Of a stretch of 64,000 nt of DNA, positions 1 to 64,000 are shown in pieces. The stretch lies in assembly GCA_037447655.1 (NCBI GenBank), contig JBBHKE010001628.1, positions 124,001 through 188,000 of the forward strand, read 5' to 3'. Position 1 is the stretch's first letter; every line of letters begins with the position of its first letter. Below the pieces are notes generated by a model. It searched no databases and was not told the DNA's origin. It was given only the letters and a program-made list of their open reading frames with translations. Source of the stretch: Zygnema cylindricum (lineage: Eukaryota > Streptophyta > Zygnematophyceae > Zygnematales > Zygnemataceae). The translations under genes and the position numbers were made by a program.

Positions 1-442
1 ACAATATTTTTGGTATCAGTCCTTCTAATACTTACCTTTAATAGTATGACAGTTAGTTAGGTACAAAAAAGTGTAATGTATCTCCTTGAGACACGCGACG
101 CGGATCGAATGCCTCAGTACAAGAATGATCGGGTACAGAATCCGAAACAATGACACATGACAAATTGTACGATACAAGAATAAACGGCGGATACAATCCG
201 AGTCGACCGAAGCGATTTGAAGTAGGACCATATCGCAAAGATATATACTACATCTTACGGCGATCTGTATATTCTGGAACGCTCCTACACGAAAGCTAAT
301 GTAATCGTTTGATTCCGCGTACATCGAGGGCGGAGAAAATCTGACGGACCACGGTTGACTAAGCAAGTCGCGTAAAGGTACATTTACACTTCACATGCAA
401 CATATTTTTTTATGGTTGCACGAAACTAAATTTTCGGGGGAG
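1..442 (+). repeat. Type-II LTR fragment plus 3' junction remnant
   Basis: The first ~360 bases resemble the U3 half of the type-II LTR at 5213-6339: a short run with a GTAC-rich stretch and a 'gaccac..tgactaagca' block. The rest ends in a purine-rich ttttcgggggag directly ahead of the next LTR, which is what a polypurine tract before a 3' LTR looks like. The short open frames here are not gene-like. Confidence 0.5.
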
Positions 443-1611
443 TGTTGTTTTGAAAGTATAGTTTCGTGCGTACGCGACATTTTGTGCGCACGCGACATTT
501 CATGCGTACTTGACGCGGGTTTTAATGCGTAAGTACTAACTTGATTTAACGTGGAGGTTCAAATGTATTTGCAGATTGGGGAGTATTTGTATGGATAATA
601 TTAAAGTGACGTGTGGCGTGAACAAGCATTCGAAATGGACGACAAATCACGAAGCGATCCGACGTGAAACATTACAATGTATTTGATGTATCATAATAAG
701 ACAAGCGAAATTTATGGAAAATTTACGTCACCAGTACTACAAGTCATATTTTGCAAGTGGACAATAAATTACTTACCGACATTTATGGTGAAGGAAGAAT
801 TATTGGTACGGACACAATTGAAAAGGCACGATTGGTTCATGGTACATTTGAAGTACGGACGGCGTCCGCTGATATATTTGGAGGCTCACACTTTTTAATG
901 ACGCTATTCATGCTGGGACCACAAATGACTTAAGCACGACGTGTTGTCTACTTTATCACCGACACATACTCAAGAGTTTTGCACTGTACGACCACGGTCA
1001 CCTGGACTTATATGACTGATGCTGACTAAGCATCGGTAACACTTTTTGTACGGACATATATTTGTAAATACTTGAGAAACACATATATTTGTAAATACTT
1101 GCGAAACATCTGTTTCTAGTTTAACGTAGTTTTTCACTAGTCAGTTAGTGATAGGTGTAGCTCTAGGATAATAGGACTTAGATTATTTTTCATCTATCAC
1201 AGTTGAGTTTATCAAAGTAATGGCAGACTGTTTTTTTGGTGTGATCACCTTGATTGATGTTTTTGTATGAAACTTTGTGGTTATGTTTGATGACCTAGAA
1301 AATATTTGTTTACGTAGTTTCATTCTGTTTTGTCAATTCGGTAGAATTCTGTGAGAAGTCTACTTGGTTAGTTTGATAAGCAGTCAGTAGTTTTTGGGAA
1401 ACTCTGGAGCTCATATCTTTTGGATTCCTTTGTGGATGAGAGTGTAATTTTGGGAGGTTATATTATCTAGTTTAAACTGCATAGTGGTGTAGTTTGAACA
1501 ACTTTTATTTATTGTGGAGTAATCTGTGCTGTCTGAAACACAACTGTATTTGGGGTAGTTTGTGGGTGTCTTTCGTGAATAATCTATGGCTGATATAAGC
1601 TATGGACAACA
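443..1611 (+). repeat. Type-II LTR, 5' LTR of element I (1169 bp)
   Basis: Begins TGTTGTTTTGAAAG and ends TATGGACAACA, immediately followed by a primer-binding site. Near its start it holds four versions of a tgcgcacgcgac-like unit (455-520). Its last 26 bases, from ATG 1586, are the gag start. The solo LTR at 55778-56963 matches it over its whole length in order and confirms both ends. It is itself preceded by a PPT-like tract, so this may be an older 3' LTR reused in a recombined array. Confidence 0.75.
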
Positions 1612-2346
1612 GGTTATCGGCCCACGCCCATGGCTACCCATATTTAATGGATATAACTATCTTTACTGGAAGTGTGTGCTCGAGAGCTACTTCGAGATGA
1701 TGGAGCTAATAGATGTGGTGGATTGGACTTTGGGCGAAACAGCAAGTGGATGGGAAAAGAAGAAACGTGAGTGTCTTAGGGTTATCAAGAACTCCTTGAC
1801 AGAAAAACAGGTAATGATATACCCTAAGTTGAAAAGTGCAGCTGAACTATGGAAATCTCTAGAATGTAGGTATTTAGAGACTTCTTTGTATCATTGGTTT
1901 AGTAGCGCTACTAAACTTTTTGGATATAAGTATGTAGGCGGAAGCATGGTGGAGTATTGTACATGTATAGAAAGATTGTTTGTAAAAAATGATTTGGTAG
2001 GAGGAAGCTTTACAGATGCACAACAAGTTGTCTTATTAATGAGAGACTTACCTAATGACTATAGAAATGAATCAAATAAACTCGCTCAAATTGATAAAAA
2101 GGATTGGAACTTAGCTAGGCGATCGGCATAGTGTTAGATGAAAAAGATAGTAAAAAGGTTTTTGAAAGGAATATGGAGGTCCCTAAGTCACAATTTTGGA
2201 AAGTTAAGGGTAACACTATGTCTGGAAATGGACTTAATTTTTTTTTTTACTGTAATGATTTAAGACATACCTTGGTATGCCCATCATATAAAAGTGCATG
2301 TGAAACTGGAAAATTCAAAAATGGATGGGACAACAATCGAGTTTGA
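1586..2346 (+). pseudogene. Copia-like gag of element I, frameshifted
   Basis: The frame starts inside the LTR and reads through the primer site (residues Q-Q-V-I-G-P around 8-13). It contains the copia-type gag motif of a short 'P-x-F-N-G-x-N-Y-x-Y-W' block, then a helical region ending LAQIDKKDWNL. Near 2115 the frame breaks; the second copy at 3345-3647 has one base more at the matching site (27 versus 26 bases) and stays open. A degenerate CCHC knuckle follows (FYCNDLRHT..CPSYK), with one spacing lost relative to the second copy. In a live element it would form the capsid that packages the transposon RNA. Here it is broken and cannot make full-length Gag. Confidence 0.6.
1612..1626 (+). 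other. Primer-binding site of element I (half-tRNA type)
   Basis: GGTTATCGGCCCACG directly abuts the LTR end ACAACA. It matches, with one change in the first 13 bases, the complement of the anticodon-arm half of initiator tRNA-Met, the primer used by Drosophila copia, rather than a tRNA 3' end. Confidence 0.6.
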
Positions 2347-2355
2347 CCCTCAACA

Positions 2356-2922
2356 ATGAGGGAAACAAGTGCTTTTGTGAATGAGGGACAAGATTTGACC
2401 GGTGACAAAAGGCTTACACCTTCTGTCAACGAATTCATTTACTTACCGACTATCTATGTTTTTTGGAATATGGTGAAAGAGGAAGGAAGGAGAAAATTTG
2501 CTGTCACCGAAAATGGAGTGGAGAAAGAGATAACAAAAAAAGATTTGGTTATGGTTTCCAGTGACAGATTGGTGAGTGACACAAAAAAAGGGGTTACTGA
2601 AATAGGAGTTAAAGGAAGTGAAGGTCACTCCAAAGTGGAAGTGGAAGGAACTGAAAATAGTGAGGTCACCGAAGATAGTGTGGAGAAAGTAGAGAGTGAA
2701 AAAGACTCGGTGTTTGAGAGTCTCTCTTGTGATAAATTGGTGTGTGAAAATGACTTACAAGAGGATGAAACTCTTGAAGCAAGGGGGGTAAAAGGAAGTG
2801 CAATACACTTAAAATTAAATGCACAATATTCTTTAGATATGGAGAAAACTGAATTTAAAGCAAAAGTTAGAGAAAGGCAAAGAGAAGATGAGAGAAAAAT
2901 TAGAGTAGGGGGGAAGATGTAA
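2356..2922 (+). CDS. Charged internal ORF of element I, function unknown
   Basis: A 188-residue open frame downstream of the gag-like part, very rich in Glu, Lys, Val and Ser, with repeated 'VTE..VEK' segments and no recognisable domain. A related, more damaged version follows the second gag copy at 3862-4320. No protease, integrase or reverse transcriptase motif is present. It is probably the C-terminal extension of the element's single reading frame or non-coding filler in a non-autonomous element. Confidence 0.35.
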   Translation: MRETSAFVNEGQDLTGDKRLTPSVNEFIYLPTIYVFWNMVKEEGRRKFAVTENGVEKEITKKDLVMVSSDRLVSDTKKGVTEIGVKGSEGHSKVEVEGTENSEVTEDSVEKVESEKDSVFESLSCDKLVCENDLQEDETLEARGVKGSAIHLKLNAQYSLDMEKTEFKAKVRERQREDERKIRVGGKM

Positions 2923-3128
2923 GTGGTAAAAGATAGAGTAGTAGAAGGGGGGATGAGATTAAAAAGAGAGTAGAAGAGAAACGGAAAGAGATTGAAAACG
3001 AAATTTAAGTCAAAAGAGGTATAGATTTCTTATAACACGTAAATTAAAATTCACATAACGTGAAGGAAAATGGGGGGAACGAAGTTCTCAAAGTAGGAGA
3101 ACATTCAGTAAAAGTGTGTGGTTAAATA

Positions 3129-4101
3129 GTGTTCTCTCTGAGAGTTTGTGGCTCAGAAAAAGTGAGAGATGAAAGAGGTGTGATAGAAGCCACTGGAGTG
3201 ATAAAAGTCAAGGAAGGTGAAGGTGAAACCTCACTGGAAGTGAAGGAAATTGAGGATAAAGTCATTGGGGAAAAAAACACAGNNNNNNNNNNTTTGAATA
3301 TAGGTTTTTCAAATCACCGTGATGATTTGGTCACTATGTTCCCATGTAGGTATTCAGAGACACCCTTGTATCACTGGTTTAGTAGTGCCACTAAACTTTT
3401 TGGATATAAGTTTGTAGGCGGAAGCATGGTGGAATATTCTACTGGTATAGAAAATATGTTTGCAGATAATGCTTTGGCAGGAGGAAGATTTACAGATGCA
3501 CAACAAGTTGTCATATTAATGAGAGGCTTACTTAGTGACTGTAGAAATGCAACAAATAGACTCGCTCAAATTGATAAAAAGGATTGGAACTTAATCCATG
3601 CAATCCACATAGTGTTAGATGAAAAAGATAGTAAAAAAAAAAATTGAAAGGAATATGAAGGTCTTTAAGTCACAGTTTCAAAAAATTAGAGGTAACAGTA
3701 TGTCCGAAAATTGACCTAAAATTTGTTTTTACTGTAATGATTTAGGACATACCTTCAGGGTATGTCCATCATATAAAAGTGCATGCGTTAAAGGAAAATT
3801 CATAAATAGATGGGACAACAACCGAGTTTAACCCTCAATAAGGAGGGAAAGAAGTGCTTTTATGAGTGAGGGACAAGACTCAACCGATGACAAAAGGCTT
3901 ACACCTTCCGTCGATGAATTCATTTACTTACCGACTATCTATGTTTTCCGGAATATGGTGAAAGAGGGAGGAAGGGGAAAAAAATTTGTCACCGAAAATG
4001 GAGTGGAGAAAGAGGTAATAGAAAAGGATTCGGTTACTATCAATGTTTCCTGTGACAAATTGGTAAGTAACACAAACTTACAAAAAAAAAAGGGTTATTG
4101 A
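3129..4101 (+). pseudogene. Second, duplicated gag-like unit of element I
   Basis: Positions 3345-3647 repeat 1865-2155 nearly base for base in places (SSATKLFGYK.VGGSMVEY). The knuckle region repeats near 3720-3790, and 3862-4101 repeats 2370-2560. The whole unit lies about 1.48 kb after the first. The copies differ at many positions, so this is an old duplication and not a simple assembly doubling, although a 10-N gap sits just upstream at 3283-3292. Stops and shifts near 3648 and 4101 break it. Confidence 0.55.
3283..3292. other. Assembly gap (10 N)
   Basis: Ten unresolved bases lie between the two gag-like copies of element I. The run length may be a placeholder, not a measured distance. 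Confidence 0.99.
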
Positions 4102-4464
4102 AATAGGAGTTGAAGAAAGTGAAGGGCACCCAGAAGTGGAAGTAAAAGGAACTGGAAATAGTGTGGTCACCGAAGATAATGTGGAGAAAGAAGAGGGTGA
4201 AAAATATTTGGTTTTTGTGACTCTTTCTTGTGATAGATTGATGTGTGTAAATGACTTACAAATCGAAGAGATTCTTGAAGAAGGTAGAGTTAGAGAAGTA
4301 AACTAAAAATTGGCAGCAGAATATTCTTTAGATATGGAGAAAATTGAACTAAAAACAAAACTTAGTGAAGGGCAAAGAGAAGATGACAGAAAATTAGAGT
4401 AAGGGAGGAAGATGATGAGAGAAAAAATGGTGAATTCACATAAGATAGGGAATTAACATCGGAG

Positions 4465-5050
4465 GTGGAAAATAATGTGGGTTTAAAAATTAATGAATTT
4501 AGTGAAGAATCAGAAGAGATTGTTCAAAAAATGAGGTTAAGAAATGAAGTTTATAAGAGCGAAAAATGTCATAAATTTGGAGAAATTTGGAAAATAAGAG
4601 GGAATATTATGAAGAGGAAAGAGCAGCTAAATAAAAGGGGGATCGGAATGAAAGTATTCAGGATGCATACACTCAAATGGAGTAATAAATCTACGGAAAA
4701 GGACCAAAAAGTAGTAAGAAAAACCACACTTTATAGAGGTAATGGGAAGGCAAATAATAGCATAAGTATAAATTCTACTAAGAGACTCGAATCAAATAAG
4801 AAAGAAAGAAAAATATATAGATTAAATAAGAGCAGCTGGAAAAGAAACCTGCTCTAAAGGCGACCACACAAAAGATCGTAAAAGCCATTTTTGAGGTAGA
4901 AAAATCTACACCTTCAATGGGAAAAATCATTGTTTAAACAGGAGAAACATTGGAGTGGCTGATATGGTGACTAATATATTAAAATAATCTTAGATTACCA
5001 ATATGTGACTGCTTAAAACTAAAACTAAAACATCCAAAACTTAGGAGGAG
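4465..5050 (+). pseudogene. Lys-rich ORF, pol tail remnant and PPT of element I
   Basis: A 130-residue Lys/Asn-rich frame (4465-4857) has no recognisable domain. Further on, 4954-4985 reads G-V-A-D-M-V-T-N, the motif at the very end of copia RNase H (compare VADMMTK in the other elements). The tract ttaggaggag at 5041-5050 then precedes an LTR start, as a polypurine tract should. Element I thus looks like a copia element that lost nearly all of pol and kept only its last codons and the PPT. Confidence 0.45.
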
Positions 5051-5212
5051 TGTTGTTTTTGAAAAGTTTTGGATGTTTAGTAGTGGAGGTTGTGAGAGGG
5101 AATTTCCGAACTTAAAATATTTTCTAAGTTCTTTCTTCAGTATGTACCTAAATTACAATTGACAGTTCTGTAGACTTAGTGCAGTACTGAGTCTAAAGCT
5201 TTAGGGGAGGGT
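5051..5212 (+). repeat. Truncated type-II LTR head followed by a second PPT
   Basis: TGTTGTTTTTGAAAAG at 5051 starts an LTR that breaks off after roughly 110 bp. It is followed by a separate internal tail ending in agctttaggggaggg (5198-5211). The same tail and PPT (rc of 'ctcccctaaagc') precede the LTR of element G at 58421, so two 3' junctions lie side by side. Confidence 0.55.
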
Positions 5213-6339
5213 TGTGATTTGAAAGCTTTCGTACTCAGTAAATAGGTCAGTGAGAGAGGGATTGGTACTTATAATATTTTTTGAGTATAAACACTTCAGT
5301 ACTGACCCCTAATAGTGATACAGTAGTATGAAGACAATAGAGTATATCGTTCTTCTACACGGACACGCGCCGGCATATGAGGACGGTGAAATTATTTCGA
5401 AATGGCGCCGACACTCACATGCACGTGTCGAATATCGAACGAGCGGATTCGCAAAGTCGGACGAACGAAGTTTGACCAGACATCCGGTAAATGTACTCTA
5501 CGAATTCAATATTGAATGTTGATTCGAATCGTGTCGACGGACGCGATTCGCGCGGACCACAAGTGACGAAATACGTCGTACCCACTCAGGTGCTTCGTAC
5601 CACACTACAACAGTCGGCTAGACTTATATGAACTATGCTGACTAAGCATCGGTAAAAAAAATTGTATGGACGCGTATATGTAAATATTTGGAAAACATTT
5701 GTTTGAAGTTTAGTACATGAAAAAATAGTGTTTCACTGTTGCATTTAACGACAGGTTGCAATAAGGGTTTTGACGTACCTCAAGTACATTAGACGTACAT
5801 TGTTTTACTATGTAAAGTTCTTAGTGAGAGGTGTTGCTCCAGGATTAGTGTTCAACCTAGTTAGTTACTCTACTAGTATAAACTTGTAGGACTTAGATTA
5901 TTTTTATTATCACAGTTGAGTTTATCAAAGTAATGAAAAAATATTTTTGTGCAACTTTGACTAGTTAGTGTGATCACTCTGGTTGGTATCTTGATGTGAA
6001 ACTTTGTGAAGATATTATATGATCTACAAACTATATTTGTGTGTAGCTTCATTAAGTTCTATTATTGTTTTCGAATTCTGTGAGAAGTCTACTTGGTTAG
6101 TTTGATAAGTTGTCAATTGTTTTTGGGAAACTCTGGAGGTCGTATCTTTTAGATTCCTTGGTAGATTTGGCAGTAATTTTGGGAGGTTACATTGTCTAAG
6201 ATATACTCCATATTTGTGTAGTTAGAAATGTTTTTATTAGTTGTGGAGTAATCTATGTTGTCTGAAACAGAATTGTTTTGGGGTAATTTATGGGTGTTTT
6301 CCGTAAGTAATCCATGGCTGAAATTGGCTATAGACAACA
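5213..6339 (+). repeat. Type-II LTR, 3' side of element I (1127 bp)
   Basis: Starts TGTGATTTGAAAGC and ends TAGACAACA, with the LTR-borne ATG at 6314 exactly 26 bases from the end, as in the other type-II copies. What follows (gtttgcctagg) is not a primer site, so this is a 3' or solo LTR. No target duplication is shared with position 443. Confidence 0.7.
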
Positions 6340-6559
6340 GTTTGCCTAGGTGGTATATACTGTTGAAATTGTTATTTTTATATGGTATTTTCTAGGTCTG
6401 AACTTAGTACAAAATAGAAAAGGTGGACAGCCTGCCTCCGCCTCCTCTCTCTTCCCATTATACTTGCCGTAGGCACTGAGGGATAGAGAGGGTGGCTGAG
6501 CCATGGCTGTCCTAGCTTAAGCAGGCAGGGCTAAAGAGTGACTTATTTCACTCTCAACA

Positions 6560-6650
6560 AAAGGTTGAGTCCGGCAGGGCTCGATCCTCCACCCGGTAGA
6601 GCGCGGCTTAGCCGTTAGCTCTAACCAGTCTGTCGTAGAAATCCGTTAGC
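6560..6650 (-). other. tRNA-like Pol III A/B-box module in LTR
   Basis: On the minus strand an A-box-like TGGTTAGAGC is followed 30 bases later by the B-box-like GGATCGAGCC (6577-6587). The pair sits inside the LTR and is antisense to the element. It lacks a convincing full cloverleaf, so it is called tRNA-like, not a tRNA gene. Confidence 0.5.
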
Positions 6651-6999
6651 ATATATTAGGTTTGATATTTACTTAAACAATGTTACGTCTATGAATTCGA
6701 TTAACGAAATTACGAACGAAAAAACATGGAACCGAAGTATTATATAGTGCGAACATTATCTCGCACGCAAAAAAATGAATCGGACATTTGTTTTTGACGG
6801 CGGACATTTAATATCGAATCTGATCCGACGGCGTACATCAATGTTGAGATCACGGAATGGTCACTTTTGGCGTTTATGGACGTGGCGTGACGTGGCGCCA
6901 CGCGGAGGGATCACATTTGGTCGCAGGAATTCCGGCGAACATAAGGACAAGCGAAAAGTGGACACGGGTCCACTTAATGGCATTGCCGTACATGGGCCG

Positions 7000-7150
7000 T
7001 ACAGAAAGTACATCGGCCATAGTACTTTTCTCTACTCTACAGTGATCCGATTAGTTCGTAGTTCAATAGATACGGTTTGTGAGAGGGATTTAGGACTTAG
7101 AGAATTTTGGTAGATAGGAACCTCTCTCTCTTTGAGAGTTTGTATAAACT
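7000..7150 (+). promoter_or_regulatory. Predicted Pol II promoter of element A LTR
   Basis: A cluster of GTAC tetramers (from ~6988) is followed by a degenerate CCAAT-type site (7040 region), a CT-rich run 'cctctctctc' and TATAAA at 7143-7148. The same order recurs in the type-I LTRs on both strands. The transcription start is inferred to lie about 25-30 bases past the TATA box. Confidence 0.45.
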
Positions 7151-7344
7151 TGGCATTTTTGCCGACTCATAACTTATCGGCTGGTTGGCCGTTTTCACTG
7201 ATTCTTCTTGCTACGGACTCAGGGGAGTCCAAGCTGCATAGGGGTGCAGTCAAATTGTCAGTTTGCCTTCTTGGGCAGCAGTTGTCGTGGCTTAAAGTGG
7301 GTTAGTTAAATATTATCTAGAGGCTTCCTGTATTCTGTAGTCCA

Positions 7345-8418
7345 ATGGAGGACACAGAATTGCAGGTTATGGGCCCACCCTCTAGGGTGCCTACCTTCAA
7401 TGGATCTGGGTTCATCAATTCAGAAGCCATGATGATGGGAGCTTTGTGTGAGAAACAATACTGGGGTATCGTCAGTGGACAAGTGAAACGTCCACCTTCA
7501 CGAACTCCACCAGGATTTGGGGGAGTAAGGTTTTTTGCAACAACGGCTGCCTCAGCGGAGGAGGCAGATGATGGGGACAGCAGTGTGTCCGAAAAGGAGA
7601 AAGGGAAGGAGACACCCCTCACTCCTATTGTCACAGTATCGGGAGCGGCGACCGTGAAGACCGTGGAGAACGATACTCAAATGTGGAAGGATGTAAACAT
7701 GGCTGCCAAGAACTTCATTATGAGGCACCTCACTCAAGGTTTGGCCACTCATCATCTTCACATTTACAAGGCCGAGGAGTTATGGGAGAGTTTGGTGGAG
7801 ATCTATAGAGCTGGAACTATTCACGAGCTCCAGTTGGCTGAGCAAAAGCTATTGAGTTACACTTACAAAGGAGGAAAGATGTTAAATTACTGTTATGATC
7901 TTTCTTGTTTGTATATGGAAATGGAAAGTGCCGGGTGGACAGGTACAATGAAAATGAAAGTTAACACCCTTATCATGAAATTACATGGTGAGTTCGAAAA
8001 CATAGTGTACCGAGTACAGGGAATGCCTGATAGTTCATGGAAATGGAACACAGTAGTCAGGATGATACTTGTGCAGGAAAACACAATGGAGATTAGGAGA
8101 GGCAGAAAGAGCATTCAAGCTCTAGCAGCAGGAGGGGACCGAGGGGGGAAGGACCCGAAGAAACCTTATAGAGGGGAGACAGATCATTCTGGGGGACAGA
8201 GGCCCCCAAAAGGTCTTTGTCATTATTACAAAAAGCCGGGACACTTTCTCGCAGATTGTGTGAAGCTATCAGAGCTGAGGCTCCAAGAGAGTGGAGGGGG
8301 TTCTTCCGGAGGGAAGAAAAAAGCACTTGTGGTTACAAAAGTGTCAGGAGAAACCGAGGACGAGTCCTCTGAGGAGGATGGGGAACTTCTTCTTGACAAG
8401 AGTTCAGGAGGAGAATGA
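7345..8418 (+). CDS. Gag of element A (copia, partial polyprotein)
   Basis: A 357-residue frame starting in the LTR with M-E-D-T-E-L-Q, then V-M-G-P-P encoded by the primer site. The usual copia gag head 'P-x-F-N-G-S-G-F' follows, then a gag helical domain (about residues 110-260) and a CCHC-like knuckle near residue 290 (C-H-Y-Y-x4-GH-x4-C). The second Cys of the knuckle is Tyr, so zinc binding is doubtful. The frame ends early at 8418. In element B the same stretch runs straight into protease, so a frameshift near 8415 separates gag from pol here. It would be the capsid/nucleocapsid of the particle. Confidence 0.75.
   Translation: MEDTELQVMGPPSRVPTFNGSGFINSEAMMMGALCEKQYWGIVSGQVKRPPSRTPPGFGGVRFFATTAASAEEADDGDSSVSEKEKGKETPLTPIVTVSGAATVKTVENDTQMWKDVNMAAKNFIMRHLTQGLATHHLHIYKAEELWESLVEIYRAGTIHELQLAEQKLLSYTYKGGKMLNYCYDLSCLYMEMESAGWTGTMKMKVNTLIMKLHGEFENIVYRVQGMPDSSWKWNTVVRMILVQENTMEIRRGRKSIQALAAGGDRGGKDPKKPYRGETDHSGGQRPPKGLCHYYKKPGHFLADCVKLSELRLQESGGGSSGGKKKALVVTKVSGETEDESSEEDGELLLDKSSGGE
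7365..7379 (+). other. Primer-binding site of element A
   Basis: GGTTATGGGCCCACC abuts the LTR. It is fully complementary to the anticodon-stem/loop half of a plant-type initiator tRNA-Met (known family behaviour: copia half-tRNA priming). It is also translated as part of gag. Confidence 0.7.
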
Positions 8419-8419
8419 T

Positions 8420-9365
8420 ATTCCTCGGAGGCAAAAGTGTGCCCTTGGAGCAATCCGGGAAGCTCCACAGGAAGGATGGATTATCGACTCAGGTGCATCC
8501 ATGCATATGTGTCGTGATAAAGAACTCTTCACTAAGTTAAGAAAGATCCCTACTGTAGAGATAGAGTATGGGGATGGGAGAGTGGTTACTACAGATCTAG
8601 TGGGATCAGTAGATCTGAAAGTCTTAGTGGAGGGTAAGACTTCTATACTTACATTCTCAGATGTACTTTACATTCCTCAGCTGAGTAAAAATCTTGTCTC
8701 TACGTCTGTGTTAGATGACAAAGAGTTTGATACTTTCACTAGAAAGGGAGTCTTGACAGCTAAGTATGGGGATGAAGTTTACTTCACAACAAATAAGGGT
8801 AGCCAAGGAATGTTTAGGCTTAACTTGAGTAATGAAAAGAAGAATGCTTACTATGTTGGTGTTCCTAAGGTGATGATTTGGCATAAGCGGTTGGGGCATG
8901 TGCATTTTGATAGGTTAAGGGAAATGAAAAAGCTTGGGGTAGTAGACTGCATTCAGTTTGGGGATAATGAAATGATGGATGATTGTAGTGGTTCTGCTCA
9001 AGGTAAGGCTCACAGACTTCCCTTTCCCAAAGCCGCCACATATAGAGGTGAGAAAGTGCTAGATTTGGTCCACACATATATTTGGGGACCTGCAAAAGTA
9101 CCTTCGCATGGAGGAAAGAGGTTTATGTTGACAATAACTGATGATTGGTCTAGATACTCTAGAGTCTACTTTCTGAAAAATAAGTCTGAAGCATCAACTT
9201 ACTTTAAAGAATAAAACGCATGGAGCGAGAAGTTGCATGAAACCCTTATTAAGAGGATAAGGAGTGATAATGGGGGGGAATATACCTCTAACACGTTTGA
9301 GGAATATCTGAGAGATGAGGGAGTGCAACACTAGAAAATTGTACCATATAACCCGAAACAAAATG
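8420..9365 (+). pseudogene. Protease and start of integrase, element A, truncated
   Basis: Continues gag in another frame. The protease has an intact D-S-G-A-S active site (8488-8502). The GAG-pre-integrase zinc motif follows (WHKRLGHVHFDRL, then DDCSGSA, where the last Cys of the CxxC is Ser), and then the first integrase Asp in TITDDWSRYSRVYFL. A stop ends the frame at 9214. The following bases still match integrase (SDNGGEY, 9265 region) before homology stops at ~9365 inside an LTR. Reverse transcriptase and RNase H are missing. Confidence 0.7.
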
Positions 9366-10324
9366 GGGTAACCGTACCTCATTTTCGCAGTAGTCGGTTA
9401 CCTTATCCTAATAGTCTAGGTCATACGATAGAAAGTATGAGGTATGATAGTTATATAAATAGTTACATTTAGACTAATTCATTTAACGAGAACTTTATAC
9501 ATAATGCATAGAAACAGCTGTGTAAAGTACGAAGTACGGTACGGTTACGAAATAAATACCGCGCATTTTGTTTGACATCGGAAAGAATACCGCGCAGGTA
9601 TTTATGACGGCTACAATTGAAATCCGGATTTGATCGGACGGCCGCGAAGGATGCCGAGATCGCGGAATAGGATTTTGGCGGTTTGCGATCACCGCCATAT
9701 CGAATGACACGTGGCAAAACCACATTGGATTGCGGCAACTCCGGTGATTACGGAAATGAATCCGGATATGACATGTGTCGATATTTTGGCCATGTTGTAC
9801 GATGGTCGTACAGAAAGTACACCGGCACCTGTACTTTTCTGTACGACACAATATTTTAATTGGTGTCGTACTTCAGTAGATAGAGTTTTAGAGGGAGATA
9901 GGACTTAGAAAAATTTGGTAGATAGGACCCTCTCTCTGAGAGAGCTTCTATACAAAAGGTCTTGTTTGACCATTCATAACAATCAATTTACTTGACCATT
10001 TTCAGTGACTCTTTTTGCTGCGGACTCAGTGGAGTCCAGGCTACACAGGGGTGTAGTCGGTCAGGATTTTTGCTTGCCAGGGTGGCTGCATTTCTAAGGG
10101 AAAGTCAAAGTGGGTGAATGTGTCCAAAACTCATATTCTAACTTTGCATTCTGTGGGGAACTGAGCACACAGAAAGTCTTATTTCACTGGAGTGAAGCTT
10201 TAATGGGTTTGTGATTGTCAAGGGGTCAGTCATTTGGGTTTATATCCACTTGGAGTCGGCACTATCTAGATAAGTTTCTTTTGGATCTGCGATTTCTGTG
10301 GGCAATGGAGCACACAGAGTTTCA
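9366..10324 (+). repeat. Type-I LTR, 5'-truncated 3' LTR
   Basis: Begins within a tRNA-like remnant (minus strand GGATAAGGTAACC...) and continues through a GTAC-rich U3, a TATA-like TATACAAAA at 9949-9957 and U5. It ends ACAGAGTTTCA at 10324, with ATG 10305 exactly 20 bases from the end. It differs clearly from the LTR at 6361-7364, so the two are not a simple 5'/3' pair: element A is probably a recombinant or deletion product. The next base run (gaaaacacg) is flank, not a primer site. Confidence 0.65.
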
Positions 10325-10811
10325 GAAAACACGTCGCAGGTTTACCATCCACGCATTCTTAAAGTTGGTCGGATTTCATAGATGACGTTAGGACAACCGA
10401 TTGCCAAGGTTACGACGCCGCATTTTTTCCCATCATCTTTTTGTCATACAACATGTAAGCTGGAGGCGTTTCTATAGCGCTATCAACATTATATCGGCGG
10501 CGTTAGTTTTGAAATAATCTAGCAATTTGAACCAACTTTTACATGATCCTGCTTATATTCCCGCGTTTTGAAATATTTTTAAATCCAAAGACATGCTAAA
10601 GTTAAAAATTTGAATTTTGAACGAAAAATTCAAAATGCTAAATCCCTCATTTATTACACCGCAAATTCACTTTTACTTGCGGCTCGTGTATTATATATAT
10701 ATGTATTTGTGATAATGGCAACGACACTATCGCTACTTCTTCCTCATTTGCTTGGGTTGCCGCTTTCTTCCTTTCGGCAGCTCCTATTTCTTATTTTTTA
10801 AGTGATATCAA
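10325..10811. other. Intergenic, nothing recognised
   Basis: AT-rich sequence without a convincing gene, RNA or repeat that I can identify. Confidence 0.5.
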
Positions 10812-11228
10812 GTGTTTGAAAGTATGTGGACCCTTATAAGAATTTGGGGAGCCAACCCAGGCAATAACAACAAGAATATCCATAACGCTCAGGTTGAACA
10901 AGAGGAAAATGAGAGGAACGATGAGGAAAACGCATTTCCGAACGTGGAAGACAGTGAGGCGGAAATCAAAACCTCGGTAAACCCGGCGGCCATTGTGGAA
11001 GGGTTTTTTCCGTCCTCGGCCAATACTAGAGGACGTCTCTCCCACCGTAAAGTTCAACACGTGTCGACTAAGGCAACTCGGATGCGAGTAATAAATTGGA
11101 TGCTAAAGGACTATGAAAATAAAGATTCAGCTAATCTCATTCCAAGGACCATAAGGAAGTTTCTCGAGCATTTTACCGAAGTGTACGGAAGAAGTAAGCC
11201 ATTTTCTACCAAACGTTCTCCCATTTAA
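10812..11228 (+). CDS. Hypothetical protein or first exon, unrecognised
   Basis: A 138-residue open frame with an acidic Glu/Asn-rich stretch (residues 20-50) followed by a basic region and a helical end (ATRMRVINWMLKDY..., IRKFLEHFTEVYG). Codon use looks coding, unlike its surroundings. A possible splice donor (gaagaa|gtaagc) lies at about 11191, so the last ~12 residues may be intron and the gene may continue. I do not recognise a family. The helical end could be a DNA-binding or transposon-derived segment, but that is a guess. Confidence 0.4.
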   Translation: MFESMWTLIRIWGANPGNNNKNIHNAQVEQEENERNDEENAFPNVEDSEAEIKTSVNPAAIVEGFFPSSANTRGRLSHRKVQHVSTKATRMRVINWMLKDYENKDSANLIPRTIRKFLEHFTEVYGRSKPFSTKRSPI

Positions 11229-11581
11229 TAAATGATTTCGTTTCCTCCTTCCTTTTGTGTTATTATTCCCATTCACAATGCGTAGTTATATTTTAATTTT
11301 GTTGTGCTTTTAAATTATTTGTACAGTATTATTTTGGAACGTCGCCTTTCTCTCTCAAACTATACAGTGACTTCTCACTAACTCTCCATTAGTGCGTGTT
11401 TTTCTAGGTTGTCGACTACTATGCATTATTTTGTTATTTTTTAGTGTTGTTTTCCACGTGTCTTGCGATTTGCTTATGGCAACAGCGAACTAGCGATGAC
11501 ATGTCTTTGTCGCGGTGTATGCGACGATATCATGTCGTTGCTCAATGATGGGTATGACGAAATAATTAAATGGATGAGGAT
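11229..11581. other. Intergenic, nothing recognised
   Basis: No feature that I can support between the hypothetical ORF and the LTR fragment. Confidence 0.4.
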
Positions 11582-11815
11582 TGCAATTCTGTGTCCTGCA
11601 TTCGACTACAGAATTCAAGAAGCCTCTAGATAGTTTTTAACTAACCCACTTCAAGCCACAACCACTGCTGCCCAAAAAGGCAAACTGACAGTCTGACTCC
11701 ACCCCTTTGCAGCCTGGACTCCCTTGAGTCCGCAGCAAAAAGAATCACTGAAAACAGCCAACCAGCCGATAAATTATGAGCCGGCAAAAATGCCAATTTT
11801 ATACAAATCAGCAAA
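11582..11815 (-). repeat. Type-I LTR fragment (3' end, minus strand)
   Basis: Reading the minus strand it ends in ATG-CAG-GAC-ACA-GAA-TTG-CA, again with 20 bases from ATG to LTR end. Upstream (higher coordinates) it has the agaggcttc and ggactcaaggg(a)gtcc blocks typical of U5. It breaks off near 11815. Confidence 0.6.
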
Positions 11816-12300
11816 TATCGCAACCACTTCGAAAGCAAGGTTGTGGAACCTCCTTGCCTGAGGGCAAGGGAATTCCTCCAAAATAATGAAGATGCCGACA
11901 GTCAACAAGATAACATTTTCAACGAAGGGGGGATGAGCGGCAACGAGTTTTAAAGAGATTATATAATTGCCTATTGTTCTTTTCTTTTTATATATAAGTT
12001 TGGGAATGGTAGTTTAATTATAGAGTGGGAAACGCGGTTAAACTTGTGCTAGATTAATGTAGACAGTTGATAGAGTCCAATATTCATTGACTTCAGAGCA
12101 TAAAACATATTTAGTATCTGTGTATGGTTTTTTTATGGGATAATACAATTTCGGTTTTTATGAAATTCTCGTGTCTTGTATATCGTGGAATTTGATGTGT
12201 TTTTATAAATTCTTATGTATTTACCTTCAGATGTTGTTAATTTGGTGTTCAAAATTTTAGTGTGCTTCTAATATGAAATTATATATTTTGTTGCAATGTA
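11816..12300. other. Intergenic, nothing recognised
   Basis: AT-rich sequence. No gene or repeat that I can support. Confidence 0.4.
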
Positions 12301-12725
12301 CATCCTACCCTATTCAGCGACGACTATGCTTCGTCGTTTGTTCATCGTCCTTCTCGAAAATTGATAGATTGTTGGTTTCCTAAACAACATATACATAAAG
12401 TAATGTTTGCCCTTTCAGCGAAGAAAACTTGTCATCGCAGGATGGAAATTCAACGGCTAAAAACTTTCTTATCATATCCAACAAAGCAGAGGCTGTGTCG
12501 TCGCTAAATGGAAATCCAGCGACGAAACAACTTCATCATCATCTCCGAGAGTACAAAGGGTATTTTGTCGCTAAACGGAAATCTAGCGACAAAACAATTT
12601 TCTCATCGTCTCGGAAAAAACAAAGAGTTTAAATTCGCAGATTTCAAAATATAGAAACCTTTGTTACTATGTTTTTGTCTCTTTGAATTGCCTTTCAGCG
12701 GCGAGGTTGTTTCGTCGCTGGTTCA
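12301..12725. repeat. Cluster of TCGTCGCTA / TAGCGACGA motifs
   Basis: At least five copies in both orientations: cagcgacgac..gtcgt (12316), cagcgaagaa..catcgcagg (12417), tcgtcgctaaatggaaat..agcgacgaaac (12498), tcgctaaacggaaat..agcgac (12570) and cagcggcgag..gtcgctgg (12697). Such clustered inverted motifs are known as subterminal repeats of plant DNA transposons. No transposase is visible. Confidence 0.5.
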
Positions 12726-14140
12726 TGAAGTTTCTATCATATTACATGGGTATTATTATATTAAAGACCAAATAAGAGGTTTTTTCATGTATAAAAAAAA
12801 CACATAAAAACTAGACAATAACCATTAAAACAATAGTGAAAAATCAAACCAAAGTTTTCCGGATAGGACAAGCAAAGATGAAGAAAGATACGCGGTGAGA
12901 AATAAAATAAAAAAGTCATATTTGTAGCATATACATATGATTCACAAACGAAAAAATGCCAAGAACATATAATATATGTAAATACGATAGTGTCATCGAT
13001 TCAACATGAAAGCAATTTAAAAAACACACAATGAAAAAAAATATATAAAAAGTTGACATGTATAAAATCATTCATTAACATCAATGGGAGTAGAAGTACT
13101 CAATTTATATATTTCATGATAAACTATTTTTACAAAGTTAAACTAAAACAAAAAATTATCTAAGGCATATTAATCTACAATAGTCAACAAAGCTCTAAAT
13201 AGTATTGAATTCCTAACGTTTCTTCTTCTACCTCATAAATCCTCTTTACAGAATATTAAAACCTTCATATTTTATACACACTAACTAAGTATCAACGATT
13301 TGTGTTAACAAATATAGATCCATGAAAGGCTCTTCACGGTATAATCCAAGCACTTTCGTACGCTCGAATACCTTCAATATGGTATTTTCTTCTTCCTTAC
13401 GATCGTTTGGGTGCTCTTCAATACAAAAGACACTCGGATATAAGTTCATACTCGATGACAATTTAAGATACACAAAAGAGACAAAGATAACAGATTAGTA
13501 GGGGGTATATGGGCTTGACAACTATAACACAAAAAAGAGGGACAGGGGGAGAGACTAAAGAAGTGTGCCTTATTCGGAGATGGCAATGAAATGTATGGAG
13601 ACATAGCGACATAGTGATGGTGGATGGTTAACGACCAAGGAGATAAATAAAGCGTAGGGGCGAGAAGGGAGATAATATAGAAGAGGGAGTGACAAAAATT
13701 AAAGGAGGGCACGAGAAACAGAAGTAGGGGGAAATGATAAATGATAGATTGAAAGAGTTAGATAACAGGATGGAGAGCAATGATGAGAGGGAAACAAGTG
13801 TCAAATGATGAGCAAATATTCAAGAGGGAAGAAGGGAAAATTTACCGATAAGGTAGTGAGGGACGAAATAAGCGGGACACAAAACGAAAAAGAGAGTAAA
13901 ATGGGGAAAAGGCGAGTCAGAACGAAAAACAAAGAGAGGATATGAGATAGAATGAGGGAGAGAGAGTGGGAAGAAGAGAGAGAGAGAGAGAAGAGTAAGG
14001 AAACGGAATGGGAAAAAATGTGGGAGACGGACAATTAGTAGAGGGAGAGGTTAAGAAATAAAGAGGAAGAGAGAATGAAGGAGGAAGAATAAGGAGGTAG
14101 AGAGCGCAAGAGAGATGAATAAACATGCTGAGCTGCGCAC
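12726..14140. other. AT-rich then GA-rich low-complexity sequence
   Basis: 12726-13450 is AT-rich without features. About 13500-14130 is strongly purine-rich on the plus strand (runs of aggg, gaga; an (ag)n tract near 13966-13992). The apparent minus-strand ORFs are Leu/Ser/Pro-rich translations of this composition. Confidence 0.6.
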
Positions 14141-14790
14141 TTACCAATGATTTCCTAATAATCCCAGAAAAATGTAGCGATGATGTTGGCTCGGACTTCC
14201 TTGTTGTTCCGCCATATTACAGTCTACCCTACTACTGTTGTAAACCCTTAAAGAGGTATAGATTACTAGATGCTGCAAGACTAAGCGAGGCGCTAGGGCG
14301 ATGATCCGCATCTTGCCCAAAAAATGGCGACGTCGTGTAAAAATGGATCTGCGAGATTCAAAAGCCTTCCACCGGAAAATGAGGACGTGGTTGGGAATTC
14401 TCTCACCACATAATCTTATTTTTGTGTTTTGTCCGCATATGCCGTTGGTTTGTTATCACTTCTCGTTTTCAAGGCGTCGCGTTTTTTCAATTCTAAATTC
14501 AGTAACTTCACTCTAATATTTACACAATATGACACTAATTTGTTGTCGTTTTGTGAAACATAACCTATTTTAAAGTCAAAATTAACTCTAATAAGCGTCT
14601 ATTTTTTTCAAAGGTCTGGTATTATCGTTATGTCCACTTTTGACCCTTTAATAGTGTCAACATATACTCTATTACTCTCACATGTTCTCAAATAGAGTTA
14701 AAAAGGCACCGTATTACACTTAACATTCCGCGACTATCAACATGAGTAAGTATGAAACACTACGTTTACGTAACATGGACAGTTTTTAGC
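14141..14790. other. Intergenic, nothing recognised
   Basis: Contains a 71-residue open frame (14301-14516) with no support as a gene. Nothing else seen. Confidence 0.35.
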
Positions 14791-15150
14791 ATGTGCACAT
14801 GTTATCCATTCACACTGTCAGACACGAAAACGAACGTCTTAAGGTATGCGAACGCCTATTTTACAAACTCGACTCCGCTATTTTTCTAAACGCAGATTTG
14901 TATGCGACCGACATAAGTTAACCACAATTTCCGTACGGATTTCGGCAACGAAGTACACTGTTGTACGACCAAAATAATTCCGTACACCACACTATTCACG
15001 AAACAAGTACGGTAAAACCATTGACGCTAATTTACAAGAACCGTAATTAACGTCAAAGATAAATTGGATTCATTCACTGTATTTCGGGTATCAATGTCAA
15101 AATTTTGGCGTGCCGATATAGCGTACATAAGGCTAATAACGATTCACGGT
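14791..15150. repeat. Dispersed repeat, member of the 'attcgcggtgtac' family
   Basis: Contains a gtacaccacactattc block and ends with cgattcacggtgta (15138-15151). These blocks recur at 15740-15920, 22840-22870 and 24220-24410. Confidence 0.45.
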
Positions 15151-15151
15151 G

Positions 15152-15412
15152 TAGTATATAGAACGTGCCGCTCGGAGAAGATGTCGGTGAGATGTCGGTG
15201 AGGCTGCCGAACCCTACGTGGTTAGTTCATTTCCTCGCGGTTCGCAATATTGTCGGAGACTGTTCCGCTCCCCGAAGAGGCGGAATCCGATTGGTCTGGT
15301 TTCCCAATACCTGGGAGGCTCTTGTAGCCCCAAACTTGTCGGGCCCGCTTTCCGAGCGTCTTGGAGGCTCCCGTACCCGCCATTTATCGACATTTGTGAC
15401 CTTCCTAAAACA
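15152..15412. other. GC-rich block bounded by two MITE-like ends
   Basis: About 260 bases with clearly higher GC than the AT-rich surroundings, open in several frames (89 residues at 15165-15434 on plus). It lies exactly between a repeat end (cgattcacggtgta, left) and the opposite-facing end tacaccgcgcatcg (right). It holds a doubled gagatgtcggt. It may be a captured or leftover gene piece; I do not recognise the protein. Confidence 0.35.
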
Positions 15413-15560
15413 GTACACCGCGCATCGTAATTAGAGTAATGAAAAAATTAGAGTAAAAAAAGAGAAAAAAATAATTAGAGTAACTTACTCTAATTTATGT
15501 GATAGAACTGTTTCAGAAAGGAATTTACTCTAATTAATGCGGTGTACTCTAATTTGGCAA
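15413..15560. repeat. Small palindromic MITE-like element
   Basis: tacaccgcgcatcgtaattagagtaa (positions 15415-15440) is mirrored by its inverted form ttactctaattaatgcggtgta (~15532-15553). The ends tacaccgc/gcggtgta match as an 8-bp terminal inverted repeat. The inside is made of ttagagtaa units. It has no coding capacity. Confidence 0.5.
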
Positions 15561-15589
15561 GTTAATATCCTCTACTGTAAATAAGGTAT

Positions 15590-15925
15590 TCGTACAGAAT
15601 CTGACAAAACGTACAGTTTATCGTCACTATGACGTTTTCACTACGCGGATTGTTTAAACGCAGTTACATGATAATGGCCTGTATTAAATCATTATTTGTA
15701 CTTTTTTATATATAAAAGTACAATTTTGCACGGACGGACGTCATCCGTACTCCACACTATTTAAAACGAACATATATTAGAATTAAAAACGCTAATTAAA
15801 CCTTACCTTAAATAGTATAATGAAAAAATTAGAATCATTTACTCTATTTGATGTGATAGAGTCGAAATTTCGAGCGACCGAATTAGAGTAATTTACTCTA
15901 ATTACGATTCGCGGTGTACTGTACA
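15590..15925 (+). repeat. ~330-bp dispersed repeat (copy 1)
   Basis: Shares, in order, attatttgtactttt, ccacactatttaaaacg, accttaccttaaatagtata, tagagtcgaaatttcg and attacgattcgcggtgtac with the reverse complement of 24200-24510. It has no coding capacity. Confidence 0.55.
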
Positions 15926-16199
15926 GTATACGGAAAGGGCTCTCCGTGGCGTTCAATACTTTAAGTCAAATCAGGCTGATACGAAAGTAATGATTGACAG
16001 CAAATGTGAAAAGCGTACAAAACTGTTGAGGATCAATTTCTCGGTATCGTAACTCGTAACATTCTTGAATTCGTATCTTTTGGCGTCAGCTGTTCTAACT
16101 TCTACCTGCCCGGGTTTCTTCTGTCGGATGGCAGTTTTGCCGGTTACGGATGAGTTACGGATATGTGCCTGCCTTGGTAAATGCCTTCTCTAAACGTGC

Positions 16200-16460
16200 C
16201 AGAAAAAATGTAGCCTGCCATCAACAAAGAGAGAAACCTTTTTTAAATCTACTGTACTGGACAAAACTGTCTGGGTCAATAGGAAATACACGTGTGGGGT
16301 CTTCAATGATTGATGTCACTCCTGGAAATCCTGCTCTCTCATGTTGTACCCTACACAGACAATTGCTGGGAAATGCTGCAACATAATCTATATGGAAAAA
16401 GTCAGTAACCTCTGGACGTACTCCTTTTTGGCGGATTGGGATAGTCTGTAAACCTGAGTT
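16200..16460 (-). pseudogene. Coding-like fragment, unrecognised
   Basis: On the minus strand an open stretch of about 75 codons without its own ATG runs from ~16455 to ~16225 (motifs RPEVTDFFHIDYVAAFPS, VFPIDPDSFVQYSRFKK). It ends in one TGA and continues in frame with LARLEKAFTKAGTYP. The amino-acid make-up looks like real protein. A possible 3' splice site (tttacag) precedes it near 16446. It may be an exon of a larger or decayed gene. I cannot name the family. Confidence 0.35.
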
Positions 16461-17802
16461 TAATTAGGATCTTTATCATCGACCAAAAACATGTTGGATG
16501 TTTGTACGGACACGTTGGAACGAGAGGAACACTTTGCTGAGAGAAAAAAGTAGTGGTGAACATCGTATCGGGATGATGATGCCGATATCTACCGGTGTCG
16601 ACATTCTCGATTCAAATGACATAAAATTACTTCGCGGCTCAACTATGAGATACCATACCAAGGTCATAATCATTATTAAGCAACACAAAGTATCTTATCG
16701 CCACATCGTGTAAGAAACATCCAGCATGCTATCAAGAGCGAGCTAATGAGCATTAGAGAACTTTATCGATTAGCCAATATATTGGTATGCACTGGGGCAC
16801 GATACGAGTGTTGCTTATCGTAATTCGCGTTGCTTGATGCACTCTGTACAATTTTAATTAAACAAAAAGATATAAAAACGGGTTTTTTTAAGGTTAAAGT
16901 CTTTAGCTTTCAAACTAAGACTTCTTTGGAGGTCACGAACGCATTATAATTTGTTCATTTTTATTTTTTATACGTGTAACATACATCTCAAGTTTTTATC
17001 GCAAAGATTTGCTTATGGCTTAAACTTATTAACGTATTAAAGTTGCTTTGCAGTTATACAATTCGATATATGCCATTTCAGGGGCGTTTAGGGTGTGATA
17101 AGCTACTTGAAACAATGTTTAAGGGTTTTTTGTCGTGTTTGCTCTTTCACATAATTTTTAGTATTGCGTATCAAGTAATTTCCTATCGAGATGAGTTCAA
17201 TATTGATATATCAAAATATGTAACGGTGAGCTGACCTTAGAGATATTCCTCCAAAACCAACAAAAAAAACGGGATGTACTTGGTAGGGGGTGGGTGTCCG
17301 TGCAACTACTATGCAAAAACAAAGTACGGAAAAAATATAGAAATAAAGTAAGAAAACAAAACGTTAAAGTATCGCCGAGAAAGGGATGGGGGGTTGTTTT
17401 GTTGTTATAGTCCAATCTGAACCATTTTACAAGGGTATCGAGATAGTTTTCGACCCGACGACTTAACGCGGTATACCGTAAGTTTATCGCGATATTCGCA
17501 TAATCGGTAAATCGAGTCGATACATCGATTATTGCTATGTCAAAAGTATGTATCGAGAATTGACAAGAGTTTATAGATACGCAATTATAATTTGTACTAT
17601 TTAGGTGGAAAAAAACATTAATTTAATCAAACCACTTGCAACAACATAAGGTGCACATGTCAGAAAAATATTATATTTCGTTAGTATAATTGAGACAGCG
17701 CAGAAATACAAAAAATAGAAAAGGGAAATCACGTAATGAAAAACAACAAGACCCAACACAAGTACAAAAACTTGCGGTTACATATCGATATGGAACATTA
17801 CA
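16461..17802. other. Intergenic, nothing recognised
   Basis: AT-rich sequence with short random open frames. I can support no gene, RNA or clear repeat. Confidence 0.4.
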
Positions 17803-18342
17803 TTGTTAAGTGATATTCCATCCATAACTTTGATTTAACCTTGAGTTTTTCTGATCTAAGTGTAAAAGGATCACTAAATTGCACACGGCTTACAAAGTTA
17901 TTGCACAGCGGAAGCATTCACCATTAATCACATATAAAACATTCACAGATCACATCGGCCAATACACAATTATATTATGCCGAAGCTATTCTGTACATAA
18001 ATTCTCACACTTAATCTCTTACTAATCTCTTACAAAAAATTAACCATGTCTAACTACTACCTTAGTATACATAACACACAAAAGACTTTAGAATACACGG
18101 CACGGAAAACGTGCCTCTCAAACACCTCACTACAATTTAACAACTGGCAGCAAGACTGAAACAGTGTGCTGGTCCGCACACGCGGTACCAAGCAACACTA
18201 CGAACCAAAACAACCGTATAACAAACATACGTTGGTACAGAAACAACAAATATACGTGACGCAAATCGATACACAAAACTTAGACGCTTAAACGAATAGC
18301 AAACCGATTTGCTTAAATCCCGATTCCACCAATGTCTTAACA
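17803..18342 (-). repeat. 3' LTR of the second copia lineage (540 bp)
   Basis: The ends form a perfect 7-bp inverted repeat, tgttaag (17803) and cttaaca (18342). On its high-coordinate side lies a purine tract on the minus strand (rc of ttctccctcttatt, 18343-18356), the expected PPT. This LTR shares no sequence with types I and II and has no gag ATG/primer-site arrangement in view. The flank ttaca (17798-17802) would be the target duplication; its partner is not in the window. Confidence 0.6.
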
Positions 18343-18356
18343 TTCTCCCTCTTATT

Positions 18357-20770
18357 GTGGAATACTCTCTCACTTCACAGCAAGCCTAGCTTAGGCCTAC
18401 CTCTTACAAAGACATCCTGCATAGTTGGCTTAGTAAGCATGTCAGCTGCTTGCTCTAGAGTAGGAACAAAGACAAATTCAAGTTTCTTCTCTCTCACTAA
18501 ATCTCGAATAAAATGCCACTGAATTTTGATATGTTTAGTCCTTTTATGAAATACAGGATTTCTGATCAGTGCCATATAACCCATGCTATCAGAAAATACT
18601 TTCATACATCCAAATGAAATGCCTTACTCTCCGAGCATTTCTTTCACCCAAACTGCAACTTTGACGCATGACATGCTGACATATATTCGGCCTGTGTAGA
18701 GCTTAGGGCCATAATCGGCTGGAGCCTGAACTCCATGATATAGCAACTCCACCGAATATAAATATATATTCAGAAGTTGATTTTTCGGTATCATAATCTC
18801 CTCCCCAATCCGCATCACATATTCGGCCTGTGTATAGCTTAAGGCCACAATCGGCTGGAGCCTGGAACTCCATGATATAAATGCATATCCGGAAGTTGAT
18901 TTTCCGGGATCATAATCTCCTCCCCATTCCGCATCACAGTAGCCAAAACATTCCAAATCTTCATTTGATTGAAACACCGCTCCGAGACTGATCGTGCCAA
19001 CCTAATAACGGAAGATACGTTTCACCGCCTTCGAATACGATTTCTTTCGTGCTTGGCAATGCTTGCTGACAAAAGAAACTGCAGCACAAACAGCAGCAGA
19101 AATATCTGAACGCGTTCCCACACTCAAATACATCAAACTGCCGATTGCTTCCCGATATGACACATTAACCGTCTCCAAATTTTCCAACTTATAATATTGC
19201 ACTTTCGGATCTTAAGGAGTCGAAAGTGGTTTAGCATCAGACATAGAAAATCGTGCTAAAACCTCTTTGCAATATTGCTAATGACCGAGCTTGATGCATC
19301 CAGATGCATCGCGAATAACTTCAATTGTTAAAATATATTTGACTTCTCCGAATCCGTCACTTTAAAATGTTGTCGCATAAATGCCTTTAAATCCATGATC
19401 AAAATGAATCTATCCGAAGTCATGATGAAGTCATCAACATAATGAAAATATCACTTGATTCTCACCTTCACCATTCACATAAACACTGGAATTCGACGTA
19501 GACAGAACAAAACCGAAATCAATTAACACTTTATGAAGTCTCAAATACCACGTTATCGGGGCTTGCTTGAGCCGATATAAAGACTTCTGAAGTCTCCACA
19601 CAATACCAGGTTGAGAAGCCACCCCCTCCAGAACTTTCATATATACTTTCTCTTTAAGCTCACCATTCAATAAAGCAGTCTCCACATCCATTTGATCGAT
19701 GTGTTTCTTACTAGCGGTTGCCAAGGCCACAATTATTCTCAAAGAATCAAACATAACGACGGGAGCATAGGTTTCAGTATAATAAACCCCCCCTCGCTGC
19801 TGAAACCCTTTACACACCAATCTCGTTTTATACTTTATCACCTCACCAGACGCACCTGTCTTTGTCTTGAATACCCATTTGGCGTCAATAGCTTTCTTAC
19901 CTGATGGTAATTTTTACCTCTTAAGAACTCCGATTATCAACAATTGATTTATATTATTTTTCCCAAGCAAACTTCCACTTAGTTTCCCACTCACTAGAAT
20001 TGTGAGCCTCCGAATAAGATTGAGGATCTTCGGAACTAGAAATTGTGTCGTTAAAGTAATTAGAGTTCGAAACATCTCCACCAAGCCGATCATATGATAA
20101 TCTGGCCGATTTCTTTCCCTTCGTCTCACGAGTACTTCACCAAACCACAGTCACATCTTCTTCTTTGTCATTTTCTTCCCTTGCTGACGGTAAGCTACCT
20201 TTTGATTTAAATATGGACTGATTTCTTACTGAAGACCAAAAACTCAAAATCCCATCACTTCGGACATCGGAATCTGATTTTTGAATTGGAACAAACTGAT
20301 CGAACTTCACTTTGGTAAGAGGAAATTCTTCCTCATTGGAATCCGATTCCTGCAAATCCGAATTTTCTTCCACTTCATGTTTCTCTTCGAAATCTAAATC
20401 CTTTTGTACTTTCCCAGCCGATTCCGTTTCGGATTTAAGATCCTCGTGGAAATCAACATTCCGAGATTCAATCACCGCTCTCTTACTCGGACCATACACA
20501 CATTACAGGCTCCCTTTGGTGCTATGCCCCACAAAGATTCCCGTCCAACTCCTTGCAGAAAATTTCCCCGTCCTTTGTGTACGATCAACATAGACGGTTG
20601 CCTTACATCCTTGAATGCGTAAGTGCCGAACGGACGACAAAATCCCACTCCACAACTCATCCAGGGTCTTGTCGCCCGAAATTGCAATCAACTGCCAGTT
20701 GCAAATGTAATTGGTGGTGAGAATGGCATCTTCCCACAAGAATAAATTTTGCCCACTACTATGTATCATG
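18357..20770 (-). pseudogene. Pol (integrase C-end, RT, RNase H) of a second copia lineage
   Basis: Reading from 20770 downwards: the end of integrase (WTGIFVGHSTKG-like, 20503-20769) and an acidic linker (20137-20499). Next comes RT with LVCKGFQQRGGVYYTETYAPVV, QMDVETALLNG and YRLKQAP (19434-19841); the catalytic YVDD block is disrupted by a shift near 19430. RNase H pieces follow (CDAEWGGD near 18940, HIKIQWHFIRD and ADMLTK near 18430). Several stops and frameshifts, plus a ~125-bp internal duplication, make it non-functional. Motif wording differs from elements A-H, so it belongs to another copia clade. Everything upstream of integrase is lost at the gap. Confidence 0.75.
18660..18935. repeat. 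~130-bp tandem duplication inside RNase H
   Basis: The segment 'tattcggcctgtgta...tcctccccaatccgcatcaca' is present twice with scattered differences (about 18680-18820 and 18822-18935). It doubles part of the RNase H region. Confidence 0.6.
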
Positions 20771-20966
20771 NNNNNNNNNNNNNNNNNNNNNNNNNNNNNN
20801 NNNNNNNNNNNNNNNNNNNNNNNNNNNNNNNNNNNNNNNNNNNNNNNNNNNNNNNNNNNNNNNNNNNNNNNNNNNNNNNNNNNNNNNNNNNNNNNNNNNN
20901 NNNNNNNNNNNNNNNNNNNNNNNNNNNNNNNNNNNNNNNNNNNNNNNNNNNNNNNNNNNNNNNNNN
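20771..20966. other. Assembly gap (196 N)
   Basis: Unresolved bases separate the copia integrase end on the left from the left mirror arm on the right. The mirrored sequence runs right up to this gap. Confidence 0.99.
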
Positions 20967-21119
20967 CTCTTTTAAGGCTCAGAACAACGAGCCTGATTTA
21001 TATTTTCTCTTAGTAACATTGTAACGTCATTGTCGTTAGTCAATAGTAAAGTTAAGAGAAAATTTTAAACTTTGCTGGAAGTAGACAGAGAAGTGAGGAG
21101 AGGATGAGAGAGGAGGGGA
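20967..21119. repeat. Left arm of a perfect 153-bp mirror repeat
   Basis: Read left to right, this arm equals 21298-21450 read right to left, base for base, without complementing (position p pairs with 42417-p; checked through the full arm, e.g. ctcttttaaggctcagaac at both ends). It is therefore neither a direct nor an inverted repeat. Confidence 0.9.
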
Positions 21120-21138
21120 CAGTGAGGAGAGGAGTAGA

Positions 21139-21252
21139 ACCATAGGTGATTACAAGCTGTGCTTCAGGTTTGTATGAATCAATAACATCAGGAATAATCT
21201 TCCAGTGCTCAAGACGCGAGATCAGATTGTGCTCAACTTGGTGAGAAGCCAT
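21139..21252 (-). CDS. PEBP-family protein, N-terminal exon only
   Basis: 38 codons from ATG 21252 (M-A-S-H-Q-V-E-H...) carry the signature of the phosphatidylethanolamine-binding protein family N-terminus: a helix, then K-I-I-P-D-V-I-D-S-Y-P-like wording and L-V-I-T-Y-G, where family members run into the first beta strand. PEBP proteins bind anionic phospholipid head groups and regulate kinases or, in plants, flowering. The rest of the protein (the DPDxP and GxHR motifs) is absent. After Gly38 the frame runs into CT-rich sequence, probably an intron or the artefactual mirror arm 19 bases on. The exon lies wholly inside the unique 178-bp core between the mirror arms. Confidence 0.5.
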
Positions 21253-21297
21253 GGCTATACTTTTTGTGAGTTTGTAGGTGCGTTGAGCGAGAAGGAG

Positions 21298-21450
21298 AGG
21301 GGAGGAGAGAGTAGGAGAGGAGTGAAGAGACAGATGAAGGTCGTTTCAAATTTTAAAAGAGAATTGAAATGATAACTGATTGCTGTTACTGCAATGTTAC
21401 AATGATTCTCTTTTATATTTAGTCCGAGCAACAAGACTCGGAATTTTCTC
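21298..21450. repeat. Right arm of the perfect 153-bp mirror repeat
   Basis: Exact reversal of 20967-21119. As it lies upstream of the PEBP start codon, with CT-rich 5'-UTR-like sequence on the minus strand, this arm is the likelier original and the arm next to the gap the likelier copy. Confidence 0.9.
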
Positions 21451-22080
21451 CGGTCAGTTGAAAAATTACATTTGTTGCAGACGGGTCAGCATTCGCCACG
21501 TTGAAACAAGGGGAGGATGTAATATTTGACAGCCACGTGGAGCAATTAAACAGGAAAGAAGCGACAATCTCAGGTCAAAGGAAGGTTTACATATCCACGT
21601 GGCGGTATATTTTTTTGTGAAGTGCAGGTTCACCTGAAGCATCTGTGTGGCGAAATTAACTTCTGTGACCACGTGTCAGTCTATCTATGTTTGACGTGGC
21701 TTTAAAATATGAACTTGGGCAGGAGGATCCGTCGATTTCCAATTTTTAAGAAGAAAACGACCACTAGATACAAGGCCGTACACTAGATCTGCACAGATCT
21801 CGCTAGGTTCATGCATTTGCACTAGACAATAGTACAGTTTGCAACACTTTTTGTCTTTTTCCAGAGTACGAGAAACCTATTATGACTTTATCGGTACCCT
21901 GACCTAAATGGATACACGTGTCAAAAATACATTATAAAATGCTTTGCTATAGACGTGTGAAACGTGGAAAAAAACAGAGAACCTTCGGCTACTGATGCGT
22001 AGCGTATCGTAAGAAGTAACAATTCGATACGCCACAAGCCAGTAACGTAGCGCAAAAATGTCAAATTTTTAAAAATGTAA
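21451..22080. other. Intergenic, nothing recognised
   Basis: Contains several 'ccacgtgg'/'cacgtgtc' E-box-like words (21532, 21595, 21669, 21916), which might be promoter elements of the PEBP gene on the minus strand; this is inference only. No gene seen. Confidence 0.3.
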
Positions 22081-22104
22081 TGAACTTTACGACAGAGGTC
22101 ACGA

Positions 22105-22440
22105 TCGGGTACCCCGAAACCGTACCCTATTCGTACCCGTCAGGCCGCGTCGGATCCGGAACGGATTCCGGTGCCAAATATTGGCGGGCCGGCCGGATTC
22201 GGCCGAGTGATTAAAAATAAAAATGACTAACCGGGTAAGGCCGGGTAAGAAAAAAACGAGAATAAATGAAGGTTACTTACCACACTGTCCACACTATCCA
22301 ACATTATTGTACTTTGTGATCCGGAACGGAATCGGGTGCCAAACTTTGGGGGTCGGTTGGATTCGGCCGGGTGATTCAAAAACAGAAAAAAAAACCGGGT
22401 ACGGCCAGGTAAGCCCGGTAAAAAGAAAAAAATGTCGGAT
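22105..22440. repeat. GC-rich imperfect direct repeat (ggtaccc/ccggat type)
   Basis: The block gatccggaacgga..tcgg.tgccaaa.nttgg..gattcggccg.gtgatt occurs at ~22151-22215 and again at ~22318-22375, each followed by aaccgggta.ggcc.ggtaag. It is a dispersed non-coding repeat of unknown class. Confidence 0.5.
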
Positions 22441-23254
22441 TCGAACTGTTAAAATTTTGAATTTTGAGACCTCTGCTTTACGATAAACTATGCATCGCCC
22501 GAGACGTTTCGACTCGTAATTTACTTTCTGCTTTTATAATGTTGTACAATACACACAAATTTGTTTTATTTTTTTGTACGTCTCCTCTTGCCGAGGCGAT
22601 CCCGACCGTCACATCGTGTGTTCTCGAGTGCGGATAAACTCAGTATCTCCTCTAGAGTGCTAGATATATTTTGGCAGATACACCGCCAATCGTTATTAGC
22701 GTTATGTACGCTATATTGGCGCCCCCAATTTTTTAGGGTTTCACAGGAAATATAAATAACAACCCTATTTTTTTCTACGTTAATTAAGGTACTGGTGTAT
22801 TAACGTTAATTATAATTTATGATATTCTTGAATAGTGTGGTGTACGGAAGTGTCAGTCCGTACAAAGTGGTACTTTGTTAAGTAAAAAAGTACAAAATAT
22901 GTACTAAAATAGTCGCGATCGCACGTAAAACTACGCTCAAAATAAAATGCATAATGAATTGCGCCTATTTTAGTGTAAAGATTTTGATCGCATATTAATT
23001 ATACGAGAAAAAACCCAAATTAGAGTTATGAATAAATTAGAGCAAAGAACGCGACGGAGTACGATTTGTCAAATTTTGTACTTCTACCTATTTTACTGTG
23101 AAGATCCTAATGGCAGATTCGTTGTACCCAAATCAACTTTATGCATCAATTAGAGAAAACTTTTTATTTCGAAATCATGAAAAACTTAAACTAGCGTTAA
23201 TAACACTAATTAATTTTCAACACTAATAATTTCTAAACGCTAATCACGATTGGC
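22441..23254. repeat. Repeat-derived intergenic sequence
   Basis: 22835-22990 carries blocks of the 330-bp family (aatagtgtggtgtacgg, gtactttgttaagta, tcgcgatcgcacgt) in diverged form. The rest shows nothing recognisable. Confidence 0.4.
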
Positions 23255-23440
23255 GTAGTGCCATACCGCAAACTTGTTAACAAAAAAACAAGGTTGGGTC
23301 CGACAGGACTCGAACCTCTAACCGGCAGAGCGAGGCGTAGCCGTCAGCCTTAGCCGGTCTGTCGTCGAAGTCCGATAGAGTACATGGGGTATGATAAGTA
23401 TTTAAATATGTCAGAGTTCACTAAATTACGATTCACGGTG
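23255..23440 (+). repeat. LTR scrap with tRNA-like module (module on minus)
   Basis: On the minus strand the B-box-like GGTTCGAGTCC lies at 23307-23317, preceded by an A-box-like CCGGCTAAGGC. Both correspond to the module of the E-type LTR (57382-57465). The downstream block gggtatgataagtatttaaata matches the LTR sequence next to that module in element A. Nothing else of the LTR survives. Confidence 0.45.
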
Positions 23441-24170
23441 TACTAGACATATTTAAAGTACTATCGTACGAAACTAGACGTACGATAATTGTAGACACGA
23501 AACGAAACGACAAATATATTACGAAACAAACATAATCAATGTTGTTCAAATCGTGCCATTTTTTCAAATTTTTTGATTCAAACATATAATTCGTGACGAT
23601 TTTCAAAATCGCAAAAAATCTTCTACTGTAAATTGAAACTGAAAATTTACGGGAAAAGTACAATATTCCTTGTAAAATGTACGGTTTTTTACGGAAATGT
23701 ACGGAATTTGAGGAAAATACACGTCGCTGTTAAATCGCGCGGTAAGTTTGAAAACCGTACGGGCGTCTTCTTCAATTTTTTTTGAAAGAAGCCGCCATGG
23801 AATGTTGAAAACGAAACCGAAAAATTTGCGCATGCCTGCCTTTGTACCGAGGTCTACTCTTTGTGATATAAAGTTTTAAACTTGAAGTTTTAAACTTGTT
23901 CTCACGTTCACTGCTACCGGTTGATGCAAGAATTCCGACACACATAACGAGTGCCATACATATTTAAATGTTCATAATTGTTTAGCGCTCATATAATGAT
24001 AAATTTACAAACTACTCTATATGTAACTTTTTCTGTTTTATATGTACAAAATTGTACGGATGAAAATTCATTAACGCTTTTTAACGATTTGTTCAAAAGG
24101 TTCAATGCGTTCGTTATGTATAATTCGCCGCGATTGAAACGTTCGCACTAATCGCTATGAACAACTATGA
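23441..24170. other. Intergenic, nothing recognised
   Basis: AT-rich sequence without features I can support. Confidence 0.4.
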
Positions 24171-24510
24171 ACATAATACTACAGTACTGTACTTTATCAA
24201 AAGCGTTCGTGAAACTACAGTATAATGCGAATCGTAATTACAGTAAATAACGCTAATTCGGTCGCCCTAAATTTCGACTCTATCACCATAAATAGAGTAA
24301 ATGATTCTAAAATTTTCATTATACTATTTAAGGTAAGGTTTAATTATCGTAAAAAAATCTAATATAGGTTCGTTTTAAATAGTGTGGAATACGAACGACG
24401 TCCGACCGTGCAGAATTGTACTTTTATAAGTAGAAAGGTACAAATAATGATTTAATATAATCGCGCTCGCACGTGAAATCGCACTAAACAAAATCAATCA
24501 CATCGAAAAA
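24171..24510 (-). repeat. ~330-bp dispersed repeat (copy 2, inverted)
   Basis: Reverse complement of the copy at 15590-15925, sharing all its named blocks in order (gcgaatcgtaattac, cgaaatttcgactc-like, tactatttaaggtaagg, gttttaaatagtgtgga). Confidence 0.55.
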
Positions 24511-25666
24511 AAGTCGTTCGCATAACTCTCGTCCGTCGACAGCATCGTCGTCTGTGTGAACATTAACTGACATTCACCGCGACAAATAGTACTAATGTCA
24601 AATTGATGTCAAAACTATATGGACTAACAGATTTTGTACGTCTATGTAATTTTTGTGTTCATAATTTCAGCGCGGATAATTATTGCCAACATAACCCAAT
24701 ATAGAGTACTTAAATAAATTAGAGTAAACTTCCTCTGTGAAAAAGTTATATCACACAAATTTGCGTTCATAACTCTAATTGTTTTTTTTTGTTTTTTTAC
24801 TTTTATTTTTTCTTTACTCTAATTACGATTCGTGTTGTACTTTCGTTTTGGCTTGTCGTTTTGCAATGTTTTAAGTCCTTAGTAAAAATTAGTGTTCTAG
24901 GCTAATCCGCGGACAGGCGACAGATTTTTAGACGTTTTTTGGCGGCGCACGCTCACACGTGCCATGCCATGGCTGGTGTGTTATTAAAGGGAAACTATGT
25001 ACTTGTGTAGGACAATCAATTGAAGAAATACATGGAAGAATAGAAGAGATAAAGGAGATAAATCAAGCCGATTCCGCGTGCATACGATTATTTCAATGAA
25101 TCAATGGTACAATTATTAGTGTTGTGTATCAATAAGAAACTTATCGCGATAACACCGATACCGATAGTTATCGGTTATCGAGCGGTCAGAGGTCCCGATA
25201 TATGGGTCTGAGACCAACAAATTCCATATCGGCGATAACTTCAAAAAATATGGCATGCATACAATAGTACTTTATAATATACTGTATTATATTATTTTCA
25301 TTATATAACGTGGAATGCCACTTATGAGAATTTTATTATATAACGTGGAATGCCACTTATGAGAATCTGTTTCGTATCTATTTAACTGAAAATTTTTACG
25401 GACAGCGCTGCACATAAACGTAGACAAATATAAATTAATACTTTATAGTTATATAACTATATTACTGAAACGAAAAAAATACAATACATTGTAAAATTTG
25501 TGAATCAAACTTTTTCCAAAAAAAGACGAACAGACTGAACGAAGCAGATGAACACACCTGTCAGACTGGCGCCATTTCCAGACGCCATATTTTGAATATC
25601 TTATTTCAGGCAATACTAGTTTTTTATAAAATACTAAAAAACTAAAATAATATATTTATTCATTCT
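24511..25666. other. Intergenic; short tandem duplication
   Basis: A 33-36-bp unit, attatataacgtggaatg..., occurs twice in tandem at 25297-25365. A run of tatcgg/ccgata words lies at 25139-25250. No gene seen. Confidence 0.4.
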
Positions 25667-25812
25667 ATGGATTATGAGGAAATTGTACGAGGAGAGGAAG
25701 ATGGGAGACAGATTTTTGATGAGGAGGTAGAAGACATTCAAAATGTAAAAGAATTAGAAAAATTACAAAAAATTAAGGAAGAATGCAAACATTTTAAAGG
25801 GTATTTGCACCT
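25667..25812 (+). pseudogene. N-terminal exon-like fragment cut by a gypsy insertion
   Basis: About 48 acidic codons from an ATG (MDYEEIVRGEEDGRQIFDEE, then charged helix). The segment E-D-G-R-Q-I-F-D-E-E-V-E-D resembles a motif in the N-terminal domain of DNA polymerase alpha catalytic subunits (…DGREIFDDD.ED…), but the match is short and could be chance. After ~25812 the sequence belongs to the gypsy relic, so the rest of the gene is gone or displaced. Confidence 0.3.
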
Positions 25813-25813
25813 A

Positions 25814-26308
25814 GCACTCCAAAAATCGTTGCGTATACTCCAACACGGAGGTTCATTGCTTCAAAATCGCGATCTTATCCCTTGCAGCCTTAACCGTATT
25901 GACGGGTTGCCAAGAGTCACGGAGGAGTTGAATGAAAAGGGCCCAAACAGACGGTATCTCATCGTTTTCTACCATCATTCTCCACCATGCCCCCGCTACC
26001 CCTTTTAAAAGACCACCCGCATAATGAATCTTCTCACGGTCCGACAGGCTAGGGAAATTCTCAAGGTAATTTACAAGGGAGAAAAGCCACGCATCAAGAT
26101 TCTTATGTCTGGCCGGGTCAAACTCATTGAGAAGTCTTAACTCCGGTCTCCTTAAGTCTCTCTCCATGCCTCCAGGAGGTCGTTCTCCCAAACGAGATTC
26201 CAGTGTTGTGACAGTGTTGCTCAATTGCGCATTTTGTAATCTCACGTTTTCTAACTCCCGGAGAACCTGCGCTAACATTTCTGTGGTGGACACACCGTGT
26301 TCAGTCAT
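25814..26308 (-). pseudogene. Ty3/gypsy gag fragment
   Basis: A 151-residue frame from 26308 holds a coiled N-terminus (LRELENVRLQNAQLSNTV), then the retrotransposon gag core (LNEFDPARHKNLDAWLFSLV, KIHYAGGLLKGVAGAWW). It stops at a TGA after AILKQ, but the following codons (TSVLEYTQRFLEC) still fit gypsy gag, so the stop is a mutation. The remainder of gag and all of pol are missing on the left. It would be the capsid protein of a gypsy element. Confidence 0.7.
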
Positions 26309-26835
26309 GCTGTCGAGTCACGAGGACAAAGACCGCCTCGTAGCAACATCAAGACCACACCATAAAGACAAGTAAAGGTTGCGCTTTATTACTCGGGAGA
26401 AGATTAAAAAATTCAATGCTCGCTGCGAAGGTCTACTCAAAAAAGTCTCCTGCTGACTAGGCCTAGTTCATTATTTAAACTAACTAGCTGGTAGTCAACC
26501 TGCTGACTAGGCCTACTTCACTATTTAAACTAACTAGATGGTAGTCAACCTAGTACTATAGAACTCTACACGTGGACCTTCACGGTCAAACCAAGACAAA
26601 TCTCACAATTTCCTTCTACAACAATACCGTTCTATCTACATTCAGTGGCGTTGCTATACTGCTAAGCTGCGTTGCTCTGCTGCGCTGCTATGTTGCTACG
26701 CTACTAAGTAGCTACGCCGCTAAATTGTTACGCTGTTATGTTGCGCTTGTCTGGAATCGCAACTGGGCTGCTCTGACAACGCAACTATAGCAGCCTAGTT
26801 GCTAGCTACTAAGTACCCAACTCTGTAACCCTGTT
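26309..26835 (-). repeat. Putative gypsy LTR/leader region with short repeats
   Basis: Lies upstream (in minus sense) of the gypsy gag. It contains an aataaag-like signal (rc near 26379), a 50-bp unit (tgctgactaggcctag.ttca.tatttaaact) in two tandem copies at 26450-26550, and a low-complexity gct/tgctacg stretch at 26640-26800. LTR ends could not be fixed. Confidence 0.35.
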
Positions 26836-27919
26836 ACACTTGTCAACTACCACCTGTGCAACTCTTGCGTTTCTCAAAAATTTCCATGGCGTTGGAGTCA
26901 ATCGAGCGCATACAACCATGGTTAAAAGCTTGTTCTACTTTGAAAGAAATGGACCTCGACTTTTGCTATCATTATAAAGCTACCTTTGAAGCTCGAATTA
27001 CCATCAAGTTTATGAAGGATGTGACGAGGATGATATATTTATATCCGACCGTCAAGTTCAATCTCACGAGAGAAAGTGTTTTTGATAGATATTGAAGTAT
27101 TGGTCAAGGAAGTTTGCAGTACTATGTTGGTTTTTCCCAAGGAGGCTTGAAATACTTGTTAAACCTTTTGTAATTTGCAGTTTTTTCCTAAATTTTTTTT
27201 CTATGGTTCTTATGTTTCCTTTTTGCCAGTCTTTTTTCTTTTCTGCGTCTCTTAGTAATTGATCAATTTGTAAAAGCTTTCAAATTTAACTGATAAAAAA
27301 GTTTTCCTTTGTATAACAATGATGAAAATTTTCACGTTTTTTTGCATAATTGATTGTTCACGTTCTGACATTGGTATAGTTTTGTAGACCATCAAACTTC
27401 TTTACGATTTGTTTAAAATTTAATAAGTTTGGAACAAATCAAATTTATTACTTCGTCTCTTTTTATTTTTTTAACATTGGCAATATTTTACTAGAATTTT
27501 GTCAGATATTATTTTATTTCCATACTTCATACGATCGACAATTAAATAAATGTTCCTTTATTTTTGTCAAAATAAATCTCTGAAATTACATTTTAAAAAC
27601 TACAAGCTTAACATAGATTTAAATAGGTGGTGTTTGATAAGTACTATCTTTATGTTGGTAAATACATGTATGTCACTTAAAATATGTTGTGATATTCAAC
27701 CACGAAATCTATACATCTCAAATGCATAATCCATAATCCCTCCATGACTGTCAACAATTGAGCAACAATATGTGTTGTACGCCATAGCTTTTAGGCTCAT
27801 AGCGAATCAAATAGGTTCTTAAAAAAAAGAAGGAATAAAAAAAGAGGGGAAGAGAACGGTTGTTATTCTAACTCGCATACATGACTTGATGCGTGTTTTA
27901 ATACTAAGTGACCTTGGTG
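26836..27919 (+). repeat. Tandem duplication, copy A (left part)
   Basis: Matches 36310-37436 in order, over gene end and 3' flank (e.g. gaaatacttgttaa.c.ttttgtaat, acattggtatagttttgt). Copy A resumes at 34406 after the copia insertion and goes on to ~35012, matching 37440-37715. Confidence 0.6.
26840..27095 (+). pseudogene. LRR/F-box-like gene copy A, last part only
   Basis: Encodes VQLLRFSKISM...IERIQPWLKAC, then PTVKFNLT before a stop. It is a diverged paralogue of the C-terminal part of the gene at 35402-36580. The upstream part of copy A is missing: sequence left of ~26835 is gypsy-derived. The 3' flank (27096-27919) also matches the 3' flank of copy B (36581-37430). Confidence 0.55.
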
Positions 27920-27924
27920 TGACC
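27920..27924. other. Target-site duplication of element B, left (tgacc)
   Basis: tgacc here and at 34406-34410 flank the complete element. The uninterrupted paralogous site near 37436 reads gtgacc too. Confidence 0.8.
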
Positions 27925-28991
27925 TAAAACTCTCAGACCTCGATAAGTCCTCAAAATGGACAGCTTCCAAGAAGGCTCTAGGATAACAGTGATCCCTTTG
28001 TGTTTCAGCAAGAACAACTACCACCCTCGCACACAAAAACTTTGACTACCTTAACCCTTGTGAAGGCAAGACTCCCCTGAGTCGATAGCAAAAATAATCT
28101 GTGAATTTGCTCCCCTGAGCAATAAGTTATGGAGGGTCAAAGTTAACATTTTGTGCAGAAGCTCTTTGGGAGAGAGGGTCCTATCTACTAATTTTTCTAA
28201 GTCTTATCTCTCTCACAGACTCTATCTACTGATGTACCGAGCCAATCATATTGCACTTCCGTACACAAAAGTACAGTTGTCGGTGTACTTTCTGTACGGA
28301 GATTGTACGACATAGCCTTAAAGACGACACATGTCATATCCGCATTCGGTGCCGTAATCCCCGGAGATACCGCGATCCAACGTAATTTCGCCACCTGTCA
28401 TCCGATGTGGCGATGACCATAAACCGCCGAGAATCTCTTCCGCGATCTCGGCTTTCTTCCCGGCCGTCCGATTGAATGCAGATTTCAATCGGAGCCGTCA
28501 TAAATACTTGCGCGGTATTTGTTTCGTTAAAGAAACAAATGCGCGATACTCGTTTCTTATACATACCGTAATAAGCACTTTTACATTACTGGATCTATGT
28601 ATCCCGTAAACAGTTTCAGTTAAATGAATTATCATACGTGGAAATGTTTAAATAAATATCAAATCATATAGTACCTAACACTATCTCTAGACTTAACGGA
28701 TAAGGCTACCGGCTACCGGCTGTTTACAGACCGACAGGTACCAGGCTTAAATCCTGGGTGCAACATATATCTTTTTAGTAAATAAACCCCTAATGGTAAA
28801 TAAACAAATATATTTCTCGTAAACCTCTGGATAGCCTAGGTAGCCATGGCTCTAGCTTCCTCTCCAATTTCTCAGTGACCGCGACAAGTGTGAGATTTGG
28901 AGAGAGAAGTTAGAGATAGACTGCCTCGGCTTCTTTCTATATTTCTATTTAGACCTAGAAAATACTTAAAAACAGACCATCAATTTCTACA
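27925..28991 (-). repeat. 3' LTR of element B (1067 bp)
   Basis: Minus strand starts TGTAGAAATTG (28991) and ends GAGAGTTTTA (27925; CA mutated to TA). Same length as its partner at 33339-34405. The minus-strand PPT AAATAAGGGGAG is at 28992-29003. It contains the tRNA-like module at 28695-28760 on the plus strand. Confidence 0.85.
28695..28762 (+). other. tRNA-like A/B-box module in LTR (element B, 3')
   Basis: A-box-like CGGATAAGGC at 28697 and B-box-like GGCTTAAATCC at 28744-28754, antisense to the element. Confidence 0.5.
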
Positions 28992-29004
28992 CTCCCCTTA
29001 TTTT

Positions 29005-30628
29005 CTAGTCAATCTTTAATTTCAAACCACACTTCTCCCTGTAGAAAATTAGCTTAGGGGAAGGCACAGGTTTGGTCATCATATCTGCTACCATCTCACT
29101 ATCTGGTCGGTACTCTAAACTGATTATTTTGTTTTCTACTTTCTCTCTAACAAAGCTGAGTCTAATGTCCATATGTTTGGCTTTAAAATGATGTTTAGGA
29201 TTGGCAGAAATAGCGATTGCTGCCTGATTATCACAAAAAAAATTATGCACACCACTCCTAAGGTGAACAAGCTCACCAAGCAAAGACTTGACCCACATCA
29301 ATTCTTTTACAGCAGAGCAAGAGGCCATATACTCAGCCTCCATGGTGGACTGGGCAATAACCTTTTGTTGTTTGCTACTCCAACAGCAAGCCCCATCACC
29401 CACATATAATACATATCCAGAAGTGCATCTCCTCATCGGAGCATCACCATAACTGGCATCACTCCAAGTAGTGATGTCAGTATTCTCCCCACCCAAATAC
29501 AACCATAGATCCCTAGTTCCTATCAAATATCTAAGGACTCTCTTAGCTGCCTCCCAATCCTTCTTAGTGGGAGCATTTAGACTTTTACTCAGCACTCCTA
29601 CAGCTGCAGCTAAATCCGGCCGGGTACAATTCATAAAATAGATTAGACTTCCCACTACTTGCCTGTAAGGAATAGACTGCATGAACTTCTGTTCTTCAGG
29701 AGATAATTCCTCGTCTAAGACTATGACTCCTTCTTCCTCACTCCCCTCACTTCCCTTCTTCAACTCCATTGGAGTTGTACAACTTTTAGCTTTATCCATT
29801 TGAAATTTTTCAAGCATGTTCCCTATTGCTTCCTTTTGAGTCAATCTTATAATTTTCCTTTTTCGGTCTCTCTCTACTTGAATTCCCAAAATATATTTTG
29901 CTTCTCCCATATCCTTCATTTCAAATCTCCCCTTAAGATCGGTTTTCAGTTTATTAATTTTTTCCATTGATTTACTTAAAACAAGCAAATCCTCAACATA
30001 AATTGCAATATATATAAAACCTTCCTCATCTTCGAAAACATAGATTGAGTGATCTGAGCTCATCCGGATATATCCCAGACCGGTAAGAAACTCATCAAGC
30101 TTCTTATTCCACTGTCGAGGCGCCTGTTTCAAACCATAAAGATATTTAATCAGCCGCCATACCTTGCTCTCCTCTCCTTCCTCCACAAATCCTTCGGGTT
30201 GTCGCATGAAGATCTCCTCTTCCAATTCTCCATGCAAAAAGGCATTCTTGATATCCATCTGGTGCACCTCCATGTCTTCCGCTGCTGCCAAACAGAGAAG
30301 TATGCGGACGGAGGGAAATCTGACGACCGGGGCAAAGGTTTCCTCATAGTCAATTCCCTCCTTTTGGGTAAATCCCTTTGCCACTAATCAGGCCTTGTAG
30401 CGCTCAATCCTGTTATCTGGATTCAGTTTTAATTTGAAAACCCACTTACAACCGATAAGTCTTCAGTTAGGTGGACAATCCACCAGCTCCCAAGTATTGT
30501 CTGCCATAATTGAGGCCATCTCCTCATTGAAGGTTGTCTTCCACCGGTTCCTTTCTGGACAAGTCATCGCCTCTCCATAAGTCTGAGGTTCATCTCGATG
30601 AGATAGTTTTGTTACCTTGTTATAAACC
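29005..30628 (-). pseudogene. Reverse transcriptase and RNase H of element B
   Basis: The 459-residue frame (30384-29005) holds most of RT (FAPVVRFPSVRILL, QMDIKNAFLHGELEEEIFM, YGLKQAPRQWNKKLDEF). The catalytic motif reads Y-V-E-D-L-L instead of YVDD (30000-29986), which should abolish polymerisation. RNase H is long and well kept (TTWSDASYGDA, STMEAEYMASC, DNQAAIAISA, KHMDIRLSFVREKVENK). Between 30628 and 30385 the RT N-terminus is interrupted by stops. The frame ends a few bases before the PPT, as usual in copia. Confidence 0.8.
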
Positions 30629-31626
30629 TATTTTTCTTGCAATCTTTTGCTACTTCTCCTTCCCCCCTCAAAATCTGTGGCCGGAATAGATGGTTCTCGT
30701 GGATTCTTTCGAGCAATCTTGGCTTCTCCCCTATCCCTTGATTCCGAATCAATTTCCACCACGTCTTCCGCTTCGGGTAAAGTTGTCACTAGAGTTTCCG
30801 CAACCAAGTCCTTTTCGGTCTGATTTGTACCTGCAAGAATGTCATCTTCTCTAAAACCTGGATAGTTAGGAAGCTCAAAGTCATCTGAATTTTCTGACTC
30901 AAATCTGATTTTTACTGACTTTGTATACTTGAAGGGATCCACAGACTTTCCTTCATCTATAACTACTAGATGCTTTACTAATATTATATCTTCCCTTTTT
31001 AGATCATAAATTCTATATCCTTTGACATCCTCATCATATCCTAATAAGTATCCCGGTTTTCCTTTAGGATCTAGCTTCCAATTAGACCGATCTGTATCTA
31101 GACTGAATACTTGACTGCCAAAAACCTTTAAGTGAGATATGTCCGGTTTCCAGCCTGTCCATCTCTCATATGGTGTTTGATCTTTTATAGCTGAAGTAAG
31201 AACTCTATTTTTGAGGTAATTTGCACAGTTCATTGCTTCTTCCCAAAACATTTTTCCTATCTTTTTATCTGACAACATACTTCTAGCACTATCACTTAGT
31301 GTTCTATTTAACCTTTCAGCTACCCCATTCTGTTCCGGGTTTTCTAGAACTGTCTTTTGGTGTTGGACTCCATCTTCCCCGGGAAAATCCTCAAAGTGGT
31401 TAGAAGTATACTCTCCACCATTGTCATTCCTTCCTCTCTTGATTGGAGTTTCATGGAGTTTTTCGCTCCATGCTTTAAATTGTCTAAAATAATCCTGAGC
31501 TTCTAACTTGTTTTTCAAAAAATACACCTTGGAATACCAAGACCAATCATCAGTGATAGTCATCATAAATCTCTTCCCCCCCCGTTGAGGGCACTTTAGC
31601 CGGTCCCCAAATATCTGTGTGTACAA
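30628..31626 (-). pseudogene. Integrase of element B
   Basis: 332 residues with the DDE core: D in TITDDWSWYSKVYFL, D in RNDNGGEYTS and E in NPEQNGVAERLNRT, then the C-terminal region (PYERWTGWKPDISHLKVFG, GKPGYLLGYDEDVKGYRIYD) and an acidic tail up to RRSSKRLQEK. The core residues are intact, but the frame is cut from protease by a stop near 31690 and shifts near 31630. It would insert the cDNA into the host genome. Confidence 0.8.
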
Positions 31627-31689
31627 GATCTAGATTTTTTTCTCCTTATAGGTGGCAGTTTTAGAAAAGGGTAATTTGTGTGCTTTACC

Positions 31690-32613
31690 TTAAGCACATC
31701 CACTACAATCACTTATAATATCACTCTCACTGAACTGAATCCCTTCCACCACTCCCATCTTTTTCATCTCTCTTAACTTATCTAGATTCACATGCCCAAG
31801 CCTCTTATGCCACATCATAATATCATGAACACCAGCATAATAAAGTTTCTTTGTTTCATTACTGAAAATCAGCCTAAACATCCCATGGCTACCTTTCTCA
31901 GCAATGAAATAGACATCCTCCTCAAAACTAGCAGTAAATACTCCTTCCCTAGTGCTAGTAAAAAAACCCTTATCATCTAATACAGATGTAGAGATGAGGT
32001 TTTTGTTCAGCTTCGGAATAAACAATACATCGGAGAATGTTACTATGGATGTCTTTCCTTCTACTAACACTTTCACATCTACCGATCCTACAAGAGTAGT
32101 GGTGATTATCCTCTCATCTTCGTACTCTTTCTCTACAGTGGGAATCTTTCTTATCTTAGTGAACAGGTGCCTATCCTTACACATGTGCATGGAGGCATCT
32201 GAATCTATAATCCAGCCTGCTTCACCTTTCAATCCACCGTAAGCATATTTCTGCCTTCGTGGAATTTCGATCTCGTTTTTCGCCTCCAACTCCTCATCCA
32301 GAAAGAGCTCAACGTCCTCGTCCTCGGATTCCGCCTCATGTACCTGTGTCACAAGGGCCTTTTTCTTTCCTCTCGGGGTTCCACCATTCTGCCCCTCCTT
32401 TAACCGAAGTTTGGTTAGCATAGTGCACTCTGCCATATAGTGCCCCGATTTCTTACAAAAATGACATAAACCTTTGGGAGCTCCGAACTCGTCGGTATGA
32501 TTTTTCTGCTCCCTCCCCCCATAGTTTCCGACCGGTTTTTTGGGAATACTTGTTCCTTCAATCGGTCGCAGTTGCCAAGGCTTGCCCACTCTTCCCCCCC
32601 CTACGGATCTCAA
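31690..32613 (-). pseudogene. Gag C-end, protease and GAG-pre-integrase of element B
   Basis: 307 residues with a perfect CCHC knuckle C-H-F-C-x4-GH-x4-C, an acidic linker, a protease with D-S-D-A-S where the family has D-S-G-A-S, and the pre-integrase H..H..C..C motif (MMWHKRLGHVNLDKL...DCSGCA). It shows that gag and pol form one continuous frame in this family. The G-to-D change in the protease active site and the terminal stop make it inactive. Confidence 0.75.
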
Positions 32614-33358
32614 TCGTATTTTCCCGAACGAGAATCATCCCTACCACTGAGTTCCATATCCACCTTGAGTCCCGCAAGTCCTGCACACGGTTGACTATGT
32701 TTTCGAACTCATCGGGTAACTTCATCAGTTAACAGTTAACCTTTTCTTTTTCACTAAAATCTTTTCCCGAACTCTCTAGCTCCATGAAGACTGTAGCAAG
32801 CTCATTGCAAAAATCCAGCATCTTCCCTACTTTGTTTACATACTCCTTAACTTTTTGATCAGCCAACTGTTGTTGCTGAATCGTACCACTTCGGTACATC
32901 TCTATGAGAATCATCCAATGATCGGATGCCCTTTCTACCTGCAAATGAGGACATGCAAGTCCTTGAGTATAATGGCGTTGGATGAAGTGTTTTGCCGCCA
33001 TATTGTTGAAGTCCCAGGTATCAGTATCATTCTCCTCGTTCCTCGGAATAGGTGACATGAATGCTCAACCAGTTGCTATTGGTGTGGTCGTCTCCTTCTC
33101 CGCTCCTTTGTCCACCACCTCTCCTTCCTTTGTCTCCTCCGTTGAAGGTGGATCTGCTTTCTTGGTGAATCTGCTTCCTCCAAACCCTGGAGGGATTCCA
33201 AGACTTGATGGACGCCCCACTCGTCCACTCGCTATCCCCCAAAACCTTTTTTCGTATAGAGCTCCTATCATCATCCTTTCCCAGTATATGAAGCCAGTTC
33301 CATTAAAGATTGGTACCTTAGAGGGTGGGCCCATAACCTGAAACTCTGAGACCTCCAT
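32614..33358 (-). pseudogene. Gag N-terminal part of element B, interrupted
   Basis: Starts at ATG 33358 inside the LTR (M-E-V-S-E-F-Q), crosses the primer site (V-M-G-P-P) and runs to an in-frame TGA at ~33065. It reopens at MSPIPRNEEND and stops again near 32729 at a TAA/TGA pair. A frameshift in a G run near 32610 leads to the next part. Gag head 'FNGTGFIYWERMM' and helical core (HFIQRHYTQGL...ELATVFMELES) are recognisable. Confidence 0.7.
33324..33338 (-). other. Primer-binding site of element B
   Basis: Minus strand GGTTATGGGCCCACC abuts the LTR end; same half-tRNA initiator-Met type as in element A. Confidence 0.7.
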
Positions 33359-33552
33359 AAGTCCTCAGAATGGACAGCTTCCAAGAAGCCTCTAGGATAA
33401 ACCCGACCCCTTTGTGTTTCAGCAAGAACAACTGCCACCCTCGCAGACAAATACTCTAACTACCTTCACCCGTGTAAAGGCAAGACTCCCCTGAGTCGAT
33501 AGCAAAAAGAATCTTTGAATTTGCTCCCCTGGGCAGTAAGTTAAGGAGGGTC

Positions 33553-33730
33553 AAAGTTGACCTTTTGTACACAAGCTCTCTGGGAGAGAGGGTCCTATCT
33601 ACTAATTTTTCTAAGTCCTACCTCTCTCACAGACTCTATCTAATGATGTACCGAGCCAATCATATTGCACTTCCGTACACAAAAGTACAGTTGCCGGTGT
33701 ACTTTCTGTACGGACATTGTACGATATGGC
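33553..33730 (-). promoter_or_regulatory. Predicted promoter in element B 5' LTR
   Basis: In element orientation: GTAC cluster (33730-33672, five GTAC words), CCAAT box in inverse form (agccaatc, 33654-33661), CT-rich run (33605-33578) and TATA-like TGTACAAAA (33571-33563). Element D (52855-53030) and element A show the same layout. Confidence 0.45.
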
Positions 33731-34109
33731 CTTAAAGTCGACACATGTCATATCCGGATTCGGTGCCGTAATCCCCGGAGATACCGCGATCCAACGTAAT
33801 TTCGCCACGTGTCATCCGATGTGGCGATGACCATAAACCGCCGAGAATCTCTTCCGCGATCTCGGCTTTCTTCCCGGCCGTCCGATTGAATGCAGATTTC
33901 AATCGGAGCCGTCATAAATACTTGCGCGGTATTTGTTTCGTTAAAGAAACAAATGCGCGGTACTCGTTTCTTATACATACCGTAATAAGCACTTTTACAT
34001 TACTGGATCTATGTATCCCGTAAACAGTTTCAGTTAAATGAATTATCATACGTGGAAATGTTTAAATAAATATCAAATCATATAGTACCTAACACTATCT
34101 CTAGACTTA

Positions 34110-34176
34110 ACGGATAAGGCTACCGGCTACCGGCTGTTTACAGACCGACAGGTACCAGGCTTAAATCCTGGGTGCA
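34110..34176 (+). other. tRNA-like A/B-box module in LTR (element B, 5')
   Basis: Same as in the 3' LTR: CGGATAAGGC (34111) and B-box-like GGCTTAAATCC (34158-34168), antisense to the element. Confidence 0.5.
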
Positions 34177-34405
34177 ACATATATCTTTTTAGTAAATAAA
34201 CCCCTAATGGTAAATAAACTAATATATTTCCCGTAAACCTCTGGATAGCCTAGGTAGCCATGGCTCTAGCTTCCTCTCCAATTTCTCAGTGACTGCGACA
34301 AGTGTGAGAGTTGGAGAGAGAAGTTAGAGACAGACTGCCTCGGCTTCTTTCTATAATTCTATTTAGACCTAGAAAACACTTAAAAACTGACCATCTATTT
34401 CTACA

Positions 34406-35012
34406 TGACCATAGAAATTGTTGTCGTTTTTGCCATTGTTTTTACTATCGTCTTTTCGACTTTTTCCCAATCACGGTTGTTGATACTATTGTCAACAATA
34501 TTGGTTGCATTGTTGTCAAGCTATCAAATATCTGTACTCTTTCATATTATATTTTTTGAGAAAATAAATATAGTTTGGGCTCAAATATTTTCTTTTATTT
34601 TTGAATTTATATCTATGATTATTGCTTGCTGCGAAGTTGTTTTTAATGCGACCCCATGCATTACCATATCGTGGTTTTAATAAAGATTTTTTATTTGCTT
34701 GTTTAATGAAAAGTATAAGACATCATTAAAAAAATGTACAAATAGAACATGCGAATGGAAATAGTTGTTTTAACAATAGTAAAAAAAACAAGCAATATTA
34801 GTGGACCTTAAACAAATAGCAACTCGGTTCTCTCTTTTTGAAAATATCTCTCAATTCACCAAACACCTCCTTGAAAAATGCCAGTTTTAAAGGGTACTAC
34901 AAACGAGCATCGAAAAAGGAACAATTCTTCACAGGATAAACAAAATAAATACTTAGAAAACCATTAGGAACTTTCAATGAATAGGACAGATGTCGAACAT
35001 TTTCAAAAATCC
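34406..35012 (+). repeat. Tandem duplication, copy A (right part)
   Basis: Starts with the right TSD copy tgacc (34406-34410), then continues the duplication split by element B. It matches 37440-37715 (ttgtcgtttttgccattgtttt; ctctcaattcaccaaac; ggaactttcaatgaa.aggacagat), with extra sequence at ~34500-34840 absent from copy B. Confidence 0.55.
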
Positions 35013-35039
35013 TTGTAGGCGTGTGGCCGCCTATGCCAC

Positions 35040-35085
35040 CCTCGAACCGAGCCTCGCACCGAGCCTCGCACCGAACCTCGCATGG
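35040..35085. repeat. 12-bp tandem repeat (gcctcgcaccga)
   Basis: Three to four units of g(a)cctcgcaccga in a row, in a GC-rich patch between the two gene copies. Confidence 0.6.
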
Positions 35086-35401
35086 ACCGGGGATTATCGA
35101 TTCGCATGGGCGGCTTCCCACCCCTATTGCGATAAAGCATACCGCGTGTCCTCCCTTGCCCATAATCTAGAATGGACAGTTACGTTTCTATGTACTCGCC
35201 GTCTGTCCACACTAGTTACGAATCCAATTCTTCTACCGTCGTTTATACACATCCTTGCTTTCAGAATCTTGGAATCTGCTTCGAAACCCTAAAAGCTGCA
35301 AGTCTTGTTGTCTCAACTATTTTTGGACTGCTTCCTTTCTTCTGCAAACTAGAATTTTCGCCATTGTTGTCGATCCTACGTCTTCCATTTGTTATTGCTA
35401 A

Positions 35402-36580
35402 AAGCAAAAACAGATTAGAATGGGAGCAGTTGATAGCGTTGACTTTGTAGAAATATGTCCTCTTCCCCTTCTGTCAGAGATATTTTTCCAAGCTTCGTAC
35501 GGAGGGCAAATTAAAACTCTCTTTTTGTTTTCAACTCTGTCAACTAAGTCTGTTGAAGTAGTAAGACGAGTTCGTTCTTTGAATCTAACTAAGTTCCGAC
35601 TTAAAAATTTCGATCTAGAAGAATATGAGATCCTTTTAGCTCATGCAGTCGAACTCACACCGAATATTGAAGAAATAACATTTGGTAGACTAGTTGGCCC
35701 TAATAAAACTGTCCTTTTATACTGGTCAAAAATTGTTAGCACCAAACTAGTCACGTTAAATGCACGAGATTTCGATTTCACGACAACCAGGATGAATGCT
35801 TTAAAGAAATTTAAGAATTTGAGACGTTTATCTTTCTACTATTGTTCGATTGATGTATCACAATCCACTTTTATCGATACAGTTGAAGAGTTTTCTTTTC
35901 GTATGGTAGTCTTTTTCCCCAACGAATTTGGAATTTATACTCCAAAAAATTCCTCGGCTTCGAGTTCTCCACTATGAGGATAGTTACGGTTATTCCTTCA
36001 GTATCAAGTCACAGTCCTTGACCTCACTAACCATCAAATCAACGGCAAATACTATCGATATTGATACACCTAATCTTTTGGCACTAGATTTACATTGTCT
36101 GTCGGCAAACATTACTTTTTGCAAAGTCAAAAACTTGCTTAGTATGAGACACTCGAGTTCAGAGGAGCCGCCGATTGTTACTATGGAGAATCCTTTGCCT
36201 TCGCGACTTATAGATCTTTGTTTCTTTGATTCTCCAAGCAATACTTCGAGAGTCTTATAAGAAGCAGTTCTGCCAACTTAAATTCCGTAACAATTACAAA
36301 CTTTTGTACTACCTACCCTCCTTGTCCACTACCACATGTGCAACTCTTGCGTTTCTCAAAAATTTCCATGGCGGTGGAGTCAATCAAGCGCATACAACCT
36401 TGGTTGAAAGCTTGTCCTACTTTGAAGGAAGTGGACCTCAATTTTGGCTATGATTTTGAAAATACCTTAGATGTTGGAATCACCATCGAGTTGATGGAGG
36501 TGGTGACGATGATGCAATATTTGTATCCGACGGTCAAGTTCAATCTCACGGGGTTGTGTTTTGTATGGATATTGACATAA
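35402..36580 (+). pseudogene. LRR/F-box-like gene copy B, frameshifted
   Basis: Three frames join into one protein-like run. 35402-~35935 begins with an F-box-like L-P-L-L-S-E-I-F and has LRR-like wording (RVRSLNLTKFRLKNFDLEEY, LTPNIEEITF, LRRLSFYYCSID). ~35928-36235 holds IPRLRVLHYEDSYGYS and IDIDTPNLLALDLHCLSANI. 36236-36570 has FESLIRSSSANLNSVTITNF, then WLKACPTLKEVDLNFGYDF and ends PTVKFNLTG. The shifts lie near 35930 and 36238. F-box/LRR proteins serve as substrate adaptors of SCF ubiquitin ligases, but the F-box match is weak. The start is not fixed; an ATG lies at 35420. Confidence 0.5.
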
Positions 36581-37715
36581 TATCGTCAAGGAAGGTTGCA
36601 GTACGGTTATGGTATTTCCCAATGTGGCCTGAAATACTTGTTAACCATTTTGTAATATGCATTTTTTTCCTCAAATTTTTTTCGTTGGTTCTTATGTTTT
36701 ATTTTAGCCAGTTTGTCTTTTCTGCGTCGCTTATTATAAATTGTAAAGACCTGCAATTTTAACTGATAAAAAAGTTCTTCTTTGTATAACAATGATGCAA
36801 CTTTTCACATTTTTTCATTTTTTTTCATAATTGTTTGTTCACATTCTTACATTGGTATAGTTTTGTCCATCAATGAATTTGTTTAAAGATGTGAAGTTTG
36901 AAAAATCTGCATTTGTTAGTTCGTCTCTTTTTTATTTTTTTCGATTTTGGGAATATTTTACTGGAATTTTGTCAGATATTATTTTTTCTCCATACTATAT
37001 ACAATTGACGTTTAAATAAATGTTCTTTTATTTCAGAATAAATCCGTGAAGTTACAATATTAAAACTAAATACTTAAGAAAGACTTAGAATAGATGGTGT
37101 TTCATTGGTACTGTCTTTATGTCCGTAAATACATAGATGTTTCTAAAAAATATGTTGTAATATTCAGCCACAAAATCTATACATCTCAAATGATAATCCA
37201 TAATGAATCCATGACCGTCAACAATATGTGTTTGTACACCATAGCTCTTAGACTCGTAGCAATACAAAAAAAGAACCGGATTATTGGTATTGACCTCATT
37301 TCTAAGATTCTAAACACCACAATTTGATGGACAAAATGTTGCCGCATTCTCACATACATGACTTGATGCCGAACATGGTTCTGTGCCCTACACTCTTTTA
37401 ATCTAATCATGCTTAATATGGTAAAACTCTAATTCCAGGTGACCTTGTTGAGGCTATAGATCTTATTATCGTTTCTGCCATTGTTTTCATGGTCTTCTTG
37501 ACTTTTCCCCAATCATGGTTTCCCAACTCGCTTTTTGTTTTTGAGAATCTCTCCCAATTCACCAAACAATTCCTTTCATGTGTCATTTTTTAAGGGTACT
37601 AGAAGCACGCAACAAGGAACAACTTTACACAGGAAAAGAGAAGATACTTTAAAAACCATAAGGAACTGTCAACGAACAGGACAGATACCAGAAATTTTCA
37701 AAAACTCAAGAAACA
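36310..37715 (+). repeat. Tandem duplication, copy B
   Basis: Paralogous to 26836-27919 plus 34406-35012. At 37436 it has the uninterrupted site (ggtgaccttgttgaggctatag) matching the two flanks of element B in copy A. Confidence 0.6.
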
Positions 37716-38765
37716 GATGACGATTAAAAAGGTTGACAGCGATTAACAGTCACATGGTGATCCACGAAAACCATTCACCCTAAGGCAGCAAAGAAACACT
37801 ATACCCATAGAAACAGTATACACTTATCATGGTATGAAATCAGCACAGTTCTACCAAAATAGTTTACAGCATTCATGATAGCTTTCCGTTTTGATAAAAA
37901 CCGAATGCTTTTGTCACTTCCTTGCACTTTCAAATGGTTTACTTTACACTTGAATATTTTCGACCGGTCCAATTTCCTCCACCAGGAATAAATAAAAGAA
38001 AAAATATTAAGTTTAGATGCAACTATTTTCCACAATTAGCGAGGAACCTGACATGTCTATCGTGGTTTTATGTCGATATCGGTTAATTTACTATGGACAG
38101 AAAATGTCACAAAAGTGCCTAAAACAATATCGAGACTTAGAGCAAAAAAAAAATAACACGACAGAGCAGATTTTCAAAATGTCTATATACTGCTTTAGGG
38201 TTTTCTGAATACTGCCGAACCTGATTTTCCTTTGAAAAATAACATGTGAAGGAAGACCACAAGTTAGGGTATAAATTTCATTGGCCAAAAAACTGACCCC
38301 AAAAAAGGCTCTGGTACAGTAATGTCACTCGAGGCTTCGTTTGTTTCTTCCTTCTCCTTTTTATTTTCTTTGCCAAACAATATTTCCTCCAGAACCTTCA
38401 AATCGACCACCTAATCTACTCTAATTTAGTCTAATAAGGGAGTTAAGAGCCTGGAAGGGCTTTAGGGAGGTCCGTGACAGAACAAGGATTGGAATGATGA
38501 GTGAAGGAAACCATAACCTACACAAGACAAAAAAAACATATTATCAGTTTTATTTTTTAAGTAACAAGAGACAAAAAACAATCACCAAAACCATAACCTA
38601 CAAAAGATAACGAGAATACAAGTTATATTTTGGTAAACGATAAAAAAGGAACAACAAAATTTGACGACAGAACAGGACTGCATTTGACTGATTTCACCAA
38701 AACAGGATAGTACCAAACTCGAAAGAAACGATTAAGTTAAAAACCGAAAAAAATCCTCTTTTTCG
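37716..38765. other. Intergenic, nothing recognised
   Basis: A doubled 'aaaccataacctacanaaga' block (38506 and 38586) is present. No gene that I can support. Confidence 0.4.
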
Positions 38766-38775
38766 NNNNNNNNNN
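38766..38775. other. Assembly gap (10 N)
   Basis: Ten unresolved bases just before gypsy-derived sequence. Confidence 0.99.
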
Positions 38776-39450
38776 AAGGACAAGGAGTTGTACGTGAAAA
38801 AGGAGAGGATACCCGATGCAGAAGGAGAGGATACCCGTTGCAGAATCACACGCTAATTACGTCGGTTACAACCGTAGGTAGTACGGAGGGGAGGAAGATC
38901 CTCAGTGCGAGAGTTGGGAGCCAGTGGATCAAGAAACCCTTGACGTTTAACCTTCCCATTATAAAATAAATACAACAATACACCGATGATGTGAGTCACT
39001 TCTACTTTTACACCGATGATGCGAGTCACTTCTACTTCTACATCGTGCTCATCAGTAGTGTCTTTCGAAAGCTGTATGTTTCATTGATCATTTGTGAGAG
39101 CTTCTTGCTTGTACTAATTCTGTGATGACTACTCGTGCTACATCTTCATCTTCACTGAGCGTAGTAGCCACATTTTCATCTTCACTGAGTGTAGTAGCCA
39201 CATAACAACATAAATAAAATATTACCCTTCCAATTTGCAGTTCCCAAAGAACTAGGTGACCGAGGGTTGAGAGCGTGACTCCTAGAAGGAGGGGAGGCAT
39301 GATGGATGCCAACATTGGCTGCATTAATCGCACACTAAGACGTTGCCCATAGGAGAGGAAGACGTAGCCCATAGGAGAGGAAAAAGTGCATGTTGAGGAA
39401 CAGGAAAGAGGGTCGAAAAAGTAAGTTAGGTGGAAAGTGTGTTCGTCTTC
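38776..39450 (-). repeat. Probable gypsy 3' end/LTR region with short repeats
   Basis: Lies downstream (minus sense) of the gypsy integrase. It has doubled short units: aggagaggatacccg (38800/38824), acaccgatgatgngagtcacttctac (38980/39010) and catc/ttcactgagngtagtagccaca (39150/39178). LTR ends not resolved. Confidence 0.35.
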
Positions 39451-39453
39451 CAA

Positions 39454-40430
39454 TCACAAAAGATAGCAAGGGGCTACATTGATTTGATTCTCTTTGATTT
39501 TCCGGCCATCTTTTCCCTCCAAGGTAATGACTAATTTGTTAGAAACATCCACCACTCTCAAAATTTTCTTTGAACAGAAATATCCAGCGTGTCTTTTTTT
39601 TATGTTGCATCCTATACACAAACTCCTTGGGCATAAATTATCGTTGCCGCGGGACATAATTCGCGCTCCGAAGTTTGGAATACCATAGCTGATCTTGGTG
39701 CTCAGCTTTTTGTAAGTTCCCCATGGCGAGTGGTATTTCCTGGTGAAATGCATTGCCTCTATCGACAATCATTTTCTCGACTGTCCCCTTGTTATCCATC
39801 TCCAAAAAGACAACTGCTTGGGCAGAGGCAGCGTCGCGTAGGATGGGATGTCCTCCAAACAAGACAAAATAAGGACTATAGGAATGGAGGGAAGCCTGCT
39901 TGCTGAATATGTACCCCATGGCAATCCAAGGAACCCTTTTGTACCACTCCCCCAAATCTTCTCCAACAACATTTTTTCGCACTGACCGCTTCACTTTCTG
40001 TATGCACCTTTTGCCTAACGATCGGCTTGGGGGTGGTCACGGTTGGTCAGCTGGTGGTGAATAAAGCACAATTTCAAGATGTTGGCAAATTTTCCGCCAA
40101 ACTTTGAGCCGTGGTTAGTCATGATTTTTGTCGGTGCCCCGAATTCGGAAAACACTCTTTGCACGAATGCGTCTACAATATATTTGGACTAATTCTGGGG
40201 TAGAACCACCAATTCTCTCCATTTTGAAAAATGTTTTATCATGACCAATACAAAGCGGTTCCCTTTTGTGTTGGTTGGGAGAGGTCCCAAAATGTCCAGC
40301 GACCATCGATAAAACATTACCCTGATTGGAATAGAATGTAGCTCGGTCTCTCCCTTTTTGCAAAGGTAGCGTTCAGTCGGTCACAAGGAGGGCAAGTTTG
40401 TACAATTCAGTTGACTTGGTCAAAATAAGC
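39454..40430 (-). pseudogene. Ty3/gypsy integrase, decayed
   Basis: Minus-strand pieces read as integrase: LDILGPLPTNTKGNRFVLVM (first catalytic Asp), FSEFGAPTKIMTNHG (second Asp replaced by Asn), and a HPQAD block after which the third catalytic residue is lost. The C-terminal part follows: WYKRVPWIAMGYIFSKQASL and SYSPYFVLFGGHPIL (typical of plant gypsy integrases). Stops at ~40190 and 40016 and frame changes break it. The remaining downstream frame (39454-39768) resembles the chromatin-proximal tail only loosely. Confidence 0.65.
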
Positions 40431-40790
40431 GAAAAAAAAGAGTTTCTCTGTCTTCTGGGGGAGGATCACTTTTTTTGTTGAATCTGCCCATCTTTGAATA
40501 AGGATGCCCTTTTCCCACTCATATGTCGCCATGCGTGTTTGCACACATGATAATTGAGCTTCAGATAAATAGCGAAGAGGGGAACATTGCTGGAGGGACT
40601 TGAGAGAACCGGGAGGATCACCTTCCTTGTCGAATTTGCCTATATTCGAATAAGGATGCCCCGTTCCCACTCATATGTCGCCATGCGTGTTTGCACACAT
40701 GATAATTGAGCTCCAGATAAATAGCGAAGAGGGGAACTTTGCTGGAAGGACTGGAGAGAACCGGGTCGTTAGAAATATCCTTACATCTGG
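40430..40790. repeat. ~160-bp tandem duplication next to gypsy integrase
   Basis: ggaggatcac..ttgtngaat.tgcc..atattcgaataaggatgcc...gaggggaac.ttgctgga occurs at ~40460-40610 and ~40616-40760 with a few differences. The translated frame (minus) belongs to the part of gypsy pol upstream of integrase. Confidence 0.6.
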
Positions 40791-40984
40791 CCCCTATTGT
40801 GCCTACCCCTCCACATCTGCAAGAAAAGTAGACAGTTCTCCCCCATATTGGGGAAGCCAAATAAAGGTAGAGGAGGCCCGAATAAGTCCCAAACTAATAT
40901 ATGGATCCTCATCATGCCGGGCCCAAGTAGAATCTCGAGTGGAACAGTCCCGGTTTCAATTCAGTACATCAACATTTCCGTGGA

Positions 40985-42218
40985 TTGGCGTAATTTAACG
41001 TTGCCAACCATTGGTGTACAAACCGCCGTACGGTTGGTGTAATATAAAGTTGTCAACCAAAAATAAAATAAACCAGATGCGCACGCATAGCAACGTGCGC
41101 TAAAAAAAGGGGATAAATTTGACACGTAAATTAGTTTAACATGTACGGATATTTAAATTTCGCGACGGCGTACAATTTCTAATATTTTGTACGGACATTT
41201 ATATTAATGTATATAATCATACGGAGAATATTCTATTTTTGTTGTTCCCAAAATAGCATTAAGCCGAAATTCGAATACACCTTTTAAAAATAAATCAAAT
41301 TGTTAATCATCATCAATTACTGTAAATTTCTTCAAAACTATTTAAACTTTGACACTAATTACGATTCGCGGTGTAAATTGCCATGGAACCGTCCACTGTA
41401 TGGACCGTCGTACCACTGGCGTAATGTAACGTTGCCAACCGTCGTTGTACAGATCATCATACCTTTGGCTTAATGTGAAGTTGCCAACCGTTGCACTACA
41501 GACTGCCGTATTATTGACGTAATGTGACCTTGCCAACTGTTGCACCACAGACCGTCGTACCGTTAAACTCTATGAACGACTACATGGAATCATACGGGAC
41601 CATCCAAGGAAAAGGTACGAATGTTCACTTTTTGTAACGAGCATGAAAAACAAGCATAGAAAAAGGGCATGAAAAATAAGCATGAAAAAAGGGCATGAAA
41701 AACGGGTATAAAAAAATGGTATGACCATCGCGCATGATAAACCGAAAAGGGTACATGCCCGTGTGATGGACGTTGATGGCCAAATAGATGCTTCAAACTT
41801 CAATTGAAGAAATACGATATTGTTCAAGTGAGCTAAAAAAATCACTCTATGTTTATTGTTCCATGTAATTTTTGCTTGAACATGAACCAATAAAGTTAAT
41901 TAGTACATAGAATGCATGATGGTACGGAAATGAAATTTGGGTTTACCAATAAAAAGAGAGTTTATTGCTTTCCAGATGTTCATTGAATCATGTTATGCTT
42001 GATGGTGTATCATGTGTTGAGGTGAGTATGCCTATTTTGATTGAACAGAAATCGACAAGCACATAAACCACATGATGTTTTTACCTTTCGGAAATGCGTA
42101 TAGGAGTGGCATTTGGGCCCAAAGATGCTTCAACTTACTACCAAACCTGGCACAATATAACGTTGTCGTGCGTCCGTAGTACAGACCGGATACGGTTGAC
42201 ATAATTTGATGTTGCTGA
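40985..42218. repeat. Interrupted ~50-bp minisatellite
   Basis: Units of the form ggcgtaatgtaacgttgcc-aaccgt..gtacagaccgtcgta recur at 40985-41058, 41410-41565 (about three units) and 42142-42218. The gaps between are filled by other sequence, including a MITE end (attacgattcgcggtgta, 41361-41379) and a run of gcatgaaaaa repeats (41640-41720). Confidence 0.5.
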
Positions 42219-42353
42219 TGCAATTTTGTGTCCTCTATTAGACTACATAATTTAAAAAGCCTCTAGATACCTTTTAACTAACCCACTTTCAGTCACAATC
42301 ATTGCTGCCAAAGGCGAAAAATTGACACTATATCAACACCTCTACGTGGCTTC
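42219..42353 (-). repeat. Type-I LTR fragment (3' end)
   Basis: Minus strand ends ATAGAGGACACAAAATTGCA, close to the LTR end of elements A and E (ATG here mutated to ATA). It breaks at 42353 where another LTR begins. Flank gctga does not match the flank of element E, so it is probably not E's missing 3' LTR. Confidence 0.55.
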
Positions 42354-43237
42354 TGAAACTCTAAGACCTCCATAAGTCCTCAGATTGGATAGCTTCAAGA
42401 AGCCTCTAAGATAACCTTGACCCCTTTGTGTTTCATCAAGAAAAACTGCCACCTTGGCAGAAAAAAACTTTGACAACCTTCACCTCGTAAAGGCAAGACT
42501 CCCCTAAGTCAATAACAAAAAGAATCTCTGAATTTGCTCCCCTGAGCAGTAAGTTATGGAGGGTCAAAGTTGACCTTTTGTATAGAAGCTCTCTGGGAGA
42601 GAGGATCCTATCTCCTAATTTTTCCAAGTCCGATCTCTCTCACAGACTCTATCTACTGATGTACGGAACCAATCAGATTTCTCCTCCGTACGGAAAAGTA
42701 CAGCCGCCGGTGTACTTTATGTAATGAAATTGTACAACATGGCCTAAATGTCGACAAATGTCATATTCGGATTCGGTGCCGTCATCTTTGGAGATACCAC
42801 GATCCGATGTAATTTCGCCATGTGTCATCCGATGTGGCAATGACCACAAACCGCCGAAATCTTCTTCCGCGATCTCGGCGCTAATTGCAGCCGTCCGATT
42901 AAATTCACATTAGATCGTAGCCGTAATAAACACATGCGCGGTATTTGTTTCACTTACTAAATCAATGCGCGGTATTGATTTTTTATCCGTACCGCAATTT
43001 GTACTTTTACACTACCGGTTCTATGTATCCCGTAAATAATTATAGTTAAATGATTTATCCTATGTATTAATGTTTAATTAATTATCAAACCATATAGTAC
43101 GTAACACTACTTCAAGACTTAACGGCTAAGGTTACCGTCTATCGGCAGCTTGCCGTCCGGCAGGTACCAAGTTCAAATCCTGTGGCCGCCACATATCTTT
43201 CTACTTAATAAACCCCAAAAATATATTTCCAGTAAAC
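42354..43237 (-). repeat. Type-I LTR, 5'-truncated (element B type)
   Basis: Starts (3' end) tgaaactctaagacctccat, again 20 bases to the ATG, and aligns with the element B LTR through U5, TATA-like ttttgtata (42576-42584), GTAC cluster, CCAAT-type site (gaaccaatc, 42664) and the tRNA-like module. It stops before the last ~150 bases, where another LTR end (43238) begins. Confidence 0.65.
43115..43190 (+). other. tRNA-like A/B-box module in LTR
   Basis: A-box-like CGGCTAAGGTT (43122) and B-box-like AGTTCAAATCC (43170-43180), the best B box among the copies together with 60588. It is antisense to its LTR. Confidence 0.55.
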
Positions 43238-43432
43238 TGTAACTCTGAGACCTCCATAAGTCCTCAGAGTGGACAGCTTCCAAGAAGCCTCTAGGATAAT
43301 CCTGACCCCTTTGTGTTTAAGCAAAAATAACTGCCACCCTGGCAGACAAAAACGCTGACCAGGTAGACTGCCTCGACTTCTTTCTTATTTCTATTCAGAC
43401 CTAGAAAATACATTAAAAACCATTAATTTCTA
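43238..43432 (-). repeat. Type-I LTR with large internal deletion
   Basis: Both LTR ends remain (tgtaactctgagacctcc at 43238, atttctaca at 43432), but only ~195 bases lie between, so U3, promoter and tRNA-like module are gone. Confidence 0.6.
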
Positions 43433-43446
43433 CAATTAGATCTAAC

Positions 43447-44870
43447 TAGGTTTTCAAATTAAAACTGAATCGTGACAATACTATTGATCGGTATAAGCCA
43501 CGGTTAGTGGCCAAAGGATTTACTCACAAAGAGGGAATAGACTAAAAAGAAACCTTTGCTCCAGTCGTTACATTTCCCTCGGTCCGGATACTTCTTAGTC
43601 TGGCAGCTATAGTTACATGGAAGTACATCAGATGGATTTCAAAACTGCCTTCTTGCATGGAGAACTAGAGGAGGAGATCTTCATGCGACAGCCGGAAGGA
43701 TTCGTGGAACACGGAGAAGAAAGTAAGGTATGCCGGCTGATCAAATCTATCTATGGTTTGAAACAGGCACCCAAACAATGGAACAAGAAACTTGATGAGT
43801 TCCTTACTTGTCTAGGATACATTCGGATCAGTTCAGATCATTCAATTTATGTTTTTGAAGATGAGAAACGTGTCATCTTTATTGCAACTTACGTTGATGA
43901 TTTGCTTGCTATGAGTGAGTCAATGGATAAAATCAACAAACTAAAAGCAGATCTGAAGGGAAGATTTGAGATGAAAGACATGGGGGAGGCAAGATATATT
44001 TTTGGAATACAAGTAGAGAGAGAAAGAGAAAAGAGAATAATTAGACTAACTCAGAAAGAGGCTATTAGAAACATGTTGGAAAAATTTCAGATCGACAAAG
44101 CCAACAACTATACAACTCCCATGGATCTAAAGAAGGGAAGTGAGGGGAGTGAGAAAGGAGACATCATAATTCTAGATGATGAACTAGGTCCAGAAGAGAG
44201 GAAGCTTATGCAAACTATTCCACACAGACAGGTAGTGGGCAATCTGATTTATTTTATTAATTACACCAGACCGGATTTGGCAGCAGTTGTAGGAGTGCTA
44301 AGTATGAGTCAAAATGCTCCTACCAAAAGGGATTGGGAAATAACTAAGAGGATTATTAGATATCTCATAGGAACTAGGGAACTATGGTTGTATCTAGGTG
44401 GGGAAAATACTGACATCACCACTTGGAGTGATGCCAGCTATGGGGATGCTCCGATGGGAAGATGTACATCTGTGTTGTATGTGGGGAATGGTGCTTGTTG
44501 CTGGAGCACTAAGCAACAAAAGGTCATTGTTTAGTCCACCATGGAGGTTGAGTATATGGCATCTTGCTCAGTTGTGAAGGAATTGATGTGGGTCAAATCC
44601 TTGCTTGGTGAATTGAGGCATTTTAAGAGCGGAATTCAAAAAATATTATGTGATAATCAAGCAACAATTACAATTGCTGCTAATTGTAAACATCACTTTA
44701 AAGCAAAGAACATGGATATCACACTTAGGTTTGTCACGGAAAAGGAGGAGAACAAAATAATAAGTCTAGAATATAGACCAGACAGTGATCTGGTGGTAGA
44801 CATGATGACAAAGCTTGTGCCCTCTCCTAAATAAATTTTTTGCAGAGAAAAATGTCGACTTAAATTTAAA
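43447..44870 (+). pseudogene. RT and RNase H fragment of element F (plus strand)
   Basis: Runs from the RT N-terminus (VFKLKLN..., LVAKGFTHKEGID then a stop, [18 protein letters not shown]) through MDFKTAFLHGELEEEIFM, YVDDLLAMSES (catalytic motif intact), RNase H (TTWSDASYGDA) to VVDMMTK. Stops at ~43544 and ~44533 and a shift near 43612 break it. It is in opposite orientation to the LTR pieces on its left and to the surrounding elements. Confidence 0.75.
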
Positions 44871-44892
44871 AGCGACTAGAAAATAAAGGGAG

Positions 44893-45663
44893 TGTTGAAA
44901 TGAAAGGTTTACTTAGTTATTTTCTAGGTAACTTAATTGATTTAAATAGGAGCAAGAAAAATCAGAGGCAGGTTGCTTCTAAGTTCTTCTCTAGCCCCCA
45001 TACTTGCCGTAGTCAATGAAGGCTATAAAGGAAGCTAAAGCCATGGCTGCATATGCTTCCCTTAGAATTTGAAGGCAGTCATCCCTAAACATCCCTAAAT
45101 TAAGGTTGATATCAATCGGACAGCGGAGTAAAAAGTCGGGATTACGGAATGGACGATTTGGCAGTTTGCGGTCACACCCATAACAGGTGACACATGGAAA
45201 CATGACATTGGAAAGCAACATCTACGGTACATACCATGGCGAACCCGGATATGGCAGGCGTCATCTTCTTGGCCATGCTGTACAATGGCCGTACGAAAAG
45301 TACTCCGGGCCAAATACCTTCTGACTGTACAGTAATTTCATTAGCTCCGTACTTCAGTATAGAGGGATTAGAGAGGGGTTTAGGACTTAAGAAAATTAGA
45401 GGTAGCCGCCTCTCTCTCTCAGAGAGCTTTTAAATAAAATGTCATCTTTGACCATTGATAATTAACTGCTCAGAGGAGCAAATTCAAGGATTTTTTTTTG
45501 CAACGACTCACGAGAGTTTGCTCTTCCAAAGGGCGCAGTCTTGTCAGTCTGTATTCTATCAGGGTGTTGTTAATACTCACACAAAGACTACGAGATTGAG
45601 GTTATCCTAGAGGCTTTTGCTAAGCTGTCTACTCTGAGTACTAATAGAGGTCTCAGAGTTGTA
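44893..45663 (+). repeat. Type-I LTR, 3' LTR of element F (771 bp, deleted)
   Basis: Preceded by the PPT aaataaagggag (44881-44892). Starts TGTTGAAATGAAAGG and ends CAGAGTTGTA. It lacks the tRNA-like module, so it is shorter than the ~1-kb copies. A TATA-like taaataaaa lies at 45431-45439. It is followed by integrase sequence of element E in opposite orientation. Confidence 0.7.
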
Positions 45664-46324
45664 TTTCCTTCATCCATGACAACTAGATGTTTTACCAAAA
45701 CTATATCTTGTTTAGCTAAGTCATAAACTCTATATCCCTTGACATCCTCATCATACCCCAAGAATATCTTGGTTTCCATTTAGCATCTAGTTTCCAGTTT
45801 TTCTTATCTGTGTCAACACTGAAAACTTGACTAGCGCATACTTTCAAGTGAGAAATATCCGGTTTCCTTCCAACCCATCTCTCATAAGGTCTCATTTCTT
45901 TAATGGATGTAGTGAGAACTCTATTCTTAATGTAGTTAGCACAGTTCATGGCTTCTGCCCAAAATCTTCCTCTTATTTTCTTATCTGCCAACATACTACA
46001 CACACTATCTCCAAAGTCCGATTCAACCTTTCTGCTACCCCATTTTGTTCTAGATTATTCGGTTCAGGTTTTTGATGCTGAACTCCCTCATCTCTCAAGT
46101 ATTCCTCAAACTTGTTAGAGGTGTACTCTCCCCCATTATCACTCCTTATTTGCTCAATGGGGGTTCTGTGCAACTTCTCACTCTAGGCTTCGTATTCTTT
46201 GAAGTACTTTGGTGTTTCAGACTTTGTTTTTAGGAAGCAGACTCTAGAATATTTGGACCAGTTATCAGTAATTGTTAGCATATACCTCTTCCCCCAAACC
46301 GAAGATACTCTTGCTAGTCCCCAG
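45664..46324 (-). pseudogene. Integrase core of element E (left part)
   Basis: From 46324 down: WG-L-A-R-V, TITDNWSKYSRVYFL (first Asp), IRSDNGGEYTS (second Asp), LEQNGVAERLNRT (Glu), then the C-terminal part up to HLVVMDEG, where element F's LTR cuts it. A shift near 46000 and stops near 46180 and 46075 break the frame. Its upstream half lies at 53755 on the other side of element D. Confidence 0.75.
46320..46324. other. Target-site duplication of element D, left (cccag)
   Basis: cccag here and cctag at 53755-53759 (one difference) flank element D. Joining the two sides restores the integrase reading H-T-D-I-W-G of element E. Confidence 0.65.
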
Positions 46325-47322
46325 TGCAACTGTGAGACCTCCATTGGTACTCAGAGTAGGCAGCTTGCTAAAATCCTGTAGGATAACCTCAGTTGTTTAA
46401 GCTTTGACTAAATATTGCTGACACCTTGAAAGAATACAGACTGACCAAACTGTACCCCTTGAAAGAGTTGACTCCCTTGAGTATGCCACAAAAAGAATCC
46501 TTGAATTTGCTCCCCTGAGCAGTTAATAATCAATGGTCAAAGATGACCTTTTATACAAAAAGCGCTCTGGAAGAGAGGCTGCTACCTAATATTTTCTAAG
46601 TCCTGAACCCCTTTCTTATCCCTCTACTACTGAAGTACGGAGCCAATCAATTAAGTGTAAAGTACAAAAAAATACTTGGCCCGAAGTACTTTCTGTACTC
46701 CAAGTGTACGACATGGCTAAGAAGGTGACGCCTGCCATTTCCGGGTAAGCCATTGTATGTCTCAGAGATGCCGCTATCCAATGTAATGTTGCCACGTGTC
46801 ACTTGGCGTGGGTGGGGCCGCAAACCACCAAATCGTCAATTTCGCTATACCGGCTTCTTTCTCCGCCGTTGGATTGATATCGACCTTAATTTATAGCCGC
46901 TAAAATACAAGCAGTACTTTTAGATGTGATTTTGTCTAACTATAAAAGTACTTGTGGTCCGTTCGTCAGTTAAATGAACTTTCCTATTTGTATATCTTTA
47001 AGTAGCTATCATACCCTATATACCTTGACGCAGGTGCTAGGCTATATGGTAACGACGCTAGTCTATTCAGACGGACGGTAGGTACCAGGATCAAATCATT
47101 GGTCCGTTAACCTTTTTGGTAAGTTTAACAAACGACTGCGTTTTGACTCTAGGAGAACCATAGGCAGCCATGGCTGTAGCTTCTGCTTCAACCTCCAATG
47201 ACTACAAAAAGTATGGGGCTAATGAGAGAAGTTAGAAGCAGGCTGCCTCTGCTTGTCTTTCCTCATTTTAGATTACTAAAGAAACCTAGAAAATACATAA
47301 GAAAAACCTTTTAATTTCAACA
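46325..47322 (-). repeat. 3' LTR of element D (998 bp)
   Basis: Minus strand starts TGTTGAAATTAAAAGG (47322), ends ACAGTTGCA (46325) and is preceded by the PPT AAAAATAGGAG. TATA-like GTATAAAA lies at 46549-46556 (rc), a CCAAT site at 46633. The degenerate tRNA-like module is at 47030-47105. Confidence 0.8.
47030..47110 (+). other. Degenerate tRNA-like module in LTR (element D, 3')
   Basis: Corresponds in position to the better modules of elements B and E; the B box is reduced to aggatcaaatcattgg. The same form is in the 5' LTR at 53345-53420. Confidence 0.35.
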
Positions 47323-47705
47323 CTCCTATTTTTTTCTAGTCATGTTTTAATTTAAGTCTTCACTTCTCTCAGCAAAATATTAATTTAGGAGAAGGTACAG
47401 GCTTTGTCATCATGTCTGCCACCATTTCACTCTTTGGTCTATATTCTAGACTTATTATTTTGTCCTCCACCTTTTCCCTAACAAAGCTAAGTCTGATATC
47501 CATGTGCTTTGCTTTGAAGTGATGTTTAGGATTAGCATCAATTGTAATTGCTACTTGATTATCACACCATATTTTTTGAATTCCAATCTTAAGATGTCCA
47601 ATTCACCAAGCAAGGATTTGACCCACATCAATTCTTTCATAGCTCAGCAAGATGTCATATACTCAGCCTCCATAGTGGATTGAGTAATGACCTTTTGCTG
47701 CTTAC
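47323..47705 (-). pseudogene. RNase H end of element D
   Basis: Minus strand gives Q-K-V-I-T-Q-S-T-M-E-A-E-Y-M-T-S then KHMDIRLSFVREKVEDK and MVADMMTK, ending just before the PPT. It is separated from the rest of RNase H by the solo LTR at 47706-48669. Confidence 0.7.
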
Positions 47706-48669
47706 TGCTGGTTTCATAGCTTTATCCTCAGTAGATAAGGCTGTGAGGGGAGGTTTGTAACTTAGAATATTTTTGGGTCATTGAAGTTGTAATACTTACC
47801 TTGTATAGTGTGATAGTGGATGAGTAACTCTGAGTGTAGTGTACTGTCTAATAAACACGCGTCCGTATGAGGGACAATCAAGAAAATGAGGAATGAATCT
47901 TGACACATGTAACACATCGAACAAAGTTAAATCGGCGCATCAAACGGACGAAAAGCAATACTAGACATATAGGAAAACAATTGTGAAGAATAAATACAGG
48001 ACGACGATATGAACTGAACTAACGATTACGATTTGAGTGTGGACCACAGGTGACGAAGAACTTCGTAAGCACTCCAAATATTCGTACAAGATTAACCACA
48101 GTCGGTTGGACTTATTTGACTACTGCTGACTAAGCAGCAACATTGTGTGTACGGCGTCAAATGAAGAAAACATGAACAAAAGGTTTCTGGAGTTAAGTGA
48201 ATTTAAATTTAGTATGACACACCTTGATTTAGGTTAGTGGTAAACATGATTTTTTGGAAGTACATTAGGTACTCTGTCGTACTATAGTATAGTACGACTA
48301 TCCGAATACTTCAATCTGATTAGTCAAAAGGATCAGTTGATAGACACTCAGTGTATAAAAGTTTAGGACTTACAAATATTCTGTTAACCAGTTTTGAGAT
48401 AATGCAAGTCTGAATGCAATTATTGTGAAACTTGCAGATGTCATATCTTATGGTTTACTGATCAATTGTGCTGTAATTTTGGATATTGACAGTGTGTATG
48501 CTGGTGATATTCTATGCTGAATTTGGTGTAATTTGTACTTTTGGATCAGGTTTTATAGTGAGTGAAACATCAGTGTTTGATTGGTTTCTTGGTTAGCTTA
48601 TGTGTAAGTTATGTCTACTTCTACCACTACTGCTGCAGCTCCACCTGTACTTGTAGTCATAGAACAACA
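47706..48669 (+). repeat. Type-II solo LTR (964 bp) inside element D
   Basis: Starts TGCTGGTTTCATAGC and ends CATAGAACAACA, flanked by the exact duplication cttac (47701-47705 and 48670-48674). Its last 59 bases open with ATG 48611 and read M-S-T-S-T-T-T-A-A-A-P-P..., a longer gag start than in other type-II copies but in the same phase (59 = 2 mod 3) and with the same Q-Q end. Confidence 0.85.
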
Positions 48670-48674
48670 CTTAC

Positions 48675-49725
48675 TACTCTAGCAACAAGCACCATTCCCC
48701 ACATACAACACATACTCAGATGTACATTTTCGCATTGGAGCATCCCTATAGCTGGCATCACTCCAAGTCGTGATGTCAGTATTTTTCCCACCCAGATACA
48801 GCCATATATCTCTAGTTCTTATGAGATATCTTAGGACCCTCTCAGCAGATTCCCAATCCTTTTTGGTAGGAGCATTCAAACTCCAACTTAGCACTCCTAC
48901 AGCTACTGCCGAATCCAGCTGGTAATATTTATGAAATAAATCAGACTGCACACTACCTGTTTGTATGGGATGTCTGTATGAACTTCCTCTCTTCTGGACC
49001 TAGTTCATCATCTAGAATAAAGATATCTCCTTCCTCATTCCCCTCACTTCCCTTCTTTAGATACGTGGGAGTTGTACAACTGTTGGCTTTGTCCATCTGA
49101 AATTTTTCGAACATGTTTCCAATTGCCTTTTTCTGAGTTAGTCTAATTATTCCCTTTTCTCTATCTCTCTCTACTTATATTCCCAAAATATATCTTGCCT
49201 CACCCATGTTCTTCATCTCAAATCTTCCCTTCATATCTGTTTTTAGTTTGTTGATTTTCTCCATTGACATACACAGAACATGCAAATCATCAACGAAAAT
49301 TCGAATAAAGATGACACCTTTTTCATCTTCAAAAACATATGTGAACTGATTTGAATGTATCCAAGACCAGTAAGGAACTCATCAAGTTTCTTTTTCCATT
49401 GTCTGGGCGCCTGTTTCAAACCATAGAAAGATTTGATCAGCCGGCATACCTTACTTTCTTCTCCTTGTTCCACGAATCCTTCCGGCTGTCGCATGAAGAT
49501 CTTCTCCTCTAGTTCTCCATGCAAGAAGGCAGTTTTGATGTCTATCTGGTGTACTTCCATGTTTTCTACAATTGCCAGACTCAAAAATATCCTAACCGAG
49601 GGAAATCTGACAACCGGAGCAAAGATTTCTTCGTAGTCTTTTCCTTTTTTCTGAGTAAAACCTTTAGCCACTAACTGGGCCTTATACTGCTCAATAGTAT
49701 TGTCAGGATTCACTTGAAAACCCAC
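48675..49725 (-). pseudogene. RT and first part of RNase H of element D
   Basis: RT from NPDNTIEQYKAQLVAKGFTQ through VHQIDIKTAFLHG and YGLKQAPRQWKKKLDEF (49725-49300). The YVDD site is changed (F-S-L-M-I-C region, 49290-49270) by frame decay. RNase H TTWSDASYRDA (48760 region). Several shifts. Confidence 0.7.
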
Positions 49726-51640
49726 TTACATCGAATTGGTTTGCGCTTAGGTGGACTGTCCACCAATTCCCATCTATCAGCCGCCATGATTGAAGCCATT
49801 TGTTCATTGAAGGCTGTCTTCCACCAGTTTCTCTCCGAGCAATTCATTACCTCTCTATATTTTTGAGGTTTATCCGGGTGAGAAAGTTTAGTTACCTTAT
49901 TGTTAACTTGTTTCTCTTGAAGCCTTTTGCTGCTTATTCTTCCTCCATCTAAATCTGCGGCCAGAATAGATGGTTCCCTTGGATTATCTCGAATCACCGC
50001 GGCTTCTCCCTTGTCCCTCGGATCCATATCAGTTTCCACCACGCCTTCGGCTTTAGGTATAGGTGTCATCGATGTTTCCAAGTCTTTCTCGGTTTGTTTT
50101 GAGCCTGCAAGGATATCGTCCGACCCTGCAAGAGTATCATCTTCTTGGAGACCCGGATAGTTAGGAAGGTTAAAGTCATCAGAATTGTCTGACTCAAATC
50201 TTATTCTGACCGACTTTGAGGATTTGAAAGGATCTACTAACTTCCTTTCATCCATAGCTACTAGGTGTTTTACTATAATTATATATTCTCTTTTTAGATC
50301 ATACACTCTATACCCTTTTACATCCTCATCATATCCTAGCAAGTACCCGGGTTTCCGTTTAGGATCTAGTTTCCAGTTAGATCTATCTGTATCTAAACTG
50401 AAGACTTTACTACCGAAAACCTTTAAGTGAGATAGATTTGGTTTTCGGACTGTCCATCTCTCATATGGAGTTTGGTCTTTCACCGCTAATGTAAGTACTC
50501 TATATTTCAAATAATTAGCATAATTCATAGTTTCGGCCAAAAATCTTTTTCCTATCCTTTTATTTGACAACATACTCCGGTCACTATCATTTAGTGTTCT
50601 ATTCAATCTCTCGGCAACACCATTCTATTCTGGGTTTTTTGAAACTGTCTTTTGTTGTTGCACACCATCCTATCTTAAGAACTCCTCAAACTGATTGGAT
50701 ATATATTCTCCTCCATTATCACTTCTTACTCTTTTTATTGAGGTCTCGTGAAGCTTCTCGGCCCATGCTTTAAATTGTTTGAAATACTCCGGAGTTTCTG
50801 ATTTGTTTTTCAAAAAGTATACCCGCGAGTACCGAGACCAATCATCCGTAATGGTTAGCATAAATCAAAACCCTCTAGGTGATGGCACTCTTGCCGGTCC
50901 CCAAATGTCCGTGTGTACCAAGTCAAGACTTTTTCTCCTTTATAAGTTGCTTCCTTTGGAAATGGTAACCTCTGTGTTTTACCCTGAGCACACCCACTGC
51001 AATCACTTAAATTCTCATTTTCCCCAAAGCGTATCCCTTCAACTACTCCCATCTTTTTCATTCCTTTTATCTTTTCTAGATTCACATGCCCAAATCTCTT
51101 ATGCCACAACATAATATCATTGACACTAGCATAGTAAAGTTTGAGTTTGTCATTACTTAAAGCAAGCCTGAACATTCCTTGGCTACCTTTCTCAGCAGTG
51201 AAGTACACATCTTCCTCAAAGCTAGCTGTAAAAACTCCTAATCTGGTGTTAGTTTCAAATCCTTTATCATCTAATACAGATGCAGAGATAAGGTTTTTGT
51301 TTAACTCCGAAATGAACAACACATCGGAGAACGTAACTATTGAGGTTTTTCCTTCCACTACGACTTTTAGATCTACCGATCCTAAATAAGTAGTGGTATC
51401 TACCCTCCCATCCCCATATTCAATCTCTACTGTAGGAATCTTTCTCAGCTTAGTGAATAGATGCTTATCCTTACACATGTGCATGGAAACACCTGAATCG
51501 ATAATCGAGCCCCCTTCACCTTTCAGTCCACCGAAAGCACATTTCTGCTTCAGTGGAATTTCGACTTCTGTCTTGGCCTCCTATCCTCATCCAAAAAAAG
51601 TTCGTCATCCTCCTCATCGGATTCCTCCTCAAGTACCTAT
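49726..51640 (-). pseudogene. Protease, integrase and linker of element D
   Basis: From 51540 down: protease with D-S-G-V-S (51503-51489), KNLISASVLDDKGF, the pre-integrase motif (LWHKRFGHVNLEKI, DCSGCA), integrase with TITDDWSRYSRVYFL (50861), VRSDNGGEYIS and a damaged E block (MNRTLNDSDRSM), then PGYLLGYDEDVKGYRVYD and an acidic linker to RRISSKRLQEKQVNNKV. Frame breaks at ~50880, ~50680 and ~50610. Core Asp residues are kept. Confidence 0.75.
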
Positions 51641-51644
51641 GTGA

Positions 51645-52658
51645 CAAGTGTCTTTTTCATCCCTCGTGACTGACCCCCGATCCGTCCCTCCTTTATCCGA
51701 AGCTCGGTTAGTTTGGTACATTCCCCCATGGAATGCCCGGGTTTTTTGCAGAAATGACAAAGCTCCTTTGTTTCCCTTGTTCCGGACTCATCAGATTGAA
51801 TTGTCTTGTCTCCCACTCAATGACTTCCAAGGGGTTTTCGTGAATCTTTGTTTCTCCAACTTGCTCTGGCCTCCAAGGCTTGTCCACTCTTAACTCCCAT
51901 CAGGATTTCGATTATATTCTCTTGGACGAGAATCATACCAACTACCGAATTCCATATCCACCTGGAGTCCGAAAGATCTTGCACCCGGTTCAAAATGTTC
52001 TTATACTCATTGGGTAGTTTCATGAGAAAGCACTAAATCTTTGCCTTCTTGGTTTTTGACTTTCCGGCACACTCTAACTCCATGAAGAGTATAGCCAGCT
52101 CATTGCAGAAATCGAACATCTTCTCTCCTTTGTGAAAGAATCCATTGATCCTTTGATCTACTAGCTTTTGTTCCTGAATAGTACCGCTTCGGTACTCTAT
52201 AAGCGCATCCCATAGATCGGATACCCTTTCCACCTGCAAATGAGGACCTGCGAGTCTTTGTGTGAGATGATGGAGGACAAAATGCTTAGCCGCCATGTTG
52301 TTGTAGTCTCAGGTATTAATGTCATTCTCCTCATTCTTCGGAATAGGAGAAATAAAAGCAGATCTGGTTGCTATAGGTGTGGTTTTTTCTTTTTTTTTCC
52401 CCTTTTCCATCACGATGCTTTCTCCGTCTTATGAGTCCTTTGATGATGGTGGATCTCGTTTCCTACCAAATTTGCTTCCTCCAAACCCTGGAGGAATAGT
52501 AGAACCGATGGGGGCTTTACTCGCCCACTCACAATACCCCAAAATCTTTTCTCACATAGGGCTCCCATCATCATACTCTCCCAATAGATGAACCCATTCC
52601 CATTGAATATGGGCACCCTAGAGGGTGGGCTCATAACCTGCAACTCTGAGACCTCCAT
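51645..52658 (-). pseudogene. Gag of element D
   Basis: Begins at ATG 52658 in the LTR (M-E-V-S-E-L-Q-V-M-S-P-P across the primer site, then FNGNGFIYWESMM). It continues in broken frames (52410, 52296-52033, 52023-51817) through the gag core (HFVLHHLTQRLAGPHLQVERVSDLW) to a CCHC knuckle (CHFCKKPGHSMGEC, 51762-51721). Confidence 0.7.
52624..52638 (-). other. Primer-binding site of element D (one mismatch)
   Basis: Minus strand GGTTATGAGCCCACC, one base off the consensus in elements A and B, directly next to the LTR end. Confidence 0.65.
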
Positions 52659-53754
52659 TGGTACTTAGAGTAGGTTGCTTGCTAGAAACCTCTAAGATAA
52701 TCCCAGTTGTTTAAGCTTACACTGAATATTTCTAACACCCTGACAGAATACAGACAAACCAAGCTGCACCCTTTCTAAGAGCTGACTCCCCTAAGTGTGC
52801 CACAAAAACGATCCTTGAATTTGCTCCCATGAGCAGTTAATTATCAATGGTCAAAGATGACCTTTTATATAAAAAGTGCTTTGGGAGAGAGGCTGCTACC
52901 TAATATTTTCTAAGTCTTGTACCCCTCTCTTATCCCTCTACTACTAAAGTACGGTGCCAATCATTTAAGTGTACAGTACAAAAAAATACTTGGCCCGGAG
53001 TACTTTCTGTACGGCCAGTGTACGACATGGCCAAGAAGGTGACGCCTGCCATTTTTGGGTTAGCCATGGTATGTCCCAAAGATGCCGCTATCCAATGTAA
53101 TGTTGCCACGTGTCACCCGACGCGGGTGGGGCTGTAAACCGCCAAATCGTCCATTTTGCGATGTCGGCTTCTTTCTTTGCCGTGCGATTGATATCGACCT
53201 TAATTTATAGCCACTAAAATACAAGCAATACTTTTAGATGTGATTCTATCTAACTATAAAAGTACTTCTGGTCCGTTCTTCAGTTAAATGAACTTTACTA
53301 TTTGTATATCTTTAAGTAGCTATCATACCCTATATACCTCGACACAGGTGCTAGGCTATATGGTAACGACGCTGGTCTATTCAGACGGTCGGTAGGTACC
53401 AGGATCAAATCATGGGTCAATTAACCTTTTTGGTAAGTTTAACAAAGGAATGCTTTCTGACACTAGGAGAAGCATGAAGAGCCATGGTTCTAGCTTCTTC
53501 TTCAGCCTCTAGTGACTACGACAAGTATGGGGCTAAAAAGAGCCTTTTTGGTAAGTTTAACAAAGGAATGCTTTCTGACACTAGGAGAAGCATGAAGAGC
53601 CATGGTTCTAGCTTCTTCTTCAGCCTCTAGTGACTACGACAAGTATGGGGCTAAAAAGAGAAGTTAGAAGCAGGCTGCCTCTGCTTTTTTTTCCTCATTT
53701 TGGATTATTTAAAAAACCTAGAAAATACATAAGAAAAGCCTTTTAATTTCAATA
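52639..53754 (-). repeat. 5' LTR of element D (1116 bp)
   Basis: Minus strand begins TATTGAAATTAAAAGG (53754; TG mutated to TA) and ends CAGAGTTGCA. It is longer than its partner because of an exact 118-bp tandem duplication (53424-53541 / 53542-53659). TATA-like ttttatata at 52863-52871, CCAAT site at 52956. Right flank cctag is the target duplication. Confidence 0.8.
53424..53659. repeat. Exact 118-bp tandem duplication in element D 5' LTR
   Basis: cctttttggtaagtttaac...ggggctaaaaagag twice without a difference. Absent from the 3' LTR. Confidence 0.8.
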
Positions 53755-53759
53755 CCTAG

Positions 53760-55504
53760 ATATCAGTGTGGACCAGATATAGTACTTTATCACCTCTAAA
53801 CGTGGCAGTTTTGGGAAAAGGGAGTTTGTAAGGCTTACCTTGGGCAAAGCCATTACAATCATTTATCATTTTATTATCCCTTAACTGAATGCCGTTTACT
53901 ACACCTAGTTTTTTCATTTCCCTCGGCTTTTCAAAATGCACATGCCCCAGCCGCCTATGCCAGAACATCAAGCTCGGGACACCACGATAGTAAGGTCTCT
54001 TCTTTTATTTACTCAGGTCAAACCTAGAAATTCCTTGGCTATCCTTATTTGTTGTAAAGTAGACTTCATCTCCGTACTTAGCAATAAAGACTCCCTTTTT
54101 AGTGAAGGTATCAAAATCCTTATCATCTAATACAAAAGTAGACACAAGATTTTTATTCAACTGAGGAATGTAGAGCACATCTAAGAAAGTGAGTATAGAA
54201 GTCTCACCCTCCACTAAGACTTTCAAATCTACTGAGCCCACTAGATCGGTGGTAACTACTCTCCTATCCCCATACCCTATTTCTACAGTATGGATCTTTC
54301 TTAGCATAGTGAAGAGGTGCTTGTCATGACACATGCATGGATGCATTTCAATTGATGATCCATCCTTCCTCTAGAGCTTCCTGAATGGCAACAAGAGCAG
54401 ACTTGTGTTTCCGAGGAATCTCCTTCTCCTCCAAATTCTCGTCAAGATTAAGTTCTTCGTCCTCCTCCTCAGAGGACTCCTCCTCCCCGGTGTCTCCATT
54501 CACTCGTGTGACCACAAGTGCCTTCTTCTTCCCTTCGGAATAACCCCCTCCACGGTTTTCTTGGAGCCTCAGCTCCGACAGCTTGATGCAATCAGCTATG
54601 AAGTATTGCGGCGTTTTGTAGAAATGGCAAAGAAAATTTGGAGGCCTAGGTTCTCTAAATTGGTCCTTTTTCCCTTTGAAGCCATTATACGGCTTCTTCG
54701 GATCCTTCCTCCACCATTCTGTTCCGGCAGCTAGAGCTTGAACGCTCTTACCTTTTCTATAGATCTCAATAGTGTTCTCTTGCACAGGTATCATTCGGAC
54801 CACGGTGTTCCACTTCCAAGAACTGTCATCCATTTCCTACACTTGGTACACTATTTTTTGATACTCCTTAGGTAACTTTATGATGAGGGTGTTAACTTTC
54901 ATCTTTATTTTGCTTGTCCATCCAGCACTTTCCATCTCCATGTACAAACAATAGGGATCATAACAGTAGTCTAACATCTTCCCTCCTTTGTAAGTATAAC
55001 TCGTCAATCTTTGTTCAACCAATTGGAGCTCCTGAATGGTACCGCCTCTATAAATCTCCGCTAAAGTCATCCACAACTCCTCGGCCTTAATGATATGAAG
55101 ATGAGAGGTCGCCAGAGTTTGAGTGAGGTGCCTCAAAATGAAATGCGTGGCATTCATGTTGGTGTACTCCCACATTTGAATATCATTTTCCTCAGTCTTC
55201 TCGGCCACCTCTCCAGGTGTCGTGGCCATTGGAGTGAGAGGTATCTCCTTTCCTATTTGGACACACTGTTGTCTCCATAATCTATCTCCTCCGTTGAAGC
55301 AAATGCTCTTGCAGAAAGCCTCACTCCTTCAAAATCTGGTGGGGTTCCCTGAGATGGACGTGTCACTTGTCCACTAACAATACACCAGTATCGTTTATCA
55401 CACAATGCCCCGGTCATTATGGCTTCCCAATAAATGAACCCAGATCCGTTGAATATGGGCACCCTAGAGGGTGGGCCCAGAACCTGTAATTCTGTGTCCC
55501 CCAT
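53760..55504 (-). pseudogene. Gag, protease and pre-integrase of element E (right part)
   Basis: From ATG 55504 (in the LTR, M-G-D-T-E-L-Q-V-L-G-P-P) through gag head FNGSGFIYWEAIM, core (HFILRHLTQTLATSHLHI, 55229-54837) and a knuckle CHFYKTPQYFIADC (second Cys and the His replaced). An acidic linker follows, then a protease whose D-S-G-A-S is destroyed at ~54350. KNLVSTFVLDDKDF and the pre-integrase motif (FWHRRLGHVHFEK, DCNGFA) follow down to LVHTDI at 53760, where element D interrupts. Stops and shifts near 55253, 54837 and 54347. Confidence 0.7.
55470..55484 (-). other. Primer-binding site of element E (one mismatch)
   Basis: Minus strand GGTTCTGGGCCCACC, one change from GGTTATGGGCCCACC, next to the LTR end. 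Confidence 0.6.
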
Positions 55505-55777
55505 TTAGACTACAAAATTTATGAAGCCTCTAGGTAGTTTTTTCACTAACCCACTTTCAACTAGAACAGCTGGTACCCAATCAGGAAAATAGACTTTTTG
55601 ACTGCACCCCTGTGCAGTCTAGACTCCCATGAGTCCAAAGCAAAAAGAATCACTGAAAACGCCCAACCAGGCGATTAAATTTCAAGTGGCAAAGATGCCA
55701 ATATTTATACATGCTTATTGGGAGAGAGGCGGCTACCTCCTCAATCCTCTAATTCCTAAACCTCTCTCAGAACCCCT

Positions 55778-56963
55778 TGTTGTTTTGAAATGTTAGTTTT
55801 GTGCGTACGCCACATTTTGTGCGCACGCGACGGTTCGTGCGTAGATTATTACTGGAAATAGTGTTGTGGTACAAATAGAGGTTTGAATGGATTTTTGGAT
55901 TGGGGGGGAGTAATTGAACGATTGTAATTAAAAGGACGTGAGGGAGTATTTGAGTGGCTTGTAATACGTTTGCAAATGGATGGCGGATCGCGAAAAGATC
56001 TGATGTAAAATGTACGAAATGTTGAATATGTACGCCGCCGGTGCGGAGCGTCTTATTTGGACAGGTGTACTTTATTTGCGACAAGCGCATTTATTGCAAA
56101 GGACGCAGGTTCATTACATAAAAGATTTTAATGGTACGGTTTAATTTCGGTAAGTGGGTCATGGTACGTTTGGAGGGCGGAAGGCGTCCGCCGATATTTT
56201 GAAGGGATCGCAATTTTGATGACGTGGCATAAAGTGGACTGTACGTATGTGATGTCGATTCTCTACTTGGTTTCGTCCACAAGTGACTAATCAAGTTGAT
56301 ACTCAGTACACGGATTTTACGGAAGTGTCAATGTAAATATTTGGGTCGAACAATTGTTTTGTATTTTTGTGAATTAATTTTTAGTGTATTTTTACTCACT
56401 CTGGCATACCTTGAATTATTCGGGTATACCAACATTAATAAAGGTAGGTAGCGTACGGCTGGTATGCCTCCGTACATTCAGCAGTAAGCTCTTGTATATA
56501 TTGGTAGGACTTAGTCATTTTAGAATTTAGGAACTTTCTGGACCAAAAACTGTTTATACAGATTCCTGGTAATTTTATCTGAGGCTCAATTATAGATCTG
56601 TTGGCAGAATTATCTGAAATTCTGCATGCATGTTCCTATTTATATTGGTAACATTGTCACAGAATTGCAAGCTTATTGTAAGCTTAGTCTGTGGTTTACT
56701 TCATTGTGAAGTTAGTCGGTTTTATCAAAGTTTTCGCAGACTGTTTTTCTGCAACTTTGACTAGATGATGTGATCACTCTGTTTATTATTTTTGTCTCAA
56801 ACTTTGTGAGGTCATTTTATAGTCTAGAAAATGTTTTTTATTGTAGTTTCATCTTGTTTTGTTTTTTCTAAAGAATTCTGTGTTTATTCAAAGCTGGCTA
56901 TTTTTGGGTAGTCTGTGGTGCTTCCGAGGGTAAATCCATGGCTGAAAATGGCTATGGACAACA
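55778..56963 (+). repeat. Type-II solo LTR (1186 bp) inside element E LTR
   Basis: TGTTGTTTTGAAATG ... CTATGGACAACA, flanked by the exact duplication cccct (55773-55777 and 56964-56968). ATG 56938 is 26 bases from the end. Here the LTR-borne start reads on into the host LTR. Confidence 0.9.
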
Positions 56964-57379
56964 CCCCTATCTATTGATGTACGAATCAACCAGAAGACGG
57001 TACAGGACAAAAAGGTACTAGAGCTGATGTACTTTCTATACAGCCTGTGTACGAGAAGGCCATGGAGTGGACGTTTGTCTCCTTCAAACTTCTCCTCGTG
57101 CTCCTGGGATTCTCGTTTCAAAATTATATCTTGCCACGTGTCGACATATCACGTCAAGTTTGAAAATTGCCAAGGCGGCCATTCTAGGATCGCGGCGATG
57201 ATGAGGGCCGTCGGATCCAAACTTGCTTTTAATGCTAGCCGTTCAAAATAACAAATGTCCGATAAATTTGTTTCGTGCATACCAAAAACGCAACTAGTTT
57301 ATATGTCCTCAATTTGATATTGCTCTAATCAATTAAATAACTAGCTAATGTTTAAATAGCAATCAAACCTTATGTATCC

Positions 57380-57468
57380 TAACGGACTACTTCGACAAAC
57401 CGGCAAGAGCTGACGGCTACGCCTCGCTCTGCCAGTCGGAGGTTCGAGCCCTGCCGGACTCAACCTTT
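57380..57468 (+). other. tRNA-like A/B-box module in LTR (element E)
   Basis: A-box-like CCGGCAAGAGCTGACGG (57400) and B-box AGGTTCGAGCC (57440-57450) with a T-arm-like stem around it (ggagg/cctgc, one mismatch). Antisense to element E. Confidence 0.55.
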
Positions 57469-57673
57469 TTGTTAAGAGTGACTTAGGTCACTCTTTAGTA
57501 CTGCCTAAGGAGCTAAGGACACCATGGCTCCACCGCCCTCTCTCTCCTTCAGTGACTACAACAAGTATTAGGGCTAAAGAGAGAAGGTGGAGGCAGGCTG
57601 CCTACGTTTTTTTTAGCTATTCTAATCAATTAAGACCTAGAAAATATCTCCCCTAAATCTTGTGATTTTAACA

Positions 57674-58420
57674 GATATGAGACCTGCAAGTTTCCTAAAA
57701 AATTCCCTTTAGATTCCCAATATTCCAAAACTAAATCAAAAATAATTATAAGTCCTAAAACTTTATATACAGAGTGAGAATCTACAGCTCACTGACCAAT
57801 CAGATGACTACACCTGGAAAAGTGGTACTGTACTCTAGTACGACAAGGTACGTTAAGGTACTTCCAACAAAACCTAACAGTAACTAGCCTATAAACTAAA
57901 GAGTGAAACACTATTTCATAATGCACTATGCTACAGATAAATGTTTCGTCGAGTTTTCCTAGTCTGGAGCCTTACTCATATTGTTGCTTGCTGAGTCAGC
58001 AAGTGTATAATATGTCCAACCTGCTGTTGGAAACTAGTACAAATATCTGGACTGCTTACGGTGCATCTCGTCACATGTGGTCCCAACTCAAATCTCAACC
58101 GTCAGCCTGATAGAGATCGACGTCCGATGTTTGCTCTATACAATTGTGTTCCTAGATGTGCGGTTCATTTCACGTCTGCGCGATTTGCTTAAGTCACTTG
58201 TTCGATAGGCACCATGTGTCCGGGTCCATTCCGTATATCCTGTGTTTGTCTGAAATGTTGACGCGTGTCTCATAAAACCGTACATAATACTCTTAGAGTA
58301 ATACTTCACGTCACACTATTCAAGGTAAGTATTACATTTAACATTCCCAAAAATATTCTAAGTATTATTTCTCCCCTCACAACTCTATCTACTGAAAATA
58401 AAGCTTTTAAAAAAAAAACA
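57674..58420 (-). repeat. Type-II LTR, 3' LTR of element G, truncated
   Basis: Minus strand starts TGTTTTTTTTTTAAAAGC (58420) and follows the type-II U3 (AATACTTACCTTGAATAGTGTGACG) up to ...GAAACTTGCAGGTCTCATATC, where element E is inserted. The missing end matches the solo LTR at 47706-48669 around 48432. Confidence 0.65.
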
Positions 58421-59863
58421 CTCCCCTAAAGCTGTAGACTCAGTAACTCGCTTAGTCCATCAGCTTGTGTGAAAACCTGTAATTGAAGTGTAGGTAGAGC
58501 TTTAGTTAGCATATCTGCAACCATGTTTTCATCAGGTAAATAACACATTTTAATGACCTTTGCTAGCACTTTTTCTAGGACAAAATGCAGTCTCACATCC
58601 ATGTGTTTACTCTTAAAGTGGTGGTTAGGATTGGAGGCGATGGCAATAGCTGCGTGGTTGTCACACTAGATGACTTGAGGACCAGTTTGCATATGTTCTA
58701 GTGCCTACAAAAGTGCCTTTACCCATAGGAGTTCCTTGAGGGCAGAACTTGCTGCCATGTATTCTGGCTTCATAGTTGATTGAGCAGTGACCTTTTGAAG
58801 TTTGCTGCTCTACAACAGATCCATTTCCAATCTACAACACATATCCAGTAGTTGATTTCCTGCTGGGCATATCACCATAGCTTGCGTTGCTCCAAGTCTG
58901 CAGTTTGACTACTCCTCCTCTGAGGATAAGTTTGAGATTCCGGGTCCCTGCTAGATACCTCAGAACCCTCTTTGCAGCTTCCTAGTCTGACCTTTTCAAA
59001 TTCTGCAGACTCCTACTCAGAGCTCCAACAGCAGCTGCCACATCCGGTCTCGTGCAGTTCATAAAATAGATAACACTGCCAACTACTTGTCTTTATGGTT
59101 TTGAGGCCATGAATTCTTCCTCCCGTGACTCTAGACTATCATCAACAAGAATGCCAAATTATGAATCACCTCCCTCTAACTTCTGTCTGTATTCCATAGG
59201 AGTGACACACCCTTTAGCTTCTTTCATATCAAATTTTTCAAGCATGGAACCGATAGCCTCCTTTTGAGTTAGCATAATCAGTCTCTCATTTTTGTTTCTC
59301 TCTACTTGTATCCCTAAGATGTATTTGGCCTCGTCAAGGTCTTTCATCTCAAATTTGGACTTCAACGCCCTTTTTTTTACGATTTACTTCATCCATAGAT
59401 TTGTTGATTAGCAACAAATCATCTACATACACAGCAATATACAGAACCCCATCTTCCCCTTGCAAAACAAACACAGAGTGATGTGAACTGATCCTCTTAA
59501 AGCCTAATTTGGTGAGGAACTCATCTAATTTTAGGTTCCATTGTCTACGGGCCTGTTAAAGCCCATACAAGGATTTCATTTGTTTGAATACGAGCTATTT
59601 CTTTACTGTTCTACATACATCTCTGGTTACTGCATATAAATAGTTTCTTCTAGCTCTCTATGAAAGAAAGCGGTCTTTACATCCATTTGATGCACTTCCA
59701 TATTTTCAGTTGCTGCTAAACTTAAAAGAATCCTGACAGTAGGAAACCTTACCACTGGAGAGAAGGTCTCCTCAAAGTCGATTCCTTCTTTCTGATTGTA
59801 ACCTTTGGCCAATAGTCTGGCCTTGTATCTCTCAATGGTACCATCCGGGTTTAACTTAGTTTG
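58421..59863 (-). pseudogene. RT and RNase H fragment of element G
   Basis: From 59863 down: [57 protein letters not shown], then broken pieces with AVYVDDLLLINKS (59437-59399, catalytic motif kept), KSKFEMKDLDEAKYILGIQV, RNase H (SKVTAQSTMKPEYMAAS near 58770) to NMVADMLTKAL (58530). The PPT GCTTTAGGGGAG precedes the LTR. This is the pol of the type-II family, missing from element I. The upstream part lies beyond element H, which is inserted at 59863. Confidence 0.7.
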
Positions 59864-60753
59864 TGAAATTCTGTGGTCTTCATTGACCCACAGAATGAGC
59901 AGCCTATGTAAAGCCTCTAGGATAATATTTGCCCCTTCTACTTTCCCGCTGAATAAGCGCCGCCCAGGCACACAAATATTCAGACCACTCTCACCCTTGT
60001 GAGGACAAGACTCCCCTGAGTCAAACGCAAAAAGAATCACTGAATTTGCTCACCCGAGCAGTAAGTTATGGGTGGTCAAAGATGACCTTTATAGTTACAA
60101 GCTCTCTTAGAGAGAGAGGTACCTAAATATTACTAAGTCTCGGTCTGCCTACTCACGACTACCTACTATTAAACCCTAGTCCAATAGGAACACTATAAAG
60201 TACAAGAAGGTACAATGGGCGATGTACTTATTGTACAACTATTGTACGACAAGGTCTACAAGGTGACACCTGTCATATCGGAAGCCATGGTTCCTCCTCC
60301 CATCTTCTCCGGTATCAAATAATGTGGCGCCACGTGGCACCGCGTGACGCTATATCCGTATGCCGCCAAAAAGCTCACTTCGCGTGGCGGCTATAATGCC
60401 GACCGTCCGATCAAAACATATTTTACACGGTTCAGATTCGCGTACATGCAGAAATTGCTCCTTTTGGTTAGTCTGCTGCTAATTAGCTGTTTCGTTAATG
60501 TTTATATATTTATGAAACGCGTCACGTGTATCGTTTCGTAACGCCTTAATGGTTAAGGCGTTAGGCTACAAAGAATCTAGAGGTCACGGGTTCAAACCTA
60601 GACCTAGGCATCATTTTAGCCAAAATACCCTTAACTGCAAAAACTGCCACTTTCTAAATATGGCGGCAGCCATGGCGCGCCTTTGATCCTTACTCTCTTT
60701 CTTTAAAACAAAACTAAATAGAGAAGTGAACTATTAATTACCTCTTTTCAACA
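59864..60753 (-). repeat. 3' LTR of element H (890 bp)
   Basis: Minus strand begins TGTTGAAAAGAGG (60753), ends ACAGAATTTCA (59864), and has ATG at 59883, 20 bases from the end. GTAC cluster at 60203-60250, TATA-like ctataaagg (rc, ~60089). Flank gtttg (59859-59863) would be its target duplication in element G; the partner is beyond the window. Confidence 0.8.
60541..60612 (+). other. tRNA-like A/B-box module in LTR (element H)
   Basis: A-box-like TGGTTAAGGCG (60550-60560) and B-box GGGTTCAAACC (60588-60598), 29 bases apart. The A-box side forms a perfect 11-bp hairpin (taacgccttaa/ttaaggcgtta), which a normal D arm does not. Antisense to element H. Confidence 0.55.
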
Positions 60754-60766
60754 CTCCCCTTAATTC
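60754..60766 (-). other. Polypurine tract of element H
   Basis: Minus strand AATTAAGGGGAG directly precedes the LTR start TGTTGAAAAG; it is the expected plus-strand primer site for cDNA synthesis. Confidence 0.7.
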
Positions 60767-63382
60767 CTAGTCACTTTTCAATTTTAATCCACAGTTTTCT
60801 CTGCAATAAATCAACTTAGGGGAAGGCACTGCTTTTGTCATCATGTCTGCAATCATTTCTCTATCAGTTTTATGAACCAGTTTAATAATTTTATTTTCTA
60901 CCTTCTCTCTCACAAAGCTTAGTCTAATATCCATATGCTTAGCTTTGAAGTGATGTTTCGGATTAGCTGCAATCGAGATAGCAGCTTGATTATCACAAAA
61001 AACATTTTGAGTTCCAAACTTCATGAACCCAAGTTCTTCAAGAAGAGATTTAACCCACATTAATTCTTTGGTGGCAGCACAAGAAGCCATGTATTCAGCC
61101 TCCATAGTGGACTGAGCAACTACTTTTTGTTGCTTGCTACTCCAACAACATGCACCGGATCCAATTTGCAACACATATCCAGTCGTACACCTCCTTAAAG
61201 GCACATCTCCATAACTGGCATCACTCCAAGTGGTGATATCAGTGTGCTCCCCTCCCAAATGCAACCATAACTCCCTTGTCCCCACCAGATACCTCATCAC
61301 CCTTTTGGCAGCCTCCCAATCTCTCTTTCTTGGTTCATTTAGATTTCTACTAAGGACACCTACAGCTGCAGCTATATCCGGACGGGTACAGTTCATAAAA
61401 TAAATTAAACTGCCTACAATCTGCCGATAAGGGATATTTTCCATAAATTTTCTTTCTATCTCGTCCATCTCATCATTAATGATGAATATTCCTCCCTCTT
61501 CACTCCCCTCACTCACTTTCTTCAAATCCATGGGAGTAGAACATCCGTTTGCTTTCTCCATTTGAAATTTTTCTAGCATATTACCGATTGCTTCTTTTTG
61601 AGTGAGTCTTATAATTCTATTCCCTCTATCTCTCTCCATCTGAATTCCCAAAATGTACTTTGCTTCTCCAAGATCTTTCATATCAAAACTGCTTCTAAGA
61701 TCCCGTTTTAGTTTGTTAATTTTATCTAAGGACTTGCTTAAGACCAACAAATCATCAACATAAATAGCAATAAATATCACTCCATTCTCATCCTCAAATA
61801 AATATATAGAGTGATCTGAACTAATTCTGATATACCCCAAACCGGTCAGAAATTCGTCGAGCTTTATATTCCACTGTCGCGGGGCTTGCTTAAGCCCATA
61901 GAGTGATTTTATCAGTTTGCAAACTTTGTTTTCTTCCCCACTTTCCACGAATCCTTCCGGTTGCCTCATGTAAATTTCTTCTTCCAACTCTCCGTGCAAA
62001 AAGGCAGTTTTAATATCCATCTGGTGGATTTCCATATCCTCTGCTGCGGCTATACTTAAAAGGATTCTAACAGAAGGAAATCTGACTACAGGTGCAAAGG
62101 TTTCTTCGTAGTCTATCCCCTCTTTTTGTGTATAACCTTTTGCAACTAACCTAGCTTTGTACCTCTCAATGGTATTATCCGGGTTTAATTTAAGTTTAAA
62201 CACCCACTTACATCCGATCGGTTTTCGGTCCGGTGGACAATCTACCAACTCCCATGTGTTGGCTTCCATGATAGAGGCCATTTCTTCATTTATAGCTGTG
62301 ATCCACCGGCTACTTTCTGGAGTGTTTATGGCCTCTAAGTATGTTTGAGGTTCATCTGGGTGAGACATCTTTGTGAGTTGGTTATTTACTTGTCTTTCTT
62401 GAAGTCGTTTACTACTTCTTCTTCCCCCTTCAAAATCGGACGCCGGTATGGAAGGCATCCTTGGGTTTCGTTTTGGGAGATTTTCAGCTTCCCTATCTTC
62501 CAATTCCGGTGTCTCATCAAATTCCTCATCGGTTTCCACTTCGTATTGTGGCGTTGCCTCGGATGTTGTCCTTTCCTCCTTCTCCTTTGTTAAATCTGCA
62601 GATTTTTCTTTTTCTCCCTCTTCCTTCTCTTCATTTTCAAAGTCAAAGTCAGAAAACTGATCCGTTTCAAATCTGATTTTGACTTCCTTATTATATTTGA
62701 ATGGATCAATGGACTTCTCTTCATTCATCACCACTATGTGTTTTACCAAAATTATATCTCTCTTTTTCAAGTCATACACTCGGTATCCTTTTGTGCACTC
62801 ATCATATCCTACAAGATATCCTGGTTTCCCTCTTCCCTCTAACTTCCATTTAGTCTTATCGGAATCCAAACTGTAGACTTGACTTCCGAACACTCTCAAA
62901 CTAGACAAATCAGGCTTTCTTCCTGTCCACCTCTCATACGGAGTTTCCTCCTTATTTGCTGAAGTTAGGACTCTATTTTTGATGAAATTAGCATAGTTCA
63001 TAGACTCAGCCCAAAACTGCAGCCCTATCCTCTTATCACTTAACATATTTCTAGACATATCTCCTAAAGTTCTATTAACTCTTTCTGCTACTCCGTTTTG
63101 TTCCGGATTATAGGGAACAGTTTTCTCATGATGAATTCCTTCTTCTTTAAGATATTCTTCAAAATCCCTTGAGGTGTATTCTTTCCCATTATCACTTCTT
63201 ATCTCTTTTATTGAGGTTTCATGTAGCTTTTCACTCCATACTTTATACTCTTTGAAACATCTTAATACCTCTGACTTATGTCTGAGAAAGTATACCTTCG
63301 TGTATCTAGACCAATCATCTGTGATAGTTAACATCCATCTCTTCCCCCCCATGTGAAGCATACCTAGCAGGTCCCCAAACAT
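60767..63382 (-). CDS. Pol of element H: integrase, RT, RNase H (871 codons open)
   Basis: The longest open frame in the window. Integrase core: TITDDWSRYTKVYFL (about residue 20), IRSDNGKEYTS (~62), NPEQNGVAERVNRT (~100), then GKPGYLVGYDECTKGYRVYD and an acidic linker ending RRSSKRLQERQVNNQL. RT: KARLVAKGYTQKEGIDYEET, QMDIKTAFLHGELEEEIYM (~455), YGLKQAPRQWN, YVDDLLVLSKS (~540). RNase H: TTWSDASYGD (~715), STMEAEYMASC (~760), DNQAAISIAA, KHMDIRLSFVREKVENK, ending just before the PPT. All catalytic residues seen are kept. The ATG at 63382 is only the first Met after a frameshift; the true polyprotein starts upstream, beyond the window. Confidence 0.85.
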   Translation of the reverse strand: MFGDLLGMLHMGGKRWMLTITDDWSRYTKVYFLRHKSEVLRCFKEYKVWSEKLHETSIKEIRSDNGKEYTSRDFEEYLKEEGIHHEKTVPYNPEQNGVAERVNRTLGDMSRNMLSDKRIGLQFWAESMNYANFIKNRVLTSANKEETPYERWTGRKPDLSSLRVFGSQVYSLDSDKTKWKLEGRGKPGYLVGYDECTKGYRVYDLKKRDIILVKHIVVMNEEKSIDPFKYNKEVKIRFETDQFSDFDFENEEKEEGEKEKSADLTKEKEERTTSEATPQYEVETDEEFDETPELEDREAENLPKRNPRMPSIPASDFEGGRRSSKRLQERQVNNQLTKMSHPDEPQTYLEAINTPESSRWITAINEEMASIMEANTWELVDCPPDRKPIGCKWVFKLKLNPDNTIERYKARLVAKGYTQKEGIDYEETFAPVVRFPSVRILLSIAAAEDMEIHQMDIKTAFLHGELEEEIYMRQPEGFVESGEENKVCKLIKSLYGLKQAPRQWNIKLDEFLTGLGYIRISSDHSIYLFEDENGVIFIAIYVDDLLVLSKSLDKINKLKRDLRSSFDMKDLGEAKYILGIQMERDRGNRIIRLTQKEAIGNMLEKFQMEKANGCSTPMDLKKVSEGSEEGGIFIINDEMDEIERKFMENIPYRQIVGSLIYFMNCTRPDIAAAVGVLSRNLNEPRKRDWEAAKRVMRYLVGTRELWLHLGGEHTDITTWSDASYGDVPLRRCTTGYVLQIGSGACCWSSKQQKVVAQSTMEAEYMASCAATKELMWVKSLLEELGFMKFGTQNVFCDNQAAISIAANPKHHFKAKHMDIRLSFVREKVENKIIKLVHKTDREMIADMMTKAVPSPKLIYCRENCGLKLKSD

Positions 63383-64000
63383 CAGTGTGAACTAGATCTA
63401 ATACTTTCTCTCTCCTAAATGTGGTTGCCTTTGGAAATGGAAGTCTATGAATCTTCCCTTGGGCACATCCACTACAATCATCAAAGGTCTCATCATCTTC
63501 AAAAGTAATACCCTCCACTATTCCCTTTTTCTTCATTTTCTTTAATCTATCTAGATGCACATGCCCCAACCTTTTATGCCAAAGCATCATCTCACTTGCA
63601 CACGAGTAGAGAACACTTTTTTCATTGCAAAGAACAATTCTGAACATTCCTTGACTGCCCTTCTCAGCTATGAAATAAACCTCATTATCAAAGCTTGCTG
63701 TGAAGATTCCTTTCCTAGTTCCTGTTTCAAACTCCTTTTCATCTAGGACAGCTGTTGAGACTAGGTTCTTGCTAAGCTGTGGAATGTAAAGAACGTCTGA
63801 GAGTGTTACAATTGAGGCCTTTCCATCAACTAGAACCTTCAAGTCAACAGTTCCAACAAGACTTGTGGTTTCTACTCTACCATCTCCGTACTCTATCTCA
63901 ACTGTTGGGATCTTTCTCAGTTTAGTGAACCACCGCTTATCTTTGCACATATGCATTGAAGCCCCTGAGTCTATGATCCACCCATCCTCGGGTGGATCCC
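63315..64000 (-). CDS. Protease and pre-integrase of element H, partial
   Basis: Open from the window edge (…EDGWIIDSGASMHMC, protease active site DSGAS intact) through KNLVSTAVLDEKEF and the complete zinc motif (LWHKRLGHVHLDRL...DDCSGCA) to VHTDVWGPARYASHGG. The frame then shifts at a run of seven G (minus) near 63346-63352; in the other frame the sequence continues as GGKRWMLTITDDW. One base more or less in this run would join the two frames, so it may be a sequencing error or a single recent mutation. Gag lies outside the window. Confidence 0.8.
   Translation of the reverse strand, partial: DPPEDGWIIDSGASMHMCKDKRWFTKLRKIPTVEIEYGDGRVETTSLVGTVDLKVLVDGKASIVTLSDVLYIPQLSKNLVSTAVLDEKEFETGTRKGIFTASFDNEVYFIAEKGSQGMFRIVLCNEKSVLYSCASEMMLWHKRLGHVHLDRLKKMKKKGIVEGITFEDDETFDDCSGCAQGKIHRLPFPKATTFRREKVLDLVHTDVWGPARYASHGGEEMDVNYHR

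Follow-up and report, generated by a model that had tools for sequence, protein, structure and literature searches.

Does a 153-bp mirror repeat that lies against an assembly gap, with the start of a PEBP gene between its arms, belong to the genome, or does it exist only in the text of the assembly? We addressed this question in the window, that is, the whole stretch of 64,000 nucleotides that was analysed (contig C1222, positions 124001-188000, in an assembly of 353 Mb and 2689 contigs), and in further loci of the same assembly.

The mirror beside gap 2 and a second copy of its locus

The mirror was confirmed base by base. All 153 of the pairs formed by position p and position 42417-p agree, 20967-21119 being identical to 21298-21450 read backwards, exactly as the sequence-only reading had claimed. 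The first mismatch falls at 21120 and position 20966 is an N; the description of the left arm as abutting a gap of 196 N was likewise correct, 20967 being the first base after the N run. The features of this region, in which g2R denotes the mirror on the right of gap 2, are as follows.

20771..20966: assembly gap 2, 196 N
20967..21119: false gap-side arm of g2R, 153 bp; the reverse, uncomplemented, of 21298-21450; not real sequence
21120..21297: spacer of g2R, natural, containing the start of the PEBP gene; 97.8% identical to L003 4842-5019 as written, no match when reversed
21121..21252, minus strand: N-terminal part of a PEBP (phosphatidylethanolamine-binding protein) exon, truncated at the false arm; from its translation and the relative in L003
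21298..21450: natural outer arm of g2R, upstream of the PEBP start codon, from which the reversed copy was made; relative on the plus strand at C486:49020-49172, 93%

The same genome holds a second copy of the PEBP locus, L003, which is the locus containing the C486 relative of the outer arm, and which has neither a gap nor such a mirror. Window positions 21120-22079 align forwards with L003 at 91%, the alignment starting exactly at the predicted breakpoint, 21120. The gap-side arm aligns with L003 only when reversed (93.5%), and then onto the place of the outer arm, which upholds the earlier warning that the left arm should not be trusted. Queried as written against the genome, the gap-side arm had a sole match, itself. 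The gap-side arm of g2R is certainly false; the mirror is genuine as a string of letters but not as DNA.

The L003 exon continues beyond the breakpoint seen in the window, and 101 aa read from it match the Pfam family PBP (PF01161) at 3.6e-9, a result that bears out the identification of a PEBP exon and from which we conclude that the PEBP gene in the window is truncated by the false arm. The 44 aa of the exon left in the window matched, by themselves, no Pfam family and no PDB chain, and a protein search with the 46-aa exon peptide found no candidate. To the left of gap 2, on the minus strand, positions 20401-20770 resemble, by eye, a decayed copia integrase fragment; the PEBP gene and a retrotransposon therefore seem to meet within the gap.

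Recurrence of mirrors at gap edges

A scan of the window for exact mirrors of at least 16 bases returned 17 pairs, the four longest of which (342, 289, 153 and 52 bp) all adjoin the window's three N runs; these four are the only mirrors longer than 24 bp. The earlier picture of a single exact mirror was thus right about its exactness and incomplete in extent, the other three lying at the window's two remaining N gaps. Both sides of the gap at 3283-3292 are mirrored, as are the right sides only of those at 20771-20966 and 38766-38775, with no mirror in the flanks left of gaps 2 and 3. The fifth-longest pair measures 24 bp; this pair and one of 22 bp arise secondarily from the false arms of gap 1, their partners lying in paralogues, and a 23-bp pair is the self-mirror of a simple repeat. 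A gapped search of the window for imperfect mirrors added just the gap 1 arms against their paralogues. The features at gaps 1 and 3 are these.

2578..2919: natural contig end on the left side of gap 1, from which the reversed copy derives; relative in forward orientation at 4080-4414, 81.6%
2920..3282: false block g1L (21-bp spacer plus 342-bp arm), a single reversed stretch; when reversed, 82% over 363 columns to 4080-4435
3283..3292: assembly gap 1, 10 N
3293..3344: false gap-side arm of g1R, 52 bp, right of gap 1; exact mirror of 3362-3413; when reversed, 93% to 1886-1931
3362..3413: natural outer arm of g1R, within a copia gag-like repeat; 93% to 1886-1931 as written
38766..38775: assembly gap 3, 10 N
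38776..39064: false gap-side arm of g3R, 289 bp, right of gap 3; exact mirror of 39118-39406
39118..39406: natural outer arm of g3R, partly in a dispersed repeat whose matches begin within the arm

When reversed, g1L matches L004 9129-9171 at 43 of 43 bases across its seam. The relative of g1R at 1886-1931 lies in an ORF, 1586-2131, that matches PF14223. The gap-side arm of g3R has 11 other matches when reversed and none as written in the sequence compared, which included seven loci fetched for matching this region. For 39065-39700, at least 40 further matches were obtained (40 of 632 candidates were scored), and all 40 begin at query positions 143-331, inside the arm, with 39 of them extending past the arm's end.

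The 153-bp mirror cannot be due to chance. When the window was simulated 100 times with a first-order Markov model, the longest exact mirror was 18.4 bases on average and at no time more than 29, and 60 control stretches of 1500 bases, drawn from parts of the window at a distance from its gaps, contained none longer than 23. Simple repeats, which form self-mirrors of up to 192 bases elsewhere in the genome, are not covered by these simulations and controls; the arms of this mirror do not consist of simple repeats.

The sequence-only reading had proposed a scan for more mirrors at N runs, which we ran on the window and on 32 further loci. An extra, non-random sample of 25 stretches of 10 kb (one the PEBP relative, eight neighbouring the window on C1222, a stretch of C450 picked after its gap had been seen, and the rest contig starts) made up, together with the search loci, these 32 loci, which comprise 262,528 known bases and four N runs; they exclude three loci that overlap the window (L001, L023 and L024) as well as L002, a part of L003, and they include an overlap of about 1.4 kb between L025 and L026. 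Three of the four N runs are touched by an exact mirror, of 110 bp in L011 and 98 bp in L032 (both on C450) and of 334 bp in L035 (C1222). The fourth, in L020 (C1800), has no mirror on its one visible flank; this run has a round starting coordinate, 7501, and may represent withheld sequence rather than a gap. Contig C450 itself opens with 9178 N (L011 1-9178), and the L011 mirror adjoins the end of this run, an odd arrangement for a scaffold start.

Window and loci together, six of seven N runs have at least one mirrored flank, as do seven of the 12 visible flanks, on two contigs (C1222 and C450). Since the other five visible flanks lack a mirror, the fault is not universal; the unmirrored flanks may never have been extended. 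Without filtering, the same sequence contains 117 two-arm mirrors of at least 30 bp, seven of which adjoin an N run. Among the remaining 110, the 18 longest all come from simple repeats in L009 and L017, and once simple repeats are filtered there are, among the matches listed, no two-arm mirrors of at least 30 bp away from gaps in the window and loci. The repeats in question (L009 7237-7432 and L017 2743-3048) are of the GAGAGG type, form exact self-mirrors of up to 192 bases and occupy gap-free sites. They are homopurine and, unlike the gap-side arms, of the kind that could form triplex DNA.

Orientation of the arms and origin of the mirrors

Relatives of all seven gap-side arms were sought in the window and in all loci except L001, L023 and L024. 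As written, none of the seven has a relative, one 30-bp purine-rich match of g2R being set aside; reversed, six of the seven do, in a tally that is partly biased, as L002, L003 and L025-L031 had been fetched for matching the outer arms of g2R and g3R, and from which the arms at L011R, L035L, g1L and g1R emerge free of that bias. The L032 arm has no relative in either direction in the window and loci searched. The two arms of a mirror are 100% identical, against 82% for the paralogues of g1L and 93% for those of g1R and g2R.

Base composition, scored with strand-symmetric Markov models, was rejected as a judge of the arms. It favoured the outer arm at four of four orders for g1L, where the paralogue in the training sequence perhaps helped, and for g2R; with g1R and g3R the sign flipped with the order. 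Calibrated at order 5, the method preferred the true orientation for 90 of 143 stretches when these were 52 bases long and for 118 of 134 when they were 342 bases long, a modest discriminating power.

Spacers separate the arms in all seven mirrors (17 to 178 bp); the five that could be oriented, at mirrors other than L032R and L035L, are of two kinds. Three are natural as written: that of g2R (97.8% to L003), that of g3R (83% over 48 bp to L027) and that of g1R (16 of 17 bases). The 21-bp spacer of g1L agrees with its paralogue at 19 of 21 positions when reversed and at five of 21 as written, and the L011R spacer has 25 short matches when reversed and none as written, no match spanning the seam between spacer and arm at L011R.

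The mirrors are almost certainly an assembly artefact, in which an extension, reversed and uncomplemented, was written beside gaps during gap filling. The earlier suggestion, that the right arm was written in reverse through an error of gap filling or string handling, is supported by the recurrence of the pattern at other gaps and by L003, which fits the arm only in reverse. In the mechanism that we propose, the extension of a contig end beside a gap would use a longer sequence R, either a read or a path from local assembly, which overlaps the contig by o bases and overhangs it by h. R would be reversed without complementing and the contig's own bases retained in the overlap, such that the h overhanging bases of the reversed string would be written beside the gap and the true overhang lost. 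The expected outcome is an exact mirror arm of length min(o,h) that touches the Ns, the axis of the mirror lying halfway along R; the spacer would measure |o-h| bases and would be natural as written if o>h, and natural only when reversed if h>o. For the 153-bp mirror this would mean o=331, h=153 and R=484.

This reversed writing of an overhang would explain both the contact of the arm with the gap and the two kinds of spacer, natural as written (g2R, g3R, g1R) or when reversed (g1L, L011R). Simulation of the fault reproduced arm, spacer and gap contact in 12 of 12 trials (arm lengths to within 4 bases, spacer lengths to within 8), and the case for the overhang model is strong. We infer that one filling program made this exact slip. 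The extension lengths implied by the seven mirrors are 705, 707, 631, 484, 337, 279 and 121. Two of these, 705 and 707, belong to g1L and L035L, and the implied contig overlap is 342 bases both at g1L (2578-2919) and, if o>h, at g3R (39065-39406); the recurring overlap of 342 and the lengths of 705 and 707 perhaps reflect a limit of the program.

Several other origins were weighed. That a tool simply appended the contig's own end, reversed, would also yield a mirror touching the gap, as it did in four simulated trials, but this predicts an unbroken mirror where all seven have spacers, and it cannot produce new backward sequence within spacers, as at g1L and L011R; we hold it to be very unlikely. 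Fold-back chimeric reads, arising from hairpins or whole-genome amplification, share with these mirrors two arms around a loop, and fold-back assembly chimeras the layout of arm, spacer and arm at contig ends. Their arms, however, are complemented (inverted repeats), and the arms here are not; the longest complemented match in the six window flanks is 20, with controls at 18 or less. Reversal of a string in colour-space data can yield a mirror on decoding, and a fault of decoding could on that principle have the observed form, but two other colour-space transforms gave matches of at most 14 (controls at most 18). An origin in fold-backs or in colour-space decoding appears extremely unlikely.

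A real mirror repeat, for instance one forming triplex or H-DNA, might halt assembly and so come to lie beside gaps, as hard-to-assemble structures might be expected to. Known mirror repeats of this kind resemble the present ones in having two arms that are alike in opposite directions on one strand, and two of the four window arms lean towards purine (0.70 and 0.59). The arms differ from such repeats in that their purine content ranges from 0.42 to 0.70, with no pure purine or pyrimidine run longer than 14 in the four window arms, in that they adjoin Ns, and in that the mirror is absent from the gap-free L003 copy. The gap-side arms as written moreover lack real relatives in the sequence compared, and seven different sequences would each have to be exactly reversed at a gap edge. 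The triplex alternative raised in the sequence-only reading thus finds no support, and we regard a real mirror repeat as vanishingly improbable.

Gap-filling programs and the consequences for gene models

Returning to the artefact, Pilon probably leaves gaps of 10 N by default, and the residual 10-N gaps here would agree with that; we treat Pilon as a lead only to the program used. In the published description of Pilon each flank receives a separate extension from its local consensus, and the gap is shrunk rather than closed (PMC4237348), a layout of flank-wise extension of an unclosed gap that is the same as here. The extensions treated in the passages concerned are correct ones, with 13 of 14 partial fills free of error in one test, and a reversed, uncomplemented extension is not mentioned there (PMC4237348). 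The program also has a mingap option (PMC7202002, PMC5765664). A literature search found no report of such a fault in the titles and abstract openings of the matches listed.

It is quite possible, although we would put it somewhat short of an even chance, that these mirrors represent a systematic and apparently undescribed class of fault, with non-biological sequence at many gap edges of the 353-Mb assembly and maybe in other public assemblies made with the same program. If so, a scan for exact mirrors touching Ns would reveal such assemblies. An exact two-arm mirror at an N run offers a sharp test at little cost for any assembly, and it shows which bases to mask; in the window these are 20967-21119, 2920-3282, 3293-3344 and 38776-39064. 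False arms damage gene models, as in the PEBP gene, which here loses its continuation; they create ORFs across gaps, and they are open to misreading as exotic DNA structures. A listed ORF of 172 aa (3129-3647) spans gap 1 and parts of both false arms beside it, and is an example of a spurious gene created by the fault.

Elsewhere in the window, copia-type sequence occurs twice, in opposite orientation, at 43639-49538, and includes exact inverted pieces, the longest of 37 bp, at separations of roughly 2.6-5.9 kb; these pieces are ordinary inverted repeats. A protein search with the ORF at 35420-35977 returned no relative. The copia ORF at 60767-63382 has 7776 relatives, the best at 67%, and among the 120 matches listed the organisms named are mostly plants.
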